Assembly (NCBI GenBank): GCA_001799635.1
Contig: MGTV01000008.1
Coordinates: forward strand, 188,879 to 252,878
DNA from: Elusimicrobia bacterium GWA2_62_23
GTDB taxonomy: Bacteria; Elusimicrobiota; Elusimicrobia; Elusimicrobiales; UBA9959
Direction of reading: 5' to 3'
Length of the DNA stretch: 64,000 nt
In this document: piece by piece, positions 1 through 64,000 of the stretch
How positions within the stretch are numbered: position 1 is the stretch's first letter
How the letters are laid out: the number at the start of each line of letters is the position of its first letter
Notes under the pieces: model-generated
What the model saw: only the letters and a program-made list of their open reading frames with translations
The model's database searches: none
Told to the model about the DNA's origin: nothing
Made by a program: the position numbers and the translations under genes

Positions 1-1
1 C

Positions 2-1198
2 CCCAACATCGCCGGCCGCAAGTATCCCAAAGAGCTCGCGGGGAAGATGTACCCGAAGGGCATCCCGATATTCGAAGAGAAAGAGCTGCCGGAGCTGATA
101 AAGAAGTTCAAGGTGGACGAAGTGGTGTTCGCCTACTCCGACGTGGCCTTTAACACCGTGATGGCCAAGGGCAGCATAGTGCTGGCCTGCGGCGCCGACT
201 TCACGCTGCTGGGCGGCGAGCATACCTACATTAAGTCCAAGAAGCCGGTGATAGCCGTCTGCGCCGTGCGCACCGGCTGCGGCAAGAGCCAGACCACCCG
301 CGCCATCGCCTCCATGCTCAAGGGCATGGGCAAGAAAGTGGTGGCCATCCGCCATCCCATGCCTTACGGCGACCTGGTGAAGCAGACCTGGCAGCGCTAC
401 GAGACGCTGGAGGACCTGAAGAAGCACGAGTGCACCATCGAGGAGATGGAAGAGTACGAGCCGCACATAGCGGCCGGCCACATCATCTACTCCGGCGTGG
501 ACTACGGCGAGATCTTGAAGCGCGCCGAGAAGGAAGCGGACGTTATCCTGTGGGACGGCGGCAACAACGACCTGCCCTTCTACAAGCCGGACCTGCACAT
601 TACCGTGACGGACCCGCTGCGCTCCGGCCACGAAGCCACCTTCCACCCCGGCGCCGCCAACCTGCGGATGGCCGACGTGGTGGTGATCAATAAAGTGGAC
701 ACCGCCTCCGCCAAGGAGATAGCCGTGGTGCGGGCCAACATCAAGGCCATGAACCCCAAGGCCCAGATCATAGAGGCCGAGAGCCCGGTGACCGTGGATA
801 ATCCCGCGGCCGTGAAGGGCAAGCGGGTGCTCGTAGTGGAAGACGGCCCCACGCTGACCCACGGCGACATGCACTTCGGCGCGGGCCACGTGGCCGCGAA
901 GAAGTACAAGGCCAAGTCCATAGTGGACCCCCGCAAGTACGCCGTCGGCACCATCAAGAAGGTGTACGAGAACTTCAAGCAGATCACGGACATCCTGCCC
1001 GCCATGGGTTACGGCGACAAGCAGATGGCCGAGCTGAACAAGACCATCAACGCGGTCCCCTGCGACGTGGTGATAGTCGGCACGCCCATAGACCTGGCGC
1101 GCCACCTGAAGTTCAACAAGCCCTCCGTGCGCGTGACGTACGAACTGAAAGAGCGCAAGGCCGGCGGCCTGAAGGCCGCCCTGAAGAAAATAATATAA
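2..1198 (+). CDS. Cyclic 2,3-diphosphoglycerate synthetase-like GTPase (5' truncated)
   Basis: The reading frame is open from base 2 with no stop, and the residues before the first ATG (at 47) read like the family's interior, so the N-terminus lies outside the window. About 398 residues are visible. The fragment holds a P-loop-like stretch TGCGKSQTTR, followed by DGGNNDLPF and a GTPase-type VINKVD motif. This matches the COG2403 family, which includes archaeal cyclic 2,3-diphosphoglycerate synthetase; many bacterial members have no proven activity. The next gene is pgk, which handles a neighbouring glycolytic phosphoglycerate, so a metabolic link is plausible but inferred. A GC-rich hairpin without a T-tract lies between the two genes. 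Confidence 0.8.
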   Translation, partial: PNIAGRKYPKELAGKMYPKGIPIFEEKELPELIKKFKVDEVVFAYSDVAFNTVMAKGSIVLACGADFTLLGGEHTYIKSKKPVIAVCAVRTGCGKSQTTRAIASMLKGMGKKVVAIRHPMPYGDLVKQTWQRYETLEDLKKHECTIEEMEEYEPHIAAGHIIYSGVDYGEILKRAEKEADVILWDGGNNDLPFYKPDLHITVTDPLRSGHEATFHPGAANLRMADVVVINKVDTASAKEIAVVRANIKAMNPKAQIIEAESPVTVDNPAAVKGKRVLVVEDGPTLTHGDMHFGAGHVAAKKYKAKSIVDPRKYAVGTIKKVYENFKQITDILPAMGYGDKQMAELNKTINAVPCDVVIVGTPIDLARHLKFNKPSVRVTYELKERKAGGLKAALKKII

Positions 1199-1208
1199 GA
1201 AAGCCCGC

Positions 1209-1233
1209 CCCGGGCCGGTTAAGCCGGCCCGGG
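1209..1233 (+). other. GC-rich hairpin between the GTPase gene and pgk
   Basis: A perfect 10-bp stem, CCCGGGCCGG (1209-1218) with CCGGCCCGGG (1224-1233), closes a 5-nt loop. No T-run follows, so it is not a canonical intrinsic terminator. It could be an RNA-processing or stability element in a GTPase-pgk message. Confidence 0.5.
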
Positions 1234-1280
1234 CGCGGTTCAAGTTTAGAGTTCATATTTTCGACCGGAAGGTGACCGCA

Positions 1281-2498
1281 ATGACCACGGAAAGCAAGAC
1301 GGTGCTCAAGCTCGCCAAAGTGCAGGACGCCAAACTCAAGGACAAGAACGTGCTGGTGCGCGTGGACTACAACGTGCCCATCAAGGACGGCGTCATAACC
1401 GACGACACCCGCATCCGCGAGACCATGAAGACCGTGAAGCTGCTGCTCGAGGGCAATAACCGGGTGGTGCTGATGGCGCACCTGGGCCGCCCCAAGGGCC
1501 AGCCGGTGGAGAAGTACAGCCTGAAACCCGTGGCGGCCAAGCTGGCCGAACTGTCCGGCGCCAAGGTGCATTTCGCCCCCGACTGCGTGGGCCCCGAGGC
1601 GGACAAAGTGGTGGCGGCGGCGAAGAAGGGGGAGATAGTGCTCCTCGAGAACCTGCGCTACCACGCCGAGGAAGAGAAGAACGACGATAATTTCGCCAAG
1701 CAGCTCGCCAAGCACGGCGAGTATTTTGTGCAGGAGGCCTTTGGCGCCCTGCACCGCGCGCATGGCAGCACTTCCGCCATCTGCAAGCATCTGCCCGGGG
1801 CCATTGGCTTCCTGGTGCAGAAGGAGCTGGAATACCTCGACAAGGCCATGGTGAGCCCCGTGCGCCCCTTCCTCGCCATCATAGGCGGGGCCAAGGTGGC
1901 CGACAAGCTCTCCGTGCTCTACAGCCTCATCGAGAAGGTGGACACCCTGATAATCGGCGGCGGCATGGCTTACACCTTCCTGGCCGCGCAGAACACCAAT
2001 ATCGGCAAGTCGCTGCTGGAGGCGGACAAGGTGGAAGAGGCCAAGAACATCATTCTGAAAGCCCACCGCAATAACGTGGAACTGCTGCTGCCCGCGGACC
2101 ACCGCGTGGTAAGCGAGATAAAGCCGGACGCCGAGGTGGAGGTCACCCAGGCCATGGCCGTGCCGGACGGCAAGATAGGCGTGGACATAGGGCCCCGCAC
2201 CGAGATGCTGTTCGCCGACAAGATCAAGAATTCCAAGACCATTTTCTGGAACGGCCCCGTGGGCATTTTCGAGACGCCGGCCTTCGCCAGCGGCAGCGTG
2301 ACCGTGGCCAACGCCATGGCGGCGGCCACCCGCGCGGGCGCCACCACCATCCTGGGCGGCGGGGACACCCTGAGCGTGCTCAAGACCGCCAAGGTGAAGG
2401 GCGAGAACATTTCCCACTGCTCCACCGGCGGCGGCGCCAGCCTGGAGTTCGTGGAAGGCAAGCAGCTGCCGGGCCTGGTGGCCCTGTCGCAGAAGTGA
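1281..2498 (+). CDS. pgk: Phosphoglycerate kinase
   Basis: Transfers phosphate between 1,3-bisphosphoglycerate and ADP in glycolysis; cytoplasmic. The product is 405 residues, close to the bacterial norm. Visible family motifs are RVDYNVP, DDTRI and HLGRPKG near the N-terminus (substrate-binding half) and the C-terminal nucleotide-binding glycine run ILGGGDT. ATG 1281 is preferred over GTG 1272 because GGAAGG (1267-1272) sits 8 nt upstream of it. It lies between the cDPG-synthetase-like GTPase and secG, probably co-transcribed with secG (26 nt gap), ending at the terminator near 2861. Confidence 0.97.
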   Translation: MTTESKTVLKLAKVQDAKLKDKNVLVRVDYNVPIKDGVITDDTRIRETMKTVKLLLEGNNRVVLMAHLGRPKGQPVEKYSLKPVAAKLAELSGAKVHFAPDCVGPEADKVVAAAKKGEIVLLENLRYHAEEEKNDDNFAKQLAKHGEYFVQEAFGALHRAHGSTSAICKHLPGAIGFLVQKELEYLDKAMVSPVRPFLAIIGGAKVADKLSVLYSLIEKVDTLIIGGGMAYTFLAAQNTNIGKSLLEADKVEEAKNIILKAHRNNVELLLPADHRVVSEIKPDAEVEVTQAMAVPDGKIGVDIGPRTEMLFADKIKNSKTIFWNGPVGIFETPAFASGSVTVANAMAAATRAGATTILGGGDTLSVLKTAKVKGENISHCSTGGGASLEFVEGKQLPGLVALSQK

Positions 2499-2524
2499 TT
2501 TAGTAATTAACCGGAGGAAACTGA

Positions 2525-2842
2525 ATGTATAACCTGATCGTAATATTGCACGTGATACTGGCTTTCGTGATCATCATCTCGATAGTCGTGTTCCAGACCA
2601 GCAAGGGCTCGGCCCTCAGCATGTTCGGCGGCGGCGGGGATTCCCTGTTCAACGCGGCCAGCGGCACTTCTTTCATAAAGAAGTTCACCGCGGTGGCGGC
2701 CGGGCTTTTTGCCGCTACCTCGCTGCTGCTGACCATCTTCGGGGCGAACAACCGCTTCCGCTCGGTGGTGCAGGAATACCCGCTGCAGCAGCAGGCCGCC
2801 CCGGCCCAGCCGGCCCCTGCCCCCGCACCCGTAAAGAAGTAA
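2525..2842 (+). CDS. secG: Protein translocase subunit SecG
   Basis: Small SecYEG-associated membrane subunit of 105 residues. Two hydrophobic segments (about residues 2-22 and 52-73) flank the conserved region FQTSKGSALSMFGGGGDSL, which matches the SecG loop. The C-terminal tail is rich in Q, A and P. A good ribosome site (GGAGGAA) precedes the ATG. It follows pgk closely, a common bacterial arrangement. Confidence 0.93.
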   Translation: MYNLIVILHVILAFVIIISIVVFQTSKGSALSMFGGGGDSLFNAASGTSFIKKFTAVAAGLFAATSLLLTIFGANNRFRSVVQEYPLQQQAAPAQPAPAPAPVKK

Positions 2843-2860
2843 GGCCGCCCGGCAGTAAAG

Positions 2861-2893
2861 AAAAAGCCCCGCTTCGGCGGGGCTTTTCTTTTT
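2861..2893 (+). terminator. Intrinsic terminator after secG
   Basis: Stem AAAAGCCCCGC / GCGGGGCTTTT with a TTCG tetraloop followed by a T-rich run. It is nearly symmetric and could also serve the convergent gene on the minus strand. Confidence 0.9.
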
Positions 2894-2896
2894 GGT

Positions 2897-2958
2897 GTCA
2901 TCCCGGCGAAAGCCGGGATCCAGTTTTTTGTCTGGGCCCCGGCTTTCGCCGGGGCGAC
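2897..2958. repeat. REP-like palindromic doublet between convergent genes
   Basis: Two 27-nt arms (2897-2923 and 2932-2958) are inverted copies of each other with about four mismatches. Each contains its own CCCGGCGAAAGCCGGG-type hairpin with a GAAA loop. The spacing of 8 nt and the position between convergent secG and the CNNM-type gene fit a REP/REPIN doublet. Similar GCGAAAGC palindromes are widespread in bacterial genomes. Confidence 0.7.
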
Positions 2959-2962
2959 TGGC

Positions 2963-4483
2963 CTATTTCATTACTTTGTTTTCGAAGGCGGTGACGACGT
3001 CCATGAGGTTTTCGGGGGTTTTGGCGGAGAGCAGGCGTTTGCGCAGGGTGACGTTGGAGATGAGGCCAGAGAGCTGCGCCAGGATATTGAGCTGGAGGGT
3101 GGGCTCGTTGAAGGGCGTGAGGATGAGGAAGACCACCTTTACCGGCTGGCCGTCGGGCGAGGGGAAATCTATGCCCTCGCGGCTCTTGCCTATGGCCAGC
3201 AGCGGCCGCGACAGGGAGGCCAGGCGGGCGTGGGGGAAGGCGGTCTGGTGGCCGAGGGCGGTGGAGAAGTTGCTCTCCCTTTTGAGAATGGCCTTCAGGG
3301 CGTCGTCCTTGTCGAAAACGGGGGTGGTTTCGTAGAGTTTGTTGAGGACTTCCTCTATGGCCGCCGAACGGCCGGTTTCTTTCATGTCCAGCACGCAGGC
3401 CTTGGAGAGCAGCAGGTCGCTTAGGAGCAGCTTGGGGGGCTGTTCGAACTCGTCGCGGATCTCGCCGGTGAGTTCTTCCACTATGTCTTCCATGGTGAGC
3501 AGGCCCGTGATCTCGCCCTTGGGGCTCTTCACCAGGGCCAGCTGCACCCGTTTCTCCTGGAAGTCGCGCAGGGCGCGTTCCACGGAGATCTCCTCGGAGA
3601 TCTCCATGAGCGGGCGCTTTATGGCGGCGATCTCCGGGCGCACCGGGGCGTTCTGGGCTATGAAGCAGGCGGCCATGTCCTTGAAATGCACGTAGCCGTC
3701 TATGGCGCCGTCCTCCTTGAGGACGGGGTAGCGGGAGAACTGCTTGTCCTTGATGGTTTTGAGGTTGTTCTCCCAGGGCAGGGCGGTGTTGATGAAGCTG
3801 ATGGCGCCGCGGGGGGTCATGACCTCTTTCACCCGGGTCTTGCCGAAGTCGAAGAGGTGTTCGAACATCATGAGGCGGCCCAGGGAGATGCGGCCGTGCT
3901 CCTGGCTCTGGCCCAGGATCATGCGCAGTTCCTCGTCGGAATGCACGGTCTCCTCCTGGTTGCGGCGTATGCGCAGCGCCTTGAGCACCAGGTTGGCGCT
4001 TTCGTTGAGCAGCCACATGGGGGCGAAGAAGACGGTGTGGAAGAACTTGAACGGGGCGGCTATCCACAGGGCGGAGGCCTCGGGCATGCGGATGGCCATG
4101 TTTTTGGGCACCAGCTCGCCCAGCACCACGTGGAAGCCGGTGATGACGGCGAAGGCCAGGCCGATGGACAGGGTATGCGTGGCCGCCGGGGTGAGCGTGA
4201 GGCCGAGCAGGCCGAAGAGGGGTGTGACGAGGTGGCCCACGGCCGGCTCGCCCACCCAGCCCAGGCCGATGCTGGCTATGGTGATGCCGAGCTGGGCGGT
4301 GGAGAGGTAGGCCTCCAGGTCTTTGGAGATCTCCTTGGCTATCTTGGCCCGGGTGACGCCCTTGGCCGAGAGCTCTTCGAGGCGGGTAAAACGCACTTTT
4401 ACCGCCGCGAATTCGGACAGAACGAAGAAAGCGTTAAGCAGGAGGAAGAAGAAGGCTGCCAGCAAGTAGAGCAATTCGGTCAT
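2963..4483 (-). CDS. CNNM/HlyC-type (DUF21-CBS) membrane protein fused to a PTS EIIA domain
   Basis: A 506-residue protein. The N-terminal DUF21 region (about 1-165) has membrane segments starting LLYLLAAFFFLLLNAFF and the typical HVVLGELVPKN. A paired CBS region follows (about 190-340, with VKEVMTPR and LLTMEDIVEELTGEI). Instead of the usual CorC_HlyC domain, the C-terminus (about 355-506) resembles PTS EIIA of the fructose/nitrogen type, with a likely phospho-histidine in TAFPHAR (residue 418). Family members are linked to divalent-cation transport. ATG 4483 is chosen over 4492 because a TAAAAT hexamer ends 7 nt before it, fitting a leaderless start; neither start has a clear Shine-Dalgarno site. 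Confidence 0.85.
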   Translation of the reverse strand: MTELLYLLAAFFFLLLNAFFVLSEFAAVKVRFTRLEELSAKGVTRAKIAKEISKDLEAYLSTAQLGITIASIGLGWVGEPAVGHLVTPLFGLLGLTLTPAATHTLSIGLAFAVITGFHVVLGELVPKNMAIRMPEASALWIAAPFKFFHTVFFAPMWLLNESANLVLKALRIRRNQEETVHSDEELRMILGQSQEHGRISLGRLMMFEHLFDFGKTRVKEVMTPRGAISFINTALPWENNLKTIKDKQFSRYPVLKEDGAIDGYVHFKDMAACFIAQNAPVRPEIAAIKRPLMEISEEISVERALRDFQEKRVQLALVKSPKGEITGLLTMEDIVEELTGEIRDEFEQPPKLLLSDLLLSKACVLDMKETGRSAAIEEVLNKLYETTPVFDKDDALKAILKRESNFSTALGHQTAFPHARLASLSRPLLAIGKSREGIDFPSPDGQPVKVVFLILTPFNEPTLQLNILAQLSGLISNVTLRKRLLSAKTPENLMDVVTAFENKVMK

Positions 4484-4547
4484 TCTTATCATTTTACAAA
4501 TATTGGGAATTTGGTAAAATATATAAAGTTCATTAAATACGTTTTAC

Positions 4548-4629
4548 GCGCGGGTGGTGGAACTGGTAGACACGCACGTTTGAGGGGCGTGTGCCTAACG
4601 GCTTGCGGGTTCGATTCCCGCCCCGCGCA
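4548..4629 (+). tRNA. tRNA-Leu (anticodon GAG)
   Basis: Acceptor stem GCGCGGG (4548-4554) pairs with CCCGCGC (4622-4628), with discriminator A at 4629. The anticodon stem CACGT/GCGTG encloses loop TTGAGGG, giving anticodon GAG. The T-arm GCGGGTTCGATTCCCGC and a short variable arm are clear. The 3' CCA is not encoded. Confidence 0.95.
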
Positions 4630-4638
4630 AATTTCACG

Positions 4639-4680
4639 GAGGACCGGTCCCATTTTTGGTGCCGGTCCTCTATTTTTTAT
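4639..4680 (+). terminator. Intrinsic terminator after tRNA-Leu
   Basis: Perfect 9-bp stem GAGGACCGG (4639-4647) / CCGGTCCTC (4662-4670) followed by TATTTTTTAT. It ends about 12 nt before the lysA start codon. Confidence 0.9.
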
Positions 4681-4691
4681 ATCCTATTACC

Positions 4692-5909
4692 ATGCTTTCC
4701 AAATATTTCAAGCCGGGCCTGCTCGAAAAGATAGCGGCGAAGGCCGGCACGCCGGTCTACGTGTATTCCGCGCCGGTCTTCCTCAAGCAGGTGCGCGCCT
4801 ACCAGAAGGCCTTTAAGGCCCTGGACCCGCTGTTCTGCTACGCCATGAAGGCCAACTCCAGCCGCGGGCTGTGCGCCCTGGCCGCCAAAGAGGGCTGGGG
4901 GGCGGACGTGGTGAGCGGCGGCGAGCTGTACCGGGCGCTGCGCGCGGGCTTCAAGCCGGGCAACATCATTTTTTCCGGGGTGGGCAAGACGCCCGAAGAG
5001 CTGGACTACGCGCTGAAGGCCGGCATCCTGTTCGTGAACGCGGAATCCTTCGAAGAAGTCCTTGAACTGGAGAAGGCCGCGGCCCGGCTGAAGCTGCGCG
5101 CGCCGCTGTCCCTGCGCATCAACCCCGACGTGGACCCGCATACCCACAAGTTCATCTCCACCGGCAAACTGGGCAGCAAGTTCGGCGTCTCCTTCGAGGA
5201 GGCGCTGAAGATCTACGTGTACGCGGCCGAATCCCGGCACTTAAAGCCGGTAGGCGCCCATTTCCACATAGGTTCGCAGGTGCATTCGGCCGGGCCTTAC
5301 GCCCTGGCCGCCGGCCGCCTGGCCGCTTTCATGCTGAAGCTGGCCAGCCGCGGCGTGAACCTGAAATACGCCGACGTGGGCGGCGGCTGGGGCGTGAAGG
5401 AAGGCGGCGAGATGGCCGACCCCGCCGCGCTAGCGAAGGCCGTGGCCGGGGTGTTCCAGGGCAGCGGCTTCCGGGTGATCCTGGAGCCGGGCCGCTCGGT
5501 CTGCGCGCCGGCGGGGCTGCTGCTGGGCCGGGTGATCTACCGCAAGAGCGGCGGGCATAAGAACTATATTGTGGTGGACGCCGCCATGAACGACCTGGTG
5601 CGGCCCGCCTTGTACGGGGCGAAGCATCCGGTGGCGCTGGTGGGCGCTGGGCGCGGGCCGGAGAAAATTTACGACATAGTGGGGCCCGTCTGCGAGAGCG
5701 GCGATTTCCTGGCCCAGGGCGTGCGCCTGAAGGAGCCCCGGCCGGGCCAGCTGCTGGCGGTCTATTCGGCCGGCGCCTACGGCTTCTCCATGAGCTCGCA
5801 GTACAATTCCCGGCCGCGCGCCGCCGAGGCCCTCATAACCGGCCCCGCCGCCTGGCGGCTGATACGCCGGCGGGAAACCTACAGGGACCTGGTGGCGGCG
5901 GAAAAGTAA
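4692..5909 (+). CDS. lysA: Diaminopimelate decarboxylase
   Basis: Converts meso-diaminopimelate to lysine, PLP-dependent and cytoplasmic. The product is 405 residues. PLP lysine lies in FCYAMKANSS (K53), followed by HIGSQ, DVGGGWG and EPGRSVCAPAG, and the active-site CESGDFL near the C-terminus: the fold-type III decarboxylase order. The ATG at 4692 is preferred over an upstream GTG at 4656, which lies inside the tRNA terminator. No Shine-Dalgarno site is seen; TATATC lies 8 nt upstream, so a leaderless message is possible. Confidence 0.94.
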   Translation: MLSKYFKPGLLEKIAAKAGTPVYVYSAPVFLKQVRAYQKAFKALDPLFCYAMKANSSRGLCALAAKEGWGADVVSGGELYRALRAGFKPGNIIFSGVGKTPEELDYALKAGILFVNAESFEEVLELEKAAARLKLRAPLSLRINPDVDPHTHKFISTGKLGSKFGVSFEEALKIYVYAAESRHLKPVGAHFHIGSQVHSAGPYALAAGRLAAFMLKLASRGVNLKYADVGGGWGVKEGGEMADPAALAKAVAGVFQGSGFRVILEPGRSVCAPAGLLLGRVIYRKSGGHKNYIVVDAAMNDLVRPALYGAKHPVALVGAGRGPEKIYDIVGPVCESGDFLAQGVRLKEPRPGQLLAVYSAGAYGFSMSSQYNSRPRAAEALITGPAAWRLIRRRETYRDLVAAEK

Positions 5910-5930
5910 AAGCCCCGCTCCCAAATAAGA

Positions 5931-5960
5931 ACGCCCGCTCGCGCGGGCGTTTTTGCTTTT
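5931..5960. terminator. Intrinsic terminator between lysA and the amidase gene
   Basis: Stem ACGCCCGC / GCGGGCGT around a short loop, then TTTTTGCTTTT. It terminates lysA on the plus strand. Confidence 0.85.
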
Positions 5961-5979
5961 AAGTCGGCAGGGGCCGCTC

Positions 5980-7116
5980 TTAGTCGAAGGAGCCCAGGAG
6001 GAGCTTCAGGGCTTTTTGCTGGGCCGGGGTCATGGGCGGCGCGTCGGAGGGCAGTACCTTTACCGCTCGCGCGCGCGGCTGGGGTTTAAAGATGAGGTCT
6101 TTGATTTCGGGTTTCTTGGCGTAGAGGCCGTCGCCGGGGCAGTCGCTGTTGCCTATTTCGCGGTGGGCGTAGAAACTGCTGACGTGCACCGAGTAGGTGT
6201 CCTTCACGTAGCCGCCCACGGAAACGAAAGAGTCCAGCGAGGCCCGCGTGACCGGGTTGTTGACCGGCGGGTGGTAGTTGCCGATTATGGAGATGCCCAC
6301 GTTGCCGGGGTTGCGGCGCACTACGTGGGCGCCCAGCACGCCTATGGGGCGGCCTTCGAAGATGTTGCCGGAGGGGTCGATGACGAAGTGGTAGCCGATG
6401 TCTATCCACTCTTTGGCGTTCTGGTGGTAATCCTGGATGAACTGCACCTCGTTGCGGGCGGCTTCGAAGGTCTGCGGGTAATTGCCCTGGGTATGGTGCA
6501 GGGTGAAAGCCACGGGGGTGTGGGTGCTGTACGGCTCGGTGGGCGGCAGGGCGCCCCAGGCGGCCCGGCGTACTATCTTGAAGGGGGCGGCGTCGGGCAC
6601 GAACAAGGCGGGGTCGGGCACGTACGGGACGGTGGACGCGGCCACCGGCGTTTCACGGGTGGCCTCTCCTGCCAGCAGTTCGGTCTCGTAAACGGAGACC
6701 GAGGCGCCCTCGGGGGCGCCGGTGTTGATGATCTTCAGTTTGAGCGGCTGGGCGTTGAGCTCTACGCGGTACTTGGCCCAGAAGCGGCCGTTGGGATAGC
6801 GGCGGAAAGAGGTCTGGGTTACCTGGGCGGGGCGGGAGAAGAGGCCGCGGGCCTTAACGGAGAAATCCACCCGGGCGCCGGGGTCGGTCATGAGGCCCTG
6901 CACGAGGATGGTGTCGTAGGCTGCGGCGGGCGGCTCGCTGTAAGGGGTTTCCAGCAGGACGGCGCCTATTTTCTGCGTGCCGGAGAAAGTCGCTTCTATG
7001 GGGTAGGGCAGCCCATTGAAAACGGCGGGATCCCCGTCGCCGGAACCGGAGCCGGCGAAGGCGGAGGGGGCGCAGAGGAGGAGCAGGAGCAGCGAAGTGT
7101 TAAGCAGGGCCGTCAT
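5980..7116 (-). CDS. Secreted N-acetylmuramoyl-L-alanine amidase (PGRP/Amidase_2)
   Basis: 378 residues with a cleavable signal peptide (hydrophobic run about 4-16, AFA at 19-21). The middle (about 30-180) is a non-catalytic region of unknown role. The C-terminal catalytic domain (about 180-350) carries zinc-ligand motif FTLHHT (H207/H208), IGYHFVIDPSGNIFEGRP, and the closing YAHREIGNSDCPGD. It should cleave the lactyl-peptide bond of peptidoglycan in the periplasm or outside the cell. A CATAAT hexamer lies 6 nt before the ATG and there is no Shine-Dalgarno site, so a leaderless message is possible. Confidence 0.9.
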   Translation of the reverse strand: MTALLNTSLLLLLLCAPSAFAGSGSGDGDPAVFNGLPYPIEATFSGTQKIGAVLLETPYSEPPAAAYDTILVQGLMTDPGARVDFSVKARGLFSRPAQVTQTSFRRYPNGRFWAKYRVELNAQPLKLKIINTGAPEGASVSVYETELLAGEATRETPVAASTVPYVPDPALFVPDAAPFKIVRRAAWGALPPTEPYSTHTPVAFTLHHTQGNYPQTFEAARNEVQFIQDYHQNAKEWIDIGYHFVIDPSGNIFEGRPIGVLGAHVVRRNPGNVGISIIGNYHPPVNNPVTRASLDSFVSVGGYVKDTYSVHVSSFYAHREIGNSDCPGDGLYAKKPEIKDLIFKPQPRARAVKVLPSDAPPMTPAQQKALKLLLGSFD

Positions 7117-7187
7117 ATGTAAATTATGGCAGTATAAGCGGGTTTCGGGAAGTGACTTAAGGCCCAGCGGGCGGGTAGGCCCTTGGG

Positions 7188-7934
7188 CTACTCGCAGTCG
7201 CCCGAGCGCAGGTAGAGCAGGGCGGAAGCCAGGACGTTGCTGAAGTCCATCAGGGCCACCTTGAGCCCGCCGGCGCCGTCCAGGAAGCCCAGCTTGAGGA
7301 AATAGGCGGAGAGGAAGCGCGTGAAAGGGCGGAAGATGATGAAGAGGCGGCTGCGGTGCTTGAGGGCGTAAGAGCGGCAGAGGATCTCGGTGTAGAAAAC
7401 GCGCTTGCGGCGCTGGTCTTCCGGGTCGGAATAGGGGTAGTGCAGCAGCGGTTCCCTGAGGGCGGCAGCCTGGCCGTCTATTTCCAGGCGCTCGTGCACC
7501 GGCAGCGGCAGGAAGCGGGCAAAGCCGCGCTTGAAGAGGCGCAGCTGGGTGTCGGGGTATTTACCGCCGTGCCTGAGCCAGCGGCCGAAATAGAAGTTGC
7601 GGCGGGGCGTGGAGGCGGCCACCGCGGCGCCGGGGGCCGCGATGAAGGCCTGGATCTCCGCTTTCAGTTCCGGGGTTATCTCTTCGTCCGCGTCCAGGAT
7701 CAGGACCCAGTCCGAAGTGCACTGGTCTATGGCGAACTGCTTGTTGACGTAAACCGCCATGCTGTTGGGGCGGGCGAAATACTTGACGGGGAATTTGCGG
7801 GCCTCGAGCTCGGTGCCGTCGGAAGAGCCGCAGTCCACGAAGACGAGCTCGTCGGCCCACCTGGCGCTGGACAGGGAGCGGCGCAGGTTCTTCTCCTCGT
7901 TGTTGGCTATCATGGCCACTGAAAGGGTCGGCAT
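7188..7934 (-). CDS. Family 2 glycosyltransferase (LPS core type)
   Basis: 248 residues. Starts with the GT-A nucleotide-binding pattern LSVAMIANNEEKNLRRS and has the metal-binding DADEEI (D81, D83), then RLFKRG and PVHERLEI. This resembles the WaaE/KdtX-like GT2 family that decorates LPS inner core. The start at 7934 is set by the conserved MPTLSVAM; the open frame extends upstream only as a shadow of the neighbour. It is last in a four-gene leftward glycosyltransferase run. The sugar donor and acceptor cannot be read from sequence. Confidence 0.88.
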   Translation of the reverse strand: MPTLSVAMIANNEEKNLRRSLSSARWADELVFVDCGSSDGTELEARKFPVKYFARPNSMAVYVNKQFAIDQCTSDWVLILDADEEITPELKAEIQAFIAAPGAAVAASTPRRNFYFGRWLRHGGKYPDTQLRLFKRGFARFLPLPVHERLEIDGQAAALREPLLHYPYSDPEDQRRKRVFYTEILCRSYALKHRSRLFIIFRPFTRFLSAYFLKLGFLDGAGGLKVALMDFSNVLASALLYLRSGDCE

Positions 7935-7942
7935 AAGGCGGG

Positions 7943-8989
7943 CTAATGCCCGGCGGCCTCCAGGAAGACTTTTTCGGTGGCGGCCGCGAAGGCCGCGGGG
8001 GAGAATTCGCGTTCGGCCCGGGCGCGGTTGGCGGCGCCCAGGATGGCTATCTTTTCCGGCGCGGCCAGCAGGGCGCCGAGTTTGGCCGCCAGGGCCAGGT
8101 GGTCGCCGGGGGGCGTCAGCCATTCGGGGGCGGCGTATTCGGGCAGGCTGCCCACGGCGGAGGCCACCAGGGGCCGGCCGCTGGCCAGCCACTCGGCGGC
8201 GGCCCGGGAGACGGCCTCGCTGCCCAGCGAGCAGACCACGCCGATGTCGCAGGAGGCCATGAAAGGGAAGGGCCCCTCGGTGCGGCCGTGGAAGAAGACG
8301 TTCTTTTCTATTCCCAGGTCCGAGGCTTCGCGGCGCAGGTCGGAGTATTTCAGGTTGGCTTCGTAGCCGGCTATGTGGAATTCGGCGCTGGCCCCGGAGC
8401 GCAGCAGCTCGGCGGCGGCCCGCAGGAAGACGGAATGGCCTTTTACCAGGTCCAGGCGGCCGAGCAGGCCCACCCGGTAGGGGGCGGCGGCCCGGCGCTC
8501 CGGCAGCGGGGGGAGCGGCAGGCCCTGGGGGATAAGGGCCACGCGAGAGCGGGGCAGGCCCGACGCGGCGTAAAGGTCCTCTATATAGGCGGAGGCGGCG
8601 ATGACGCGCGCCACGCCGGAGAAAGTGAAGCCGGCCGAGGGGCGCTTGGCGTCGGCCTTCACCCGCACCACGGGCAGGGCGAGCAGGTAGGCCAGGGTCT
8701 GCATGCGGCCGGTGTGCGCGGCCACGGCGTCTATGCCGGCCTCCCCGCTTATGGCGCGCAGGCGCAGCAGGGCCAGCGGCAGTTTATGGTATTCCTTGCG
8801 GCCGGGCACGGCGTAATGGGCGAAACCTTCGCTCTCGGCGAAAGCTTCGGCGGCGCTGCCCCGGGGACAGGCGAAGAGCACCTCGTGGCCGAGGCCTCGC
8901 AGCGCCTTCGCCTGGGCGAAAGCGTAAGCCGCGAGGCCGCTATTCCAGGGGATGTCTATGGCGCTTAAAATTTTCAATCGCTGTTTCAT
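7943..8989 (-). CDS. Family 4 glycosyltransferase (second in run)
   Basis: 348 residues. N-terminal Rossmann half begins LKILSAIDIPWNSGLAAYAF; the C-terminal half has VGLLGRLDLVKGHSVFL and FHGRTEGPFPFMASCDIGVV, with SEAVSRAAAEWLASGRPLVA standing where the GT4 donor-binding EX7E element lies. It overlaps the end of the upstream GT4 gene by 50 nt; no later in-frame start preserves the N-terminal strand. Likely acts on LPS or another surface glycan, together with the flanking transferases. Confidence 0.87.
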   Translation of the reverse strand: MKQRLKILSAIDIPWNSGLAAYAFAQAKALRGLGHEVLFACPRGSAAEAFAESEGFAHYAVPGRKEYHKLPLALLRLRAISGEAGIDAVAAHTGRMQTLAYLLALPVVRVKADAKRPSAGFTFSGVARVIAASAYIEDLYAASGLPRSRVALIPQGLPLPPLPERRAAAPYRVGLLGRLDLVKGHSVFLRAAAELLRSGASAEFHIAGYEANLKYSDLRREASDLGIEKNVFFHGRTEGPFPFMASCDIGVVCSLGSEAVSRAAAEWLASGRPLVASAVGSLPEYAAPEWLTPPGDHLALAAKLGALLAAPEKIAILGAANRARAEREFSPAAFAAATEKVFLEAAGH

Positions 8990-10097
8990 AACACTTCAAA
9001 GTCAGGGCGGCCATGCGCGGCGAGGAGAAATCCTCGCGGCGGCGGTGGGCCTCGGCGGCCAGGCGCTCGCGCAGGCTTGCGTCCTTCATGACGCGCAGGG
9101 CGGCGTTGGCCAGGGCTTCGTGGTCGCGGGGCGGCACCGTGAGGCCGTTGGCGCCGTCCTCTATGACGTCGGTGATGCCGCCGGCCGTGGTGGCCACCAG
9201 GGGCAGGCCGGCGTTCATGGCCTCCACCAGCACGCTGCCCATGCCTTCCTCGCAGGAAGCCAGCACGAACAGGTCCAGCGCGGCCAGCACCTTGTACGGG
9301 TCGCTGCGGTAGCCGATAAGGCGGAAATGGTCCTGGATCTTGAGCATGCGGGCCAGGTGGGCGGTCTTGTCGGCGAGCGGGCCTTCGCCGGCCACCAGGA
9401 AATAGGCCTCCGGGAAACTTTTAAGGACTTCTGCGGCGGCGCGCACCAGGTTCTCGGGGTCCTTGTGCGGCACCAGCGCTATGAGCGAGCCGGCCCAGAA
9501 GGCGGCGGCGGGGATGCCCAGTTCGGCGGCCAGGGCCTGGCGGGCGGCCGAGCGGTAGGCCGGGAACTCGCCGGGGCTCCAGGGCGTGTCGTCGAGGTCT
9601 ATGGTGCTGTTGACCACGGCCACTTTCTCTTCGGGGACGCCGGCCTTTAAGAGGATGTCGCGCACCGCGTCGGAGATAGCGATGACGCCGTGGGCTTTAG
9701 CGTATTTGAAGCGGGCGGTGAAAGAGCCGGGGATGAAGTCCACCCGGCGGTGGGCGACGCGCACGCAGTCCAGCCCGGCCGAGGCCAGCCAGGAGACGGC
9801 GGCGGTGTGGCCGGTATGGGTGTGGAGGAGAGGGGGCTGGCCTCCGGGTGGCAGGGCCTTGAGCGCGCGGCGCAGCAGCACGGCGGAGACCGGGTCCCAT
9901 TCCGTAAGGTAGGGCAGGGTAAGCGTCTTGAAATTCTTGCGCCGGGCGGCGTTGTGCAGCGGGGAGCCGGCGCGGCAGACCACGGTATTGTCGTGGCCGA
10001 GCTTGTTGAGCTCTTTCACGAGGTAGAGCATCTGGCGCTGGCCGCCGCGCAGTTCCTTGCCGTCGTCGAGGTGGAAGATCCGGAGGGGGCTGGTCAT
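8940..10097 (-). CDS. Family 4 glycosyltransferase (first in run)
   Basis: 385 residues with the GT-B layout. N-terminal FHLDDGKELRGGQRQMLYLV has the glycine-rich acceptor loop; the C-terminal domain has LVPHKDPENLVRAA, AGEGPL and the donor-site EEGMGSVLVEAMNAGLPLVA (EX7E). It starts 7 nt after the heptosyltransferase-like gene ends, so co-translation is likely. Substrate unknown; the context suggests LPS core assembly on the inner face of the inner membrane. Confidence 0.88.
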   Translation of the reverse strand: MTSPLRIFHLDDGKELRGGQRQMLYLVKELNKLGHDNTVVCRAGSPLHNAARRKNFKTLTLPYLTEWDPVSAVLLRRALKALPPGGQPPLLHTHTGHTAAVSWLASAGLDCVRVAHRRVDFIPGSFTARFKYAKAHGVIAISDAVRDILLKAGVPEEKVAVVNSTIDLDDTPWSPGEFPAYRSAARQALAAELGIPAAAFWAGSLIALVPHKDPENLVRAAAEVLKSFPEAYFLVAGEGPLADKTAHLARMLKIQDHFRLIGYRSDPYKVLAALDLFVLASCEEGMGSVLVEAMNAGLPLVATTAGGITDVIEDGANGLTVPPRDHEALANAALRVMKDASLRERLAAEAHRRREDFSSPRMAALTLKCYETAIENFKRHRHPLE

Positions 10098-10104
10098 AGG
10101 GTGG

Positions 10105-11067
10105 TCAGTTCCCGGCCTCCAGCGCTTTGTTTATCTCCGCCGTAACGGCTTCGGGCGTTATCTCTTGCGGGGAGTTCTCGTAAATAAGGAGGAGGGGGAG
10201 GCGCGCGCCGCGCGGCGCGATGTAGGGAACGTCCTTCCTTTCATACACGCCCACGCAGGGGGTGCCCAGGGCGCTGGCCAGGTGCAGGGGGCCGGAGTTG
10301 TTGCCCACGAAGAGCCTGGCCTTCGAGATGAAATAGGCGAGGTCGCGCAGGGTGGGGGCGGTGTCGCAGGAGAAGGCCAGCGGCACGGCGGCGCCGGCGG
10401 CGGAAAGGAAGAACTCTTTTTCGGCCTTGTTGGCGTTCACGAAGACCTTGAGGCCCCTGGCGGCGAGGGCGGCCATGACCGGCTTCCAGGAGGCGAGGGG
10501 GAAATTGCGTCTGGGATTGCCGGAGAAAGGGTGGATGACGGCCCAGCTGGCCGAGTCGCAGAGCGCCCGGGCCTGCTCGCCGGCGCCGCTGACGGGCACG
10601 GGGATGGCGCAGCGCAGGGGGCCGGGGTCCGCGCCGGTGAGGGCCTCTACGAGGCGCCTGGCGGTGTCGAGCACGTGGGCGTCGCGCTGGCCCGCGTTGA
10701 GGCGCCGGTTGGCGAAGGCGCCGTTGGCCGCGAAGCGCAGGGGGATGCCGGCCAGCAGGCAGGCCAGGTTCTTGCGCCAGTTGGAGTGAAGGATGAGAGC
10801 GGCGTCGAAGCGGGCCGCGCGGATGGCGAGCAGGGTCTTGAGGAAGCGGAGGAATTTGCCTTTCTTCTGGCCGGGGGACTTGTCCCAGAACGGGTCGCAG
10901 CGGTAATGCCCGGCGGAGGGGGAATAAAGGGAGACGATCTCTCCGGAATAGTCCTTGGTCCAGAAAGCGGCTTCGTAGCCGGGCTGTTCCAGGAGGGCGT
11001 CACGGACGGCGAGGCTCAATACCGTGTCCCCGACATTGTCCAGACTTACGATGAGTACTTTGGTCAT
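10105..11067 (-). CDS. Family 9 glycosyltransferase (ADP-heptose:LPS heptosyltransferase-like)
   Basis: 320 residues. Opening VLIVSLDNVGDTVLSLAVRD is the classic GT9 start, and VIHPFSGNPRRNFPLASW plus FVGNNSGPLHLASALGTP are the donor-binding motifs. The family adds heptoses to the LPS inner core. It is first in the leftward glycosyltransferase operon. The start codon follows directly on the T-tract of the tRNA-Ala terminator, with no visible Shine-Dalgarno site. Confidence 0.9.
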   Translation of the reverse strand: MTKVLIVSLDNVGDTVLSLAVRDALLEQPGYEAAFWTKDYSGEIVSLYSPSAGHYRCDPFWDKSPGQKKGKFLRFLKTLLAIRAARFDAALILHSNWRKNLACLLAGIPLRFAANGAFANRRLNAGQRDAHVLDTARRLVEALTGADPGPLRCAIPVPVSGAGEQARALCDSASWAVIHPFSGNPRRNFPLASWKPVMAALAARGLKVFVNANKAEKEFFLSAAGAAVPLAFSCDTAPTLRDLAYFISKARLFVGNNSGPLHLASALGTPCVGVYERKDVPYIAPRGARLPLLLIYENSPQEITPEAVTAEINKALEAGN

Positions 11068-11100
11068 TAAAATAAAAAAGCCCCGGCGGCCGGGGCTTTA
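11068..11100 (-). terminator. Terminator after tRNA-Ala, abutting the heptosyltransferase start
   Basis: Stem AAAGCCCCGG / CCGGGGCTTT with a 3-nt loop. Read leftward it is followed by TTTTTTATTTTA and immediately by the ATG at 11067. It probably ends the tRNA transcript, but could also modulate read-through into the glycosyltransferase operon. Confidence 0.85.
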
Positions 11101-11106
11101 AAAATC

Positions 11107-11182
11107 TGGTGGACGTGACAGGGATCGAACCTGCGACCTCCTCCATGCCATGGAGGCGCTCTCCCAGCTGAGCTACACGCCC
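11107..11182 (-). tRNA. tRNA-Ala (anticodon GGC)
   Basis: On the minus strand, acceptor GGGCGTG pairs with CACGTCC and is followed by an encoded ACCA end. Anticodon stem CCTCC/GGAGG encloses ATGGCAT, giving anticodon GGC. D-arm (TAGCTCAGCTGGGAGAGC) and T-arm (GCAGGTTCGATCCCTGT) are canonical; length 76. Confidence 0.97.
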
Positions 11183-11246
11183 AAAATTTTTCTTACTACC
11201 GCGTTGTTAAAAGAACGTAGGTATATCATATAAAAAAAACATCCTT

Positions 11247-11285
11247 TTGAAAAGTGGGGGGGCGCCTTTTTGTATAATTATAGGT
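11247..11285 (+). promoter_or_regulatory. Putative promoter of glgP
   Basis: A consensus -10 TATAAT (11273-11278), directly preceded by TTG, lies 7 nt before the ATG at 11286. A weak -35 candidate TTGAAA (11247-11252) has a long 20-nt spacer. No Shine-Dalgarno site lies between, so a leaderless transcript is likely. Confidence 0.6.
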
Positions 11286-13832
11286 ATGAAGATCAAATCG
11301 TTCAACGTTATTCCTAACCTGCCCGAGAACCTGAAGGCCCTGGAAGAGCTGTCCACCAACATGTGGTTCACCTGGAACTGGGACGCCATCATGATGTTCG
11401 TGGGCATTAACGAAGAGCTGTGGCACCGCTCCCACCGCAATCCCAAGTGGATCCTGGGCACCCTGCCCCCGGAGCGCCTCGAAGAACTCAGCCGCGACAA
11501 CAATTTCCTGGGCAAACTGGGAGAGATCAAGCAGAAGTTCGAAGGCTACATGGCCTATAAGGACACCTGGTTCGCCAAGAACGCGCAGGACCAGGACAAG
11601 GACATGCACGTGGCCTATTTCTCCATGGAATACGGCATAGGCGAGGGCCTGCCCATCTATTCCGGCGGCCTGGGCATGCTCTCCGGCGACCATCTCAAAT
11701 CCGCCTCCGACCTGGGCATGCCCCTGGTGAGCGTGGGCCTCCTTTATAAGAAAGGCTACGTGCAGCAGGTGCTCAACCGCGACAACTGGCAGACCGAGCG
11801 CTACCCCGAGAACGACTGGTACAACATGCCTGTGCAGATAGTGAAGGACCACGCCGGCAAGCCGCTGCGCGTGGAAGTGGACCTGGCGGGGGAGAAGGTG
11901 CAGATCGGCGTGTGGAAGGTGCCGGTGGGCCGCGCTTCGCTCATCCTGCTCGACACCAACCTTCCCGAGAATTCCCCGGCCGCCCGCACCATCACCGAGC
12001 AGCTTTACGGCGGCGACCGCGAGAACCGCATCCGCCAGGAGATAGTGCTGGGCATAGGCGGCGCCCGGGCGCTGGAGGCCATGGGCATCCACTCCACCGT
12101 GTTCCACGTGAACGAGGGCCACAGCGCCTTCCTGCTGTTCGAGCGCATCCGCCAGCTGATGAAGAACCGCGGCCTCTCTTTCGCGGAAGCGCGCGAAGTG
12201 GTGTGGGCCTCGTCCGCGTTCACCACGCACACCCCGGTGATGGCCGGCAACGAGTATTTCGACTTCGAACTGGTGCGCAAGTACTTCGAACACTACGTCA
12301 AGGAGATAGGCCTGACCTTCCCCGAGTTCCTGGAACTGGGCAAGGAAGAGCACACCTCCCTGGGTTTCTGCATGACCGTGGTGGCCATAAAGCTCTGCGC
12401 CTTCCTCAACGGCGTGAGCCTGCTGCACCGCGACGTGTCGCGCGACATGTGGCACAAGCTCTGGCCGCAGCTGCCCCGCTACGAGGTGCCCATAGAGGGT
12501 ATCACCAACGGCGTGCACACCTGCTCCTGGATCAGCCACGAACACCACAAACTCTACAGCAAGGCGCTGGCGGGGGGGCATAACAACATCCCCGATTCCT
12601 GCGACTGGCCCAAGATCAACGAGATAGACGACCGCGAGTTCTGGGATACGCACATGCTGCGCAAGGTCAAGCTGGTCAAGCTCGTGCGCGACCGCCTCAA
12701 GCGTCAGCACCAGCGCCTGGCCGCGGACCCCAGCATGCTCAGGGAAGCCGAGAGCGTGCTGAACCCGGAGTACCTGACCATCGGCTTCGCCCGCCGCTTC
12801 GCCACTTACAAGCGCGCCACCCTCTTCATGCGCGATCTGGAGCGGCTGCTGGAACTGGTGACCGACGAGAAGATGCCGGTGCAGTTCGTGTTCGCCGGCA
12901 AGGCGCACCAGGCGGACTCGCACGGCAAGGAATTCATCAAGCAGGTGGCCCGCCTGTCCATGGACAAGCGGTTCAAGAACCGCATCATCTTCGTGGAAGA
13001 CTATAACATGAACGTGGCCCGCTACATGGTGCAGGGCGTTGACGTGTGGCTGAACAACCCTATCCGCCCGCTGGAGGCCAGCGGCACCAGCGGCATGAAG
13101 GCCGTGATCAACGGCGTTATGAACCTCTCGGTGCTGGACGGCTGGTGGCCCGAGGGCTACTCGCCCGACGTGGGCTGGGCCATAGGCGGGGTGGAGGCCT
13201 ACAACAGCGACGAGGAGCGCGATTACGTGGAAGCGGAGAGCATCTACAACCTGATAAAGAAGGTGGTGGCGCCGCTCTATTACGACCGGGGTCAGGACGG
13301 CCTGCCGCGCGGCTGGATAAAGATGATGAAGGCCTGCGTGCAGAAGCTGGTGCCGCACTTCAACACCAACCGCATGGTGCGCGAGTATTACGAGAAGTTC
13401 TACGTGCACGCCCACCGCGCCTCCAAGCGCTTCGCGGATAATTCCCGCGTTGCCGAACTGGCGCGCTGGCGCGCCCGGCTGGAGGAGAGCTGGCCGCGCG
13501 TGAAAGTGGTGACGGACCAGTTCAAGCCCGAGATGGAAGTGCACGCCGGGGCGAAGCTGCCGGTGAGCGCCATAGTGTGGCTGGGCGACCTGAAGCCCGA
13601 GGACGTGGACGTGCAGCTGCACGTTGGCACGGCCGGCGGCGAGGGCCTGTTCAAGGACGGCAAGTCCGTGTCCATGACCCAGGACGCCCGCATGGGCGAC
13701 GCCTACGTGTACAAGGGGGAGGTGCCCTGCTACAAGAGCGGCCGGCACGATTTCTCCGTGCGCGTGCTGGGCAGGCACCAGGACGCGGTGAACGCGCTGA
13801 TGCCGCTGTATATAAAGTGGAGCGAGGAGTAA
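11286..13832 (+). CDS. glgP: Alpha-glucan (glycogen/maltodextrin) phosphorylase
   Basis: Releases glucose 1-phosphate from alpha-1,4-glucans; GT35, PLP-dependent, cytoplasmic. 848 residues, the length of the shorter bacterial/archaeal phosphorylase type. Visible: FSMEYGIGEGLPIYSGGLG near residue 115, FHVNEGHSAF, ITNGVHTCSW, FARRFATYKRATL and the PLP-site GTSGMK with K605. The ATG at 11286 matches the family N-terminus (VIPNLPENLKALEELS) better than the upstream in-frame codon. It probably works with the GH57 branching and amylase-type enzymes at 43-47 kb. Confidence 0.95.
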   Translation: MKIKSFNVIPNLPENLKALEELSTNMWFTWNWDAIMMFVGINEELWHRSHRNPKWILGTLPPERLEELSRDNNFLGKLGEIKQKFEGYMAYKDTWFAKNAQDQDKDMHVAYFSMEYGIGEGLPIYSGGLGMLSGDHLKSASDLGMPLVSVGLLYKKGYVQQVLNRDNWQTERYPENDWYNMPVQIVKDHAGKPLRVEVDLAGEKVQIGVWKVPVGRASLILLDTNLPENSPAARTITEQLYGGDRENRIRQEIVLGIGGARALEAMGIHSTVFHVNEGHSAFLLFERIRQLMKNRGLSFAEAREVVWASSAFTTHTPVMAGNEYFDFELVRKYFEHYVKEIGLTFPEFLELGKEEHTSLGFCMTVVAIKLCAFLNGVSLLHRDVSRDMWHKLWPQLPRYEVPIEGITNGVHTCSWISHEHHKLYSKALAGGHNNIPDSCDWPKINEIDDREFWDTHMLRKVKLVKLVRDRLKRQHQRLAADPSMLREAESVLNPEYLTIGFARRFATYKRATLFMRDLERLLELVTDEKMPVQFVFAGKAHQADSHGKEFIKQVARLSMDKRFKNRIIFVEDYNMNVARYMVQGVDVWLNNPIRPLEASGTSGMKAVINGVMNLSVLDGWWPEGYSPDVGWAIGGVEAYNSDEERDYVEAESIYNLIKKVVAPLYYDRGQDGLPRGWIKMMKACVQKLVPHFNTNRMVREYYEKFYVHAHRASKRFADNSRVAELARWRARLEESWPRVKVVTDQFKPEMEVHAGAKLPVSAIVWLGDLKPEDVDVQLHVGTAGGEGLFKDGKSVSMTQDARMGDAYVYKGEVPCYKSGRHDFSVRVLGRHQDAVNALMPLYIKWSEE

Positions 13833-13842
13833 CGCTAACTAC

Positions 13843-13933
13843 TTGCGTCGCGGCGCTTTAAAATATATATAATGTTTTCAACGGCCGGAAACGGCCCGGT
13901 AGCATGAGTAACTAAAGAGAGGTAAATAAGCAA
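13843..13933 (+). promoter_or_regulatory. Promoter and 5' leader of the cold-shock gene
   Basis: TATAAT at 13868-13873 with TTGCGT (13843-13848) upstream at a 19-nt spacing. The expected leader of about 54 nt contains a GGCC-GGAAAC-GGCC hairpin and ends in GAGAGGT, a Shine-Dalgarno site. Structured leaders are typical of cold-shock genes. Confidence 0.55.
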
Positions 13934-14146
13934 ATGGCAAAAGGTAAAGTTAAGTGGTTCAACGACAAGAAAGGGTTCGGCTTCATCATCCCGGAGGACG
14001 GCTCCAAGGACCTTTTCGTACATCACTCTTCCATTCAAGGTGACGGATTCAAGACCCTGGCTGAAAACCAGGAAGTCGAGTTCGAAACCGAGAACACCGA
14101 TAAGGGCCCCAAGGCCGTCAACGTAAAGAAAGCCCCGGGCAAATAA
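13934..14146 (+). CDS. Cold-shock protein (CspA family)
   Basis: 70-residue single cold-shock domain that binds single-stranded RNA or DNA. RNP1 (KGFGFI) and RNP2 (LFVHHSS) are present, and the N-terminus [15 protein letters not shown] is canonical. A GAGAGG ribosome site precedes the ATG. Monocistronic, with its own terminator. Confidence 0.96.
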
Positions 14147-14169
14147 GCTTTCCGCCCAAGCGGAAGCAG

Positions 14170-14200
14170 CCGGCCCCGTTCTGCGGGGCCGGTTTTTTTA
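14170..14200 (+). terminator. Intrinsic terminator after the cold-shock gene
   Basis: Perfect 9-bp stem CCGGCCCCG / CGGGGCCGG followed by TTTTTTTATT, ending next to the convergent gene's stop codon at 14201. Confidence 0.92.
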
Positions 14201-15196
14201 TTAGTAATAGATGAAGTCGCGGCGGGTTATTTCGGGGGGGCGTTTGTCGTCCTGCATGCGCACGCCGTTGTACACCGTTACCTTGACGCGCCGCTGTTCG
14301 GTCCAGTTGCCCTTCTTGTCGAACTTATGGGTGTAGGTGTACTCGTACTTGGCCTCGGCTGAGTCGGCGTCGAAGGTCAGCTCGGTCTGAGGCAGGCCCT
14401 TCCCGTCGCAGTAGGTCTCGGTCTTGGCGAGCGGCTGTTCGCCGGAGTCGTAGGTGGTGAGCAGCTCGCGGCGCAGGGTGCCGTCCTCGCGCAGGGCATA
14501 GACGGTCTTGGCTCGCAGCTCGTTGTTCTGGCCGTATACGGATCTGATCCTGGAGGCGGTGGGCTTGTTCCAGGCGTAGGTCTCCCGCTTGAGCTGGCGG
14601 CCGTCGGCGTCGTTCACGGTCATTTCCGTTACATTGTTGCCCTTGTCGTAGGCGTAAAGCGTGACCGATTCCAGGTTCATCAGCGGGTCGAAGGAATGCT
14701 CCTCGGCGACGAAGCCGCGGGCGTTGAAGATGCGGAAGATCTGGCGGATGGGCTTGCGGGCGGTCTCCCGGCCCTGGGAGGGGGAGGCGTCGTAGACGAA
14801 GACGGCGCCGAAGTCCTTCTTTTTGTTGGCGCGGCAGAAGTCGTCCATGGAGGACTTGGCCTCCTCGCTGAAGGTGGAGGTGAGCTTCTCCTCGGATCTG
14901 CGCTTGTCGCAGAGGGCTTTGGAATCCTCCTTCTCCAGGTAAACGAAGGACTGCTTGAGCACCAGGGTCTTGCCGTCGTACTCGGCCTCCTCCATCTTCA
15001 TGCCGTACATGTCGCAGGAAACGGAGTTCACGCTCTTGGGCGTGCCGGGCAGCCAGTCCTTGCCGCGGCGCAGCGGCTGCATGCGGGAGGTGGTGACCGT
15101 CCTGGCGCGGGGGCGGAAATCGGGGCACTTCAGGTCCGTCTGCGCGCTTAGCGCGGCGGGCAGCAGGAAGAGGCAGGCGGCGGCGAGGCGTATCAT
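14201..15196 (-). CDS. Secreted protein of unknown function
   Basis: 331 residues, not recognised. The signal peptide (MIRLAAACLFLLPAALSAQ) favours the ATG at 15196, which has GGAG 6 nt upstream; the longer frame from 15208 would put charged MEKA before it. The mature part is strand-rich and repetitive in style, with segments such as YDGKTLVLKQ, YAYDKGNNVTEM and HKFDKKGNWTEQRRV. These recall the YD-type antiparallel repeats in Bacteroidetes-like secreted proteins. Probably periplasmic or surface-exposed; alone on its strand, ending against the cold-shock terminator. Confidence 0.75.
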   Translation of the reverse strand: MIRLAAACLFLLPAALSAQTDLKCPDFRPRARTVTTSRMQPLRRGKDWLPGTPKSVNSVSCDMYGMKMEEAEYDGKTLVLKQSFVYLEKEDSKALCDKRRSEEKLTSTFSEEAKSSMDDFCRANKKKDFGAVFVYDASPSQGRETARKPIRQIFRIFNARGFVAEEHSFDPLMNLESVTLYAYDKGNNVTEMTVNDADGRQLKRETYAWNKPTASRIRSVYGQNNELRAKTVYALREDGTLRRELLTTYDSGEQPLAKTETYCDGKGLPQTELTFDADSAEAKYEYTYTHKFDKKGNWTEQRRVKVTVYNGVRMQDDKRPPEITRRDFIYY

Positions 15197-15282
15197 GGCT
15201 TTCTCCATAGAGGGGCTGTAATGAAATATATTATACTCTTACAAGCGCCGCAGCGGAACAGTTAATAGCGCAAGGAGACCAT

Positions 15283-15582
15283 ATGGCCGAAAACAAACAG
15301 GAACCCAAGACGATGCAGCTGGAGGTGCAGATGGACGAGACCACCGCCCAGGGCACCTACGCCAACCTCGCGGGCGTCACCCACAGCGAGACCGAGTTCA
15401 TTTTCGACTTCCTGTTCCTGCAGCCCAACCAGCCCAAGGCCAAGCTGCGCGCCCGGATCATCTCCAGCCCCGTGCACACCAAGCGCTTCCTCGCCGCCAT
15501 GCTCGAGAACATCAAGCGCTACGAGGAGCGCTTCGGAGCCATCCCCGAGCGCGCCGTGAACCTGACGCAGGGCCACAGCTGA
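15283..15582 (+). CDS. DUF3467 protein
   Basis: 99 residues. The core GTYANLAGVTHSETEFIFDF followed by SSPVHTKRFLAAMLENIKRYEERFG is characteristic of DUF3467, a small cytoplasmic family of unknown function. GGAG (15274-15277) precedes the ATG. It stands alone and ends at a strong bidirectional terminator. Confidence 0.85.
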   Translation: MAENKQEPKTMQLEVQMDETTAQGTYANLAGVTHSETEFIFDFLFLQPNQPKAKLRARIISSPVHTKRFLAAMLENIKRYEERFGAIPERAVNLTQGHS

Positions 15583-15599
15583 GCGCCGGCGTCTTAAAA

Positions 15600-15634
15600 G
15601 AAAAAACCCGGAGAGCTCTCCGGGTTTTTTCTTT
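15600..15634. terminator. Bidirectional terminator
   Basis: Perfect palindrome, ACCCGGAGAG / CTCTCCGGGT flanked by A-run and T-run, between the convergent DUF3467 and REC-MBL genes. Confidence 0.92.
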
Positions 15635-15646
15635 GGCGGGGGGAAG

Positions 15647-16975
15647 TTACGGATGCCCCTGCAGCATGAAGCTCTGGCGTTCCTGCGGCAGGTGGCATTC
15701 CAGCTGGAAGCCCTTGGCCTGCGCCCGCGCCTTGGCGTCGGCGAGCATGCGGTCCAGGTCCTCGTCGGAGTAGTCGGGGTGGCCGTGCCAGAGGATGAGG
15801 TCCCTGGCCTGCACCTTCTCCGCGGCGAAGTCCACCACTATGGACAGGCCCGAGTGCCCCTGCTTCTTGAAGGTCTCGTAATCCTTGTCCGTATAGACGG
15901 CGTCGTGGAAGAAGAGGTCCGAACCGCGGCAGAACCCGCCGAACTTCTCGTCGTAGTCCTGGAAGGCGGTGGCGTCGCCCCAGATCTCGCTGTCGGGGGA
16001 ATAGGTGATCTTCTTGCCGAGCAGGTCCAGCATGTAGATCATGGTGCTGGTGGGGTGGTTGGCGTACATGGCCGACAGTTTTACGCCCGGGAACAGCTCG
16101 TAGTTGTCCTCCAGGATCTCGTACACGTCTATCTTGGCCTTGGGCGGCTGCTTGGTGAGGGAGAAAGAGCTGTAGAAGGTGCTCTGCGCCACTTCCTTAA
16201 GGCTCTTCTCCGGGTCGTTGGAGCCGATGAGGTGGATGGAGAAGTTGGAGTCGAAGAGGGGGGCGAAGCGGCCCAGGCCCAGGATATGGTCCAGGTGGAA
16301 ATGCGTGAGGCAGATCCAGATGTCCTTGTAGTAGCGCTTCTTGGCCACTATCTCCTTGCCGAGTTCTATGATGCCGGTGCCGGCGTCGAAGATGAACAGG
16401 TGGTCCTTGGTCTCCACCGAGAGGCAGGAGGTCTGGCGGCCGTAGCGCGAAGCGCTGTTGGGCATCAGGGCGGGCAGGCCGCGCGAGCCCCACACCGTGG
16501 TGCGGATCTGGCCGGGCGCGAGGTCGCTGATCTGGGCTTCTTCGTTCTCGTGGATGATGGCGGGGGCCACCGGGGCGGACGGCGGGGGGGCGGAGGGGCC
16601 CGTGCTGCCGTCTAAAATGCTTTTGACGGTGGAGGAGAAGGTCTCTACGTTGTAGGGTTTCTGGAGGAAGAAGTCCGCGCCGAACTGGAAGGCGCGCTGT
16701 TTTTCCACCTCATAGGACTTGCCGGAGACCACGATGATCTTGATGTTCTTGAGGGCGCCGTCGGATTTGACGGCCTTGCAGATGTCCATGCCGGTGATGC
16801 CGGGCATCATGATGTCGGTAACTATGAGGCGGGGCATCTGGGCCTTGATGGTGGGGATGGCTTCCATGGAATCCTGCACCAGCGTGACCTTGTAGCCGGC
16901 GTCGGTGAGCAGGTCGCGCGAAAGCTCGCCTACCATAGGGTCGTCGTCAACTATGACTATATCGGGGTTTTCCAT
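15647..16975 (-). CDS. Response-regulator receiver fused to a metallo-beta-lactamase domain
   Basis: 442 residues. The receiver domain (1-122) has the acidic pocket D10-D12, phospho-acceptor D54 in IVTDIMMPG and K106 in FLQKPYN. A Pro/Ala linker (about 125-145) leads to an MBL-fold hydrolase with HFHLDH (H225-H230), a later SPDSEIWGD and C-terminal LILWHGHPDYSD. The output domain resembles RNase Z/PDE-like or CheY-linked hydrolases of unknown substrate. A GGAG site lies 8 nt before the ATG. No cognate kinase is adjacent; the nearest is the kinase at 19580. Confidence 0.88.
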   Translation of the reverse strand: MENPDIVIVDDDPMVGELSRDLLTDAGYKVTLVQDSMEAIPTIKAQMPRLIVTDIMMPGITGMDICKAVKSDGALKNIKIIVVSGKSYEVEKQRAFQFGADFFLQKPYNVETFSSTVKSILDGSTGPSAPPPSAPVAPAIIHENEEAQISDLAPGQIRTTVWGSRGLPALMPNSASRYGRQTSCLSVETKDHLFIFDAGTGIIELGKEIVAKKRYYKDIWICLTHFHLDHILGLGRFAPLFDSNFSIHLIGSNDPEKSLKEVAQSTFYSSFSLTKQPPKAKIDVYEILEDNYELFPGVKLSAMYANHPTSTMIYMLDLLGKKITYSPDSEIWGDATAFQDYDEKFGGFCRGSDLFFHDAVYTDKDYETFKKQGHSGLSIVVDFAAEKVQARDLILWHGHPDYSDEDLDRMLADAKARAQAKGFQLECHLPQERQSFMLQGHP

Positions 16976-17083
16976 GTGTTTTCTCCGCCGTCCGAACTGC
17001 GGTATTTACTATAATACAATATATCTTTTTAGCAGTTAAGGAATTGTTACGCCAAAGTTAAATCAATACTCCGGACCCGCCTT

Positions 17084-17671
17084 ATGATGAGGATAATCGC
17101 CGGCACCCACCGGGGCCGCAATATTTACACCGTTCCCAAGGACAAGTTCGTGAAGCCCATTTCCGGGCGCATCCGGCAGTCCCTTTTCGACATGCTGCGG
17201 CCCTATATCACCGGGGCCGTCTTTCTGGACCTCTACGCCGGTACCGGCGCGGTGGGCCTGGAGGCGCTGTCCCGCGGGGCGTCCAAGGCGGTCTTCGTGG
17301 AGAAGGACGGCCAGTGCATGAAGGTCATAGAGAAGAACATAGCCGCCCTGGGCTTCGGCGAAAAAGCCAAGGCCCTGAAGGCCGACGTGCTCAGCGGCCT
17401 GAAGTGGCTGGAGCATTACTCCGACTACAAGGGCTACGACATAGTCTTCATGGGGCCGCCTTACCGCACCGAGGAGAACCTGCCGCTCTTCTACAGCCTG
17501 GAAACGCTGACGCTGCTGGCGCAGGCGAACATAACCAATCCCGGCGCCACCATAGTGGTGCAGCACCACCGCAAGGAACCCGTAACCCCGGCCCCGGAAG
17601 GCCTGGAGCACGTCCGCAAGGAAAAGTACGGCGACACCGACGTGGACTTCTTCCGCCCGGTCAAACGATGA
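17084..17671 (+). CDS. rsmD: RsmD-like 16S rRNA guanine-N2 methyltransferase
   Basis: 195 residues. MRIIAGTHRGR and the SAM-binding FLDLYAGTGAVGLEALSRGA are RsmD-like, as is the SGRIRQSLFDML segment. RsmD methylates G966 of 16S rRNA. The usual DPPY/NPPY catalytic motif reads MGPPY here (G at residue 124), which may impair activity or shift specificity. ATG 17087 is an alternative start. Its stop overlaps the start of the next gene (ATGA). Confidence 0.87.
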   Translation: MMRIIAGTHRGRNIYTVPKDKFVKPISGRIRQSLFDMLRPYITGAVFLDLYAGTGAVGLEALSRGASKAVFVEKDGQCMKVIEKNIAALGFGEKAKALKADVLSGLKWLEHYSDYKGYDIVFMGPPYRTEENLPLFYSLETLTLLAQANITNPGATIVVQHHRKEPVTPAPEGLEHVRKEKYGDTDVDFFRPVKR

Positions 17672-18393
17672 TCTTCGACCCGCTCGAGCTCAACTACAGC
17701 AAGATACGGGCCTACCTGGACTGTCCTTTCCTCTACCGCTACATCTACGTGGAGCGCAAGTTCGCCCCGCAGACGCCGTATTCCTCGCTGGGCCTCTCCG
17801 TGCACCGCGCCCTGGGCGCCTACCACGCGCGCCCCGGCGACCTGGGCGACCTGCTGGCCTATTACGAGGACGCCTGGCTGCACCAGGGCTACGGCACGCC
17901 GCAGGAGAGCATGGAGTTCTACAATAAGGGCGCCCTGGTGCTGGAGAAGTGGTGGACCCATTTCCAGGAGAACCCGGCGCAGGTCATTTATTCCGAAAAA
18001 CATTTCGAATTCCCTTTCGAGCGCTGGCGCGTGAAGGGCACCATAGACCGCGTGGACCGGCTGCCCGGCGGCCAGGTGGAGCTGCTGGACTACAAGATGG
18101 GGTTCGAGGACCGCAACGAGTGGGACGTGGCCGGCAGCCTGCAGCTGTCCATTTACGCGTTGGGTCTGCAGCGAGCCCTGAGGCAGCAGGTGGGCGCGGT
18201 GGGCTATTTCATCCTCAGTTCGCTGCAGAAGGTCTCCGTGCCTTACGACCCTGTCCGCGACGCCGCCACGCTGGACCTCATCCGCGCTACCGGCGAGAAG
18301 ATGCTGGCGCTGGACATGGGGCGCAAGGGCGCCTGCGCCCGCTGCGCCATCCGCGAGCTCTGTCCGGAATCGGAAGCGAAGACCAAGGTCTGA
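17668..18393 (+). CDS. PD-(D/E)XK nuclease, RecB/Cas4-like with Fe-S cysteines
   Basis: 241 residues. Nuclease motifs: H46 in GLSVHRAL, D127 in GTIDRVDR, and D141/K143 in LLDYKMG. Four cysteines in the Cas4/AddB arrangement (C19, and C223, C226, C232) could hold a 4Fe-4S cluster. This is the RecB-like exonuclease domain family used in recombination and repair. No cas genes or CRISPR array are nearby, so a Cas4 role is not supported. It is translationally coupled to rsmD. Confidence 0.82.
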   Translation: MIFDPLELNYSKIRAYLDCPFLYRYIYVERKFAPQTPYSSLGLSVHRALGAYHARPGDLGDLLAYYEDAWLHQGYGTPQESMEFYNKGALVLEKWWTHFQENPAQVIYSEKHFEFPFERWRVKGTIDRVDRLPGGQVELLDYKMGFEDRNEWDVAGSLQLSIYALGLQRALRQQVGAVGYFILSSLQKVSVPYDPVRDAATLDLIRATGEKMLALDMGRKGACARCAIRELCPESEAKTKV

Positions 18394-18411
18394 GCCCCGC
18401 GGGGGGAAAAG

Positions 18412-18443
18412 AAAAAAGCCCGGCCTGCCGGGCTTTTTCTTTT
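18412..18443. terminator. Intrinsic terminator
   Basis: AAAAAAGCCCGG / CCGGGCTTTTTCTTTT between convergent nuclease and transporter genes; functional in either direction. Confidence 0.9.
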
Positions 18444-18453
18444 GGCGGGGCTT

Positions 18454-19530
18454 TTAATTGGCCGGGGGCAGCGGGAGGTTCTTGTGCTCCCGGTAGATCT
18501 GCAGGAAGACTATGACGCAGGAGATGAGCAGCGGGCCGAGGAAGATGCCGATGGGGCCGTACACCTGCAGGCCGCCGAAGATGCCCAGGAACAGCAGGAA
18601 GACGGGGAGCTTGGCGCCCTTGCCGATGAGCACCGGGCGGATCATGTTGTCGGTCATGCCCACGGCCACCGCGCCCCACAGCAGCACGAAGAGGCCGGTG
18701 CGCGCGCCTTCCAGGAAATACATGCCCACCGCCAGCGGCAGCCAGACCAGGCTGGTGCCGACGAAGGGGATGAGCGCGGCGAAAGAGGTGAGCACGCCGA
18801 AGAGGGCCGGGGATTTCACGCCGGCCAGCCAGTAGCCGAAGGCCCCGATGAAGCCCTGGATCATGGCGGTGAGCAGCAGGCCGCGCACCACGGCCATGGC
18901 GGTGGTGTAGAGCTGGTTGGCGATGCGGTGCTTGTACTCCTGGTCCATGGGGATGATGTCGATGAGCCAGTTCAGGAAGCGCTCGCCGTCGCGGAACAGG
19001 ATGAAGAGCGCGAAGACCATGACGCCGAAATTCACCAGGAACAGGAAGATGTTCTTGAGCAGGCCGGCGCCCGAGCGGGTGATCTTCTCCTGGAGGAGCT
19101 TGATGTTGCCGGTGAGTACTTCGCCGGGGTCCAGGTCCACGTAGGATTTAAACTTCTCCGGCAGGTGGATGTCGAATTCGCGCTGGGAGATGGTGGTGAG
19201 CCACTGGTTGGTCTTGGGGTAGAGCTCGCGGGATTCCTTGAGCAGCAGCCAGCCGAAGAGCAGCAGCGGCAGCACCAGGGTAACGAGCGTGGTGAAGGTG
19301 GCGGCCACCGCGGCGGCCGTGCGGTTGCCGAAGAAGCGCTTGCGGATCCACAGGTTGACCGGGAAGAACATCAGCGCGAAAGTGGCGGCCACGATGATGG
19401 CGGCGATGAAGGGGGACAGGATGCGCAGCAGCTGGTAGAGCAGGAAGAGCAGGATGCCGAAGAAGAAAAAGTTGAAGAGCTGGGCCTTGTCGAAACGCAG
19501 CAGCTTTGGCGGGGGCGGGTTTCCGTTCAT
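18454..19530 (-). CDS. AI-2E/PerM-family transporter
   Basis: 358 residues with about 7-8 membrane segments: paired helices near the N-terminus (20-75), a soluble stretch (about 105-160), and the conserved C-terminal block FAALIPFVGTSLVWLPLAV ... GPIGIFLGPLL. The family exports small molecules, or acts as an Na+/H+ antiporter in some members; the substrate here is unknown. The -10 TATAAT lies 6 nt before the ATG on the minus strand, suggesting a leaderless message divergent from the kinase gene. Confidence 0.9.
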   Translation of the reverse strand: MNGNPPPPKLLRFDKAQLFNFFFFGILLFLLYQLLRILSPFIAAIIVAATFALMFFPVNLWIRKRFFGNRTAAAVAATFTTLVTLVLPLLLFGWLLLKESRELYPKTNQWLTTISQREFDIHLPEKFKSYVDLDPGEVLTGNIKLLQEKITRSGAGLLKNIFLFLVNFGVMVFALFILFRDGERFLNWLIDIIPMDQEYKHRIANQLYTTAMAVVRGLLLTAMIQGFIGAFGYWLAGVKSPALFGVLTSFAALIPFVGTSLVWLPLAVGMYFLEGARTGLFVLLWGAVAVGMTDNMIRPVLIGKGAKLPVFLLFLGIFGGLQVYGPIGIFLGPLLISCVIVFLQIYREHKNLPLPPAN

Positions 19531-19579
19531 AAGGCAATTATACTATACTGCCCGGCGGGCAAAATGATATATTGGCTCC
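19531..19579. promoter_or_regulatory. Overlapping divergent promoters, both leaderless-type
   Basis: Only 49 nt separate two divergent starts. Leftward TATAAT (complement of 19537-19542) is 6 nt from the transporter ATG; rightward TATATT (19568-19573) is 6 nt from the kinase GTG. Neither gene has a Shine-Dalgarno site. Confidence 0.6.
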
Positions 19580-20854
19580 GTGGGGACCCTGAAAAATCTG
19601 ATAAAAGCGCTGGACCGCGGCGAGGTCACTAACTTCTCGCGCAACTCCTATGAGGTGGTCTTCGCCATCTTCATGGTGGCGCTGGCCTACTTTTACCGCA
19701 ACAGCCCGCAGATAGAGTATCCCACCATCCTTTATTTCTTCCTGCTGCTGCTGGGCGCCAACTTCGCCTTCAACTGGGCGCTGCGCAGCCGCGCCGCCGT
19801 GAACCTCTGGCTGCTGGACCTGATCCTGCTGGCCAATTTCTGGATCATCACCGGCGTGGTCTATTATTCGGGCGGCGGCGCCTCCTATTTCTGGACGCTG
19901 TACCTGCTGCCGGTCTTCGCGGCCTCGCTGATGGCCAGTTTCAAGGACGCCTTCGGGGTGGTCTTTCTCTGCGTGCTGGCCATCGGCGTGATGTCCTGGC
20001 CGCTCGGAGGAGGCGAGCTGGCCAACGTGCTGGGTTTCGCCGTGAAGGTGGCCGTGCTCGCTTTCTCGGCGGGCGTGGTCTATACCACCGCGCAGTCGCG
20101 CAAGCGGGCCGAGGCCGGCCTGGCTTTCAAGCGCATCCAGGTGGAGCGCCTGGAGCGGGAGATAACCGAGAAGGAGAGCGAGCTGGTGAAGAGCGCCACC
20201 GCCGGGGAGGTGGGCACCTTGGCCGCCGGAGTGATGCACGACCTGGGCAACGCCGTTTCCGTGATCCTGCTGAGCGCGCAGATAGCTTCCGAAGAGGAAA
20301 GCCCCGACAAGGCGGACATGGAGCGCATCCTCAAGGCTGCGCGGTTCGCGAAGGGCGTGATCTCCAACGCTTTCGGCCTGGTGCGCGGCCAGGAATACCT
20401 GTTCGAGTCCTCGCCGCTGGGCGAGCCCATAGAGAACGCCGTGCTGCTCACCAATTACGCGGCCCGCAAGAAGAACGTGACGGTTGAAGTGGCCGTGCCC
20501 GCGGGGCTCCCGCCGCTGCGCCTGAGCAAGGTGCACGTGGAGCGGGTCTTCATCAATACCATTTCCAACGCCCTTTCCTTCGTGCCGGAACGCGGCAGCG
20601 TGCGCGTTTCCGCCGCCGAGACCGAAGGCGGGGTGACGGCCGAGGTGGCCGACAGCGGGCCCGGCTTCCCCGAGCGGATGCTCGCGGAAGGGGTGAAGGC
20701 CTTCGGGACCACCCGCAAGGAAAAGGGCGGCACCGGCCTGGGGCTTTACGTCTGCGACCAGATCATGAAGCGCCACGGCGGCCGGATGACGCTTTCCAAC
20801 GGCCCGGCCGGCGGCGGCCGGATACGGTTCTTCTTTCCCTTCAAAGGCCCCTAG
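19580..20854 (+). CDS. Membrane sensor histidine kinase
   Basis: 424 residues with GTG start. About five to six membrane segments lie within residues 25-170, then a coiled linker (about 175-205), and a DHp-like AAGVMHDLGN with H220. The ATPase domain has NTISNALSF (N box), VADSGPGFP and GGTGLGLYVCDQIM (G boxes). It resembles the two kinases at 32 and 35 kb in layout but diverges in sequence. No adjacent response regulator; the REC-MBL protein at 15.6 kb is a possible partner. Confidence 0.88.
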   Translation: MGTLKNLIKALDRGEVTNFSRNSYEVVFAIFMVALAYFYRNSPQIEYPTILYFFLLLLGANFAFNWALRSRAAVNLWLLDLILLANFWIITGVVYYSGGGASYFWTLYLLPVFAASLMASFKDAFGVVFLCVLAIGVMSWPLGGGELANVLGFAVKVAVLAFSAGVVYTTAQSRKRAEAGLAFKRIQVERLEREITEKESELVKSATAGEVGTLAAGVMHDLGNAVSVILLSAQIASEEESPDKADMERILKAARFAKGVISNAFGLVRGQEYLFESSPLGEPIENAVLLTNYAARKKNVTVEVAVPAGLPPLRLSKVHVERVFINTISNALSFVPERGSVRVSAAETEGGVTAEVADSGPGFPERMLAEGVKAFGTTRKEKGGTGLGLYVCDQIMKRHGGRMTLSNGPAGGGRIRFFFPFKGP

Positions 20855-20867
20855 CGGCCCGCGCGCC

Positions 20868-20902
20868 AATAAAAAAAGCCCGGAGGTCCCGGGCTTTTTC
20901 TT
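20868..20902. terminator. Intrinsic terminator after the kinase gene
   Basis: AAAAAAAGCCCGGAGG TCCCGGGCTTTTTC; short stem and T-run. Confidence 0.85.
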
Positions 20903-20903
20903 T

Positions 20904-20976
20904 AGGGGACGTTGATTCCTAATTCCTAATTGGCGGAGGTCCCTTAAAAATTAGGAATTAGGAATCAGCGTCCCCT
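20904..20976. repeat. Long palindromic element next to uppP
   Basis: 28-nt arms (20904-20931 and 20949-20976) form an inverted repeat with one mismatch; the arms end in AGGGGACG and CGTCCCCT and contain two direct ATTCCTAATT-type units. The right end continues CCCCTATTTT, like the ends of the 45 kb and 56 kb repeats. Loop 17 nt. It sits between convergent genes just beyond the uppP stop codon. Confidence 0.75.
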
Positions 20977-20980
20977 ATTT

Positions 20981-21754
20981 TCAGAGCAGCAGGAAGATGG
21001 CGGCGCCCAGCAGCACCCGGTAGACCAGGAACGGGGCCAGGGTGCGCTTCTGTACCCACGCCATCAGTACCCAGATGAAGGCCAGCCCCGAGACGAAGGC
21101 GGAAAGCACGCCGAGCGCGAAGGCCGCGTCCAGTTGGGCGGGGCTTATCTTGCGAGCCTCCAGCAGGGCGGCCCCGAAGATGACCGGGGTGGAGAGCAGG
21201 AAGGAGAGGCGGGCCGCCGCGGGCCGGGTGTAGCCGAGGAAAAGCGCGGCCATGATGGTCATGCCCGAGCGGGACGCGCCCGGCATGAGGGCTATGCACT
21301 GGGCCAGGCCTACCGTGAGCGCGTCCTTCCAGCCGAAGGCGGTCTCGTCCTGGCGCTGCGCGGGGCGGCGGTCGGCCAGCCAGATCACGCCGGAGAAAAA
21401 GACCAGGTTGAAGGCGATCCAGCGCGGGTCGCGGAAGACGGTCTCGGCGTAATCGTTCAGCGCCAGGCCGGCGATGGCGGCGGGCACCGAGGCCAGGACC
21501 AGCAGCCACAGCAGGCCGCCGCCGGCGGGGCGGGGGGAAGCGAAGGCGTCCCTGAAGATCTTAAGCCAGTCCTTGGCGAAGTAGATGAGCACGGCGAAGA
21601 GGGTGCCCAGGTGCAGCATCACGTCGTAGGCGAGGCCCTGGTATTCCCAGCCGAAGAGCCGGGGGGCCAACGCCAGATGCGCGGAACTGGAGATGGGCAG
21701 GAATTCTCCCGCGCCCTGCAATCCGCCGAGGATTATTGCCTGAAGTTCAGTCAT
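20981..21754 (-). CDS. uppP: Undecaprenyl-diphosphatase (BacA/UppP)
   Basis: 257 residues, polytopic membrane protein that recycles undecaprenyl diphosphate for cell-wall synthesis. Signature motifs EFLPISSSAHLAL near residue 20 and LMPGASRSGMTI near residue 160 are the two catalytic regions. The ATG at 21754 overlaps the stop of the spoIID-like gene by 8 nt; the open frame further upstream is a shadow. Confidence 0.93.
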   Translation of the reverse strand: MTELQAIILGGLQGAGEFLPISSSAHLALAPRLFGWEYQGLAYDVMLHLGTLFAVLIYFAKDWLKIFRDAFASPRPAGGGLLWLLVLASVPAAIAGLALNDYAETVFRDPRWIAFNLVFFSGVIWLADRRPAQRQDETAFGWKDALTVGLAQCIALMPGASRSGMTIMAALFLGYTRPAAARLSFLLSTPVIFGAALLEARKISPAQLDAAFALGVLSAFVSGLAFIWVLMAWVQKRTLAPFLVYRVLLGAAIFLLL

Positions 21755-22889
21755 GTCCGATCTCCGTACCTGGATAATAGTGTTTGAGGATCTCCCGGTA
21801 TTTATAGCCCTTGCGCGCCATGCCTTCGGCGCCCCACTGGCACATGCCCACGCCATGCCCGTTGCCGGCGCCGTCGAGCAGGATATAGTCCCTGCCGGTG
21901 AGGATGCGGAACAGCGTGCTGCGCACGGCCTGCCAGCCGGCGCGGCGGCCTATCCCGTGATAGAACTCGGTGGCAGGCACCTGCACGGCGCGGCGCTGGG
22001 TGCGCAGTTCCAGTATTTCGGCGCGGCCGGAAACGCCCCAGCGGCTTATCCTCAGCGAGAGCGCCTGCTCGTCGGGCAGGATCCAGCCGGCCTGGCGCGA
22101 CAGGCGGGTGAGGCCTTTCAGATAGATCTTGGTCTTCCAGTGGAAGCGCGGGGCGATGGAGCAGTAAGGGTGCCCGGGCGGACCGTCCTTCACCGAGACC
22201 AGGTAGGTCTTGTGGTCGTAGGGCCAGACGCTGGTCATGGTTTCGGTGCGCCCGCCGCAGATGGAGTGGTAGAAGGTGGCCGCGGGCTTGCCCTTGTAGA
22301 GCAGCAGCTCGCCCTTGGTGGCCACGGCCGCGGAGAGGGCCTTGGGGCTTATGTGCCCGTCGCCGGTGTAGAGCTGGCAATGGGTGGAGTCGCAGAGATG
22401 GTAACCTTCCCCGGCGTGATTTCTAAGGTGCTTCACTATGTAGGTGCGGGCGGCCACCGCCTGCGCCTTGTAGGCCTCCGGGCGGGAAAGGTCGGAGGCT
22501 TCGCCGGTGACCACGCCGGCTATGTAGACCTCCAGCGGGACCGAGTTTATGATCTTTAGGCGGCCTTTGGCGGCGGACACGGTGAGCACGCCCGTATAGC
22601 GCCGGCGCGGCAGACCGGGGCCGGAGAGCCAGAGCGGGCCGGCGGCGGAGATCTTTATGGTCTTTTCCGGGCCGGCCTTCAGGGCCCCGTCCATGGCCAC
22701 GTTCTGGCCTTTCACGCTTACCTTGGCGTTCCCTTTGAAGGGGCGGCCGTCGACGGTGACGGCGCCGTCCGCTTCCATGGAGATGGAGGTCACTCTGTGC
22801 AGCGAATAGAGCCGGATATCCACAGGGCCGAAGGCGGCGGAGGCCGGCCCCGCCGTAAGGACGAGCAGAAGGGTGAGCAGGCGCTTCAA
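21747..22889 (-). CDS. SpoIID/LytB-domain protein (peptidoglycan-active)
   Basis: 380 residues with a signal peptide (KRLLTLLLVLTAGPASAAF). The SpoIID region includes VPLEVYIAGVVTGEAS, YKAQAVAARTYIVKH and the late YILLDGAGNGHGVGMCQWGAEGMARKGY, here split as DGAGNGHGVGMCQ and WGAEGMARKG. Related proteins are lytic transglycosylases or amidase enhancers acting on peptidoglycan, even in non-sporulating bacteria. Start is TTG at 22889, overlapping the sixA stop (TTGA). The neighbours (uppP, amidase elsewhere) fit envelope work. Confidence 0.88.
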   Translation of the reverse strand: MKRLLTLLLVLTAGPASAAFGPVDIRLYSLHRVTSISMEADGAVTVDGRPFKGNAKVSVKGQNVAMDGALKAGPEKTIKISAAGPLWLSGPGLPRRRYTGVLTVSAAKGRLKIINSVPLEVYIAGVVTGEASDLSRPEAYKAQAVAARTYIVKHLRNHAGEGYHLCDSTHCQLYTGDGHISPKALSAAVATKGELLLYKGKPAATFYHSICGGRTETMTSVWPYDHKTYLVSVKDGPPGHPYCSIAPRFHWKTKIYLKGLTRLSRQAGWILPDEQALSLRISRWGVSGRAEILELRTQRRAVQVPATEFYHGIGRRAGWQAVRSTLFRILTGRDYILLDGAGNGHGVGMCQWGAEGMARKGYKYREILKHYYPGTEIGHD

Positions 22890-23365
22890 CGGGGCAGTCC
22901 CTTTTCGGCGGGATCGTAGACTTCCAGAAGGGAGGCCTCTTCGCGGGCGGCGCCGCGCAGCAGGCGGGCGAAGCCCGCCGGGGCGAGGTCTACCGGAGGC
23001 AGGTCGGCGCAGAACCCGGCGACGGCGCCGAGCAGCGGCTGGTGGCCTACCACCAGTAGCGAACCCTTCGGGGCCGCTTCCGCCAGGTCGAGCACGGCCT
23101 GGGCCGGGCCCTCGCTGAGGGCCGGGGCGGTTTGGCGGCGGGCGGAGGTGAAGACGGAGGCGGCCAGTTCCGCGGTGCGGGCGGCGCGCAGGAAGGGGCT
23201 GGAGATTATAAGGCCGGGGGAGAAGCCGGCGGCTTTGAGATGCCGCGCGGACTCCAGCACTTCCTCTTCGCCGCGGGGGGAGAGGGGGCGTTCGGAATCG
23301 CAGCAGACGCCCGCCTCCCGGGTACCGAGGGCGTGGCCGTGGCGCATGAAGACCAGTTCTTCCAT
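22886..23365 (-). CDS. sixA: SixA-type phosphohistidine phosphatase
   Basis: 159 residues of the histidine-phosphatase superfamily. Catalytic MRHGHA at residues 7-12, SSPFLRAARTAE around 55-66, and second histidine in VVGHQPLLG. SixA removes phosphate from phosphohistidine in phosphotransfer or PTS proteins. AGGAGC precedes the ATG. First gene of the sixA-spoIID-uppP run. The EIIA-bearing protein at 3 kb is a possible distant substrate, but that is speculation. Confidence 0.85.
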   Translation of the reverse strand: MEELVFMRHGHALGTREAGVCCDSERPLSPRGEEEVLESARHLKAAGFSPGLIISSPFLRAARTAELAASVFTSARRQTAPALSEGPAQAVLDLAEAAPKGSLLVVGHQPLLGAVAGFCADLPPVDLAPAGFARLLRGAAREEASLLEVYDPAEKGLPR

Positions 23366-23666
23366 GCTCCTATTTTACAAATTTGCGGGCCCGCGCGACG
23401 AGTCCGGAGCGCCCGCGGGCGCCGTTAAAAAATAACGTTTTTCCGCCGGTATTAATTCTTCTAATCGGCGGCCCCGGCCCGGCGCCCACGGGCGCGGGGC
23501 GGGCGCAGAGGGCGGCCGCGGGGCGGCGGCCCGCGCGCGGCTATTAGCGGCGCTAATACCCGCCCGGAAAGGCCCAGGCCGTTGTGAACGCGGCGAGGGG
23601 GCGTATTAGAGGGAAATTAATATAATATAAAGGCAGCATGCGTTAATACAAAAACGGAGGTACGCG
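23366..23666 (+). promoter_or_regulatory. Long GC-extreme leader and promoter region of the hydrogenase operon
   Basis: No credible ORF. The middle (about 23465-23540) is almost pure G/C. A perfect 7-3-7 palindrome TATTAGC-GGC-GCTAATA lies at 23542-23558, with related TATTAG/CTAAT motifs near 23450-23464 and 23604-23609; these look like regulator sites. TATAAT at 23621-23626 is a likely -10, and GGAGG (23656-23660) is the ribosome site for the GTG at 23667. Confidence 0.55.
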
Positions 23667-24701
23667 GTGAACTACCACATATTAATGAAAGCCGAACTGG
23701 ACAGCTTCGTAAAGAAGCTCTCCAAGAAAATGAAAGTCTGCGCCCCTGTAGCCAAGGGGTATAACAACTTCGCTTTTGAAGAAGTTACCTCGGCCGGCGA
23801 GATAGCCATGGACTATATCCCGACCATACTCCCTCCCAAGAAGTACTTCATGCCCCCTAGGGAGAAACTGCTGGATTTCGACCTGACCGGCGAGAAGCCG
23901 CAGGACAAGGCCGTGCTGGAGGCCGAGCCGCTGGCCGTGTTCGCGGTGCACACCTGCGACCTGGCCGGCATCCAGTGCCTGAACATGGTCTTCTCCGAGC
24001 GGCCCCGCGACTACAACTACCTGCTGCGAAAAGAGAGCATCTTCATTATCGGGCTCGAGTGCAACAAGCCCTGCGACGACAAGGCCAGCTGCGCGCTGGT
24101 GGGCAACCACTACCCGAACGGCGGCTACGACCTCTTCTTCACCGACATCGGCGATAAATGGGTGATCCACGTGAACACCCAGAAGGCCGAGGAGCTGGTG
24201 GAGGGCATGGGCCTGGCCAAGGCCTCCTCCGCCGACCTGGCCGCGCTGGACAAGGTCCGCGAGGGCAAGAAGCACGCCTTCCAGAACGAGATCGGCACGG
24301 ACCCCAAGAAACTGCCCGAGGTCTTCGCCAAGGCCATGGAGAGCAAGGTCTGGCACGACGTGGGCGGCCGGTGCGTCTCCTGCGGCAACTGCACCAATGT
24401 CTGCCCCACCTGCTACTGCTTCGACATGAACGATACCATCAACCTGGACCTGAAGACCGGCTTCCGCACGCGGACCTGGGATTCCTGCCAGTTCGAGACG
24501 TTCGCCGCCGTGGCCGGCGGGGAGAACTTCCGCGAGGAGCGCGCCAACAGGCAGCGGCACCGCTTCTACCGCAAGTTCAAGTACCCGCTCGACAAGTTCT
24601 ACCGCGCGTTCTGCACCGGCTGCGGCCGCTGCACGCGCACCTGCATGGCCAAGATCAGCCTGAAGGACACCCTGAAGGCCCTGGTAGCCGAAAGCAAATA
24701 A
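23667..24701 (+). CDS. hydB: Sulfhydrogenase-type [NiFe] hydrogenase beta subunit (Fe-S)
   Basis: 344 residues. Two 4Fe-4S motifs: CVSCGNCTNVCPTC around residues 235-248 and CTGCGRCTRTC near the C-terminus. The N-terminal half includes VFAVHTCDLAGIQCLN and matches HydB of group 3b hydrogenases, which passes electrons between the hydrogenase core and the flavin subunit. GTG start with GGAGG 6 nt upstream. First of seven genes ending at 29883. Confidence 0.9.
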   Translation: MNYHILMKAELDSFVKKLSKKMKVCAPVAKGYNNFAFEEVTSAGEIAMDYIPTILPPKKYFMPPREKLLDFDLTGEKPQDKAVLEAEPLAVFAVHTCDLAGIQCLNMVFSERPRDYNYLLRKESIFIIGLECNKPCDDKASCALVGNHYPNGGYDLFFTDIGDKWVIHVNTQKAEELVEGMGLAKASSADLAALDKVREGKKHAFQNEIGTDPKKLPEVFAKAMESKVWHDVGGRCVSCGNCTNVCPTCYCFDMNDTINLDLKTGFRTRTWDSCQFETFAAVAGGENFREERANRQRHRFYRKFKYPLDKFYRAFCTGCGRCTRTCMAKISLKDTLKALVAESK

Positions 24702-24711
24702 GAGGACAACC

Positions 24712-25545
24712 ATGACCGAGATACACAATTCCAACTGGAAACTCCGCAAAGGGCAGATCATAGCCGCCAAGCAGATGACGGCCACCGAGAAGTGGTTCGA
24801 CATAAAGCTCGAGGACGGCGACCTGGACCACGAGCCCGGGCAGTTCGTGCAGGTGGAGCTCTACGGCGTGGGCGAAGCGCCCATCTCCGTGTGCTCCAGC
24901 CCCACCAAGCGCGGCTCCTTCGAGCTGACCGTGCGCTCCGCCGGCCGCCTCACCAAGCACATGCAGGGCATGGGCAAGGGCGACTGGCTGGGCATCCGCG
25001 GGCCGTTCGGCAAGCCGTTCCCGGTGAAGCTGATGACCGGCAACGACCTGTTGTTCGTGGCCGGCGGCCTGGGCATAGCGCCCCTGCGCTCGCTCATCAA
25101 TTACGTGATGGACAACCGCCGCGAGTTCGGCAAGGTGGACATCCTGCTGGGCTGCAAGACCCCTACCGACATGCTGTTCGGCGAGGAAATAAAGCAGTGG
25201 CAGAAGCGCCTGGATGTGAACTTCTCCTGCACGGTGGACCGCACGGCCCCCGACTGGAAAGGCAACGTGGGCCTGATCACGAGCCTCATCCCCGGCGTGA
25301 CCATTAACCCGGAGAAGACCTTCTCCGTGGTGGTGGGCCCGCCTATCATGTACAAATTCGTCATAGCCGAGCTCCTGAAGAAGAACCTGCCGGAGCGGCA
25401 GATAGTACTCTCGCTGGAGCGGCACATGAAATGCGGCATGGGGAAATGCGGCCACTGCCAGATAGACCACCCCAAGAACTACTATTGCTGCAAAGACGGC
25501 CCCACCTTCACCTACGAAGAGGTGAAGGAATCGAAGAAACTTTAA
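24712..25545 (+). CDS. hydG: Hydrogenase gamma subunit, FAD/NAD(P)-binding diaphorase
   Basis: 277 residues. FNR-like fold: FAD-contact APISVCSSPTK, nucleotide-binding VAGGLGIAPLRSL, and a C-terminal 2Fe-2S cysteine set in MKCGMGKCGHCQ plus YYCC. In group 3b enzymes this subunit couples H2 to NADP(H) or, in Pyrococcus, sulfur/polysulfide. Lies 10 nt after hydB with GAGGAC as ribosome site. Confidence 0.92.
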   Translation: MTEIHNSNWKLRKGQIIAAKQMTATEKWFDIKLEDGDLDHEPGQFVQVELYGVGEAPISVCSSPTKRGSFELTVRSAGRLTKHMQGMGKGDWLGIRGPFGKPFPVKLMTGNDLLFVAGGLGIAPLRSLINYVMDNRREFGKVDILLGCKTPTDMLFGEEIKQWQKRLDVNFSCTVDRTAPDWKGNVGLITSLIPGVTINPEKTFSVVVGPPIMYKFVIAELLKKNLPERQIVLSLERHMKCGMGKCGHCQIDHPKNYYCCKDGPTFTYEEVKESKKL

Positions 25546-25560
25546 TACGGAGAACATACG

Positions 25561-26352
25561 ATGAAAACCGCTAAAAAACCCGTAAAGACCCCGGCGAAGG
25601 CCCCGAAAGCCGCCGCCAAGCCCAAGGTGGCGTTCTTCGACTTCGCCTCCTGCGAGGGCTGCCAGCTGCAGATCACCAACCTCGGCGAGCTGCTGCTCGA
25701 CGTGCTCGGCGCCATAGACGTGGTGGAGTTCCGCGAGGCCATCAGCGAGAAATGGGACGGCGACTACGACGTGGTCTTCATTGAGGGCTCCATCGGCGAC
25801 CATCACGCCGAGGAACGCCTCAAGAAGATCCGCGCGAGGGCCAAGGTGCTCATAGCCTACGGCGCCTGCGCCTGCACCGGCGGCGTGAACGGCATGAAGA
25901 ACTCCTTCGAGCTCGACGAGATACGCCAGAGCGTGTACGGCAAGGACTATAAGCTGTTCGACAGCACCGCGACGAAGGCCGTGGACCAGGTGGTCAAGGT
26001 GGACTACTACATCAACGGCTGCCCCGTGTACGCCCCGGAGATCCTCGAGGTGGTGAAGCACGCCCTGCGCGGCCTGCCCTACACCGTGCCGGACAACCCG
26101 GTCTGCGCCGAGTGCAAGCTCAACGAGAACGTGTGCATGTACGAGCGCGGCGTGGCCTGCCTGGGTCCCTGGACCAAGGCCGGCTGCAACAGCTGGTGCG
26201 TGAACAACGGCAATATCTGCTACGGCTGCCGCGGCGAGGTGAAGAACCCCGCCAAGAACGCCAACGACGTCATCAGCAAATACAACCTCAAGCCCGAACT
26301 TATCAAGGGTAAGTTCGACATGTACAACAAGTGCAAGGAAGGTGTGAAATAA
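25561..26352 (+). CDS. hydD: [NiFe] hydrogenase small (delta) subunit
   Basis: 263 residues with a Lys/Pro/Ala-rich N-terminal tail of about 22 residues. Cluster ligands: FASCEGCQLQ (proximal), GACACTGGV, then CPVYAPE and the C-terminal cysteine set in CMYERGVACLGPWTKAGC and CVNNGNICYGCRGE, given here in two parts. No Tat signal, so the enzyme is cytoplasmic, as expected for group 3b. Stop overlaps the large-subunit start (TAATG). Confidence 0.92.
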   Translation: MKTAKKPVKTPAKAPKAAAKPKVAFFDFASCEGCQLQITNLGELLLDVLGAIDVVEFREAISEKWDGDYDVVFIEGSIGDHHAEERLKKIRARAKVLIAYGACACTGGVNGMKNSFELDEIRQSVYGKDYKLFDSTATKAVDQVVKVDYYINGCPVYAPEILEVVKHALRGLPYTVPDNPVCAECKLNENVCMYERGVACLGPWTKAGCNSWCVNNGNICYGCRGEVKNPAKNANDVISKYNLKPELIKGKFDMYNKCKEGVK

Positions 26353-27680
26353 TGGCTACCGTGAAAGATCTGGACCTTAAAGTCGAATACGTCACCCGCG
26401 TCGAAGGCCACGGCAACATCGTCGCCAACGTGAAGAACGGCAAGATAGAGAAGTGCGAGTTCCACGTGGTGGAAACGCCCCGCCTGTTCGAGGGCATGCT
26501 GCGCGGCCGCAGCATCTTCGAGGCGCAGCACATAACCAGCCGCATCTGCGGCATCTGCTCCTGCGGTCACTCCCTGGCCAGCGTGAAGGCCGCCGAGGAC
26601 GCGCTGGGCGTGACGCCTACCGAGCAGACCGTGAAGCTCAGGAAGCTCCTGCTCGACTACGAGTTCCTCGACAGCCACATCCTGCACGTGTACCTGCTGG
26701 CCGCCCCCGACGTGCTGGGCGTCCCCTCCTTTATCCCGCTCATCGCCTCGCACAACAAGACCGTGCGCCAGGTGCTGCGCCTTAAGAAGGCCGTGAACGA
26801 CTGCTGCGACATCCTGGTGGGGCGCCACATCCACCCCATCACCATGATAGCGGGCGGCTGGACCAAGCTGCCTTCGAAGAAAGAGATCGACGCCCAGATA
26901 AAGCTGCTCGAGGGCATGGCCGAGGACCTGGGCGAAGTGCTGAAGCTCGCCAAGACCCTGAAGTTCCCCGACTTCCACCGCAAGACCGAGTACGTGGCGC
27001 TGGTCTCCGACGACGCCGAGTACCCGCTGCTCAACGGCGACATCGGCAGCACCGAAGGCAAGCGCGTGAGCTACAAGGACTACAAGAAGTCCACCAACGA
27101 GTTCGTGGACCCGCGCTCTTCGGCCAAGTTCAGCAAGTGGTCCGGCGACAGCGTCTTTGTGGGGGCTCTCGCCCGCTTCAACCTCAACGCGCACAAGCTG
27201 CACCCCAAGGCCAAGGCGCTCGCCAAGGAACTGGGCTTCAAGCCGGTCTGCGACAACCCCTTCATGAACACCGTGGCGCAGGTGGTGGAGATAGTGCACT
27301 GTTACTACCACGCCCTGGAGATCCTCAAGGACCTCAAAAAGACGGGCCTGGACTACAGCCAGCAGCTTACCGTGGGCGTCAACGAGAAAGGCGCCGTGCC
27401 GGTGCGCGCCGGCGACGGCGTGGGCTCGGTGGAGGTGCCGCGCGGCATCCTGCACCACAACTACGTGACGGACAAGAACGGCATGATAAAGCAGGCCAAC
27501 TGCATCATCCCGACCAACCAGAACGTGAATAATATCGAGCACGACTTCGCCAAGTTCCTGCCCGAGATCCTGAACGAGGGGAAGGATAAGATCCGCCTCA
27601 AGCTCGAGATGCTCGTGCGGGCCTACGACCCGTGCATCTCCTGCTCCGCGCATTACCTCGATGTCACCTTCGTGGAATAA
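26352..27680 (+). CDS. hydA: [NiFe] hydrogenase large (alpha) subunit
   Basis: 442 residues. Nickel ligands: N-terminal RICGICSCGH (about 67-76) and C-terminal DPCISCSAH, followed by an 8-residue tail YLDVTFVE that the maturation protease should remove. VTRVEGHGNI is the usual N-terminal motif. With hydB/G/D it forms a cytoplasmic, likely NAD(P)-linked bidirectional H2 enzyme of group 3b. Overlaps the protease gene by 20 nt. Confidence 0.94.
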   Translation: MATVKDLDLKVEYVTRVEGHGNIVANVKNGKIEKCEFHVVETPRLFEGMLRGRSIFEAQHITSRICGICSCGHSLASVKAAEDALGVTPTEQTVKLRKLLLDYEFLDSHILHVYLLAAPDVLGVPSFIPLIASHNKTVRQVLRLKKAVNDCCDILVGRHIHPITMIAGGWTKLPSKKEIDAQIKLLEGMAEDLGEVLKLAKTLKFPDFHRKTEYVALVSDDAEYPLLNGDIGSTEGKRVSYKDYKKSTNEFVDPRSSAKFSKWSGDSVFVGALARFNLNAHKLHPKAKALAKELGFKPVCDNPFMNTVAQVVEIVHCYYHALEILKDLKKTGLDYSQQLTVGVNEKGAVPVRAGDGVGSVEVPRGILHHNYVTDKNGMIKQANCIIPTNQNVNNIEHDFAKFLPEILNEGKDKIRLKLEMLVRAYDPCISCSAHYLDVTFVE

Positions 27681-28146
27681 AGAGGTAGCCGCCGCGCTGG
27701 CCCCCAAGGGCCGGACGCTGGTGATAACGCTGGGCAGTACGTTAAGGGCCGACGATGGCGTCGGCCCTTACGTTTGCTCTCACGTGAAGTTCAACCGGCC
27801 CGACCTGAACCTGCTGGACGCCGGCACCACGCCCGAGAACATAGCCCAGACCGCCATAAACTGGAAGCCGGAAAAGGTTATTCTGGTGGACGCGGCCCAT
27901 TTCCAGGGCGAGCCGGGGGAAATACGGGTTATCCCCCTGGAAGCCATCAACCAGAGCACCATCATGTCCACGCACAGCTTCCCGCTGTCGGTGACCTTCT
28001 CTATAGTGAAGGAAGACACCGGCTGTGAACTGGCGGTGATAGGCGTGCAGGCCAAATCGCTGGATTATAAGGAAGGCCTGAGCCCCGAAGTGGAAAAAAG
28101 CGCTTCCGAACTGGCGGCCTATTTTAATAAGATAGGGAAACCATGA
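27661..28146 (+). CDS. Hydrogenase maturation endopeptidase (HycI/HyaD family)
   Basis: 161 residues. Family motifs LGSTLRADDGVGPYV near residues 25-39, LLDAGTTPEN, ILVDAAHFQGEPG and STHSFPLS provide the metal-binding acidic and histidine residues. It should clip the C-terminal tail of HydA after nickel insertion. Starts inside hydA and its stop overlaps nhaC (ATGA), indicating translational coupling on both sides. Confidence 0.92.
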   Translation: MSPSWNKEVAAALAPKGRTLVITLGSTLRADDGVGPYVCSHVKFNRPDLNLLDAGTTPENIAQTAINWKPEKVILVDAAHFQGEPGEIRVIPLEAINQSTIMSTHSFPLSVTFSIVKEDTGCELAVIGVQAKSLDYKEGLSPEVEKSASELAAYFNKIGKP

Positions 28147-29591
28147 TACCAGGACAGCATGAGAACAAACCGATAGGCCTCCGGTCCGCCCTGTTCCCGG
28201 TGGCCGCCGTGGTGGCCATGCTGGCGTATAACGTGAACGTCTACGGGGATTCCGCCGTGGGCGGTTCCAACCAGTTCATCCTGCTGCTGGGCGGCGCCAT
28301 AGCCGCGCTGGTGGGGTTCCGGCATAAGGTCACCTACGACAGCATGCTGGCCCATGTGTCCGGCAACCTCAAGTCCACCACCGGGGCCATCCTCATCCTG
28401 CTCATGGTCGGCGCCCTCTCCGGGGCCTGGCTGATAAGCGGCATTATCCCGTCGATGATCTACTACGGGCTCAAGATCCTCAATCCCTATGTTTTCCTGC
28501 CCGCCACCCTGCTGATCTGTTCGGTGGTGTCGCTCGCCACCGGCAGCAGCTGGTCCACTTCCGCCACGGTAGGGGTGGCGCTGATAGGGATAGGCAAGGC
28601 CATAGGCATTCCCGAGGCCATGGCCGCCGGCGCGGTCATCTCCGGGGCTTACTTCGGGGACAAGCTTTCCCCGCTGTCGGATACCACCAACCTGGCCCCG
28701 GCCATGGCCGGTACCGACCTGTTCACGCACGTGCGTTACATGACCATTACCACCGTGCCTACCTATATAGTGACGCTGCTGGCTTTCATCGGCATGGGTT
28801 TTTTCATCACCCCGCACGGCGCCGCCAACGCCGGGGGCGTGCAGGCCGCGATAGAGGCGGTGTTTACCGTCACGCCGTGGCTGTTCCTGGTGCCGGCGCT
28901 GGTGATCTTCATGATAGTCCGCAAAACGCAGCCGCTGGTGGCGCTGATCATAGGCGCGCTCTTGGGCGGGGTCTTCGCCCTGGTCTTCCAGCCGCAGGTG
29001 CTGGCCAAGCTGGCCGGGGCGGAGAAGCTGGATTTCCTGGCCGCCTATAAAGGCGTAATGAACGCCATGACCGTGAAGACCTCTATAGCTACCGCCGACC
29101 CGGCCCTCAACGACCTGTTCTCCTCCAAAGGCATGAAAGGCATGCTCGACACGGTCTGGCTGATCATCTGCGCCATGTTCTTCGGCGGGGTGATGGAGGC
29201 CATAGGCGCGCTGCATAAAATAAGTTCTTCCCTGCTGAAGATGGCTAATTCGGTGTTCGGCCTGTTCGCGAGCACCGTGGCGAGCTGCGTGGCGGTGAAC
29301 CTTACCGCTTCTGACCAGTACCTGGCCATAGTGGTGCCGGGCAAGATGTTCGCCGAGCCGTTCAGGGAAAAGGGCCTGGCCCCGGAGAACCTCAGCCGCA
29401 CGCTGGAGGATTCCGGTACGGTGACTTCGGCGCTGGTGCCCTGGAACACCTGCGGCGCCTACCAGGCCGGAGTGCTGGGCGTAAGTACCCTGGCCTACCT
29501 GCCTTACGCGGTGTTCAATTATGTCAGCCCTTTCATGACGCTGATCTTCGCCGCTTTCGCGATAAAAATAAAGAAACTTGCCGTAAAGTGA
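28143..29591 (+). CDS. nhaC: Na+/H+ antiporter, NhaC family
   Basis: 482 residues, about 11-12 membrane segments. Hallmarks: SLATGSSWSTSATVGVALIG, FGDKLSPLSDTTNLAPAM and, late, SGTVTSALVPWNTCGAYQ. Exchanges Na+ for H+ at the inner membrane. Its ATG overlaps the protease stop, placing it inside the hydrogenase operon; linkage of H2-derived reducing power and ion balance is an inference. Confidence 0.93.
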   Translation: MIPGQHENKPIGLRSALFPVAAVVAMLAYNVNVYGDSAVGGSNQFILLLGGAIAALVGFRHKVTYDSMLAHVSGNLKSTTGAILILLMVGALSGAWLISGIIPSMIYYGLKILNPYVFLPATLLICSVVSLATGSSWSTSATVGVALIGIGKAIGIPEAMAAGAVISGAYFGDKLSPLSDTTNLAPAMAGTDLFTHVRYMTITTVPTYIVTLLAFIGMGFFITPHGAANAGGVQAAIEAVFTVTPWLFLVPALVIFMIVRKTQPLVALIIGALLGGVFALVFQPQVLAKLAGAEKLDFLAAYKGVMNAMTVKTSIATADPALNDLFSSKGMKGMLDTVWLIICAMFFGGVMEAIGALHKISSSLLKMANSVFGLFASTVASCVAVNLTASDQYLAIVVPGKMFAEPFREKGLAPENLSRTLEDSGTVTSALVPWNTCGAYQAGVLGVSTLAYLPYAVFNYVSPFMTLIFAAFAIKIKKLAVK

Positions 29592-29598
29592 GGAACCT

Positions 29599-29883
29599 AT
29601 GCTGGACAAGATGAAGCAGCTTTGGGAAATGAAGAGAAAGATGGACGAGATAAAGAAGGAACTGGATTCGCTGGAGCTCTCCAGCGAGGACAATCTGGTT
29701 AAGGTGACCATTACCGGCTCGCAGGAAGTGAAGCGCGTGGAGCTGAAGTGCGACCCGGCCGCCACTGACAAGGCCAAGCTGGAAGCCTCCCTGGCCGACA
29801 CGGTGAACCGCGCGGTGCGCGAGAGCCAGAAGGCCGCCGCGCAGAAGATGAGCGCCCTGGGCGGCATCCCCGGCCTGGCCTGA
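29599..29883 (+). CDS. YbaB/EbfC-like nucleoid-associated protein
   Basis: 94 residues. N-terminal heptad helix MLDKMKQLWEMKRKMDEIKK, the central LVKVTITGSQEVKRVEL strand pair and a C-terminal helix with ALGGIPGL match YbaB. The family binds DNA as a dimer and usually sits by dnaX/recR; here it is last in the hydrogenase operon, 7 nt after nhaC. GAGGAA precedes the ATG. Confidence 0.85.
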   Translation: MLDKMKQLWEMKRKMDEIKKELDSLELSSEDNLVKVTITGSQEVKRVELKCDPAATDKAKLEASLADTVNRAVRESQKAAAQKMSALGGIPGLA

Positions 29884-29899
29884 CCCCGGACGGTACCAA

Positions 29900-29933
29900 C
29901 AAAAAACCCGGCCGAGAGGCCGGGTTTTTTATT
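29900..29933. terminator. Terminator of the hydrogenase operon
   Basis: AAAAAACCCGGCC / GGCCGGGTTTTTTATTT with a GAGA loop, between convergent genes. Confidence 0.93.
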
Positions 29934-29946
29934 TGGTTGAGTAAGC

Positions 29947-30651
29947 TTATTTCAGCTGGTAGGAGACCAGCTTGAGGGTCTGCTGGCTTTCCTCGGCGGT
30001 GATCTGCTCGTAAACCAGGCCCACGCCCGGAGCGTAGTAGCGCTCGGCGGAGCCGGCGTCGCCGCCGCCCAGCTTGGAGACGATCTTGAGGCAGCCGTTG
30101 TAGGCGCCGGCAGGCACTACCGCCTTGGCGTTCAGCGCGGCCACCCGGTTGCGGTCGTAGCCTTCGTTCCAGACCTGGTTATAGACCAGGGGGAAGGGGA
30201 TCTCCAGGCGCGCGCCGGCGAGGGGAGAATCGGAGGAGCGGATGCCGGAGGCGTCCGCGGTCATGACGAAGTTGGAGACCTTGGGCTTGGTCTTGTTGAA
30301 GATGATCATGTTGACCTGGACGGTCTTGGCTGCTTCCGAGTACGCCATGAACTCCACGCGCACGGCCTTTACGCCGGTGAACTCGCTGGAGGTGTATTCG
30401 TATTCGTACACGGCCTTCTTATTGAGCGGCAGGTACTCGGCCGCGGGGGTGTCGCTGTAGCGCTCGTCCGAGCCGATGCCGACCGGGGCGGGCACGCCGA
30501 AAGCCGGCATGTTCTGCGCGGCCCGGTAGAAGTCGGCCGCGAGGCCGGCGTCGGTGCGGGCGAGGACGCTGTCGAGGGCGCCGGCCTGCGCGAAGGCGCA
30601 GAGGGGCGAGAGGAGAAGGGATAAAAATAACGCTGAGTTCAACTTTTTCAT
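29947..30651 (-). CDS. Secreted protein of unknown function
   Basis: 234 residues; not assigned. Signal peptide KKLNSALFLSLLLSPLCAFA. The mature chain has strand-rich stretches KKAVYEYEYTSSEFTGVKAV and ERYYAPGVGLVYEQITAEE, the pattern of small lipocalin-like or DUF3108-like periplasmic proteins whose role is unknown. GGAGG lies 9 nt before the ATG. A 7-3-7 palindrome (30668-30684) sits just upstream and may be an operator. Confidence 0.72.
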   Translation of the reverse strand: MKKLNSALFLSLLLSPLCAFAQAGALDSVLARTDAGLAADFYRAAQNMPAFGVPAPVGIGSDERYSDTPAAEYLPLNKKAVYEYEYTSSEFTGVKAVRVEFMAYSEAAKTVQVNMIIFNKTKPKVSNFVMTADASGIRSSDSPLAGARLEIPFPLVYNQVWNEGYDRNRVAALNAKAVVPAGAYNGCLKIVSKLGGGDAGSAERYYAPGVGLVYEQITAEESQQTLKLVSYQLK

Positions 30652-31096
30652 AGCAACAAGCCTCCGAAATATAGATTCTATATTCCCGATACTTTGTGCT
30701 AAGTTCCTATAGGTGGGGGGAAACTTAACGCGTCTTCCGAATACTCATTGGGAAGAACATCACCGCGCGGGTAGTCTTTGGACTTTTCGGATACCTTCGC
30801 GGCTTGTAAGCTACGGTAACAACTAGTATTAGGATAGCAAATCCCGCCGCCCCTGTCAACATTCGCGACATTTGCGACTTTTGAGATTTAAGGCAGGCCG
30901 AATAACAGGAGCGGGTGGCGACGGGTATGCTTTCGGAGGGGCGTCGCGGAGGCCGAGGCTTACGCAAGCGACGAGGCCGAGCGACGAGCGGCGAGCACGG
31001 TGTGCGAGACCGCGTACCCGAAGAAAGCATACCCTCGCCAGGCCCCGCGAACTTGCAGGCCTGCCGATTAGGCTGATTTTGTATAATTTCACTACT
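30652..31096. other. 445-nt intergenic region with palindromes and a large hairpin
   Basis: Contains the palindrome AATATAG-ATT-CTATATT (30668-30684), a lower-GC stretch (30690-30900) with no convincing gene, the large imperfect inverted repeat at 30917-31039, and the hypA -10 TATAAT (31082-31087). I see no RNA gene I can name. Confidence 0.6.
30917..31039. repeat. Large imperfect inverted repeat upstream of hypA
   Basis: Arms of about 20 nt (30917-30936 and 31018-31039) share the core GGGTATGCTTTC / GAAAGCATACCC. The interior of about 80 nt is GC-rich with repeated GCGACGAG/GAGGCCGAG units. Could be a non-autonomous element or a structured RNA. Confidence 0.6.
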
Positions 31097-31501
31097 ATGC
31101 ATGAATGGGCACTGGCAGAATCAGTGATAAAGACCGCCGTGGAGCATTCCAAGGCGCAGAAACTCAAAAAGCTCAAAGAGACCGGGGTGCTGTTCGGCGA
31201 ACTCCAGGCCATAGACAAGGAGATCTTCGTCTTCGCCCTGGAGGAGCTGCGCGCGCAGTTCCCGGCCGCCAAGGCCTGCAAGTTCAAGGTTTCCACCGAA
31301 CCCGCCGCCTTCCGCTGCAAGGCCTGCTCCCACGAATTCCCGCTCAAGGGCCTGAAGAAGACCAAGGACGAAAGCGAATTCATACACTTCGTGCCCGAAA
31401 TGGCGCACACCTTCCTCAAATGCCCCAAGTGCAAGAGCCCGGATTTCGAAATAGCCAGGGGCCGCGGCGTTTCCATTTCCTATATAAAGGGCGAAAAATG
31501 A
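31097..31501 (+). CDS. hypA: Hydrogenase nickel chaperone HypA
   Basis: 134 residues. Starts MHE, whose amino terminus and His2 bind nickel. The zinc site is CKAC ... CPKC, separated by an insertion of about 33 residues as in archaeal (Thermococcus) HypA rather than the short bacterial form. Delivers Ni to the hydrogenase large subunit. -10 TATAAT ends 9 nt before the ATG with no Shine-Dalgarno site. Stop overlaps the next start (ATGA). Confidence 0.92.
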   Translation: MHEWALAESVIKTAVEHSKAQKLKKLKETGVLFGELQAIDKEIFVFALEELRAQFPAAKACKFKVSTEPAAFRCKACSHEFPLKGLKKTKDESEFIHFVPEMAHTFLKCPKCKSPDFEIARGRGVSISYIKGEK

Positions 31502-32205
31502 CGGCCATAGACCCGCGCCCCTCGGTAATAGCGGAGCGCCTCTCGGGCGTAAAGCGCATCATAGCCGTGACCGGCTGGAAAGGCGGCATAGGCAAGAGCG
31601 TGACCGCCACTACCCTGGCCCTGCTGCTGGCCCGCCAGGGGCATAAGGTGGGCCTGTTCGACCTGGACTTCGCCGGCGCCTCGGACCACCTGATACTCGG
31701 CGCCAAAGGCATTTTCCCGAAAGAAGAGAAAGGCCTGGAACCGCCCGTGTACGAAGGCGTGAAGTTCATGAGCGTGGTGTTCTTCTCCGAGAACAAGGCC
31801 GTGCCGCTGCGCGGCGCCAACGTGTCCGACGCCATCATAGAACTGCTGGCCATAACGCAGTGGGGCGAACTTGATTTCCTGGTGCTCGACATGCCGCCCG
31901 GCATAAACGACGCCGCCCTGGACGTGATGCGCTTCGCCCGCAAGGCCGAAGTGCTGGCCGTCACCACCCCGTCGCTCCTCGCGCACGACGTGCTGGCCCG
32001 GTCCATGGACCTCTATAAGAAACTTAAAGTCCCGGTTCTCGGAGTGCTGGAGAACATGGCGGACAAGGCGGGCCCGCGCAAGCTGCGCCGGGACCCGGCG
32101 CTGGAAAAGGCCCTGGGGCGGCCTGAAAAGCTGCTTGGGACCGCTTTCGCTAAGGACCTGGCCCGCGCCGCGGCCAGGCTGGGCCTTAAGCCCCGCCGCG
32201 CATGA
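31498..32205 (+). CDS. Mrp/MinD-family ATPase, likely HypB-type nickel-insertion partner
   Basis: 235 residues. Deviant Walker A KGGIGKS near residue 26, DLDFAGASDH, and LDMPPGINDA (Walker B region). In Thermococcus a Mrp/MinD-type HypB forms a complex with HypA and drives Ni transfer; the adjacency here to an archaeal-style hypA supports the same role. A generic Mrp Fe-S carrier is the alternative. Overlaps both neighbours by ATGA. Confidence 0.78.
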   Translation: MTAIDPRPSVIAERLSGVKRIIAVTGWKGGIGKSVTATTLALLLARQGHKVGLFDLDFAGASDHLILGAKGIFPKEEKGLEPPVYEGVKFMSVVFFSENKAVPLRGANVSDAIIELLAITQWGELDFLVLDMPPGINDAALDVMRFARKAEVLAVTTPSLLAHDVLARSMDLYKKLKVPVLGVLENMADKAGPRKLRRDPALEKALGRPEKLLGTAFAKDLARAAARLGLKPRRA

Positions 32206-33476
32206 CCGAGATCTCCACTATGGAAGAAAAGACCAGGAACTTCCTCAGGCTCCACTCCTTGATGTCCGGGGTGATGGGCCTGGTGGCGTCCCTGATACTC
32301 CTAGCCACCGAATTCCCGTCCCACAGGGAACTTTCGATCCTTTCTTTGTTCGCCGCGGCGATGTACCTGACCTATTTCTTCTTCTTCAAGCTGATCTGTA
32401 GGACCTGCTACCGGCACGCCGGGGTGATACTGAGCCAGATAGGGGTAGGCATAGTCACCTGCGCGGTATATTTTACCGGCGGCATAGTTTCGCCTTTTAT
32501 CTTCCTCTACTTCGCTCTGCTGCTCTCCGAGGCCATGTACGGCCTGGAGAACCCGGTTACTCTGCCCGCCAGCCTGGCCGGCTACCTGCTTACGGTAGCG
32601 GTGCAATTCTTCGGCCTCCTGCCCAATCCCGCGCCGTGGTCCGAGGCGGTTTACCGGAGTCCACTTGGCGTGGCTCTCATAGCTTTTCTTACATCCGCCT
32701 ACCTGGCGATGACGAGGGGCGTGACCGGGAGGATAATTTACAGCCTGCGGGCCAAGATAGAGAGCGAGACCGTGGAGAAAGCCGGCCTGCTCAAGAAATT
32801 CTCGGAGCTCAACGCCAGCGCTCAGATAGGTTCGCTGGCGCACCGCATAGCGCATGACCTGCGCGCCCCTCTCTCCTCTATTTCCGGCTACGTACAGATG
32901 GAACTGCTCAACCCGCGTTCCGGGGAGGCCAGGACGGCGCTGACGGACCTTAACTCCACCGTGGATGGTATGGCGGAGGCCCTCTCGTGCATCACGCGCT
33001 TTGGCAAGCCTTCAGAAGGTCCGGCGGAGCGGATACAGGTCCCCGAATTTTTCCGGCAGCTGCTGGCCATAGCGGCTTTTTCGCCGAACTCCCGCGGCGT
33101 CCGGTTCGTTAAGAAGTATCCAGAAGACCTCGACGCCTGGGTCTGCGCCTCGCGCTCGGATATGCAGCAGGCGTATTTCAATATACTCAAGAACGCCATG
33201 GAAGCCACTCAGGACAACGCCGCCGGCAGGGTGATAGAGGTGACGGTGCGGCGCGTGGATAAAGAGATAGAAGTCTGCCTGGCGGACAACGGACCCGGGA
33301 TGCCGTCCGAGGCGCTCAAGAACATTTTCCGCAAATCCATAACCACTAAAAAGAACGGCACCGGAGTGGGGCTGGTGATAACCCGGGACATTCTGACCCG
33401 CAACGACGGCTACATAGAGTTCCGCAACCGGCCCGAGGGGGGGCTGGAGGTGGTGACCCGCCTGCCCGCGTCCTGA
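32202..33476 (+). CDS. Membrane sensor histidine kinase 1 of the hyp-linked cassette
   Basis: 424 residues. About six membrane segments in residues 20-175, linker helix, DHp motif IAHDLRAPLSSISGYVQME, and a complete ATPase domain: ILKNAMEATQDN (N box), LADNGPGMP, and KKNGTGVGLVITRDI. Translationally coupled to the HypB-like gene (ATGA). Closely related to the kinase at 34744, to the point that long DNA stretches match. No receiver-domain gene is in the cassette. Confidence 0.88.
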   Translation: MTEISTMEEKTRNFLRLHSLMSGVMGLVASLILLATEFPSHRELSILSLFAAAMYLTYFFFFKLICRTCYRHAGVILSQIGVGIVTCAVYFTGGIVSPFIFLYFALLLSEAMYGLENPVTLPASLAGYLLTVAVQFFGLLPNPAPWSEAVYRSPLGVALIAFLTSAYLAMTRGVTGRIIYSLRAKIESETVEKAGLLKKFSELNASAQIGSLAHRIAHDLRAPLSSISGYVQMELLNPRSGEARTALTDLNSTVDGMAEALSCITRFGKPSEGPAERIQVPEFFRQLLAIAAFSPNSRGVRFVKKYPEDLDAWVCASRSDMQQAYFNILKNAMEATQDNAAGRVIEVTVRRVDKEIEVCLADNGPGMPSEALKNIFRKSITTKKNGTGVGLVITRDILTRNDGYIEFRNRPEGGLEVVTRLPAS

Positions 33477-33524
33477 CCTGTTATTTCCCGGCTAAACTTT
33501 GTATCATAAACGCGGGGATACATC

Positions 33525-33845
33525 ATGCCGGTCTATCTTATAACTTACAGCGTCTTGTTCTGGCTGCCCGCGCTGTTTTTCATCGCCTTCCTGCTGAAGG
33601 CGTTCGACGCTCCTTTGAAGAAGTCCTTCTGGGCCGCCTGCGCCGCCATGGCCGTCGTCTCCGTGGTCATGGAATACCTCTTCCTCAAATTCGACGTCTG
33701 GTTCTTTTCCGAGAAGATAGACCGGCTGCTGGGCCTGTGGATAGGGCCCGCCCCGGTGGAGGAATTCGTGTTCTGGTTCGGCGCCACGCCTTTCTGCCTG
33801 GCCATCTACCTGTCGTACTGCAAGCTTTTTAAAAAAAATGCCTGA
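33525..33845 (+). CDS. Lycopene-cyclase-like small membrane protein A
   Basis: 106 residues, three membrane segments (about 5-27, 35-54, 76-98). The loop GPAPVEEFVFWFGATP has the PxEE motif typical of heterodimeric (CrtYc/CrtYd-type) lycopene cyclase domains. GGGGA lies 8 nt before the ATG. Overlaps the next gene by 8 nt. No carotenoid biosynthesis enzymes (crtB, crtI) are in the window, so cyclase activity is not established. Confidence 0.72.
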   Translation: MPVYLITYSVLFWLPALFFIAFLLKAFDAPLKKSFWAACAAMAVVSVVMEYLFLKFDVWFFSEKIDRLLGLWIGPAPVEEFVFWFGATPFCLAIYLSYCKLFKKNA

Positions 33846-34218
33846 CATCGACGAACTCCTCAGCGAAGAGGATAAAAAGAAGAAAGACGCGACGGCTCAG
33901 AAAAAATGGCCGGCCAGCGTGCTGCTGGCCGCCCCGTTCTTCTTTATAGTAATCCCGCTCTACAAGGCCGCCAAGGAGCGCGTGAACTGGAAGGCCGCCA
34001 TAGCCATGGTCTGCACTTTCGAGGTGTTGATGTTCTTCGCGGAGTTCTTCTCGGTCTCCCGCGGTCACTGGATCTGGAACCCCAACCGCACGCTGGGGCC
34101 CACGGTGTTCGGGATCCCCATAGAAGAGCCGCTGCTCTACTACTGGTTCCCGCCGCTTTTCGTGGTGATACTCCTGCACGCGCTGGAGCCGCTGTTCGGC
34201 CGGAAGGCGGACAGATGA
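33838..34218 (+). CDS. Lycopene-cyclase-like small membrane protein B
   Basis: 126 residues with a charged N-terminal tail (about 1-22) and three membrane segments. GHWIWNPNRTLGPTVFGIPI followed by EEPLLYYWFP is the second lycopene cyclase half motif (PxEE). Together with protein A it would make a six-helix heterodimer as in CrtYc/CrtYd. Overlaps both neighbours (8 nt, and ATGA). Confidence 0.72.
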   Translation: MPDIDELLSEEDKKKKDATAQKKWPASVLLAAPFFFIVIPLYKAAKERVNWKAAIAMVCTFEVLMFFAEFFSVSRGHWIWNPNRTLGPTVFGIPIEEPLLYYWFPPLFVVILLHALEPLFGRKADR

Positions 34219-34757
34219 CCCTGCTGCTGCTGGAGATCTGGGGTTTCCTGCAGGTGCCGGTTGTCTGGTGGCTGTTCCACCGTTATGCCCGGCGCAACGT
34301 GGCCGGAGAGATGCTGGCCGGCGCCGTTGTGGGCGTCTTCTGGGAGATTTCCACCGAGCCGCTGTGGGATTACTTCTTCCGGGTCACTTTCTATCGCGAC
34401 GCCCCGGTGGCCGTCATCACCGGCTGGATGGTGATGTTCGCTCTGATAACTTTCGTGTCCGAGAAACTCTATAAGTTCTGCCTGCGGCGGTCCGCCATAG
34501 CCCCGCGGGACAAGCGCATTTTCTTTTTCGACGTGCTGGCCGCGGCGCTGGTCTCGCTGCCCATGGAGACGCTGGGGGCCAAACTGGGGGTCTGGAGCTA
34601 CCGCCAGGACATCCTGCGGTGGGATTGGGGCCTGATCCCCTTTTTCAACATGCCCTGGGAGATAATGTTCGGGTATTCGCTGCTGATGCTGGTGGCGCCC
34701 ACCTTCGTGCGTTATTGGGAAGGGTCCTTCGAGGGGGGAGCCGATGAGGGCCGTTGA
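34215..34757 (+). CDS. Third membrane protein of the cassette, possibly cyclase-related
   Basis: 180 residues, about five hydrophobic segments. GAVVGVFWEISTEPLWDYFF and IPFFNMPWEIMFGYSLLML carry W-E-I and P-W-E-I elements like the acidic membrane motifs of the cyclase family, and SLPMETLGAKLGVWSY resembles GHWIWNP-type loops. It could be a diverged third cyclase-fold subunit. Not assignable further. Overlaps the previous gene (ATGA) and the kinase 2 start by 14 nt. Confidence 0.65.
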   Translation: MTLLLLEIWGFLQVPVVWWLFHRYARRNVAGEMLAGAVVGVFWEISTEPLWDYFFRVTFYRDAPVAVITGWMVMFALITFVSEKLYKFCLRRSAIAPRDKRIFFFDVLAAALVSLPMETLGAKLGVWSYRQDILRWDWGLIPFFNMPWEIMFGYSLLMLVAPTFVRYWEGSFEGGADEGR

Positions 34758-36018
34758 CACGCACGACGGGAAACTGCGCTACCATGACGCGCTGCGCCCG
34801 AACCTCCTGGCCATAGTAGCCTGCACTTTTGTGGCTTCCTGGATGTGCCTCCTGCCCGGCTTTCCTTTTCACCCAGGCTTCTGCGTGGCCGCGGCCGTTT
34901 CCTCGGCAGTCCATCTGGCGGCGTTCCTGTTCTTCAAGGGGTTCGAGGCCAGGCCATGGACCTTCGAGGCCATGGCGCTGTTCAATATCCTGTTGCTGGG
35001 GTTCATAGTGCATTTCACCGGCGGCATCATGTCCCCTTTCGTTTTCTTCTATTTCTGGATCCTCGCCTCAGCTATCATCTACGGCGTTAAGGACCGAGTT
35101 GCCACCTATTTTGCCATGGTTACCTACGGCGGGCTCGTCCTGGCCGAGGCCTCTGGTCTGTTGGCGCCGTTCGGGACGGCCAGCAGGGAAGTTTACGCTT
35201 CCAGGATCATGACCGCCATGGTGGCCGCGGCCATCCTTTTCTTCATTATGATGACGCGCTACATAACCACCCTGGTGCTGGAGAACCTCCGCGCCAGGCT
35301 GGAGCGGGAGAACTCCGAGAAGGAGGGCCTGCTTAAGAAATTCTCAGAGCTGGACTCCACGGCGCAGATAGGTTCGCTGGCGCACCGCATAGCGCACGAC
35401 CTGCGCGCCCCGCTCTCCTCCATCTCCGGCTACGTACAGATGGAACTGATGAGGAAACATCCTGCAGACAAGATGAGCGAGCTGCTCGATCTCAACGCCA
35501 CCGTGACTTCCATGGCCGAGTCCCTGCACTGCATCACCCGCTTCGGCAAAGTGACGGCGGTGCCGGCCGAGCGCATACAGGTCACTGAATTCTTCCGCCA
35601 GCTGCTGGCCATCGCCGCTTTTTCGCCGCAGGCCAGGGGCGTCCGTTTTATAAAGAGCTACCAGGCGGGCCACGACGTCTGCGTGTGCGCCTCCCGCTCG
35701 GATATGCAGCAGGCTTACTTCAATATTGTCAAGAATGCCCTGGAAGCCACCCAGGACAATTCCGGAGGGCGGACAATAGAGGTTTCCGTCCGCGTCGTGG
35801 AGAAGGAAGTGGAGGTCTGCGTGGCGGACAATGGTCCGGGCATGCCCCCGGAGATGCTAAAGAACCTTTTCCGCAAGTCCATCACCACCAAGAAGGACGG
35901 CACCGGGGTGGGGTTGGTGATAACGCGCGACATCTTGGCCCGCAACGACGGTTATATGGAGTTCAGGAACCGCACCGGCGGAGGGCTAGCGGTAGTCACC
36001 AGGCTGCCCGTCGCCTGA
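34744..36018 (+). CDS. Membrane sensor histidine kinase 2 of the cassette
   Basis: 424 residues, same length and domain order as kinase 1: about six membrane segments (residues 20-170), DHp IAHDLRAPLSSISGYVQME, ATPase ITTKKDGTGVGLVITRDI. The membrane sensor halves differ far more than the kinase halves, suggesting paralogues that sense different inputs but may share an output. Last gene of the ATGA-linked cassette starting at hypA. Confidence 0.88.
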   Translation: MRAVDTHDGKLRYHDALRPNLLAIVACTFVASWMCLLPGFPFHPGFCVAAAVSSAVHLAAFLFFKGFEARPWTFEAMALFNILLLGFIVHFTGGIMSPFVFFYFWILASAIIYGVKDRVATYFAMVTYGGLVLAEASGLLAPFGTASREVYASRIMTAMVAAAILFFIMMTRYITTLVLENLRARLERENSEKEGLLKKFSELDSTAQIGSLAHRIAHDLRAPLSSISGYVQMELMRKHPADKMSELLDLNATVTSMAESLHCITRFGKVTAVPAERIQVTEFFRQLLAIAAFSPQARGVRFIKSYQAGHDVCVCASRSDMQQAYFNIVKNALEATQDNSGGRTIEVSVRVVEKEVEVCVADNGPGMPPEMLKNLFRKSITTKKDGTGVGLVITRDILARNDGYMEFRNRTGGGLAVVTRLPVA

Positions 36019-36019
36019 G

Positions 36020-36055
36020 TTGCCAGCCGGTCTTTCAAATCGTATAATCTTAACG
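36020..36055 (+). promoter_or_regulatory. Sigma70-type promoter of the FadL-like gene
   Basis: TTGCCA (36020-36025), 17-nt spacer, TATAAT (36043-36048). Predicted start near 36055 and leader of about 48 nt ending in GGAGGG. Confidence 0.7.
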
Positions 36056-36102
36056 GATGCTTGGGTAGGGTATCCTCAACTCACTTCTCGGGAGGGTTCA
36101 TT

Positions 36103-37380
36103 GTGAATACATCATTGGATCGGGGGATTGGCATTCGGCTGGCCGGACTTGCTTTGTCCGGCTTTCTTTTTGCCGCGGCCGCGCCGGCCGGGCTTAGCGC
36201 GTCCGGCTACGAGTTCGACGGGGTTGGCGCGCGTTCCATAGCGCGCGGCGGCGCCGTGATAGCCGACGCGGCCGACTGGAGCGCCATCTACTGGAACCCG
36301 GCCAATTTGGCCGACGTGAAGCGCCGCGAGGCGGGCCTGGAGCTGAAAGCCGGCGCCAGCCACAGCCGCGACGGCAACTCCTTCAATGTTTCCGGCACCG
36401 GGAATATATTCTCTAAAAAGAAAGTCGACTCTTCCTTCTTCTTCGGTTCGGCCGGCTCCGCGGTGCCCCTCGACGAAGACTCCGTTCTCGGTGTAGGCGT
36501 GTATCTGCCGCTGCTGCAGGGCGCCAAGTTCAAGGACAACCGCCCGGTTAACGCCGCTTTCAACAGCATAGATTACGAAGGCAGCGCGGCCATAGGCGTA
36601 GGGAACATCTCTTACGCGCGCCGCCTTACCGAGAAGTTTTCCGGGGCGGCCGGGGTCAACCTGATATACGGGCGGATCAAGTCGGATATGACTTTGGACT
36701 ACACGCTTATACTTCCCGGGCCCATAGTTGTCGGGCCTGATGTGCTGACCCAGGACATGGAAGCCAGCGGCTATGCCGTGGAGGCCGTGTTGGGCGGAAA
36801 ATATCAGATCAGCGAGGGGCTCACCGCAGGCGCCGTCTTCCGTTCAGGGGCCAAGGTGAAGCTGCAGGGCGAGGCAAATGCCGTCTCCAACCAGCTTGGC
36901 ACCGAGAAGAGCGACATGGAATTCACGCTCAAACAGCCGCCCACCAGCGGCGTGGGCTTGGCCTGGAAGTACCGCCAGGACGTTACCTTTACCTGCGACT
37001 TCACGCAGACCTGGTGGCGCGGTTTTTCCAACGCCATAGACTATAAAACCCCCGGCACCATCCTTGTCGACACTAGCAACACCTTCGACTGGAAAACCTC
37101 CTACAAGTACCGCTTGGGCGCGCTGTGGAGATACAGCGAGCGCACGGACTTCATGGCCGGCTACGCCTACGACACGCCAGCCATAGACGGCGGCAGCATA
37201 GACTTCTCCAGCGCCATAGACGTGCCCATGCACCGCTTCACCGCGGCCGCGAGCCGCAGGTGGGGGGATTTTGAGGGCACACTGACCGGCCTGGTGGGCT
37301 ACAACTCCCGCAATACCAACGGCGTGAACTACCGCCTGGGCGGCGAATACCTGATAGCCGAAGGCAAGTACCGGTTCTGA
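36103..37380 (+). CDS. FadL/OmpP1-like outer-membrane hydrophobic-compound transporter
   Basis: 425 residues; GTG start at 36103 with GGAGGG 6 nt upstream. Signal peptide (GLALSGFLFAAAAPAGLSA), then the family start YEFDGVGARSIARGGAVIAD and DWSAIYWNPANLAD, alternating strands, and terminal KYRF with the outer-membrane C-terminal Phe. FadL proteins import hydrophobic substrates. It lies between the cyclase/kinase cassette and the cobalamin riboswitch; a substrate cannot be read from sequence. Confidence 0.85.
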   Translation: MNTSLDRGIGIRLAGLALSGFLFAAAAPAGLSASGYEFDGVGARSIARGGAVIADAADWSAIYWNPANLADVKRREAGLELKAGASHSRDGNSFNVSGTGNIFSKKKVDSSFFFGSAGSAVPLDEDSVLGVGVYLPLLQGAKFKDNRPVNAAFNSIDYEGSAAIGVGNISYARRLTEKFSGAAGVNLIYGRIKSDMTLDYTLILPGPIVVGPDVLTQDMEASGYAVEAVLGGKYQISEGLTAGAVFRSGAKVKLQGEANAVSNQLGTEKSDMEFTLKQPPTSGVGLAWKYRQDVTFTCDFTQTWWRGFSNAIDYKTPGTILVDTSNTFDWKTSYKYRLGALWRYSERTDFMAGYAYDTPAIDGGSIDFSSAIDVPMHRFTAAASRRWGDFEGTLTGLVGYNSRNTNGVNYRLGGEYLIAEGKYRF

Positions 37381-37384
37381 ATTT

Positions 37385-37546
37385 GGTAGGATAGACTTAC
37401 GCAGAAGGAACCCGGTGAGATCCCGGGGCTGCCCCGCAACGGTAATGCCGCAAGGCCAGCCCGGTCAACTGCGAACCGCCGCTCACAGAGGAGCGGCGGG
37501 ATTCCGAGGGGAGAGACAAGCTCGACCTTTCGGCCGGGCTTTTTTT
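37385..37546 (+). promoter_or_regulatory. Cobalamin riboswitch with intrinsic-terminator platform
   Basis: The B12-box core is clear: GGAACCCGGTGAGATCCC, then GGGGCTGCCCCGCAACGGTA and GCCAGCCCGGTCAACTGCG (about 37407-37474). A perfect 9-bp hairpin CCGCCGCTC / GAGCGGCGG (37476-37499) follows. The platform is a terminator, AGCTCGACC / GGCCGGGCT (37519-37540), with a T-tract running straight into the btuF ATG at 37547. B12 should repress btuFCD. Confidence 0.9.
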
Positions 37547-38341
37547 ATGGCACGTTCCATACTGATACTCCTGCTTTACGCGCTCTGCGCCGCTCCGGCG
37601 CAGGCCAGGCGCGTGGTTTCCCTCATGCCCTCCTACACGGAGATAGTTTTCGCGCTGGGCGCGGGCGGCGAGCTGGCGGGGGTTTCCAATTTCTGCGATT
37701 GGCCGCCCGAGGCGGCGAAGATAGAGAAGACCGGGGATTACCTGCGGCCCAACGTCGAGAAGGTCTATTCCCTGAAGCCCGACGTGGTCCTGGCGGGGCC
37801 CTGGGCCTCCGGTTCGCCCGGCAAGCAGCTGGCCGGCATGGGGATAAAGGTGCTCACCGTTCCCGAGGAGCGCAGCGTGGCGGACATTTTCGCCACGGTG
37901 CGCCTGATCGCCGCCGAGCTGGGCCGCCGCAAACAGGGCGAGCGCCTGGTGAAGAAACTTTCCGCGGCCCTGCCCGCGCGGCTGCCTGAAAAGCCGCTCA
38001 GGGTCTATATTGAGGCCGACGCCGGCGGCTGGACGCCCGGCGGGCGCTCCTTCCTGAACGACGCGGCGCGCCTGGCCGGCGGCCGCAACATCTTCGCCGG
38101 CGAGGACCGCGGCTATTTCCAGGCCTCCTGGGAGGAAGTGCTGCTGCTGGACCCGGAGGCCGTGGTGCTGCTGGCCGGCACCAAAGAGGAGTTCCTGGCC
38201 CGCCCCATGGCCGGCGGGCTGGCTGCTGTAAAGTCTGGCAGGATCATTACCGGACTGGACCGCAACGCTTTCTCACGCCCGGGGCCGCGGCTCTTCGGCG
38301 AGATAAAACGGCTCGGGGAATTTTTATATGGCAAAAAGTAA
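37547..38341 (+). CDS. btuF: Cobalamin ABC transporter, substrate-binding protein BtuF
   Basis: 264 residues with a signal peptide (ILILLLYALCAAPAQA). RVVSLMPSYTEIVFALGAGG and the RPNVEKVYSLKPDVVLA region are typical of helical-backbone metal/cobalamin-binding proteins. The riboswitch upstream decides for vitamin B12 over siderophore. ATG follows the terminator T-tract with no Shine-Dalgarno site. Overlaps btuC by 14 nt. Confidence 0.9.
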   Translation: MARSILILLLYALCAAPAQARRVVSLMPSYTEIVFALGAGGELAGVSNFCDWPPEAAKIEKTGDYLRPNVEKVYSLKPDVVLAGPWASGSPGKQLAGMGIKVLTVPEERSVADIFATVRLIAAELGRRKQGERLVKKLSAALPARLPEKPLRVYIEADAGGWTPGGRSFLNDAARLAGGRNIFAGEDRGYFQASWEEVLLLDPEAVVLLAGTKEEFLARPMAGGLAAVKSGRIITGLDRNAFSRPGPRLFGEIKRLGEFLYGKK

Positions 38342-39263
38342 GGCCCTGCTGCTGGTAGCGGGCCTGCTCCTGGCCTGCCTGCTTTCCCTCGCGGCGGGGC
38401 CCGCCGGGTTTTCTCCTGAGGTCATCCTTAACCTGCGCCTGCCGCGCCTGCTGGCGGCGCTTACTGTCGGCGCCGGGCTGGGCCTGGCCGGCGCCCTGTT
38501 CCAGGGCGTGTTGAAGAACCCGCTCTCCGATCCCTATATCCTCGGCACTTCCGCCGGGGCCACGGCCGCCGCTGTGTTCTGCTTCCTGGCGGGGATAGAG
38601 CGCTCCTCGCCGCTGTTCTTCGCCGCGGTCTTCGCCGGGGCTTTCGGGGCCACTTTCCTTTCCTACTGGCTGGCCCGCCTGGCGGGGCGCCTCTCCGACG
38701 CGTCGCTGGTGCTGGCCGGGGTGGCGGTAAGCGCCTTCCTGTCGGCGCTGGTGATGCTGACGCTCAGCGCGGCGCGCGAGCGCGCCTTCTCGCTCTTCTA
38801 TTTCGTGCTGGGCGGCCTCTACGCGGCCGAGCCGGCCGTGCTGCTCTTCTCCGTTGCCATAATAGCCGCCGCGCTGCTCTTTTCCGCCGCGCGCTGGCGC
38901 GCCCTGGACGCCATGGCGCTGGGCGAGGAAAAGGCCTACCACCTGGGCGCCAGCCCCGAGCGCGAGCGCATAGTGTTCTTCGTGCTGGCCTGCGCGGCCA
39001 CGTCGGCCGCCGTGGCGGTGGGCGGAACCATAGGTTTTGTGGGCCTGATGACGCCGCATATCATGCGGCTGCTGGCCGGGCCTTCGGCGCGGGTGCTGAT
39101 CCCGGCTTCGGCCGCGGGCGGCGCGGCCCTGCTGGCCGCGGCCGACGCCGCCGGGCGCCTGGTATTCCCGCCCGCCGAAGTGCCGGCCGGGGTGATCATG
39201 GCCCTGGCGGGGGCGCCTTTCTTCATGTGGCTGCTGTGGAAAAGTTCGAGGGGGAGGAACTGA
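38328..39263 (+). CDS. btuC: Cobalamin ABC transporter permease BtuC (FecCD family)
   Basis: 311 residues, about ten membrane segments. Conserved LRLPRLLAALTVGAGLGLAG, NPLSDPYILGTSAGA, and GTIGFVGLMTPHIMRLLAGP are the FecCD signatures, including the coupling helix. Overlaps btuF and btuD (TGATG). Confidence 0.93.
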   Translation: MAKSKALLLVAGLLLACLLSLAAGPAGFSPEVILNLRLPRLLAALTVGAGLGLAGALFQGVLKNPLSDPYILGTSAGATAAAVFCFLAGIERSSPLFFAAVFAGAFGATFLSYWLARLAGRLSDASLVLAGVAVSAFLSALVMLTLSAARERAFSLFYFVLGGLYAAEPAVLLFSVAIIAAALLFSAARWRALDAMALGEEKAYHLGASPERERIVFFVLACAATSAAVAVGGTIGFVGLMTPHIMRLLAGPSARVLIPASAAGGAALLAAADAAGRLVFPPAEVPAGVIMALAGAPFFMWLLWKSSRGRN

Positions 39264-40003
39264 TGCCCGCCCTGAAAGTATCCGGCCTCACTTACTCTTA
39301 CGGCCCCGCGCCGCTTATCCGCGACGTGTCCTTTGAACTGCGTTCCGGGGATTTCATGTGCGTGCTGGGGCCCAACGGGTCCGGCAAGAGCACCCTTCTT
39401 AAACTGCTGACCGGGTTCCTCAAGCCCCAGGGCGGTCACGCGCGCCTGGGCGGGCAGGATACCGCCGGCCTGCCCCCGCGCCGCCTGGCCGCGCTGGCCG
39501 CCTACGTACCGAGCGAGACCGTCACCCCTTACGATTTCACGGTGAAAGAGACCGTGCTGCTGGGCCGCACCGCCCGGGCCGGGTTCTGGCGCGGTTATGA
39601 CGCCGCCGACGAGGCGGCCGCCCTGAAGGCCATGGAGGAGACCGGGATGACCGGCTTCGCGGACAGGGCGGTGAATTCCCTGTCCACCGGCGAACGCCAG
39701 CTGGCGTTCATAGCCCAGGCCCTGGCGCAGGAGGCGAAGGTGCTGCTCCTGGACGAACCCACCTCCCACCTGGACCTCCGTTATAAGGCCGCCGTAATGA
39801 ACCTGCTGGCCGGCCTGGCCGGGCGGGGCCTGGCGGTGGCAGCCGTGCTGCATGAGCCCGCGCTGGCCCGCCTGGGCTGCAATAAGGCGCTGCTGCTGGA
39901 GCGGGGGGGCGGGTATTACTGCGGCGCCGCCGCCGACGCCCTGGTCCGCGAGAACCTGGCCCGGCTTTACGGGCTGCCCGCTTCCTCCCCGCTGCTCCCC
40001 TGA
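39263..40003 (+). CDS. btuD: Cobalamin ABC transporter ATPase BtuD
   Basis: 246 residues. Walker A GPNGSGKST, signature LSTGERQ (second Gly replaced by Thr), Walker B VLLLDEPTSHLD and a switch His in VLHEP. ATG at 39263 has GGGGAGG upstream; the longer frame from 39227 lies inside btuC. Powers cobalamin uptake with BtuF/BtuC. Confidence 0.93.
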   Translation: MPALKVSGLTYSYGPAPLIRDVSFELRSGDFMCVLGPNGSGKSTLLKLLTGFLKPQGGHARLGGQDTAGLPPRRLAALAAYVPSETVTPYDFTVKETVLLGRTARAGFWRGYDAADEAAALKAMEETGMTGFADRAVNSLSTGERQLAFIAQALAQEAKVLLLDEPTSHLDLRYKAAVMNLLAGLAGRGLAVAAVLHEPALARLGCNKALLLERGGGYYCGAAADALVRENLARLYGLPASSPLLP

Positions 40004-40010
40004 AAAAATA

Positions 40011-40040
40011 AAAAGCCCGCGGATTTCCGCGGGCTTTTCA
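40011..40040. terminator. Terminator after btuD
   Basis: AAAAGCCCGCGG / CCGCGGGCTTTT, between convergent genes. Confidence 0.9.
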
Positions 40041-40054
40041 CCGGCAGGGGCCGG

Positions 40055-41008
40055 TCAGTTCGCCAGGGCTTTAAGCTGCTCCAGGGCTTCCGACTCCACG
40101 CCCGTCTCCACGCGTTCCTGCATATTGAAGGCGGGGACTTCGGTGGCGATCACGTCGCCGAGGTCCGGCACGCCGTTCACCAGCAGCCCCACGCCGCGCT
40201 TGGGGGCGGGGATGACCAGGTCCTGGGTGCCGAAAATGGTGCTGAAGATCTTGGCGCCGGTGGCCTTGATGCGGTCCAGGGCTTCCTTATGGGGATGGCC
40301 GTAGGTATTGTCCGCGCCTACCGAGATGATGGCCACGCGGGGCTGCACGCGGGCCAGGAACTTGTCGGTGGAAGAGTAGCGCGAGCCGTGGTGCGAGACC
40401 TTGAGATAGGTGGATTGCAGGCCCGACTTGAAGATGCGCATCATGGCGTTCTCCACGGAGGCTTCCGCGTCGCCGGTAAGCAGGATGCCGTGGCCGTTAT
40501 AGTAGAACCTTAAGACTAATGAACAATTGTTTATAACGTCGTTGTCGCGGCTGAGGACAGGCTCGGTGCAGGAATTGAGCACTTTCACGGTAACGTGCTT
40601 GTCCCAGTCCAGGTTGGTGCCCGGTTCCGGGAAGTGGGTGCGGCAGGAGGGTTCCAGGTCGGCCAGTTCGCGCAGGTTGTTGTCGCCTTTGGCGTCTATG
40701 TTCTCGGCCTTGGTGTCGTAGAAATTCTTCACGTCGAAAGCGGCGAAGACTTTCTTGAGGCCGCGGTAATGGTCGTTGTGGGGATGGGTGAGCACCACGT
40801 GATCTATTTTGGTGACGCCTTTGGCTTTGAGGAATTCGTAGATAGGGGTGCCGGAAGGGCCGCCGTCTATGAGCACGTTGCCGCCGTTGGGCAGCTCCAG
40901 GTAGGTGGCGTCGCCCTGGCCTACGTTGACGAAGTAGGCTTTAAGCTGGGCGTGGGCCGCCGAGAACGGGAAGAACACTAGCGCCAGACAAACGAGTGTT
41001 TTTTGCAT
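40055..41008 (-). CDS. Secreted ComEC-like metallo-beta-lactamase hydrolase
   Basis: 317 residues. Start at 41008 gives a clear signal peptide (MQKTLVCLALVFFPFSAAHA) with GGAG 5 nt upstream. VNVGQGDATYLELPNGGNVL and LIDGGPSGTP, zinc motif THPHNDHYRGL, LTGDAEASVE and KVSHHGSRYSS match the competence-protein ComEC/Rec2 hydrolase subfamily. Probably a periplasmic nuclease or phosphodiesterase; substrate unknown. Confidence 0.87.
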   Translation of the reverse strand: MQKTLVCLALVFFPFSAAHAQLKAYFVNVGQGDATYLELPNGGNVLIDGGPSGTPIYEFLKAKGVTKIDHVVLTHPHNDHYRGLKKVFAAFDVKNFYDTKAENIDAKGDNNLRELADLEPSCRTHFPEPGTNLDWDKHVTVKVLNSCTEPVLSRDNDVINNCSLVLRFYYNGHGILLTGDAEASVENAMMRIFKSGLQSTYLKVSHHGSRYSSTDKFLARVQPRVAIISVGADNTYGHPHKEALDRIKATGAKIFSTIFGTQDLVIPAPKRGVGLLVNGVPDLGDVIATEVPAFNMQERVETGVESEALEQLKALAN

Positions 41009-41102
41009 GATGTCTCCAGGCTGGGCTCCGTTATTGCTCATGGCATATTGTAATGTTAAACCCTTGACCGTGCCAGCGTCAAAAGGCCCGCTTTCCGCGC
41101 GG

Positions 41103-41142
41103 CAAAGGACCTATATGGAAATTATATTCTATAGGTCCTTTG
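41103..41142. repeat. Perfect 13-bp inverted repeat between divergent genes
   Basis: CAAAGGACCTATA (41103-41115) and TATAGGTCCTTTG (41130-41142) flank a 14-nt A/T-rich loop. A partial ATATAGGAC follows at 41151. It could be an operator or a small palindromic element; no T-run follows. Confidence 0.6.
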
Positions 41143-41202
41143 GCCCGGACATATAGGACGTAAAGCCCATGTAAAATCTTTCTATACGGCTATAATATGA
41201 GT

Positions 41203-42444
41203 ATGCGTAACTCTATCGCCCGCGCCCTGCTTTTGCTCCTCGCTTTCGCCCCCGCGCTCTCCGCTGCCGGAGAAAACTCAGCCCTTCAGAGCCTGCTTTC
41301 CCGCGAACTCGCCGCCCCAGCTTTCGACGTGGCCGTGTCGCCCTCAGAGGCCGCGGCGCCCGAAGTCCGCACGCCCTCTCCCGTCTACGCCAAAGGCGAT
41401 TTTACAGCAGTTCCCGACTACTCTTTCGGCTACCTCAACGACCTGACCGTCAAACTGATAGACGCCTCCGTTTCCAGCGTGGACATAGTGATGTTCAGCA
41501 TAAACCTCAAGGACGCGCCGGACGCGCTGCTGCGCGCCCGCGACCGCGGGGTAAAGGTCCGCCTGATCATCAACGAGGGCCATGTTTTCAGCCGGCCCAC
41601 CCCGGACATCAAGCGGCTGATAGCGGCCGAGGGGATAGAGCTGCGGACCCTGCGCGGCACCCGCGCTTACGGCGTGAACCATAACAAGATCGGCGTTTTC
41701 GACCGCTCCGTGGCCACCTTGGGCTCCTATAACTGGACTTTCGGCGCCACCTTCTCCAACCTGGAGAACATGCTGGTGGCCCGCCACCCAGTTTACGTGG
41801 ACGGCTACGCGCGCTATTTCGACTGGATGTGGGCCAAGTCCCGCCTGGTTTCTCAGGGACCTTCCCCGGAACTGCCGGCCGGCTACTACGGCGCGCCGCC
41901 GCAGGACCCCGCCCCGGCCCAGTCGCTTAACGGCACCCCGGTGCCCGCCTACCTCTTCTCGCCCGGCTCCGACAGCGAGAACCGCCTGGCGGCCATAATA
42001 GACGCGGCCGCCAAAAGCGTGGACGCGGTGACCTTCACTTTCTCCTCCAAGCCGCTGGCCGACGCCCTGGTGCGTGCCGTGCGCCGCGGGGTCCGGGTGC
42101 GGTTCGTGATGGACACCGAGATGGCCAAGGACTCCGCCATAGCTAAGTACGCTTTCGACAACAAGGTGCCGCTCAAGATCAGGCGCGGCCGCACGGAGAA
42201 GGGCGCCCTCCACAACAAGTTCGCCCTCCTGGACGGCCGGCTCCTGGCCACCGGCTCCTTCAACTGGACCACCAACGCCAGCGCGAATTCCTTCGAAAAT
42301 ATCGCTTTCGTGAGCGACCAGGGGGCCGTAAAGGCCTACCAGGCCAAATTCGACTGGTTCTACTCCAGTTCCACGGTGCCGACCTCCGACTTTTTCCAGC
42401 CGGAGCCGTTCTCGGCCGACCCGCTCCCGCCTGCCGCGGACTGA
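41203..42444 (+). CDS. Secreted phospholipase D-superfamily protein, two HKD motifs
   Basis: 413 residues. Signal peptide ARALLLLLAFAPALSAAG. Two HKD domains: first HNKIGVFDRSVATLGSYNWT, second HNKFALLDGRLLATGSFNWT. Such Nuc-like proteins are nucleases or phospholipases outside the cytoplasm. TATAAT (41191-41196) is 6 nt before the ATG at 41203, suggesting this start and a leaderless message; ATG 41197 would abut the hexamer. Confidence 0.88.
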   Translation: MRNSIARALLLLLAFAPALSAAGENSALQSLLSRELAAPAFDVAVSPSEAAAPEVRTPSPVYAKGDFTAVPDYSFGYLNDLTVKLIDASVSSVDIVMFSINLKDAPDALLRARDRGVKVRLIINEGHVFSRPTPDIKRLIAAEGIELRTLRGTRAYGVNHNKIGVFDRSVATLGSYNWTFGATFSNLENMLVARHPVYVDGYARYFDWMWAKSRLVSQGPSPELPAGYYGAPPQDPAPAQSLNGTPVPAYLFSPGSDSENRLAAIIDAAAKSVDAVTFTFSSKPLADALVRAVRRGVRVRFVMDTEMAKDSAIAKYAFDNKVPLKIRRGRTEKGALHNKFALLDGRLLATGSFNWTTNASANSFENIAFVSDQGAVKAYQAKFDWFYSSSTVPTSDFFQPEPFSADPLPPAAD

Positions 42445-42461
42445 CCGCCATTTCCCCAATG

Positions 42462-42493
42462 AAAAAGGCCCGGCCCGGCCGGGCTTTTTTATT
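42462..42493 (+). terminator. Terminator after the PLD gene
   Basis: AAAAAGGCCCGG / CCGGGCTTTTTTATT, with T-run. Confidence 0.88.
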
Positions 42494-42514
42494 CCCCGCG
42501 GGCCCCGAATTTGC

Positions 42515-42628
42515 TATGATAAGACTATAGGGTGAATGGGGGGGAGACGCGCAGCGTTACAGAGTAACGAACCGGCACGCCCCCGGTTTCCGCACAAAGT
42601 TCATTCCGGAATCCGAAAGGAGAATCAG
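42515..42628 (+). promoter_or_regulatory. Structured leader of the DUF4912/GH57 operon
   Basis: TATGAT (42515-42520) is a likely -10. The following ~100 nt can fold: GAATG (42534-42538) with CATTC (42602-42606), GGGGG with CCCCC (42580-42584), and an inner CGTTAC-AGA-GTAACG hairpin (42555-42569). Ends in AAAGGAG, the ribosome site for 42629. Function unknown. Confidence 0.5.
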
Positions 42629-43483
42629 ATGACTTCGTCAGGGCAGATCAAAAAGAACAATACGGCGCCCGAGGCCGAACATAAGGCGCTGCCGGAAGGC
42701 TACGGCACCACCGAGGCGGCCCTCCTGCCGCGCGATCCCAACTGGATGTTCATCTACTGGGAGATCACCGACAATTCCAAGAACAACGCCCGCAAAGAGC
42801 ACGGGGCCGACGTCTTTGAAAAAGGCCGCCAGGTCATCCGCGTCTACGACGTGACCGGCGGCGAGGCCGCCAAATATTTCGACATCCCCGTGATGCTCGA
42901 GGCCAAGAGCTGGTATGTGAACGTGCAGGAAAGCGGGCGCTCCTACTGCTGCGAAGTGGGCCTGGTCATGCCCGACGGTAAGTTCATAGGCCTGGTGAAG
43001 ACCAATACCGTAAACCTCCCCGGCGGGCGCGTTTCCGACGTGACCGACGAGCGCTGGATGGCCGTCACTTCCGATTTCGACAAGCTCATGCAGCTGTCCG
43101 GCGTGGAGTACATAGGCAAGGGCTCCGGCGAGGTCGCCAAGTCCCTGGCCCAGCGCTGGGAGATGCTGCGCGCCGTGTTCAGCCGCGCCTCCTCGTGGGG
43201 TGTTTCCTCCATGAGCTCGCAGAACCTGCAGAAACCGGCCCAGAAGAAGTTCTGGCTGGTGGCGGACTGCGAACTGATCCTGTACGGGGCCACCGAGCCC
43301 GACGCCTTCGTGACCGTTTCCGGCCGCAAGGTCACCCTGAACCCCGACGGCACCTTCTCCATGCGCTTCGCCCTGCCCGACGGCGTGGTGGACCTGCCCG
43401 TGAAGGCCATGAGCAAGGACGAGACCGATTCCAGGGAGATCGACATAAAAGTCACCAGAGCTACAACCCACGATGGCAAATAA
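42629..43483 (+). CDS. DUF4912 protein
   Basis: 284 residues. The core YGTTEAALLPRDPNWMFIYW and EITDNSKNNARKEHG matches DUF4912, which often neighbours GH57 alpha-glucan enzymes, as here. The C-terminal part (about 205-280) has a strand-rich ILYGATEPDAFVTVSGRKVT domain that resembles a carbohydrate-binding or Ig-like fold. AAAGGAG precedes the ATG. Overlaps the GH57 gene by 11 nt. Role in glucan metabolism is inferred from context. Confidence 0.82.
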   Translation: MTSSGQIKKNNTAPEAEHKALPEGYGTTEAALLPRDPNWMFIYWEITDNSKNNARKEHGADVFEKGRQVIRVYDVTGGEAAKYFDIPVMLEAKSWYVNVQESGRSYCCEVGLVMPDGKFIGLVKTNTVNLPGGRVSDVTDERWMAVTSDFDKLMQLSGVEYIGKGSGEVAKSLAQRWEMLRAVFSRASSWGVSSMSSQNLQKPAQKKFWLVADCELILYGATEPDAFVTVSGRKVTLNPDGTFSMRFALPDGVVDLPVKAMSKDETDSREIDIKVTRATTHDGK

Positions 43484-45092
43484 AGAAAAAGGCTACCTCG
43501 CTTTAGTACTGCACGCGCATCTGCCGTTCATCCGGCACCCCGAATACGAGGACTTCCTGGAGGAAGACTGGTTCTTCGAGGCGATGTGTGAGACCTACAT
43601 TCCGCTCTTGGACGTGTACGAGCGCCTGACCGCGGAAGGCACCGACTTCCGCGTGACCATGTCCGTGACGCCGCCGCTGTGCAACATGATGGCGGACCCC
43701 CTGCTGCAGGAGCGCTTCCGCCGCTATTACAGCCTGCGCCTGGAGCTCGCCGAGAAAGAGGTGGTGCGCACCCGCAACACCGGCTACTACGAAGTGGCCA
43801 AGATGTACGAGCGCAAGTTCCGCCGCATCCGCGAACTTTACGAGGATTATTACCACGGCCGCGTGCTGGACGGTTTCAAGAAGTTCCAGGACATGGGCAA
43901 GCTGGAGATCATCACCTGCGGCGCCACCCACGGTTTCCTGCCGCTGGAGCTGCGCAAAGAGGCCGTGCACGCCCAGATCAAGCTGGCCGCCGACGACTAC
44001 CGCAAGCATTTCGGCCGCGGCCCCAGGGGCATCTGGCTGGCCGAGTGCGCCTATAACCCCGGCGACGACGTGTTCCTGAAGGCGCAGGGCATCCGCTTCT
44101 TCTTCCTGGAGACCCACGGCATCATTTACGGCAGCCCGCGCCCGCGCTACGGCGTGTACGCGCCGGTGTACTGCCCTTCCGGCGTGGCCGCTTTCGGCCG
44201 CGACATGGAGAGCGCCCAGCAGGTGTGGAGCGCCGAGACCGGCTACCCCGGCGACAACCGCTACCGCGAGTTCTACCGCGACCTGGGCTACGACCTGGAA
44301 TACGATTACGTGAAGCCCTACCTGCACCAGGACGGCGTGCGCCGCAATATCGGCATGAAGTACTGCAAGATCACCGGCAAGGTGCAGTTGGACCAGAAGG
44401 CCCCGTATAACCCGGCCGAAGCGCGGGAACTGGCGGCCAGCCACGCCGGGAACTTCATGTTCAACCGCGAGCGCCAGATAGAACACCTCAACGGTTTCCT
44501 CGGCAAGAAACCCGTGGTGGTGTCCATGTACGACGCCGAGCTGTACGGCCACTGGTGGTACGAGGGCGTGGACTTCCTGGAGTTCCTCTTCAAGAAGGTG
44601 CACCACGACCAGAAGACCATCAAGATGGTGACGCCGAGCGAATACCTGACCGTCCACCCTGACAACCAGATAGTGCAGCCCTCCATGTCCACCTGGGGCG
44701 ACAAGGGCTACAACGAGGTCTGGCTCAACGGCACCAATGACTGGATGTACCGCCACCTGCATAAGCAGGTGGAGCGCATGGTGGAAATGGCCAACAAGTT
44801 CCCCAGCGCCGACGGCATCCTGCGCCGCGCGCTCAACCAGTGCGCCCGCGAAGTGGTGCTGGGCATGTCCTCCGACTGGGCCTTCCTCATGACGGTAGGC
44901 ACGGCGAAGAATTACTCCACCAAGCGCTTCATAGCCCACACGCACCGCTTCAACGGGCTGTACGAGCAGATCATGGGCAACCGGCTGGAGGAGAATTACC
45001 TGAAGGACATCGAGTGGCGGGATAATATCTTCCCCGAGATGAACTACCGGGTGTTCTCCACCGAGGAAATGCAGAAGGCCGCCCGCAGCTAG
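43473..45092 (+). CDS. GH57 1,4-alpha-glucan branching enzyme
   Basis: 539 residues. GYLALVLHAHLPFIRHPE is the GH57 N-terminal motif; GIWLAECAYNPGDD holds the catalytic Glu and SMYDAELYGHWWYEGVDFLE the Asp. Length and motifs match the DUF1957-type branching enzymes (Thermococcus TK1436-like). Cytoplasmic glycogen branching is expected, with glgP at 11 kb and the GH57 below. Stop TAG lies directly before the 45 kb palindromic repeat. Confidence 0.9.
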   Translation: MANKEKGYLALVLHAHLPFIRHPEYEDFLEEDWFFEAMCETYIPLLDVYERLTAEGTDFRVTMSVTPPLCNMMADPLLQERFRRYYSLRLELAEKEVVRTRNTGYYEVAKMYERKFRRIRELYEDYYHGRVLDGFKKFQDMGKLEIITCGATHGFLPLELRKEAVHAQIKLAADDYRKHFGRGPRGIWLAECAYNPGDDVFLKAQGIRFFFLETHGIIYGSPRPRYGVYAPVYCPSGVAAFGRDMESAQQVWSAETGYPGDNRYREFYRDLGYDLEYDYVKPYLHQDGVRRNIGMKYCKITGKVQLDQKAPYNPAEARELAASHAGNFMFNRERQIEHLNGFLGKKPVVVSMYDAELYGHWWYEGVDFLEFLFKKVHHDQKTIKMVTPSEYLTVHPDNQIVQPSMSTWGDKGYNEVWLNGTNDWMYRHLHKQVERMVEMANKFPSADGILRRALNQCAREVVLGMSSDWAFLMTVGTAKNYSTKRFIAHTHRFNGLYEQIMGNRLEENYLKDIEWRDNIFPEMNYRVFSTEEMQKAARS

Positions 45093-45206
45093 AAAATAGG
45101 GACAGACACCTATTATCAAACGAAACGCCCCGCATTGCGGGGCGTTTCTTTTATTCTAACGGGGCGTTTTCGCCTCTTCCGGTGAATAGGTGTCTGTCCC
45201 TATTTT
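45093..45206. repeat. Palindromic element related to the tyrosine-transposase repeats
   Basis: 22-nt perfect terminal inverted repeats (45093-45114 and 45185-45206) with core AAAATAGGGACAGACACCT, identical over 19 nt to those flanking the transposase at 56 kb. The interior has a terminator-like hairpin GAAACGCCCCG / CGGGGCGTTTC (45122-45152). The right end overlaps the next gene's stop codon. Confidence 0.85.
45122..45152. terminator. Bidirectional terminator inside the repeat element
   Basis: GAAACGCCCCG / CGGGGCGTTTC with a 7-nt loop and T-rich 3' side; convergent genes flank it. Confidence 0.85.
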
Positions 45207-47650
45207 CGCAGGGCCATTTCCTCCAGGCGGGCGTTGAAGCGCTCGATGATGATGCCGGACGCGGCGTAGAGTTCGCGCAGCTTAAGCGCGGCTTCTCCCT
45301 GGAGGGGGGCGGCCTGGGCGGCCGCGAACAGGTCCATGAGGCAGTTCTGGAGGTGGAAGTTCAGGTCCCCGCAGCCGAGGTCCCGCGCGGCCTTCAGCAG
45401 GTCCAGCAGGGTGGCCAGGTTCCTGGCCGACGGCCCGGCCAGGGCGGCCCCGCCTACGCGCAGGGCCAGGGCCGCGGCGGCCTCGGGGGCCGGGTCGAAA
45501 CCGGTTTCAAGCCCGGCTCCCTTAAGGCGTGCCGCCAGGGCGGAGAGTTTCGTAATTTCGGCCGGGCCGCCTGAGACGGCCAGGGAGAAGGCCAGGCCGG
45601 CCGTCTGGCGCGCGTAGCCCGCGGCCTGGGCGCGCAGGGGGGCCCAGGAGGCAAGGGCCTTGCCCGGGAGGCGGGCCAGGAGGTAGAGGTAGTCCTCCAG
45701 GATCTTGTTGATGGCGGCCGCGTGGCTGTGCCGGGCGGAGTCGGCCAGCAGCCAGGCGTAGAGGGTGCGCTCCTCCCAGGAAAAGTCGTCGAAGGTGACC
45801 TTGGCGGTGCCCGGGGCTTTTTCCAGCGCGGCCTGGATCTCTTCAGGGGAACCCAGGGCGAAGATCTCGGCGAAGCGCGCGTTGCCGCCGCGGGGGGCGA
45901 AGAACATCAGCGGGAACTCCTCGTCCCGGCGCAGGTAGCAGAAGGCCAGCGGGGCGTCGCCGTGGGGGCCGGAGGAAGCCACCTCGCCGCGCAGGCAGAG
46001 CACGCCGCCAAGGTTGCGGCGGTCTTCCACCTTCAAGGCGGCGGGGCAATTCTCCCCGGAGCAGAGCAGCGCCTCCGCTATGGTCAGCGCGGCCGCTTTC
46101 TCGCGGGCCAGGAGGTTCTCAGAGACGGTCTTCTGGTAGAGCTGCAGGCCGTCGCCGGCCTCCGGGTAATTCGAGTGGGCCATGGCCAGCAGCGAGGCGA
46201 AACCCCGGTCGGCGTTCTCGAAGCCGAGGTCGCGCAGGGCTTCCGCCACCCGGGCCGCGTAGCGCAGGTTCTGTACCGCCTCTATGCGGGAAATATCCGA
46301 GAAGAACCAGCCGCAGCTGGTGAACATGAACATGGCGTTCTTCTGCATCTCCAGCAGTTCCAGCGCCCGCGCCCTGGCCGCCTTGTCGAGTTCCCGGGCC
46401 TGGTGGCGCGCGAAGAAGGCGTCGGCGGCCTGGGGGGAGCGGTCCAGCAGGAGAGCGGCGTAATCGTTGCGGGCCTCCCAGGGAGCCCTGAAGAACTTGG
46501 CGGCTTCCGCCGCGTACACGTCGGCGGCGGCGTCGCGCAGGTTGTTCATGGCCGCCCTGAACGGCAGGCGCCAGTTGAGGCTCGCGTTGTTCTCGCGGCC
46601 GCAGTCGCAGCCGCCCTTCCAGCGGCGCACGCCGTGGGCGCAGCTCCAGGCGGTGCCTTCCCCGTCGGGGCCGGGCTTTATGCGCACCTCGTCCACAGGC
46701 GGGTGCAACTCCAGGTACTGCGCGAAATTTACGGTGCGGATGCCGCGCTTCTTGAGTTCGTGCAGGAAGGCGTGGGCCAGCGTCATGTCCCCGAACTTGT
46801 GGTGATGGCCGAAGGTCTCTCCGTCCACGGCGATGCTGACGAGCTGCGGGCCGCGGTGGCCGTGCTTATAGCAGGCTTCCAACCGGTCGGCGAAAGCCGA
46901 GGAATGGCTGGCCAGGCCTTCGAAGGCGGCCGCCTTCGAGAGGTGTCCGTCGTAAAAAAAGACGGCGATGCTGCGCCCTTTCGCTCTGGACCCGTCGGGC
47001 AAGGTGTCGTGCCAGAGGTAGGGGCGAGTGACGTCGAAATTGCCGGAAGAGGCGTCGGTCCAGTCCTGGGAGCCGTGGTGCTTTATCTTCTCGGCCTGGT
47101 AGGGGGAGAGGATCACGTACTTCATGCCCAGGTCCACCAGCAGGCGCAGAGTGGCGTCGGAGGCGGCCGTCTCCGGCAGCCACATGGCCTCCGGTTTGAA
47201 GCCGAAGCGGCTCTCAAAATCCTTTATGCCCCAGAGGGCCTGGGTCAGCTGGTCCTGGAAAGAGGCCAGCGGCATTATCATGTGGTTATAGGCCTGGGCG
47301 ATGGCGTTGGAATGTCCGGTGGCCTCGCGGGACTCCTTCGCTGCGCGGATGACCTTGGCATAATAGAAGGGGTAGTTCTTCTCCAGCCAGGAGAACAGCG
47401 TGGGGCCGAAGTTGAAGTTGAGGTGCAGGTAGTTGTTGGAAAGCTCCAGTACCCGGCCCGAGGCGTCGTTTATGCGGGCGCAGGCGTTGGGCAGGTAGCA
47501 CTCCCGGGCTATGCGGGAATTCCAATCGTGAAAAGGCCAGGCCGAGGGCTGCGGGTCTATCCTGCCTGTCCAGGGGTTCTCCCTGGGCGGCTGGTAAAAA
47601 TGGGCGTGCAGGGCGAAGAAGCGGTCATGCTGCGCGTGGTGCTTTTCCAT
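45200..47650 (-). CDS. GH57/DUF3536 alpha-glucan hydrolase-like protein
   Basis: 816 residues. N-terminal FFALHAHFYQPPRENPWTG and GFKPEAMWLPETAASDATLR are GH57/DUF3536 features; the middle has VSIAVDGETFGHHHKFGD, and the C-terminal half (about 400-816) is a helical region typical of DUF3536. Probably a cytoplasmic amylase-type or glucanotransferase enzyme. TATAAT is 7 nt before the ATG, overlapping the previous gene's stop; leaderless likely. Its own stop lies inside the repeat. Confidence 0.85.
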   Translation of the reverse strand: MEKHHAQHDRFFALHAHFYQPPRENPWTGRIDPQPSAWPFHDWNSRIARECYLPNACARINDASGRVLELSNNYLHLNFNFGPTLFSWLEKNYPFYYAKVIRAAKESREATGHSNAIAQAYNHMIMPLASFQDQLTQALWGIKDFESRFGFKPEAMWLPETAASDATLRLLVDLGMKYVILSPYQAEKIKHHGSQDWTDASSGNFDVTRPYLWHDTLPDGSRAKGRSIAVFFYDGHLSKAAAFEGLASHSSAFADRLEACYKHGHRGPQLVSIAVDGETFGHHHKFGDMTLAHAFLHELKKRGIRTVNFAQYLELHPPVDEVRIKPGPDGEGTAWSCAHGVRRWKGGCDCGRENNASLNWRLPFRAAMNNLRDAAADVYAAEAAKFFRAPWEARNDYAALLLDRSPQAADAFFARHQARELDKAARARALELLEMQKNAMFMFTSCGWFFSDISRIEAVQNLRYAARVAEALRDLGFENADRGFASLLAMAHSNYPEAGDGLQLYQKTVSENLLAREKAAALTIAEALLCSGENCPAALKVEDRRNLGGVLCLRGEVASSGPHGDAPLAFCYLRRDEEFPLMFFAPRGGNARFAEIFALGSPEEIQAALEKAPGTAKVTFDDFSWEERTLYAWLLADSARHSHAAAINKILEDYLYLLARLPGKALASWAPLRAQAAGYARQTAGLAFSLAVSGGPAEITKLSALAARLKGAGLETGFDPAPEAAAALALRVGGAALAGPSARNLATLLDLLKAARDLGCGDLNFHLQNCLMDLFAAAQAAPLQGEAALKLRELYAASGIIIERFNARLEEMALRK

Positions 47651-47658
47651 TGATAAAA

Positions 47659-48444
47659 TTATACAACACCGGGGGTTGTCCCGTGTGCCGTAAATTGCGC
47701 GGCCCGGGGCGCGGTGAGGAGGAGGCGGGCGAGGTCCAGGTCGGCGGCGTCGGGGCCGGAGAGCTTCAGCGGCGCGAGGTCCCGGCCTTCCAGGAAGGCG
47801 CCCAGGAAGAGGTTGCGCCTGGCCCCGGGGGTACGGCCGGAAAGTTCCCGCAGCAGCGCCCGGAAATTGGCGGCGGCCGAAGGGCCGCGCCCGGCGAGGC
47901 CCGAAAAGTCCAGAGACTCCGGCTCCAGCAGCAGGCGCAGGCCGGCGGCGGTGACGAGGTCTGCCCTCAAATGGGTTTCAAGCGGACCGCGCGCCGGCGG
48001 GGGGAGCCTGTTGGCGCCGGCGGCTTCCAGCAACCGGCGGAAAAGGCCCGGCAGGAGCGCCGCATGGCCGGAAGCGGGCGGTGGCGCGTCCCAGCAGGCG
48101 ACGGAGAGGGCGGTTATCTGCGAGTAGTTCACGAAGACCGGCGCGTTCCCGCTGAAAAACTTGAAACCGGAAGGGCCGGGGAGGAGGGCGCCGGGCTTCA
48201 GGGGCGCGGGGAGGTCCCCCAGTTCTTCTTCGGGAAAAATGGCGCAGGGGAGGCCGGCGGCTTCGGCTGCGGAGCGCAGTTCGGCGGCGGCGTTCAGGGT
48301 AAGGGCCCGGCCCAGGAAGCCCGGGCTGCGGCGCAGCTGCTCGCGGGCGGAGCGCAGGGAGAAGCCGGGGCGGCGGGCGAGGAACTCCGCGGCGGGCCCG
48401 GGGTGCGCCTCGGCGGCGGTCAGCGCGACCGCGAAACCGCTCAC
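47659..48444 (-). CDS. Unknown protein, last in the DtxR/Feo-led run
   Basis: 261 residues; not recognised. GTG start (48444) overlaps the previous stop (GTGA). The N-terminal 70 residues (AVALTAAEAHPGPAAEFLAR then PGFSLRSAREQLRRSPG, ALTLNAAAELRSAAEAAGLP) have the rhythm of an L7/L12-like alpha/beta unit, a guess only. The rest is Ala/Leu/Arg-rich without clear membrane segments. A longer upstream frame is a shadow of the neighbouring gene. Confidence 0.6.
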   Translation of the reverse strand: MSGFAVALTAAEAHPGPAAEFLARRPGFSLRSAREQLRRSPGFLGRALTLNAAAELRSAAEAAGLPCAIFPEEELGDLPAPLKPGALLPGPSGFKFFSGNAPVFVNYSQITALSVACWDAPPPASGHAALLPGLFRRLLEAAGANRLPPPARGPLETHLRADLVTAAGLRLLLEPESLDFSGLAGRGPSAAANFRALLRELSGRTPGARRNLFLGAFLEGRDLAPLKLSGPDAADLDLARLLLTAPRAAQFTAHGTTPGVV

Positions 48445-49721
48445 GGGCGCTTTTCCGACATGATGTCGAGGATGATGCGGTCCACCTTGTCCATGCCGAG
48501 GCTGGAGATGCGGGAAATGTTCTTTATGGTCTGTTCGGCGCTGTGCCCGACGAAGCCTTCCTCGTCGGTGATGCCCTCTCCGTTGGAGGCCATCCAGGCG
48601 GCCCTGATGGCGGAGTCGGCGGAGGAAGCCACCTTGAGCGCGCAGCCGCTCTTGGCGCCGTCGCAGAGCATGCCGCCTATGTCGCTTATGACAGTGTTCA
48701 CGGCGAGCGCCGTCTTGCGGGCGTCGGCCCCGCGGCGCTGCCAGACCACGGCCACAGCGGCGCCCACCCCGGCGGCCACGGCGCAACCGCAGATGGGGGC
48801 CAGTTCCCCGGTGAAGACCTTTATATAGGAGTTCACGAGGTGGGAGAGGGCGATACTTTTCAGGATGCGCTTTTCCGGGACTTTGAAGGCCTTGCCTACC
48901 AGCCAGGGCACCAGCACGGCCACCACGCCCTGGTTGCCGGATTCGCCGCTGGACATCACGGGCACGGGCACGCCGGCCATGCGCGCGTCGGTGGCGGCGG
49001 CGGCGGTGAGCTTGGCGGTGGAGAGGATGTCCTGCTTGAGGTAGCCTCTCTTTATGAGATCCTGCACGTAGTAGCCGACCTTCTTCAGTTTGAGGCCTTC
49101 CCTGGCGGCGGCCAGGTTCATCTCCACGCCCGCGCGGATGTAGGCGAGTTCTTCGGGAGTTACTTTTTCCGCCGCCAGGAAGAGGTCGCGGAAAGTGGCC
49201 TTGCGCAGGGCGGCTTTGTAAGGCTGGGCGGCCCGGCCGCCGGTCCCGCCGGCCTTGACGATGGTTTTGCCGTTGAGCTTTAGGAGGGAGACCTGTTTAT
49301 GGCTGCCTTCGAGAACGCACAGCGCCTTGTCCCGGCCGGCCCTGACCTCGGCGGCGATATAGATGCCGCGCCTGTTGTAATCCACTTCTATCTTCGCCCG
49401 GCCGGCGCGGGCCAGGGCGGACGCTTCCTTCAACCTGGCGGCGGGCAGGCCTTTGAAAAGTTCGGCGCCGAGTTCGGGCTTGCGGACTACCGCCCCGATG
49501 GCGGCGGCCAGTAAATTGCCTTTCTGCCCTTTGGTGTTGGGGATGGCTACCGCCAGGCCGTTCTTATAGGTGCCCGGGTCCGTGCGCACGGTGACGGCGG
49601 TGGTGCGGCCCTTGAGCAGGTTGCCGGCGGTGGCGGCGGCGAAGGCCACGGCCACCGGTTCGGTGCATCCCATCGCCGGGTAAACTTCATGCTTGAGAAC
49701 TTCGGCCAGCAGGTTTTTCAT
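48441..49721 (-). CDS. L-cysteine desulfidase-like protein (UPF0597/CyuA family)
   Basis: 426 residues. MGCTEPVAVAFAAATAG, SSGESGNQGVVAVLVP, ICGCAVAAG and LCDGAKSGCALK carry conserved cysteines that hold a 4Fe-4S cluster in the family. Catalyses cysteine breakdown to pyruvate, ammonia and sulfide in characterised members. GGAG precedes the ATG. In the same run as the Feo iron uptake genes; sulfide and iron could feed Fe-S assembly (inferred). Confidence 0.87.
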   Translation of the reverse strand: MKNLLAEVLKHEVYPAMGCTEPVAVAFAAATAGNLLKGRTTAVTVRTDPGTYKNGLAVAIPNTKGQKGNLLAAAIGAVVRKPELGAELFKGLPAARLKEASALARAGRAKIEVDYNRRGIYIAAEVRAGRDKALCVLEGSHKQVSLLKLNGKTIVKAGGTGGRAAQPYKAALRKATFRDLFLAAEKVTPEELAYIRAGVEMNLAAAREGLKLKKVGYYVQDLIKRGYLKQDILSTAKLTAAAATDARMAGVPVPVMSSGESGNQGVVAVLVPWLVGKAFKVPEKRILKSIALSHLVNSYIKVFTGELAPICGCAVAAGVGAAVAVVWQRRGADARKTALAVNTVISDIGGMLCDGAKSGCALKVASSADSAIRAAWMASNGEGITDEEGFVGHSAEQTIKNISRISSLGMDKVDRIILDIMSEKRP

Positions 49722-49730
49722 GTTTCTCCG

Positions 49731-50924
49731 TCAGAACTGGAGTTTCTTGCGCGAGGTCCAGACCGTAAGCGCGGCGCCGGACAGCAGGGCGCCGGCCGCG
49801 CCTACCACGAAAGGCGCGGCGGGGGAGACCTGGTCCCAGAGGAACCCGGCCAGGGCGCTGGAGGCGAAGGTCAGGAAGCCGAGCGTGCCCTGGAAGTAGC
49901 CCATGGCGGAAGCCCGGTTGGTGCTGCCGCTGAGGTGCGCTATGACCGCCTTGGCGATGCCCTCGTTGAAGGCGCCGTAGAAGCCGTAGAGGGCGAACAG
50001 GCCCCAGATCATCCAGGGTTTATCAGCCAGGGCGAAGCCCAGGTAGACCGCGGCGAAGACGAGGAAGCCGAAGCGCATGGTCTTGATCTTGCCGAGGCGG
50101 TCAGAGAGCCAGCCCGCCGGCGAAGCCAGGGCGGCATAGACCAGGTTGTAGCCGGTGTAGGCCAGGATGACGTGCGTGAGGGTGAAGCCCATGCTCTTGG
50201 CCTTCATGATCAGGAAGACGTCGCTGGAATTGCCCAGGGCGAAAATGGCGTAAAGCACCACGAAGGTCTTGAAGTCTGCGGTCATGGGCTCGGCGGCGGG
50301 GGCGGGCGAACCGGCCGGCCGGGCGGCGGCGGCCTCCTTCACGAAATAGACCAGCACCCCGACGCCAAGCAGGGCCGGCACGAAGGCCGCCATGAAGATG
50401 AAGCGGTAATCCGGCTTCTCGGCGCCCATGAAGTGGATGAGGGCCAGCGCGGTGAGCGGCCCCAGCGCGGCGCCTAGGGTGTCCATGGCCCGGTGGAAGC
50501 CGAAGGCCTTGCCCCAGTGCTCCTTGTCTATGGAGCCGGCTATGAGGGCGTCGCGGGCCGAGGTGCGCAGGCCCTTGCCTACCCGGTCTATGAAGCGCGA
50601 GAACAGGACGAAATGCCAAGTGGCCGCGAGCGCCAGCAGCGGCTTGGAAATAGCGGAGAGCGAATAGCCGGCCACTACGAAAGGCTTGCGTTTGCCGGCC
50701 CGGTCGGACAGGCGGCCGCCCAGGATCTTTACGAAGCTGGCCGTGGCTTCGGCCACGCCTTCTATGAGGCCCACCACCTGCATGGGCGCGCCCAGCACCG
50801 AGGTGAGGAAGATGGGGATGATAGGGTAGAGCATCTCGCTGGAGATGTCGGTAAGGCCGCTGACCACCCCGAGGAAAGTGACGTTGCGGGTCAGGCCCGC
50901 GCGCATATCTTTGATGAAACCCAT
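49731..50924 (-). CDS. MFS transporter
   Basis: 397 residues, about 12 membrane segments. FLGVVSGLTDISSEMLYPII, the loop GGRLSDRAGKRKPFV and RTSARDALIAGSIDKEHWG are typical of a major-facilitator subgroup often annotated as multidrug or sugar efflux. Substrate unknown. Lies between feoB (25 nt) and the desulfidase gene (9 nt). Confidence 0.85.
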   Translation of the reverse strand: MGFIKDMRAGLTRNVTFLGVVSGLTDISSEMLYPIIPIFLTSVLGAPMQVVGLIEGVAEATASFVKILGGRLSDRAGKRKPFVVAGYSLSAISKPLLALAATWHFVLFSRFIDRVGKGLRTSARDALIAGSIDKEHWGKAFGFHRAMDTLGAALGPLTALALIHFMGAEKPDYRFIFMAAFVPALLGVGVLVYFVKEAAAARPAGSPAPAAEPMTADFKTFVVLYAIFALGNSSDVFLIMKAKSMGFTLTHVILAYTGYNLVYAALASPAGWLSDRLGKIKTMRFGFLVFAAVYLGFALADKPWMIWGLFALYGFYGAFNEGIAKAVIAHLSGSTNRASAMGYFQGTLGFLTFASSALAGFLWDQVSPAAPFVVGAAGALLSGAALTVWTSRKKLQF

Positions 50925-50949
50925 AGTGATTGTCCTTTGGCGAGAGTAA

Positions 50950-52917
50950 TTATAGGAATCTTACGAGCAGATTCAAAGCCGCGGCTACCAGCAGGGCGAA
51001 GAGCAGGTTCACGGCGAAGACCTTGGCCGCGTCCCGGGCGCCGAGTTCGCGCACGGTGACCAGGGCGCTGGCGAGGCAGGGCAGGTAGAGGCTCAGGAAG
51101 ACGCTGGCCACCACGATGGCGCCCGGCGACAGGGCGAAAGGCGTGAGCATGGCTATGGAGACGTCCTTGCGCAGGAAGCCCAGCACCATAACCGACACGG
51201 TCTCTCCGGGCAGGCCCAGCAGGCCGGTGACCACGGGCCTGAAGACCTGCGCCACGGCCTCCAGGACGCCGGTGAAGTCCATCATGCCGATGGCCAGGAC
51301 GCCCAGCGCTATCATGGGCACGGCCTCCAGCAGGAAGTCCTTTATCCGGAAGTAAAGTTTCTTGCCCATCACGGAGGCGCAGGGGGCCTGGTAAGGGGGG
51401 ATCTCCAGGAAGAGCTCCGGAGTTTCGCCTTTCATCACGCGGCTGAGCAGCAGGGCCGCGGCTATGCCCGAGGCGGCTACGGCGGCGAACACCGCTACGG
51501 TGTATTTGAGGGGATAAGGCGAGAGCAGGCTGAAGATCATGGCCGTCTGCGGCATGCAGGGCGCCAGCGCCAGGGTGAGCGCCGTGGCTATCACCCTTTC
51601 CCTCGGGGTTTCCAGCACGCGGGCGGCGAGGATGGCTGGCACTTTGCAGCCCATGCCCAGCATCAGCGGGATGGTGCCGTAGCCGTGCAGTCCCACGCGG
51701 TGCATGGAACTGTCCAGCAGCACGGCCAGCCGCGGCAGGTAGCCGATGTCTTCCAGCACGCCGAGAGCGGCGTAGAAGGAAACTATATAAGGCAGGACGG
51801 TCACGAACGGGATATAGAGGCCGGTGGTGAGCAGGCCGAAGGATTCCATGGGGGCCGGGGTGGTGCCGAGGAGGAGGGTCTTTGCGAAGCCGCCTTCCTG
51901 CAGGCCGGCCAGGGCCTTGGTGAGCAGCGGCATCCAGACCGACTGGAACAGCGGGTCCAGCGCGTTGGAGATGAGTCCTTCCCCGACGAAGCGGATGGCC
52001 CAGAACACGGCCAGCATGACGGCCGCGGCGAAAGGCAGGCCGGTGGAAGGGCGGGAGGTGATGTCCTCCAGCTTCTCCAGGAAAGTGGCGTGCTTGTGGG
52101 TGATCTTCTGGCATTCGGCCGAAATGCGCCCGATGAGCTTCCATTTCTCGTCGGGGTCCGAAGGGAAGCAGGCCGGGGCCGGCAGGCGCCCGGCGTTGAA
52201 GTCCTCCACGGCCGTCTTAAGGCCGGAGAGCCCTTCGCCGGTGGTGGCCACGAAAGGGATAACCCGTACCCCGAGGTGGCGGCCCAGGGCAACCGGGTCT
52301 ATCTCTACGCCCTTGCGCTTGGCTATGTCCCACTTGTTGAGCAGGATCACCATGGGGGCGCAGAGGGACTGCAGCTCCAGGGTGTAGAAGAGGTTGCGCT
52401 CGAGGTTGGTGGCGTCCACCACGTTGAGGATGAGCGCCTTGTCCTCTTCGGCCAGGATCTCGCGGGCCACTTCCTCCGCCTTGTTGGTGGCCGTGTGGCT
52501 GTAGGCGCCGGGCACGTCCACTACGGAGAAACGTTCCCCGGCCAGGATGGTATGGCCGGCGGTATATTCCACGGTGGTGCCCGGGTAATTGGAGGAGATC
52601 ACGTCTATGCCGGTGAGGCGGGAGAAAACCACGCTCTTGCCCACGTTGGGGTTGCCCGCCAGCATGATGCGGCGGGACTTCACCTTCACCGAGACTCTGG
52701 TGGCCATGCCGCGCCCGAGGGCCACCCGGGTGCCCATCACCTCCACTACCACAGGCCCGCCGGAAGTCTCACGGGAGCGCTTGGTTATATGGCGGCCCGG
52801 GTAGATGCCCATGGCCCTGAGTTTGGCCTGGAAGTCCTGGCCGCCGCCCACTTCGACGACGTAGCCGGACTCATTCTCGCGCATGGAGAGCAGGGTGAGG
52901 GAGGGGGAGGGTTTCAT
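50950..52917 (-). CDS. feoB: FeoA-FeoB fusion, ferrous iron transporter
   Basis: 655 residues. FeoA-like SH3 domain at about 5-80 (LRAMGIYPGRHITKRSRE), G domain with GNPNVGKS (G1), DVPGAYS (G3) and NKWD (G4), then about 8-10 membrane segments with the FeoB gate motif GMGCKVPAI. Imports Fe2+ across the inner membrane. ATGA overlap with the DtxR-type gene upstream. Confidence 0.93.
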   Translation of the reverse strand: MKPSPSLTLLSMRENESGYVVEVGGGQDFQAKLRAMGIYPGRHITKRSRETSGGPVVVEVMGTRVALGRGMATRVSVKVKSRRIMLAGNPNVGKSVVFSRLTGIDVISSNYPGTTVEYTAGHTILAGERFSVVDVPGAYSHTATNKAEEVAREILAEEDKALILNVVDATNLERNLFYTLELQSLCAPMVILLNKWDIAKRKGVEIDPVALGRHLGVRVIPFVATTGEGLSGLKTAVEDFNAGRLPAPACFPSDPDEKWKLIGRISAECQKITHKHATFLEKLEDITSRPSTGLPFAAAVMLAVFWAIRFVGEGLISNALDPLFQSVWMPLLTKALAGLQEGGFAKTLLLGTTPAPMESFGLLTTGLYIPFVTVLPYIVSFYAALGVLEDIGYLPRLAVLLDSSMHRVGLHGYGTIPLMLGMGCKVPAILAARVLETPRERVIATALTLALAPCMPQTAMIFSLLSPYPLKYTVAVFAAVAASGIAAALLLSRVMKGETPELFLEIPPYQAPCASVMGKKLYFRIKDFLLEAVPMIALGVLAIGMMDFTGVLEAVAQVFRPVVTGLLGLPGETVSVMVLGFLRKDVSIAMLTPFALSPGAIVVASVFLSLYLPCLASALVTVRELGARDAAKVFAVNLLFALLVAAALNLLVRFL

Positions 52918-53351
52918 GCCTGCGCCCTCCCTGTTACAGCGCGCCTGGCGGCAGCCAGGGTGCCCCGACGGGCCGGGGCTTTAAGGAAGAGGGAGAGGCC
53001 GCCCAGTCGCGCCACGGCGGCGCGGCTCAAGGCATGCTCGGCGCGGCAGGCGTTCTTTTCGGCGTCGGCTTCGGGCAGGCCGAGGATGGCGACGAAGAAA
53101 TCCTTGAGCAGGGAATGCCTGGAGGCCACTTCGGCGCCGGCTTTCTCTCCGGAGGGGGTGAGCGTGATGCTGCCGTAGCGCTCCTGTGAGACGAAGCCGC
53201 GGGCTGAAAGGGTTTTCATGGCCGAATTCACAGAGGGCTTAGAGACGCCGAGCAGCGCGCTCACGCGGCTGGCCCTGGCGCGGCCGTCCGCCCGGGAGAG
53301 GGTGTAGACCGCTTCCAGGTAATCTTCAAGACTTTGAGAAAGTTCTTCCAT
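52914..53351 (-). CDS. DtxR/MntR-family metalloregulator
   Basis: 145 residues. N-terminal winged helix SQSLEDYLEAVYTLSRADGR ... VSALLGVSKPSVNSAMKTL, then the metal/dimer region with HSLLKDFFVAILGLPEADAE and CRAEHALS. It probably represses the feo operon when metal-replete. The C-terminus beyond about 115 is short and lacks the SH3 domain. GGAG precedes the ATG; it reads from the palindromic operator below. Confidence 0.9.
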   Translation of the reverse strand: MEELSQSLEDYLEAVYTLSRADGRARASRVSALLGVSKPSVNSAMKTLSARGFVSQERYGSITLTPSGEKAGAEVASRHSLLKDFFVAILGLPEADAEKNACRAEHALSRAAVARLGGLSLFLKAPARRGTLAAARRAVTGRAQA

Positions 53352-53395
53352 GGCGCTCCGGCATATAAGTTAGTCTACTCTAACTTTAGCAAAAA
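53352..53395 (-). promoter_or_regulatory. Promoter with DtxR-type operator of the feo operon
   Basis: Perfect inverted repeat AAGTTAG-TCTACT-CTAACTT at 53367-53386. On the minus strand it lies between TTGCTA (-35) and TTATAT (-10), spacer 18 nt, so bound regulator would block the polymerase. Confidence 0.75.
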
Positions 53396-53434
53396 AAGCA
53401 CGGCTGCCGCAAGCGGCGGCCGGACGGGACGCGC

Positions 53435-54322
53435 TCAGCGCGGCAGCGGTTCTGTGAGGTTCTGGTGGATCACGCTGAGGTCCTTGTCGCCGTAGCCGCT
53501 GCGCTCGGCCCTGGCCATCAGGGCGGCGGCGGCGGTGGTGACGGGCAGCTCCAGCTTATTGGAGGCCGCTTCGGCCAGCATGAACCGGGCGTCCTTGAGC
53601 ATGTGCTTGAGCTGGAAGGCGGGGGCGTAGTCCCGGGCCAGGATGTTCTTTTTCTTCAGCTCGAAGTAGGGGCAGTTGAGCGCGGGGTTCTCCTCGAGGG
53701 TCTGGAAGACCAGCGCCGGGTCCAGGCCCTGGGCCTGGGCCAGCGCCGCGGCCTCGGCGATGGCCGTGGTGAGCTGGGCCACCACCAGGTTGGCGCAGAG
53801 CTTGAGGGCAGTGCCCGCCGGCGCGGGGCCGGCGTAGATCACGGCCCGCCCCATGGCTTTAAGGACGGGGGAGAACTTTTCCACCACCTTCTTCTCGCCG
53901 CCGGCCAGGATTACCAGCGTGCCGGCCTCGGCGGCCGGTTTGGAGCCGGAGACCGGGCAGTCCAGGAAGTTCACGCCGGCTATGTAGCATTTGCGCGCCA
54001 GCGCGGCGGTGTAAACGGGGGAGACGGTGCTCATGTTGATGAGAGTATTGCCTCCGGAGAAAGCCGAGATTACGCCTTCGGGGCCTTCCAGCACGGCGTC
54101 CATGGCCGCCGGGTCGGAGACCATGGTGATGACCGTGTCGGCGGCTTTGGCCAGGGCCCGGGGGGAGTGGGCCACCTCGCAGCCCGCGTCGGCGAATTCC
54201 GAGGTGCGCTCGCGGGTGCGGTTATAGACCGTTACCTGGTAGCCGGCTTTTACCAGGTTCATTGCCATGGCGCGGCCCATTATGCCGAGCCCTATAAAAC
54301 CTATCCTGGGTGGGATGCTCAT
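53435..54322 (-). CDS. 3-hydroxyisobutyrate dehydrogenase-family oxidoreductase
   Basis: 295 residues. NAD(P)-binding IGFIGLGIMGRAMAMNLVKA, DCPVSGSKPAAEAGTL, and catalytic Lys in GTALKLCANLV. Matches the beta-hydroxyacid dehydrogenase group, including succinic-semialdehyde/glyoxylate reductases; exact substrate unknown. Start 54322 overlaps the previous stop (ATGA). Confidence 0.88.
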   Translation of the reverse strand: MSIPPRIGFIGLGIMGRAMAMNLVKAGYQVTVYNRTRERTSEFADAGCEVAHSPRALAKAADTVITMVSDPAAMDAVLEGPEGVISAFSGGNTLINMSTVSPVYTAALARKCYIAGVNFLDCPVSGSKPAAEAGTLVILAGGEKKVVEKFSPVLKAMGRAVIYAGPAPAGTALKLCANLVVAQLTTAIAEAAALAQAQGLDPALVFQTLEENPALNCPYFELKKKNILARDYAPAFQLKHMLKDARFMLAEAASNKLELPVTTAAAALMARAERSGYGDKDLSVIHQNLTEPLPR

Positions 54323-54885
54323 TTTTTGCCTCTCAATGCCGATATTTCCGCCGGAGAAAGTTCGCGCCACTCGCCCGGCTTCAGGCCGGCCAGGGTGAGC
54401 GGGCCTATGGCCCGCCGCAGCAGGCGCAGCACCGGGAAGCCGACCGCGGCCAGCATGCGCCGGACCTGGCGGTTGCGCCCTTCCTTAAGTTCCAGTTCCG
54501 CCCAGGAAGTGGGGACGGTCTTGCGAAAGCGCACGGGCGGCACGCGCGGGGGCAGGCCGGGGTCCGGGAGGAGGCGCGCCCCGCAGGGCAGGGTGGGCCC
54601 GTCGTTAAGCGTTACCCCGGCGCGCAGCCTGGCCAGCGCCTCGCCGGTCACCTCGCGCTCCACCTGGGCCCAGTAGGTTTTGGGCAGTTTATGCTTCGGG
54701 TCCGCCACGCGCGCCTGGAGGGCGCCGTCGGAGGTGAGCAACAGCAGGCCCTCGCTGTCGTGGTCCAGCCGGCCGGCCGGGTAGACTCCCTTGGGCAGGG
54801 AGAAGTCCGCCAGCGACCTGTGGCCGTGTTCGGGCGTGAACTGCGAAAGCACCCCGTACGGCTTGTTGAAGATGATAGTGGTCAT
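54319..54885 (-). CDS. RluE/RsuA-family rRNA pseudouridine synthase
   Basis: 188 residues, short form. IIFNKPYGVLSQFTPE and catalytic Asp in AGRLDHDSEGLLLLTSDG; C-terminal LKEGRNRQVRRMLAAVGFPV. Isomerises a uridine in rRNA, 23S U2457 for RluE. The start (ATG 54885) is chosen from the family N-terminus; a GTG two codons earlier is possible. Divergent from the RNase D gene. Confidence 0.9.
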   Translation of the reverse strand: MTTIIFNKPYGVLSQFTPEHGHRSLADFSLPKGVYPAGRLDHDSEGLLLLTSDGALQARVADPKHKLPKTYWAQVEREVTGEALARLRAGVTLNDGPTLPCGARLLPDPGLPPRVPPVRFRKTVPTSWAELELKEGRNRQVRRMLAAVGFPVLRLLRRAIGPLTLAGLKPGEWRELSPAEISALRGKK

Positions 54886-54931
54886 GGTCACGCTCAACCC
54901 GCTCCCCCGATAAATGTTATTATATTTTATC

Positions 54932-56071
54932 ATGAGTTACGTCTTCATAGATAAACAGGAAGAGTTCAACGAGCTGGTGGGGCGGCTGGCCTCCCATAAA
55001 TACCTTTCCATAGACACCGAGTCCAACAGCCTCTACGCCTACAAGGAGAAGCTCTGCCTCATGCAGCTCTCCAGCGAGCACATCAACGCCGTGGTGGACA
55101 CGCTCGCGGTGGATATCAAGCCCATCCTCCCGATTTTCTCCGACCCGGCCATAGAGAAGATCTTTCATTCGGCCGACTCCGACATCCGCGTTTTCAAGGG
55201 CGCGCTCAAGTGCGTGTTCGTGAACATCTTCGACGTGATGGTGGCGGCCAAGTACCTGGGCATCATCAAGTGCGGCCTGGACAGCATGGTAGGCGAGTTC
55301 TTCGGCCTGGAGCTGAACAAGAAATTCCAGAAGGCCGACTGGGGCAAGCGCCCGCTCTCCAAGGAAATGCTGGACTACGCCAGCTGCGATACCATCCACC
55401 TCAAGAAACTGCGCGACATCCTGGGCGCCGACCTGGAGAAGAAAGGCAAGCTCGAAGAGGCCCTGAGCCAGTTCGCCCAGATCTGCAAGATAGAGCCCAC
55501 GCCCATGCGCTTCGACGAGTCCGGCTTCCTGACGCTCAAGGGCGCGCGCCAGCTCAACGGGCGCGGCCTGGCCGTGCTGCGCGAACTCTATATAGCGCGC
55601 GAAGTGGCGGCCATCAAGAAGAACACGCCGCCGTTCAAGGTGATCAGCGAGGACCTGATGCTGCGGCTGTCGGTGGCGCCGCGCGAGGGCCTGCATAATC
55701 TTTCCATCTTCAAGGGCGTCAGCGGTTACGTGCTCAGCAATCACGGGCCGTGGATCCGCGAGGCCCTGCAGAAAGGCCTGAAGGCGCCGGAGTACCACGT
55801 GCCCCGGCGTGAAGTATCGCGCGAGAAGCGGGCCTATTTCGAGTCGGTGAAGGTGAAGTTCAAGGCGCTGAAGCTCTGGCGCAAGGAAACGGCCGCCCGG
55901 CGCAACATGCTGCCCGAGGCCATCATGGGCAACGACGTGATGGAGCGCGTGGCCCTGGCGCAGATCAGGTCCATAGAGGACCTGCACGCCATCCGCGGCC
56001 TGGGCGCCGAAAAAGCCTCCCTCTACGGCGCGGAACTGCTGGAGTTCCTCAAAAAACACCACCAAAAATAA
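54932..56071 (+). CDS. rnd: Ribonuclease D
   Basis: 379 residues. DEDDy exonuclease: YLSIDTESNSLYAY, IFHSADSDIRVFKG and YASCDTIHL (Y and D), followed by an HRDC-like region (about 200-280) and a second helical region near the end. Trims 3' ends of tRNA and other RNA. ATG follows TATATT by 5 nt with no Shine-Dalgarno site: leaderless candidate. Its stop codon lies at the start of the palindromic repeat. Confidence 0.92.
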   Translation: MSYVFIDKQEEFNELVGRLASHKYLSIDTESNSLYAYKEKLCLMQLSSEHINAVVDTLAVDIKPILPIFSDPAIEKIFHSADSDIRVFKGALKCVFVNIFDVMVAAKYLGIIKCGLDSMVGEFFGLELNKKFQKADWGKRPLSKEMLDYASCDTIHLKKLRDILGADLEKKGKLEEALSQFAQICKIEPTPMRFDESGFLTLKGARQLNGRGLAVLRELYIAREVAAIKKNTPPFKVISEDLMLRLSVAPREGLHNLSIFKGVSGYVLSNHGPWIREALQKGLKAPEYHVPRREVSREKRAYFESVKVKFKALKLWRKETAARRNMLPEAIMGNDVMERVALAQIRSIEDLHAIRGLGAEKASLYGAELLEFLKKHHQK

Positions 56072-56099
56072 AATAGGGACAGACACCTGTTTTCCGTTG

Positions 56100-56127
56100 G
56101 GAACCCGACACTACATTGTCGGGTTCC
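56100..56127. repeat. 11-bp hairpin upstream of the transposase
   Basis: Perfect stem GGAACCCGACA / TGTCGGGTTCC with a CTACAT loop, as expected for a single-strand substrate of Y1 transposases. Confidence 0.7.
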
Positions 56128-56160
56128 TCTGCTATGCTCTGTATTAGAGATGGGGGGGAT

Positions 56161-56868
56161 ATGCCAAGAATATCAAGGGCTGTAGGGGTAGGGCTTCCGC
56201 ACCATGTTACCCAAAGAGGCAATTATGGAGGCGTTGTTTTTGAAAGTGATTTTGACCGAAATAAGTATTTAGATCTGGTCTCGGAATGCTCCTCGCGATC
56301 TGGGCTTTCGATATTGGGATATTGCCTAATGCCAAATCACGTGCATTTCATTGCGGTCCCCGGGAATGCGGATTCTCTGGCAGATACCTTTAAAATAGCT
56401 CATGCCAGGTATGCTCAATACTTGAACTGGAAGCGGCATATGAAAGGACATTTGTGGCAGGGGAGATTTTATTCCTGCGTTCTCGACGTGGCGCACTTGA
56501 GGGCTGCTGGAAGATATGTGGAAAAGAATCCGGTTCGGGCAGGACTTGTAGGCTCGGCTGATATGTGGGAGTGGTCCAGTGTTGGGGCCCATCTCGGCCG
56601 TGTCGAGAACAAGTATGGGTTCGATCTCGACGCAATGTGGTCATTCATCCCAGAGATGAAGCGGGACTGGGGAGATTTCCTTTCCCTGCAATATGAAACT
56701 GAGGCGGATGAATTGATACGGGCGAACACCCGCACCGGTCGGCCGATGTGTGACACCGCTTTCATGAGAATGCTGGAGAATCGTTTGGGGCGCAGATTGC
56801 GGGCCAGACATATCGGCAGGCCCAATTCAGCAGAAGCTGTCGATGACTACTGTTTTTTAGGGAAATAG
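56161..56868 (+). CDS. REP-associated tyrosine transposase (Y1, HUH)
   Basis: 235 residues. LPHHVTQRGNYGGVVF, the HUH motif LMPNHVHFIAVP, HLWQGRFYS and the tyrosine region GRYVEKNPVRAGLV match RAYT/TnpA_REP proteins. They act on hairpin ends as single strands. ATG 56161 has a G-run ribosome site 3 nt upstream; the longer frame starts inside the hairpin. Codon use is A/T-richer than that of the neighbours. Confidence 0.92.
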   Translation: MPRISRAVGVGLPHHVTQRGNYGGVVFESDFDRNKYLDLVSECSSRSGLSILGYCLMPNHVHFIAVPGNADSLADTFKIAHARYAQYLNWKRHMKGHLWQGRFYSCVLDVAHLRAAGRYVEKNPVRAGLVGSADMWEWSSVGAHLGRVENKYGFDLDAMWSFIPEMKRDWGDFLSLQYETEADELIRANTRTGRPMCDTAFMRMLENRLGRRLRARHIGRPNSAEAVDDYCFLGK

Positions 56869-56878
56869 GTGTCTGTCC

Positions 56879-58645
56879 CTATTTTAGTTTTTGGGCGAGG
56901 TCGGGGCGGTTTATTTCGCGCAGGGCCTTGAGGATGAGGGGGCGGTTCTCCGGCTTGTAGTACTGAAGGAGCGCCCGCTGCATGCGGCGCTCCGTTTCTT
57001 TTTTGGGGACGTAGACCGGCTCCAGGGTGAAAGGGTCCAGGCCGGTGAAATAGATGGACGTGGCCAGCTCCATGGGGGCCGGTAGGAAATCGTTGATCTG
57101 CTGGGGGCGGATATTGCGCTCTCTCAGGAACACGGCCAGCTCCGCCATGTCCTCCAGCGTGGAACCGGGGTGCGCCGAGATGAAGTAGAGCACCAGGTAT
57201 TGCTCCTTGCCCGCTTTCCTGGATTCGGAAAGGAATTTTGCGGCGAATTCCTTGAAGACCTCGACGGAGGGCTTCTTCATCACGGAAAGGACCTCGGGAG
57301 AAATATGTTCGGGTGCCACCTTGAGCTGGCCGCCGGTGTGGAAGCGGGCTATCTCGGAAATATACTCGCCGCATTTAAGGGCCAGGTCCATGCGGATGCC
57401 GCTGGCGACGAAGGCCCGCTTGAGGCCTTTGAGCGCGCGCACGCGGCGCATCAGGGCGAGCAGCGGCTTGTGGTCGGTGTTGAGGTTGGGGCAGATGACC
57501 GGGTGCACGCAGGAGAGTTTCTTGCAGGCCTTGCAGACCTCCATATCCTTGCCGCGCATCTCGTACATGTTGGCAGAAGGGGCGCCGAGGTCCGAGATAT
57601 TGCCGGGGTGGCGCGGGGTCTTGAGCAGTTCGGCGGCCTCTTTTTCCACCGACTCGGGCGAGCGGCTCTGGATGAAACGGCCCTGGTGCAGCGTGAGCGA
57701 ACAGAAGGCGCAGCCGCCGAAGCAGCCGCGGTGGATGACGATGGAATCCTTGATCATCTCGAGCGCGGGGATGGGCTCTTTGTACGACGGGTGGGCGCGC
57801 TTGGTGTACGGCAGGCCGTAGACCGCGTCCATCTCCGGCGTGGTGAGCGGCAGGGCGGGGGGATTCTGCACCACGGCCTTGCCCTCGCTCTTCTGTACCA
57901 GCACGGCGGCGTTAAAGGGGTTGGAATTCTCGTAGATGAGGCGCGTGGCCAGCGAGAACTTCACGCGGTCGCCGGCGGCCTCGCCCGCGGAGGGCAGCTC
58001 CAGCGCGCCGGGGACGTTCAGCTCCGCGGTTTCCCTGGCGCCGAGCGGGTAGGCGGTGCCGCGGATATCGCGCAGCGTTCCTATCTTTTCCCCGGCCTTC
58101 AGGCGGGCCGCTATCTCGCGGGCCTGGCGCTCGCCCATGCCGTACACCAGCAAGTCGGCCTTGGAATCCAGCAGCACGCTACGCCGCACCTTGTCCGACC
58201 AGTAGTCGTAATGGGCGAAGCGGCGCATGGTGGCTTCTATGCCGCCTATCACCAGCGGTGCGTCCGGGTAGGCCTCGCGGCAGCGCTGGGAGTAAATGAT
58301 GGTGGCGCGGTCGGGGCGCAGGCCCGCCCGGCCGGCGGGCGTGAAATCGTCGGAAGAACGCACTTTCCTGTTGTGCGTGTACTTGTTGATCATGGAGTCC
58401 ATGTTCCCGGCGGAGACGCCGAAGAACAGGCGGGGCCTGCCGAACTTTTTGAAGTCTGCCGCGGAATCCCAGCGCGGCTGGGCGAGGATGGCCACGCGCA
58501 GGCCTTCGGCCTCGAGCACGCGCCCGAGCAGGGCCATGGCGAAAGAGGGGTGGTCCACGTAGGCGTCGCCGGTGACCAGGACTACGTCCACGGCGTCCCA
58601 GCCCAGGCGCTTTACCTCTTCGGGGGTTGCCGGCAGGAAAGACAT
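56879..58645 (-). CDS. YgiQ-type radical SAM protein (UPF0313)
   Basis: 588 residues. Radical SAM cysteines in [10 protein letters not shown] near residue 310, N-terminal [20 protein letters not shown] and [18 protein letters not shown] typical of YgiQ, and [17 protein letters not shown]. Reaction unknown. Stop (TAG) falls in the transposon end at 56879-56881. Confidence 0.93.
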
Positions 58646-58743
58646 GCGTAAATGATAGCAAAAAGGCGGGGCCCGCCCGGGGTTCCCATCCCCTCATTTA
58701 TTTGTAATAATATAGGGAGAAGTCACGGGTTCCTGGAGGAAAA

Positions 58744-59481
58744 ATGAAAAAACTAGCCCTTTCGCTGTGCCTGCTGCCGCTGCTCGCGGCCGGGGCCAAA
58801 GCCGATCCTTTCGAGGATTTTAAAACGCAGATAACCGCGCAGGGCGAAGCCCTGCTCAAGCCTTTCGCCATGGACCTGGGCGGCGTGATAGGCGGCAACG
58901 ACTTCAATTCCGGCCGCGGGCTCGGCTTTCCCGGCTTCGAGGCGGGCCTCGCGGCTACGGTGCAGGCCAAACCCTCCGCTTCCAACCGCCTCCTGCGCGA
59001 CGCGGACGTGAACGCCTTCGGCGTGCCCATGCTGCACGCGGGAGCCGCGCTGCCCTTCCTGGGCGCTGACGTGATGGTGCGGGGCGTGGGTTATTCCGGC
59101 TTCTCCGTCATCGGCGGCGGCCTGCGCAAGGAAGTCCTCAAGAGCGGCACGCTGACCAAGTTCATTCCCGACGTGGCCGTGAGCGCCTACTACGACGTGA
59201 TAACCTACGATTACTTCAAGGGCAGCCACTTCTCGCTGGACGCGGCGGCCTCTTTCGACATCCCGGTCATAAAGCCGTACGTCGGCGTGGGCATAGACCG
59301 CACCAAGCTGGAGATAAAGAACGTCTCCGCGCTGCTCGACGGCACGGACGCTTCCATCTCCAAGCCGCGCTACACCTTCGGCGTGCGGCTCTCGCCGCTG
59401 CCGCTGCTCTACGTGTACGGCGCGTACAACATACTGCACGGCGAGACCGGGTATTCCCTGGGCGCCGGCGCGAAGTTTTGA
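58744..59481 (+). CDS. Outer-membrane beta-barrel-like protein of unknown function
   Basis: 245 residues. Signal peptide KKLALSLCLLPLLAAGAKAD; alternating strands such as FGVRLSPLPLLYVYGAYNI, and C-terminal GAGAKF with final Phe. This is the profile of a small barrel (8-12 strands). No specific family recognised. GGAGG precedes the ATG. Confidence 0.72.
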   Translation: MKKLALSLCLLPLLAAGAKADPFEDFKTQITAQGEALLKPFAMDLGGVIGGNDFNSGRGLGFPGFEAGLAATVQAKPSASNRLLRDADVNAFGVPMLHAGAALPFLGADVMVRGVGYSGFSVIGGGLRKEVLKSGTLTKFIPDVAVSAYYDVITYDYFKGSHFSLDAAASFDIPVIKPYVGVGIDRTKLEIKNVSALLDGTDASISKPRYTFGVRLSPLPLLYVYGAYNILHGETGYSLGAGAKF

Positions 59482-59728
59482 CCCCGGACCTGAAAGGGCC
59501 GCCCGCGCAGCGGGTTGAGGACCGAGCGCAACGCGCGAAGGTCCGAAAGGGGAATGTCGCACGAAGTGCCCCGCTATGCGGGGGGAAAGTGCGATGCAGT
59601 TTCCGACGAGAAAGTTGGGAGGCTGGCAGCCATAGTTCCGGTCCCCGCCCAGGCGGGGCCCCCGCGGGGGGAAGCTTAGACGTTTCCCGGCTGTAGCAGG
59701 GCCGCTCCATTCAAAAAGGAGACCAACA
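59482..59728 (+). other. Structured 247-nt leader upstream of rocD
   Basis: No credible ORF. It is dense in stems: CCCGC/GCGGG (59502-59514), GGACC/GGTCC (59519-59544), TCGCAC/GTGCGA (59557-59594) enclosing CCCCGC/GCGGGG, GGCT/AGCC (59621-59631), and GGGAA/TTCCC (59669-59688). Ends in AAGGAG, the rocD ribosome site. A regulatory RNA is plausible; no known riboswitch recognised. Confidence 0.5.
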
Positions 59729-60940
59729 ATGGAAAATCAGACAGACAACACCGAAAGCCGCAGGCTGATAGAAGTGGCCGAGAAATACGGCGCCAACAAC
59801 TACCATCCCCTGCCCATAGTCATTTCCACCGCCAAAGGCGTGTGGGTGAAAGATCCCGAAGGCAATAAGTACATGGACATGCTCAGCGCGTACTCCGCGC
59901 TGAACCACGGGCACAGACACCCTCGCGTGATCAAGGCGCTGACCGAGCAGGCCAAGCAGGTCACGCTCACTTCCCGCGCCTTCAACAACGCCCAGCTGGG
60001 CCCGTTCCTGAAGGAGCTGTGCGAATTTTCCGGCTACGAAATGGCTCTGCCGATGAACACCGGCGCCGAGGCCGTAGAGACCGCGCTGAAAGCGGTGCGC
60101 AAGTGGGGCTACAAGGTGAAGGGAGTGGAGGCCGACAAGGCCGAGATCATCACCTGCTCCAACAACTTCCACGGCCGCACCATCAGCACCGTTAGCTTCT
60201 CCACCGAGCCGCAGTACAAGGACGGCTTCGGGCCGTTCACCCCGGGCTTCAAGACCGTGGAGTACGGCAACTTGGAATCGCTGAAAGCCGCCATCACCCC
60301 GAACACCGTGGCCTTCCTGCTGGAGCCCATCCAGGGCGAGGCGGGCATCATAGTGCCGCCGGCCGGCTACCTCAAGGCCGCCTACGAACTGTGCAAGGCC
60401 AACCGCGTGCTGTTCGTGGCCGACGAGATCCAGACCGGCTTCGGCCGCACCGGGCGTAAGTTCGCCTGCGATTACGAGAACGTTAAACCCGACATGATTA
60501 CTATGGGCAAGGCCCTCGGCGGCGGCGTAATGCCGATCTCCGCGGTAGTCTCTTCCAAGGAAGTCCTGGGCGTCTTCAATCCCGGCGACCACGGCAGCAC
60601 GTTCGGCGGCAACCCGCTGGCCTGCGCGGTGGCGCGCGAGGCGCTGAAGGTGCTCACCGAGGAAAAGCTCGTGGAGAATTCCTACGAGATGGGCAAGTAC
60701 TTCATGGACAAGCTGCGCACCATCAAGGGCAAGCACATCAAGGAAGTGCGCGGCAAAGGCCTGCTCATAGGCGTGGAGATGGACTGCAAGTCCCGCCCGT
60801 ACTGCGAGCAGCTCATGGGCCTGGGCCTGCTGGCGAAAGAGACGCACGACCACGTCATCCGCTTCGCGCCGCCCCTCGTGATCACGCAGAAAGAGATAGA
60901 CTGGGCCTTCCGCCGCATAAAGAAGGTCCTCTCGAAGTAA
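59729..60940 (+). CDS. rocD: Ornithine aminotransferase (class III, PLP)
   Basis: 403 residues. [64 protein letters not shown] and PLP-lysine in [14 protein letters not shown] are the class III pattern; the length and N-terminus match ornithine-oxoacid transaminase. Converts ornithine to glutamate semialdehyde. AAGGAG upstream. Confidence 0.93.
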
Positions 60941-60949
60941 GCCGTTCCG

Positions 60950-60990
60950 ACGCCCCGCCGGCCGCCTGGCGCGCCGGCGGGGCCTTTTTA
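60950..60990 (+). terminator. Terminator after rocD, abutting the next start codon
   Basis: CCCCGCCGG / CCGGCGGGG with CCTTTTTA, followed by CCG and the ATG of the DMT transporter gene at 60994. Confidence 0.85.
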
Positions 60991-60993
60991 CCG

Positions 60994-61920
60994 ATGCCCC
61001 ATTCCGAACGCAGCTCCGCAGGCCTTTACTTCCGCGCGGCCGCCGCCACCGCGGTGTGGGGCGCTTCCTACCCTTTTACCAAGCAGCTGATGAGCGAGGT
61101 GTCGCCGCTGACCATAGTGGTGGCCCGCGCCGTTATAGGCATAACGCTCCTGGTCCTTTTCGGCGGGGCGCGGCTGGCCTTCAGGGATTTCCGCGGCGTT
61201 ACGCTGTGGCGCCTTTTCGTCCTGTCGGTGCTGGGGGTTTCCGCGCAGCAGTACATCCAGGCCTACGCTTTAAAGTCCACGCTGGCCTCCAACGCCGGCT
61301 GGCTCATCTGCACCATCCCCATCATGGTGGCCGGCCTCGCGGCCGCGCTGGGGGAGCGCATCGGCTTCTTCAAGATCGCGGCTTTCTCCCTCGGTACGGC
61401 GGGTACGCTGCTGGTGGTGTTCGGTCGTTCCGGCGCGGGCGCCTTCGTGCTGCCGTCCACCAAAGGGGACTTCATTTTCCTGATAAGCTGCGTGGACTGG
61501 ACCTTCTACGTGCTCTTCGCCCAGCGCTGGCTCAAGGACTGGCCCCAGGCCAAAGTTACGGCGGCTACCATGCTGGTGGCGCTCGCGAGCGTGCTGCCCG
61601 CCTGGCTGCTCGGCGGGGGACCGGCGGATCTTACCGCGGTCAGCGCGCGCGGCTGGGCCGGCATCGCCTACCTGGGCGTGCTCTCTTCCGCGGTCGGCTA
61701 CCTTTTCTGGAACAGCGCGGTGGAAGGGCTCGGCGGCGTGAAGGCTTCCTATTTCATCTACCTGCAGCCGTTCTCGGCCATGCTGGCCTCCTACCTGCTG
61801 CTGGGCGAAAAGGCCGCGGCCCCGGCTTTCTTCGGCGGGCTGCTGATCCTTGGCGGCGTCTACCTGGTGGGCCTTAAGGACGGCCGAAAAAAATTCCCGG
61901 AGGTTTCCGTAAATGCCTGA
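60994..61920 (+). CDS. EamA/DMT-family transporter
   Basis: 308 residues, ten membrane segments in two EamA repeats. WGASYPFTKQLMSEVSPLTI and the second repeat GVLSSAVGYLFWNSAVEGLG are typical of drug/metabolite exporters; substrate unknown. Start follows a terminator T-tract. Overlaps murB by 8 nt. Confidence 0.9.
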   Translation: MPHSERSSAGLYFRAAAATAVWGASYPFTKQLMSEVSPLTIVVARAVIGITLLVLFGGARLAFRDFRGVTLWRLFVLSVLGVSAQQYIQAYALKSTLASNAGWLICTIPIMVAGLAAALGERIGFFKIAAFSLGTAGTLLVVFGRSGAGAFVLPSTKGDFIFLISCVDWTFYVLFAQRWLKDWPQAKVTAATMLVALASVLPAWLLGGGPADLTAVSARGWAGIAYLGVLSSAVGYLFWNSAVEGLGGVKASYFIYLQPFSAMLASYLLLGEKAAAPAFFGGLLILGGVYLVGLKDGRKKFPEVSVNA

Positions 61921-62809
61921 TCTCGCCCCGCTCAAAGAAAAGTTCGGGCGCTACTGCGTCTTCGGGGCCCCGGCCGCGGGCTTCACCACTTACAAGGCCG
62001 GCGGGGCGGCCGAAGCGCTGGTGGAGCCGTCTTCCGTGGACGAATTCGCCTGGCTGGCCGGCTGGTGCGGCGCCAATAAAGTCCCGCTCACTGTGCTGGG
62101 GCAGGGGTCCAACGTGCTCGTGAGCGACAAGGGCCTGCCAGGCGTAACGGCGCTTACCGGCCGCCTGGCCTCACTGGAGGAGGCCGGCGGCGTGATCACC
62201 GCCCGGGCCGGCGCCCTCTGGGACGACCTCGCGCGCTTCTCCGTGGAGAAGGGCCTGGCCGGCCTCGAAAAGACTTCCGGTATCCCGGGCTCCGTAGGGG
62301 GCGCGGTGCGCATGAACGCCGGGGCCTTCGGCCAGGAAGCCTTCGACCGCCTTGCTGCCGTGGAAGCCCTGGATTCCGACGGCTGTCTGGTGCGCCTGCG
62401 CAAGGCGGAGATCCCGCACGGCTACCGCCGGACCGAAGGTCTCGGGCGCCTTATCATCCTTTCCGCCAGTTTCGAGTTCCTTCCCGGGGACCCGGCCGTG
62501 CTGCTGCAGGACCGCTCCTGCGTGCTGGCTTCGCGCGAAGTGAAGCAGCCGCTGGACCTGCCGAGCGCGGGCAGCGTTTTTAAGCGGCCGCCCGGGGATT
62601 ACGCCTCGCGCCTGATAGACGCGGCGGGGCTCAAAGGCCTGCGCGTGGGCGGGGCCGCGGTCTCGGAAAAGCACGCCGGGTTCATCGTGAACTCCGGAGG
62701 GGCCACGGCTTCGGATATTTACGCGCTGATAGGCGAGGTGCGGGCCAGGGTCAAGGCCCACTCCGGAGTGGACCTGGAACTGGAACAGATACTGCTGGGA
62801 GAATTTTAG
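61913..62809 (+). CDS. murB: UDP-N-acetylenolpyruvoylglucosamine reductase
   Basis: 298 residues. FAD-binding GQGSNVLVSD and SGIPGSVGGAVRMNAGAFGQ, catalytic Ser in PSAGSVFKRP and the C-terminal Glu in LELEQILLGEF. NADPH-dependent reduction in peptidoglycan precursor synthesis. Coupled to the DMT gene. Confidence 0.95.
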   Translation: MPDLAPLKEKFGRYCVFGAPAAGFTTYKAGGAAEALVEPSSVDEFAWLAGWCGANKVPLTVLGQGSNVLVSDKGLPGVTALTGRLASLEEAGGVITARAGALWDDLARFSVEKGLAGLEKTSGIPGSVGGAVRMNAGAFGQEAFDRLAAVEALDSDGCLVRLRKAEIPHGYRRTEGLGRLIILSASFEFLPGDPAVLLQDRSCVLASREVKQPLDLPSAGSVFKRPPGDYASRLIDAAGLKGLRVGGAAVSEKHAGFIVNSGGATASDIYALIGEVRARVKAHSGVDLELEQILLGEF

Positions 62810-62836
62810 GCCGCGAGAGCGGCCCACGGGGGAAAC

Positions 62837-64000
62837 ATGAAGATCATACTCATACTGGCGCTGCTGGCGGGCCCTGCCTGGGCCGCGCCCGGGAACCTGG
62901 AGAAGGCCGACGCGTTCTTCGCGAAAGGACTTTACCAGGAGGCCCTGACCGCTTACTCCGAAGCCCTGAAACTCCCCGGCGAGGACGGCCTGAAGGCCCT
63001 CTACCGCTGCGCCGAGGCCGAGGGCCTGCTGTTCCGCTACGGCGAAGCGGCCCAGCGCCTGACCAGGCTGAAGCTGCCCGGCGACCCGCTCTGGCAGGGG
63101 CGGTTCCTGCTGCTCCGGGCCGAGACCGGCCGTCAGTTCCTGGAGCGCTACGGCCACGCGCTGCCCCAGGACGAGCAGCGCGGTACCGAGGACGTGACCA
63201 AGTTCACCGCGGCCCGGTGGCGCCGCCTGGTGGCCGCCGATTACGATTCCCTGTGGCCCCTGAGGGGAGAACTCCTGAAGCACCGGCTGGAAACGCAGGA
63301 CTATTTCGTGAACGTGAAAGGGGCCGACCTGGGCTACACGCCGACCCTCTGGGACTTCGCCGTGCTCCGATGGAGCGGCTGGCTGCTGGGCCAGGACAAC
63401 GGCGGCGCGCCGCTGCCCGACGCGGCGCCGCTGGTGCTGCCCGACTACCGGGCCGATTATTCGGCCTCCGCGCCCGCCGCCCTGAAGGCCGCCGCCGTAT
63501 TCGAGGACGCGGCGCGCATCAGTTCCTCCTCCATGGATTTCGTGCGCGAGTACTGGAAGGTCCGCCGGGCGCAGATCCCCTTCGAGCACGCCGACAAGGT
63601 AGCCGCCGGCGACGGGGTCAAGCTCCGGGAAAAGGCGCTCGCGACGTTCCGGGGCTGGGGGGAAGACTTCAAGTCGCCGCTGGCCCGCGCCTGGGCGCTT
63701 TACCAGGCCGCCAGCCTGGCGCAGCAGGCGCCGGATTACAAGGAGGCGGTGGAACTCTGTAAAAAGGCCGAATCCGCTGCTCCCGGTTCCAGGCCCGCGA
63801 ACCACTGCTCCAAACTGCGCGCCGGCATAGAGATGCCCAGCCTGGAGCTCGCCGTCACCTTCGCCCCGCCTCCCGGCGGCAAGATAGCGCGGGTCACCGC
63901 CCGCAACGTACCGGTGGCGCATTTCCGCGCCTACCGTACCACTCCCGAGGAGCTCGTGGCCATCGGCACTTACGAGGAGCGCGGCTGGGGCCGGGTCAAA
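62837..64000 (+). CDS. TPR-like / alpha-2-macroglobulin-type secreted protein (3' truncated)
   Basis: 388 residues visible; the frame runs open to the window edge. Signal peptide MKIILILALLAGPAWAAP, then TPR-like ADAFFAKGLYQEALTAYSEA. The end segment SLELAVTFAPPPGGKIARVT and VPVAHFRAYRTTPEE resembles the start of bacterial alpha-2-macroglobulin (MG-type) domains. GGGGGAA precedes the ATG. The large remainder lies downstream. Confidence 0.65.
   Translation, partial: MKIILILALLAGPAWAAPGNLEKADAFFAKGLYQEALTAYSEALKLPGEDGLKALYRCAEAEGLLFRYGEAAQRLTRLKLPGDPLWQGRFLLLRAETGRQFLERYGHALPQDEQRGTEDVTKFTAARWRRLVAADYDSLWPLRGELLKHRLETQDYFVNVKGADLGYTPTLWDFAVLRWSGWLLGQDNGGAPLPDAAPLVLPDYRADYSASAPAALKAAAVFEDAARISSSSMDFVREYWKVRRAQIPFEHADKVAAGDGVKLREKALATFRGWGEDFKSPLARAWALYQAASLAQQAPDYKEAVELCKKAESAAPGSRPANHCSKLRAGIEMPSLELAVTFAPPPGGKIARVTARNVPVAHFRAYRTTPEELVAIGTYEERGWGRVK

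Follow-up and report, generated by a model that had tools for sequence, protein, structure and literature searches.

Lycopene-cyclase-domain membrane proteins recur as a gene set beside a RegB/PilS-like histidine kinase in Elusimicrobiota

The analysed stretch of 64,000 nucleotides (hereafter the window) from Elusimicrobia bacterium GWA2_62_23 carries seven open reading frames in the same direction at positions 31097-36018. The hypA gene (31097..31501, + strand), encoding a nickel metallochaperone (NF003008, 149.5 against a cut-off of 125; PF01155, 78.3), overlaps by 4 nt the gene for a HypB-AT-type (Mrp/MinD-family) ATPase, the likely HypA partner (31498..32205, +; PF10609, 168.1 bits); both are regarded as flanking. 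Another 4-nt overlap leads into HK1 (32202..33476, +), a six-TM RegB/PilS-like sensor histidine kinase (PF02518, 64.0, over cut-off). The sole gap in the run, 48 nt, separates HK1 from lycA (33525..33845, +) and lycB (33838..34218, +), which overlap by 8 nt and each encode a CrtYc/CrtYd-like single-domain membrane protein. Gene C (34215..34757, +), for a five-helix membrane protein, overlaps lycB by 4 nt, and HK2 (34744..36018, +), which encodes a six-TM sensor histidine kinase paralogous to HK1 (PF02518, 67.7, over cut-off) and is paired with the cyclase-like trio, overlaps C by 14 nt. This layout agrees with a preliminary description of the sequence, which had reported seven head-to-tail genes with short overlaps and one 48-nt gap, and every frame was found where it had been placed.

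Just beyond this run lies a gene for an OmpP1/FadL-type outer-membrane protein (PF03349, 66.2; cut-off 29.7), which starts at a TTG at 36061 or a GTG at 36103, ends at 37380 (+) and usually counts as part of the unit. A promoter-like element at 36020-36048 (11/12 matches) precedes it, and the gene may have its own promoter. The putative 'FadL' label comes from PF03349; NCBIfam gives PorV (43.9) and BamG (42.1) instead, each below cut-off.

LycB passes the PF18916 cut-off of 27 with 34.3 and lycA falls short at 21.0, while both are below the TIGR03462 cut-off of 39.4 (33.9 for lycA, 29.5 for lycB). The lycA orthologues of two other genomes (G001 and G010) exceed the latter. Protein D, a natural two-domain fusion, is one of three over the TIGR03462 cut-off. 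The PxEE motif, typical of the CrtYc/CrtYd lycopene-cyclase family, reads PVEE in lycA and PIEE in lycB and was kept in 24/24 lycA and 24/24 lycB homologues. Because the window's copies fall below the TIGR03462 cut-off, catalysis may have been lost despite this motif.

For protein C, Pfam gave nothing at E<=1 and NCBIfam nothing meaningful. A small initial comparison with lycA was too weak (probability 5%), and the entire protein reached probabilities of 11.6% and 1.2% against the lycA and lycB profiles taken singly. The match came with a wider combined lycA+lycB profile, to which hhalign aligned the C-terminal half of C with a probability of 75.9%, an E-value of 2.3e-5 and a score of 32.4; the N-terminal half gave no match (0.4%). 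For comparison, the lycA and lycB profiles score 37.3 against each other, and the controls gave at most 21.5 for 40 column shuffles, 12.5 for kinase membrane-half windows and 23.4 for PF04240-like windows. Through this domain homology of its C-terminal half, C is a diverged member of the lycopene-cyclase-domain superfamily, in line with its original naming as a third cyclase-like membrane protein. Residues E44, D62, E118, W127, Y129, P147 and E149 are invariant in 30/30 C proteins. The AF2 model (pLDDT 88.3, pTM 0.82) has five helices, whereas a hydropathy count gives three segments. C was found in 18/294 Elusimicrobiota genomes and in none of the 72,556 plasmid records searched.

Profile searches covered Elusimicrobiota genomes, and loci were picked by matches to C or TIGR03462, never by the kinase. 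We detected a recurring unit, lycA-lycB-C-HK with zero to two copies of C and usually with the OmpP1/FadL gene, at 24 loci in 23 genomes. A kinase gene is next downstream of the cyclase-like genes at 22 of these (missing at L073 and L130), C is missing at three (L072-L074), and OmpP1/FadL comes next after the kinase at 17/24. Lycopene-cyclase-domain membrane proteins of the lycA, lycB and C types thus recur as a set with the RegB/PilS-like HK2, usually accompanied by OmpP1/FadL. The earlier grouping of the cyclase-like proteins with a kinase is borne out by this adjacency. Its picture of kinases flanking the trio describes the exception: a gene of the HK family lies directly upstream of lycA at 4/24 loci (the window, L025, L027 and L028).

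HK1 and HK2 are 55% identical overall, with 75% identity in the cores and 29% in the sensor halves. Each has six hydrophobic segments, and H-, N- and G-box patterns are present in both, although the same patterns missed some boxes in other family members; HK1 is slightly below the PF00512 cut-off (25.9; 26.9). Compared with 28 other aligned kinases, the two cores are mutually closest (next best 65% and 63%). For its sensor half, HK1 has its nearest relatives (57%) among the HK1-type kinases found outside its own genome, and HK2 has no close relative in the aligned set (best 34%). A core likeness above that to other kinases is clear solely in G000; in seven other same-genome pairs core identity is 33-61%, within or below the between-genome range.

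The motif GGxxSP[F/L/M/Y] occurs in 29/29 family kinases (GGIVSPF in HK1, GGIMSPF in HK2), with Ser in place of the Asn of GGxxNPF, the quinone-site heptapeptide of RegB. The NCBIfam model for ActS/PrrB/RegB (NF033792, cut-off 350) gave 68.4 for HK1 and 87.5 for HK2. The comparison with RegB, made from one motif and a sub-cut-off model match, is a putative one; the six-TM kinases also resemble PilS. Binding of coenzyme Q1 at GGXXNPF is reported for RegB (PMC10525716). No RegA gene was seen beside the kinase, nor is a response regulator among the seven genes of the window. Response regulators are adjacent or nearby at 5/24 loci; in two cases the regulator is an HTH_17/MerR-like-plus-receiver protein encoded ahead of lycA.

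HK1 was considered as a part of the module and rejected, the contents of the hypB-lycA interval being variable among the ten loci directly downstream of hypAB. The interval holds a kinase in the window, L025 and L028, a B12-radical-SAM gene in L026 and L031, and none of the genes sought in L023, L024, L029, L121 and L128.

We infer, as a tentative reading that is possible rather than probable, that a linear polyisoprenoid is bound by the module, which probably also alters the end of that molecule, and that the RegB/PilS-like kinase relays the signal. LycA and lycB would form a CrtYc/CrtYd-like heteromer joined by C. Their ligand would be a linear polyisoprenoid, though not lycopene, whose terminal C=C the PxEE-type acids would bind and probably also protonate. 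Candidate ligands are a quinone tail, squalene or a polyprenol, or a hydrophobic compound entering via FadL; its polyisoprenoid end might be cyclised or hydrated. What the HK2 membrane domain would sense, close to GGxxSPF, is this ligand in its bound or modified state, or else the quinone pool; a response regulator would then receive the phosphate. HK1 belongs to the hypAB neighbourhood, and in the window's genome it and HK2 could supply two membrane inputs that probably converge on one regulator, because their sensor halves differ and their kinase cores are very similar. Speaking for this reading are the kinase adjacency, the retained PxEE, the invariant residues of C, the GGxxSP[F/L/M/Y] motif, the PF04240-like proteins and SQS_PSY genes described below, the nearby response regulators and the HK1/HK2 comparison.

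A rather unlikely alternative is that lycA, lycB and C are no longer enzymes and serve as lipid-binding subunits that gate the kinase, a role like that of Insig, a sterol-responsive membrane partner. Besides the kinase coupling, the structural comparison points this way: the best PDB match of the C model in Foldseek was MvINS, a mycobacterial Insig homologue (4xu6/4xu4; probability 0.97; TMq 0.49 and TMt 0.47 against 4xu6), and the remaining 48 among the 50 matches listed had probabilities <=0.16. For a low-confidence D model, three Insig chains had the top TMq among 50 listed matches (0.32-0.36; others <=0.23). A published account describes a bacterial Insig homologue with nearly the structure of Insig (PMC9233655). 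However, the C match has an E-value of 0.16 and an rmsd of 6.3, the D matches have E >3 and probabilities <=0.18, and the C profile found no Insig chain at E<=1. Furthermore, PxEE in 48/48 lycA and lycB proteins goes beyond the obvious need of passive binding. Against a viral structure library, the C model matched a phage protein labelled 'lysozyme' (probability 0.97, TMq 0.44, E 0.09), which was not a useful match.

Modification of a carotenoid or apocarotenoid under the control of the kinase, with a substrate that either enters through FadL or comes from an unrecognised pathway, appears unlikely. The family names (PF18916, PF04240) and the retained PxEE are consistent with it, and G120 carries two CrtI-family genes over the cut-off of 238.1 (455.3 and 369, one ORF between them), so carotenoid substrates may apply in some genomes. 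Long sub-cut-off CrtI-like matches also occur in five relatives (G003, G004, G008, G012 and G022), but the module is present only in G003 and G022 among these, and in G120 it lies on a separate contig from the CrtI genes. CrtI matches at E<=1e-15 were found in only 3/23 module genomes, two being sub-cut-off matches that adjoin radical-SAM genes on contigs other than the module's, and 37 genomes had none over cut-off. The cyclase-like genes do not always travel with carotenoid genes in the phylum, where CrtI exceeds its cut-off in 1/23 module genomes, that of G120.

The absence of crtI, noted earlier for the window, extends to its genome, a 92% complete draft with no CrtI match at E<=1e-15. As for crtB, two genes of the SQS_PSY family occur genome-wide, the first HpnD-like and just under the HpnD cut-off and the second a weak HpnD match, and neither qualifies as a crtB equivalog. 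The pair of phytoene synthase and desaturase that makes lycopene was not found in this genome, and a plain lycopene cyclase, also considered, is weakened by the missing CrtI.

PF04240, presumably the CruF-type hydratase family, is over cut-off in 6/294 phylum genomes, every time at the module, and a PF04240-like protein (X280) follows OmpP1 at 7/24 loci. With hmmscan, two other copies of X280 passed and that of L031 matched no Pfam family, but the L031 copy was over cut-off in the genome search; G001 has one further sub-cut-off match elsewhere. C was rejected as a relative of X280, there being no profile match. The X280 windows gave a hint of likeness to the lyc profile (score 23.4, 18.5%).

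Sensing of the state of the hydrogenase or of nickel insertion by the trio together with HK1 and HK2, the version of the preliminary description, is very improbable. The hypA gene is the only PF01155 match in its genome, and ~3.4-7.4 kb upstream of it there is a set of sulfhydrogenase-like genes. The ATPase has its closest solved relative in 3vx3/5aun-5auq (218.8 bits; runner-up 116.2 bits), presumably Thermococcus kodakarensis HypB-AT and its complex with HypA; the match carries the label 'ParA/MinD family, Mrp homolog'. Nearest to this Mrp-type ATPase and overlapping hypA, the window's ATPase is classed as an archaeal-type HypB. The hypAB pair is directly upstream of the module (0 or 1 gene between) at 10/24 loci and within ~9 kb at three more (L027, ~9 kb), and an HK1-family gene immediately follows hypB in 11/25 hypB-bearing genomes.

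Nevertheless, 11/24 loci have no hypAB nearby in the stretch seen, some stretches being short or cut off by the end of a contig. The 13 loci that do lie at or near hypAB are all from family f1, and none of the five outside f1 has hypAB nearby. G022 holds a second module copy at another site (L030). In many members of the genus, an HK1-type kinase accompanies hypAB although no cyclase-like genes adjoin (G005, G009, G024, G021 and G023); in G014 the module is on a different contig, and in G007 and G010 lycA-lycB is ~3-4 kb off. Since the module and hypAB-HK1 can each be found where the other is lacking, we reject hydrogenase state as the main reading. The module is patchy over Elusimicrobiota and independent of hypAB, and its hydrogenase link is local synteny. 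The search for the same gene order in relatives accordingly upheld lycA-lycB-C-HK and showed the hypAB linkage to be inconstant; the seven genes do not form a single ancient system. Of the lipid or carotenoid-like ligand once suggested, a lipid or isoprenoid stands as the likely theme, and its tie to hydrogenase state appears very unlikely.

A fortuitous order of ordinary cyclase-like genes beside an unrelated kinase is scarcely credible: adjacency can be inherited within a genus, and 14/24 loci are from one genus, but kinase adjacency at the lycA+lycB loci spans nine genera and five families with differing flanking genes, and the order is not chance because it recurs in other genomes.

A broader proposal, which we consider doubtful, is that lycopene-cyclase-fold proteins were recruited as the membrane-lipid input of a two-component system. 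Several subunits would together sense an isoprenoid in the manner of Insig, perhaps with some catalysis retained, and gate a RegB-like kinase in organisms mostly without carotenoid synthesis, inputs from the hydrogenase neighbourhood and from lipids being merged through diverged sensor halves and similar cores. If true, 'carotenoid cyclase' annotations in many members of the phylum would denote sensing or modification of another isoprenoid, and pigment predictions from cyclase names would therefore be wrong in those members. The module would also give bacteria their own parallel to the membrane complexes that sense lipids. In lineages that are poorly cultured, it would connect isoprenoids of the membrane with two-component signalling in a way that can be tested.

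Among known systems, the HypA-HypB-AT pair of Thermococcus resembles the flanking genes in having a PRK03824-type HypA adjoining an Mrp-type ATPase whose nearest solved relative is 3vx3, whereas the window pair is bacterial and lies by a sulfhydrogenase-like gene set. The CruF-type hydratase has its likeness in the PF04240-like protein after OmpP1, although the window's genome has no PF04240 match. RegB/PrrB/ActS share the six-TM N-terminus, a GGxx[S/N]PF-type motif and a similar kinase core; they differ in NPF for SPF, in the NF033792 score (87.5 against 350) and in the partner membrane proteins of the module. Insig/MvINS, a membrane partner that responds to lipids, is the best fold match of C, with a weak E-value, no sequence match, and six helices in MvINS against five in C. 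A CrtYc-CrtYd heterodimer is described for Myxococcus xanthus (PMC9304148). Compared with this heterodimeric lycopene cyclase, the module is mostly without genomic crtI, has window copies below the TIGR03462 cut-off, and adds the diverged extra member C, a kinase and usually FadL; common to the two are a pair of small membrane proteins encoded side by side, the homologous domain and PxEE.

The seven same-strand ORFs of the preliminary description (31097-36018), with five overlaps and one 48-nt gap, were recovered unchanged: hypA, a HypB-type Mrp-type ATPase gene, the sensor histidine kinase gene HK1, lycA, lycB, C, and a paralogous kinase gene, HK2. HypA and the Mrp-type ATPase are both identified with good support. 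LycA and LycB are, by sequence, lycopene-cyclase-domain proteins.

The gene order was compared across 25 loci from 23 Elusimicrobiota genomes, comprising 24 with both lycA and lycB (14 from a single genus) plus L131, located at a contig end. A kinase gene directly follows lycA-lycB, with or without C and the two-domain relative D, in 22 of the 24 loci (exceptions, L073 and L130), and these kinase-adjacent loci span nine genera and five families. C is present in 21 loci, following the porin gene OmpP1/FadL in L128. OmpP1 directly follows the kinase gene in 17 loci and is adjacent but divergent in L122, while a PF04240-like, CruF-type hydratase-like protein gene follows OmpP1 in seven (L022-L025, L028, L029, and L031).

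This module is independent of hypAB. The hypAB genes lie directly upstream, with at most one intervening gene, in 10/24 loci, and within ~9 kb in three (L072, L073, and L027, the last visible in the stretch L192). They were not seen in 11/24, among which the absences in L124, L126, L129, and L130 are soft, as contig ends cut these stretches. hypB was found in 25 of 46 genomes; in 11 of these 25 it is immediately followed, on its own strand, by a member of the HK1 family. In two genomes, a B12-binding radical-SAM protein occupies the place of HK1 between hypB and lycA (L031:5933-7426 and L026:10154-11647); the L031 copy is BchE-like (298.3 versus a cut-off of 481.35). In several relatives, at L184, L185, L189, L191, and L192 (L186 is similar), hypAB, with or without HK1, precedes a different cluster, which by eye encodes a receiver protein, a ~600-720-aa ORF, and a ~295-aa exported protein.

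Upstream of hypA, profile matches revealed a sulfhydrogenase-like gene set with its protease (23667-28146), which we take to be group 3b-like. Sulfhydrogenase models rank best or second best for the subunits, all below cut-off, and the protease exceeds the TIGR00072 cut-off. About 440 nt without an identifiable gene (30652-31096) separate hypA from a divergent gene (29947-30651, reverse strand). A TATAAT seen by eye within 31082-31097, absent from the promoter-scan output, ends ~10 nt 5' of the hypA ATG, and thus almost no leader would be left. The scan placed a sigma-70-like site with 11/12 matches immediately 3' of HK2 (36020-36048), which weakly suggests that OmpP1 is transcribed separately from HK2; the scan yielded four sites versus 2.4 expected, and this promoter evidence is therefore weak.

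The motif GGxxSP[F/L/M/Y] is conserved in all 29 aligned kinases of the HK1/HK2 family. A 424-aa sensor kinase at 19580-20854, only distantly related, does not have GGxxSPF. HK1 and HK2 share 29% identity in the sensor half and 75% in the kinase core, versus at most 65% core identity between either and any other aligned kinase. The sensor half of HK1 most resembles that of HK1-type kinases from other genomes (57%), and that of HK2 has no close relative in the aligned set (best, 34%). Such a pattern would be expected after recent gene conversion or under strong selection for a single output; it is clear only in this genome (G000), a draft assembly of 2.98 Mb that is 92% complete and in which the window spans C8:188879-252878. 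In two bacterial families, unusual regulators lie upstream of lycA, at L122:3418-3987 and L127:7620-8186, combining an N-terminal HTH_17/MerR-like domain (which passes its cut-off in L122 and narrowly misses it in L127) with a C-terminal receiver.

C matched no known family in Pfam or NCBIfam. Its C-terminal half matched the combined lycA+lycB profile (E 2.3e-5, probability 75.9%, score 32.4; lycA versus lycB, 37.3), and column-shuffled controls (n=40) scored at most 21.5. Other control windows reached 12.5 for the kinase N-terminus, another membrane region, 9.9 for the kinase core, and 23.4 for the PF04240-like protein. The N-terminal half did not match this profile, and whole C matched the single profiles weakly (lycA, 11.6%; lycB, 1.2%). 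In alignment A3, the PF04240-like protein at L031:11447-12286 gave a weak hint of lycopene-cyclase-domain kinship (score 23.4, probability 18.5%). An AF2 model of C, built from 30 sequences, has five long helices (pLDDT 88.3, pTM 0.82), and its first-ranked Foldseek match is a mycobacterial Insig homologue (probability 0.97, E 0.16, TMq 0.49). For D, present in three loci, the model is of low confidence (pLDDT 59.8); Insig chains give the highest TMq among the 50 matches listed, with insignificant E-values. The modeled Insig likeness of C and D is a lead only.

The profile searches covered Elusimicrobiota genomes, and counts include the source genome. C was detected in 10/61 genomes, all from one genus, by single-sequence search, and in 18/294 genomes and 10/90 genera by profile. 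Scanning genome contigs of an 84,980-species collection with two peptide patterns gave 16 loci, 14 labeled Elusimicrobia or its phylum/order and two only "bacterium"; C was absent from the 72,556 plasmid records searched. TIGR03462 matched in 11/37 genomes. Because all 13 genomes with D-profile matches, among 294, belong to the 23 module genomes, this search found no lycopene-cyclase-domain gene outside them. PF04240 exceeded its cut-off in six of the 294, each time at the module, and in G001, a genome outside that sample.

SQS_PSY occurs in 35/37 genomes. The source genome has two such genes, one matching HpnD best, just under the cut-off (257.5 versus 278.6), and one weakly (94.4). CrtI matches at E<=0.001 occur in 37/37 genomes, mostly as short N-terminal pieces, none over the cut-off. 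Three of the 23 module genomes have matches at E<=1e-15, and the cut-off is exceeded in G120 alone. There, two CrtI-family genes (L181:6786-11273, contig C46) flank an ORF that is aldehyde dehydrogenase-like by eye; together they are perhaps a C30-carotenoid set. The CrtI-like genes of G003 and G022 adjoin three radical-SAM-like genes. At L182:6335-12178 and L183:1782-7625, a CrtI-like gene runs with three B12-radical-SAM-like genes, an arrangement reminiscent of lipid clusters such as ladderane.

Searches of one open-access library listed no publication on lycopene-cyclase-domain proteins with a kinase. Coenzyme Q1 binding to RegB is placed at GGXXNPF in one account (PMC10525716). For the module, the analysis demonstrates homology, gene order, conserved motifs, and independence from hypAB, and from this we infer binding, catalysis, and signaling; the RegB-like kinase and FadL-type porin fit lipid sensing and uptake. 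Since the desaturase is mostly missing, the common denominator would be a linear polyisoprenoid with an unmodified end, such as the tail of a quinone, squalene or a polyprenol, or a compound taken up from outside. CrtY-type cyclases and CruF-type hydratases both act by protonating a linear polyisoprenoid at its terminal isoprene unit.
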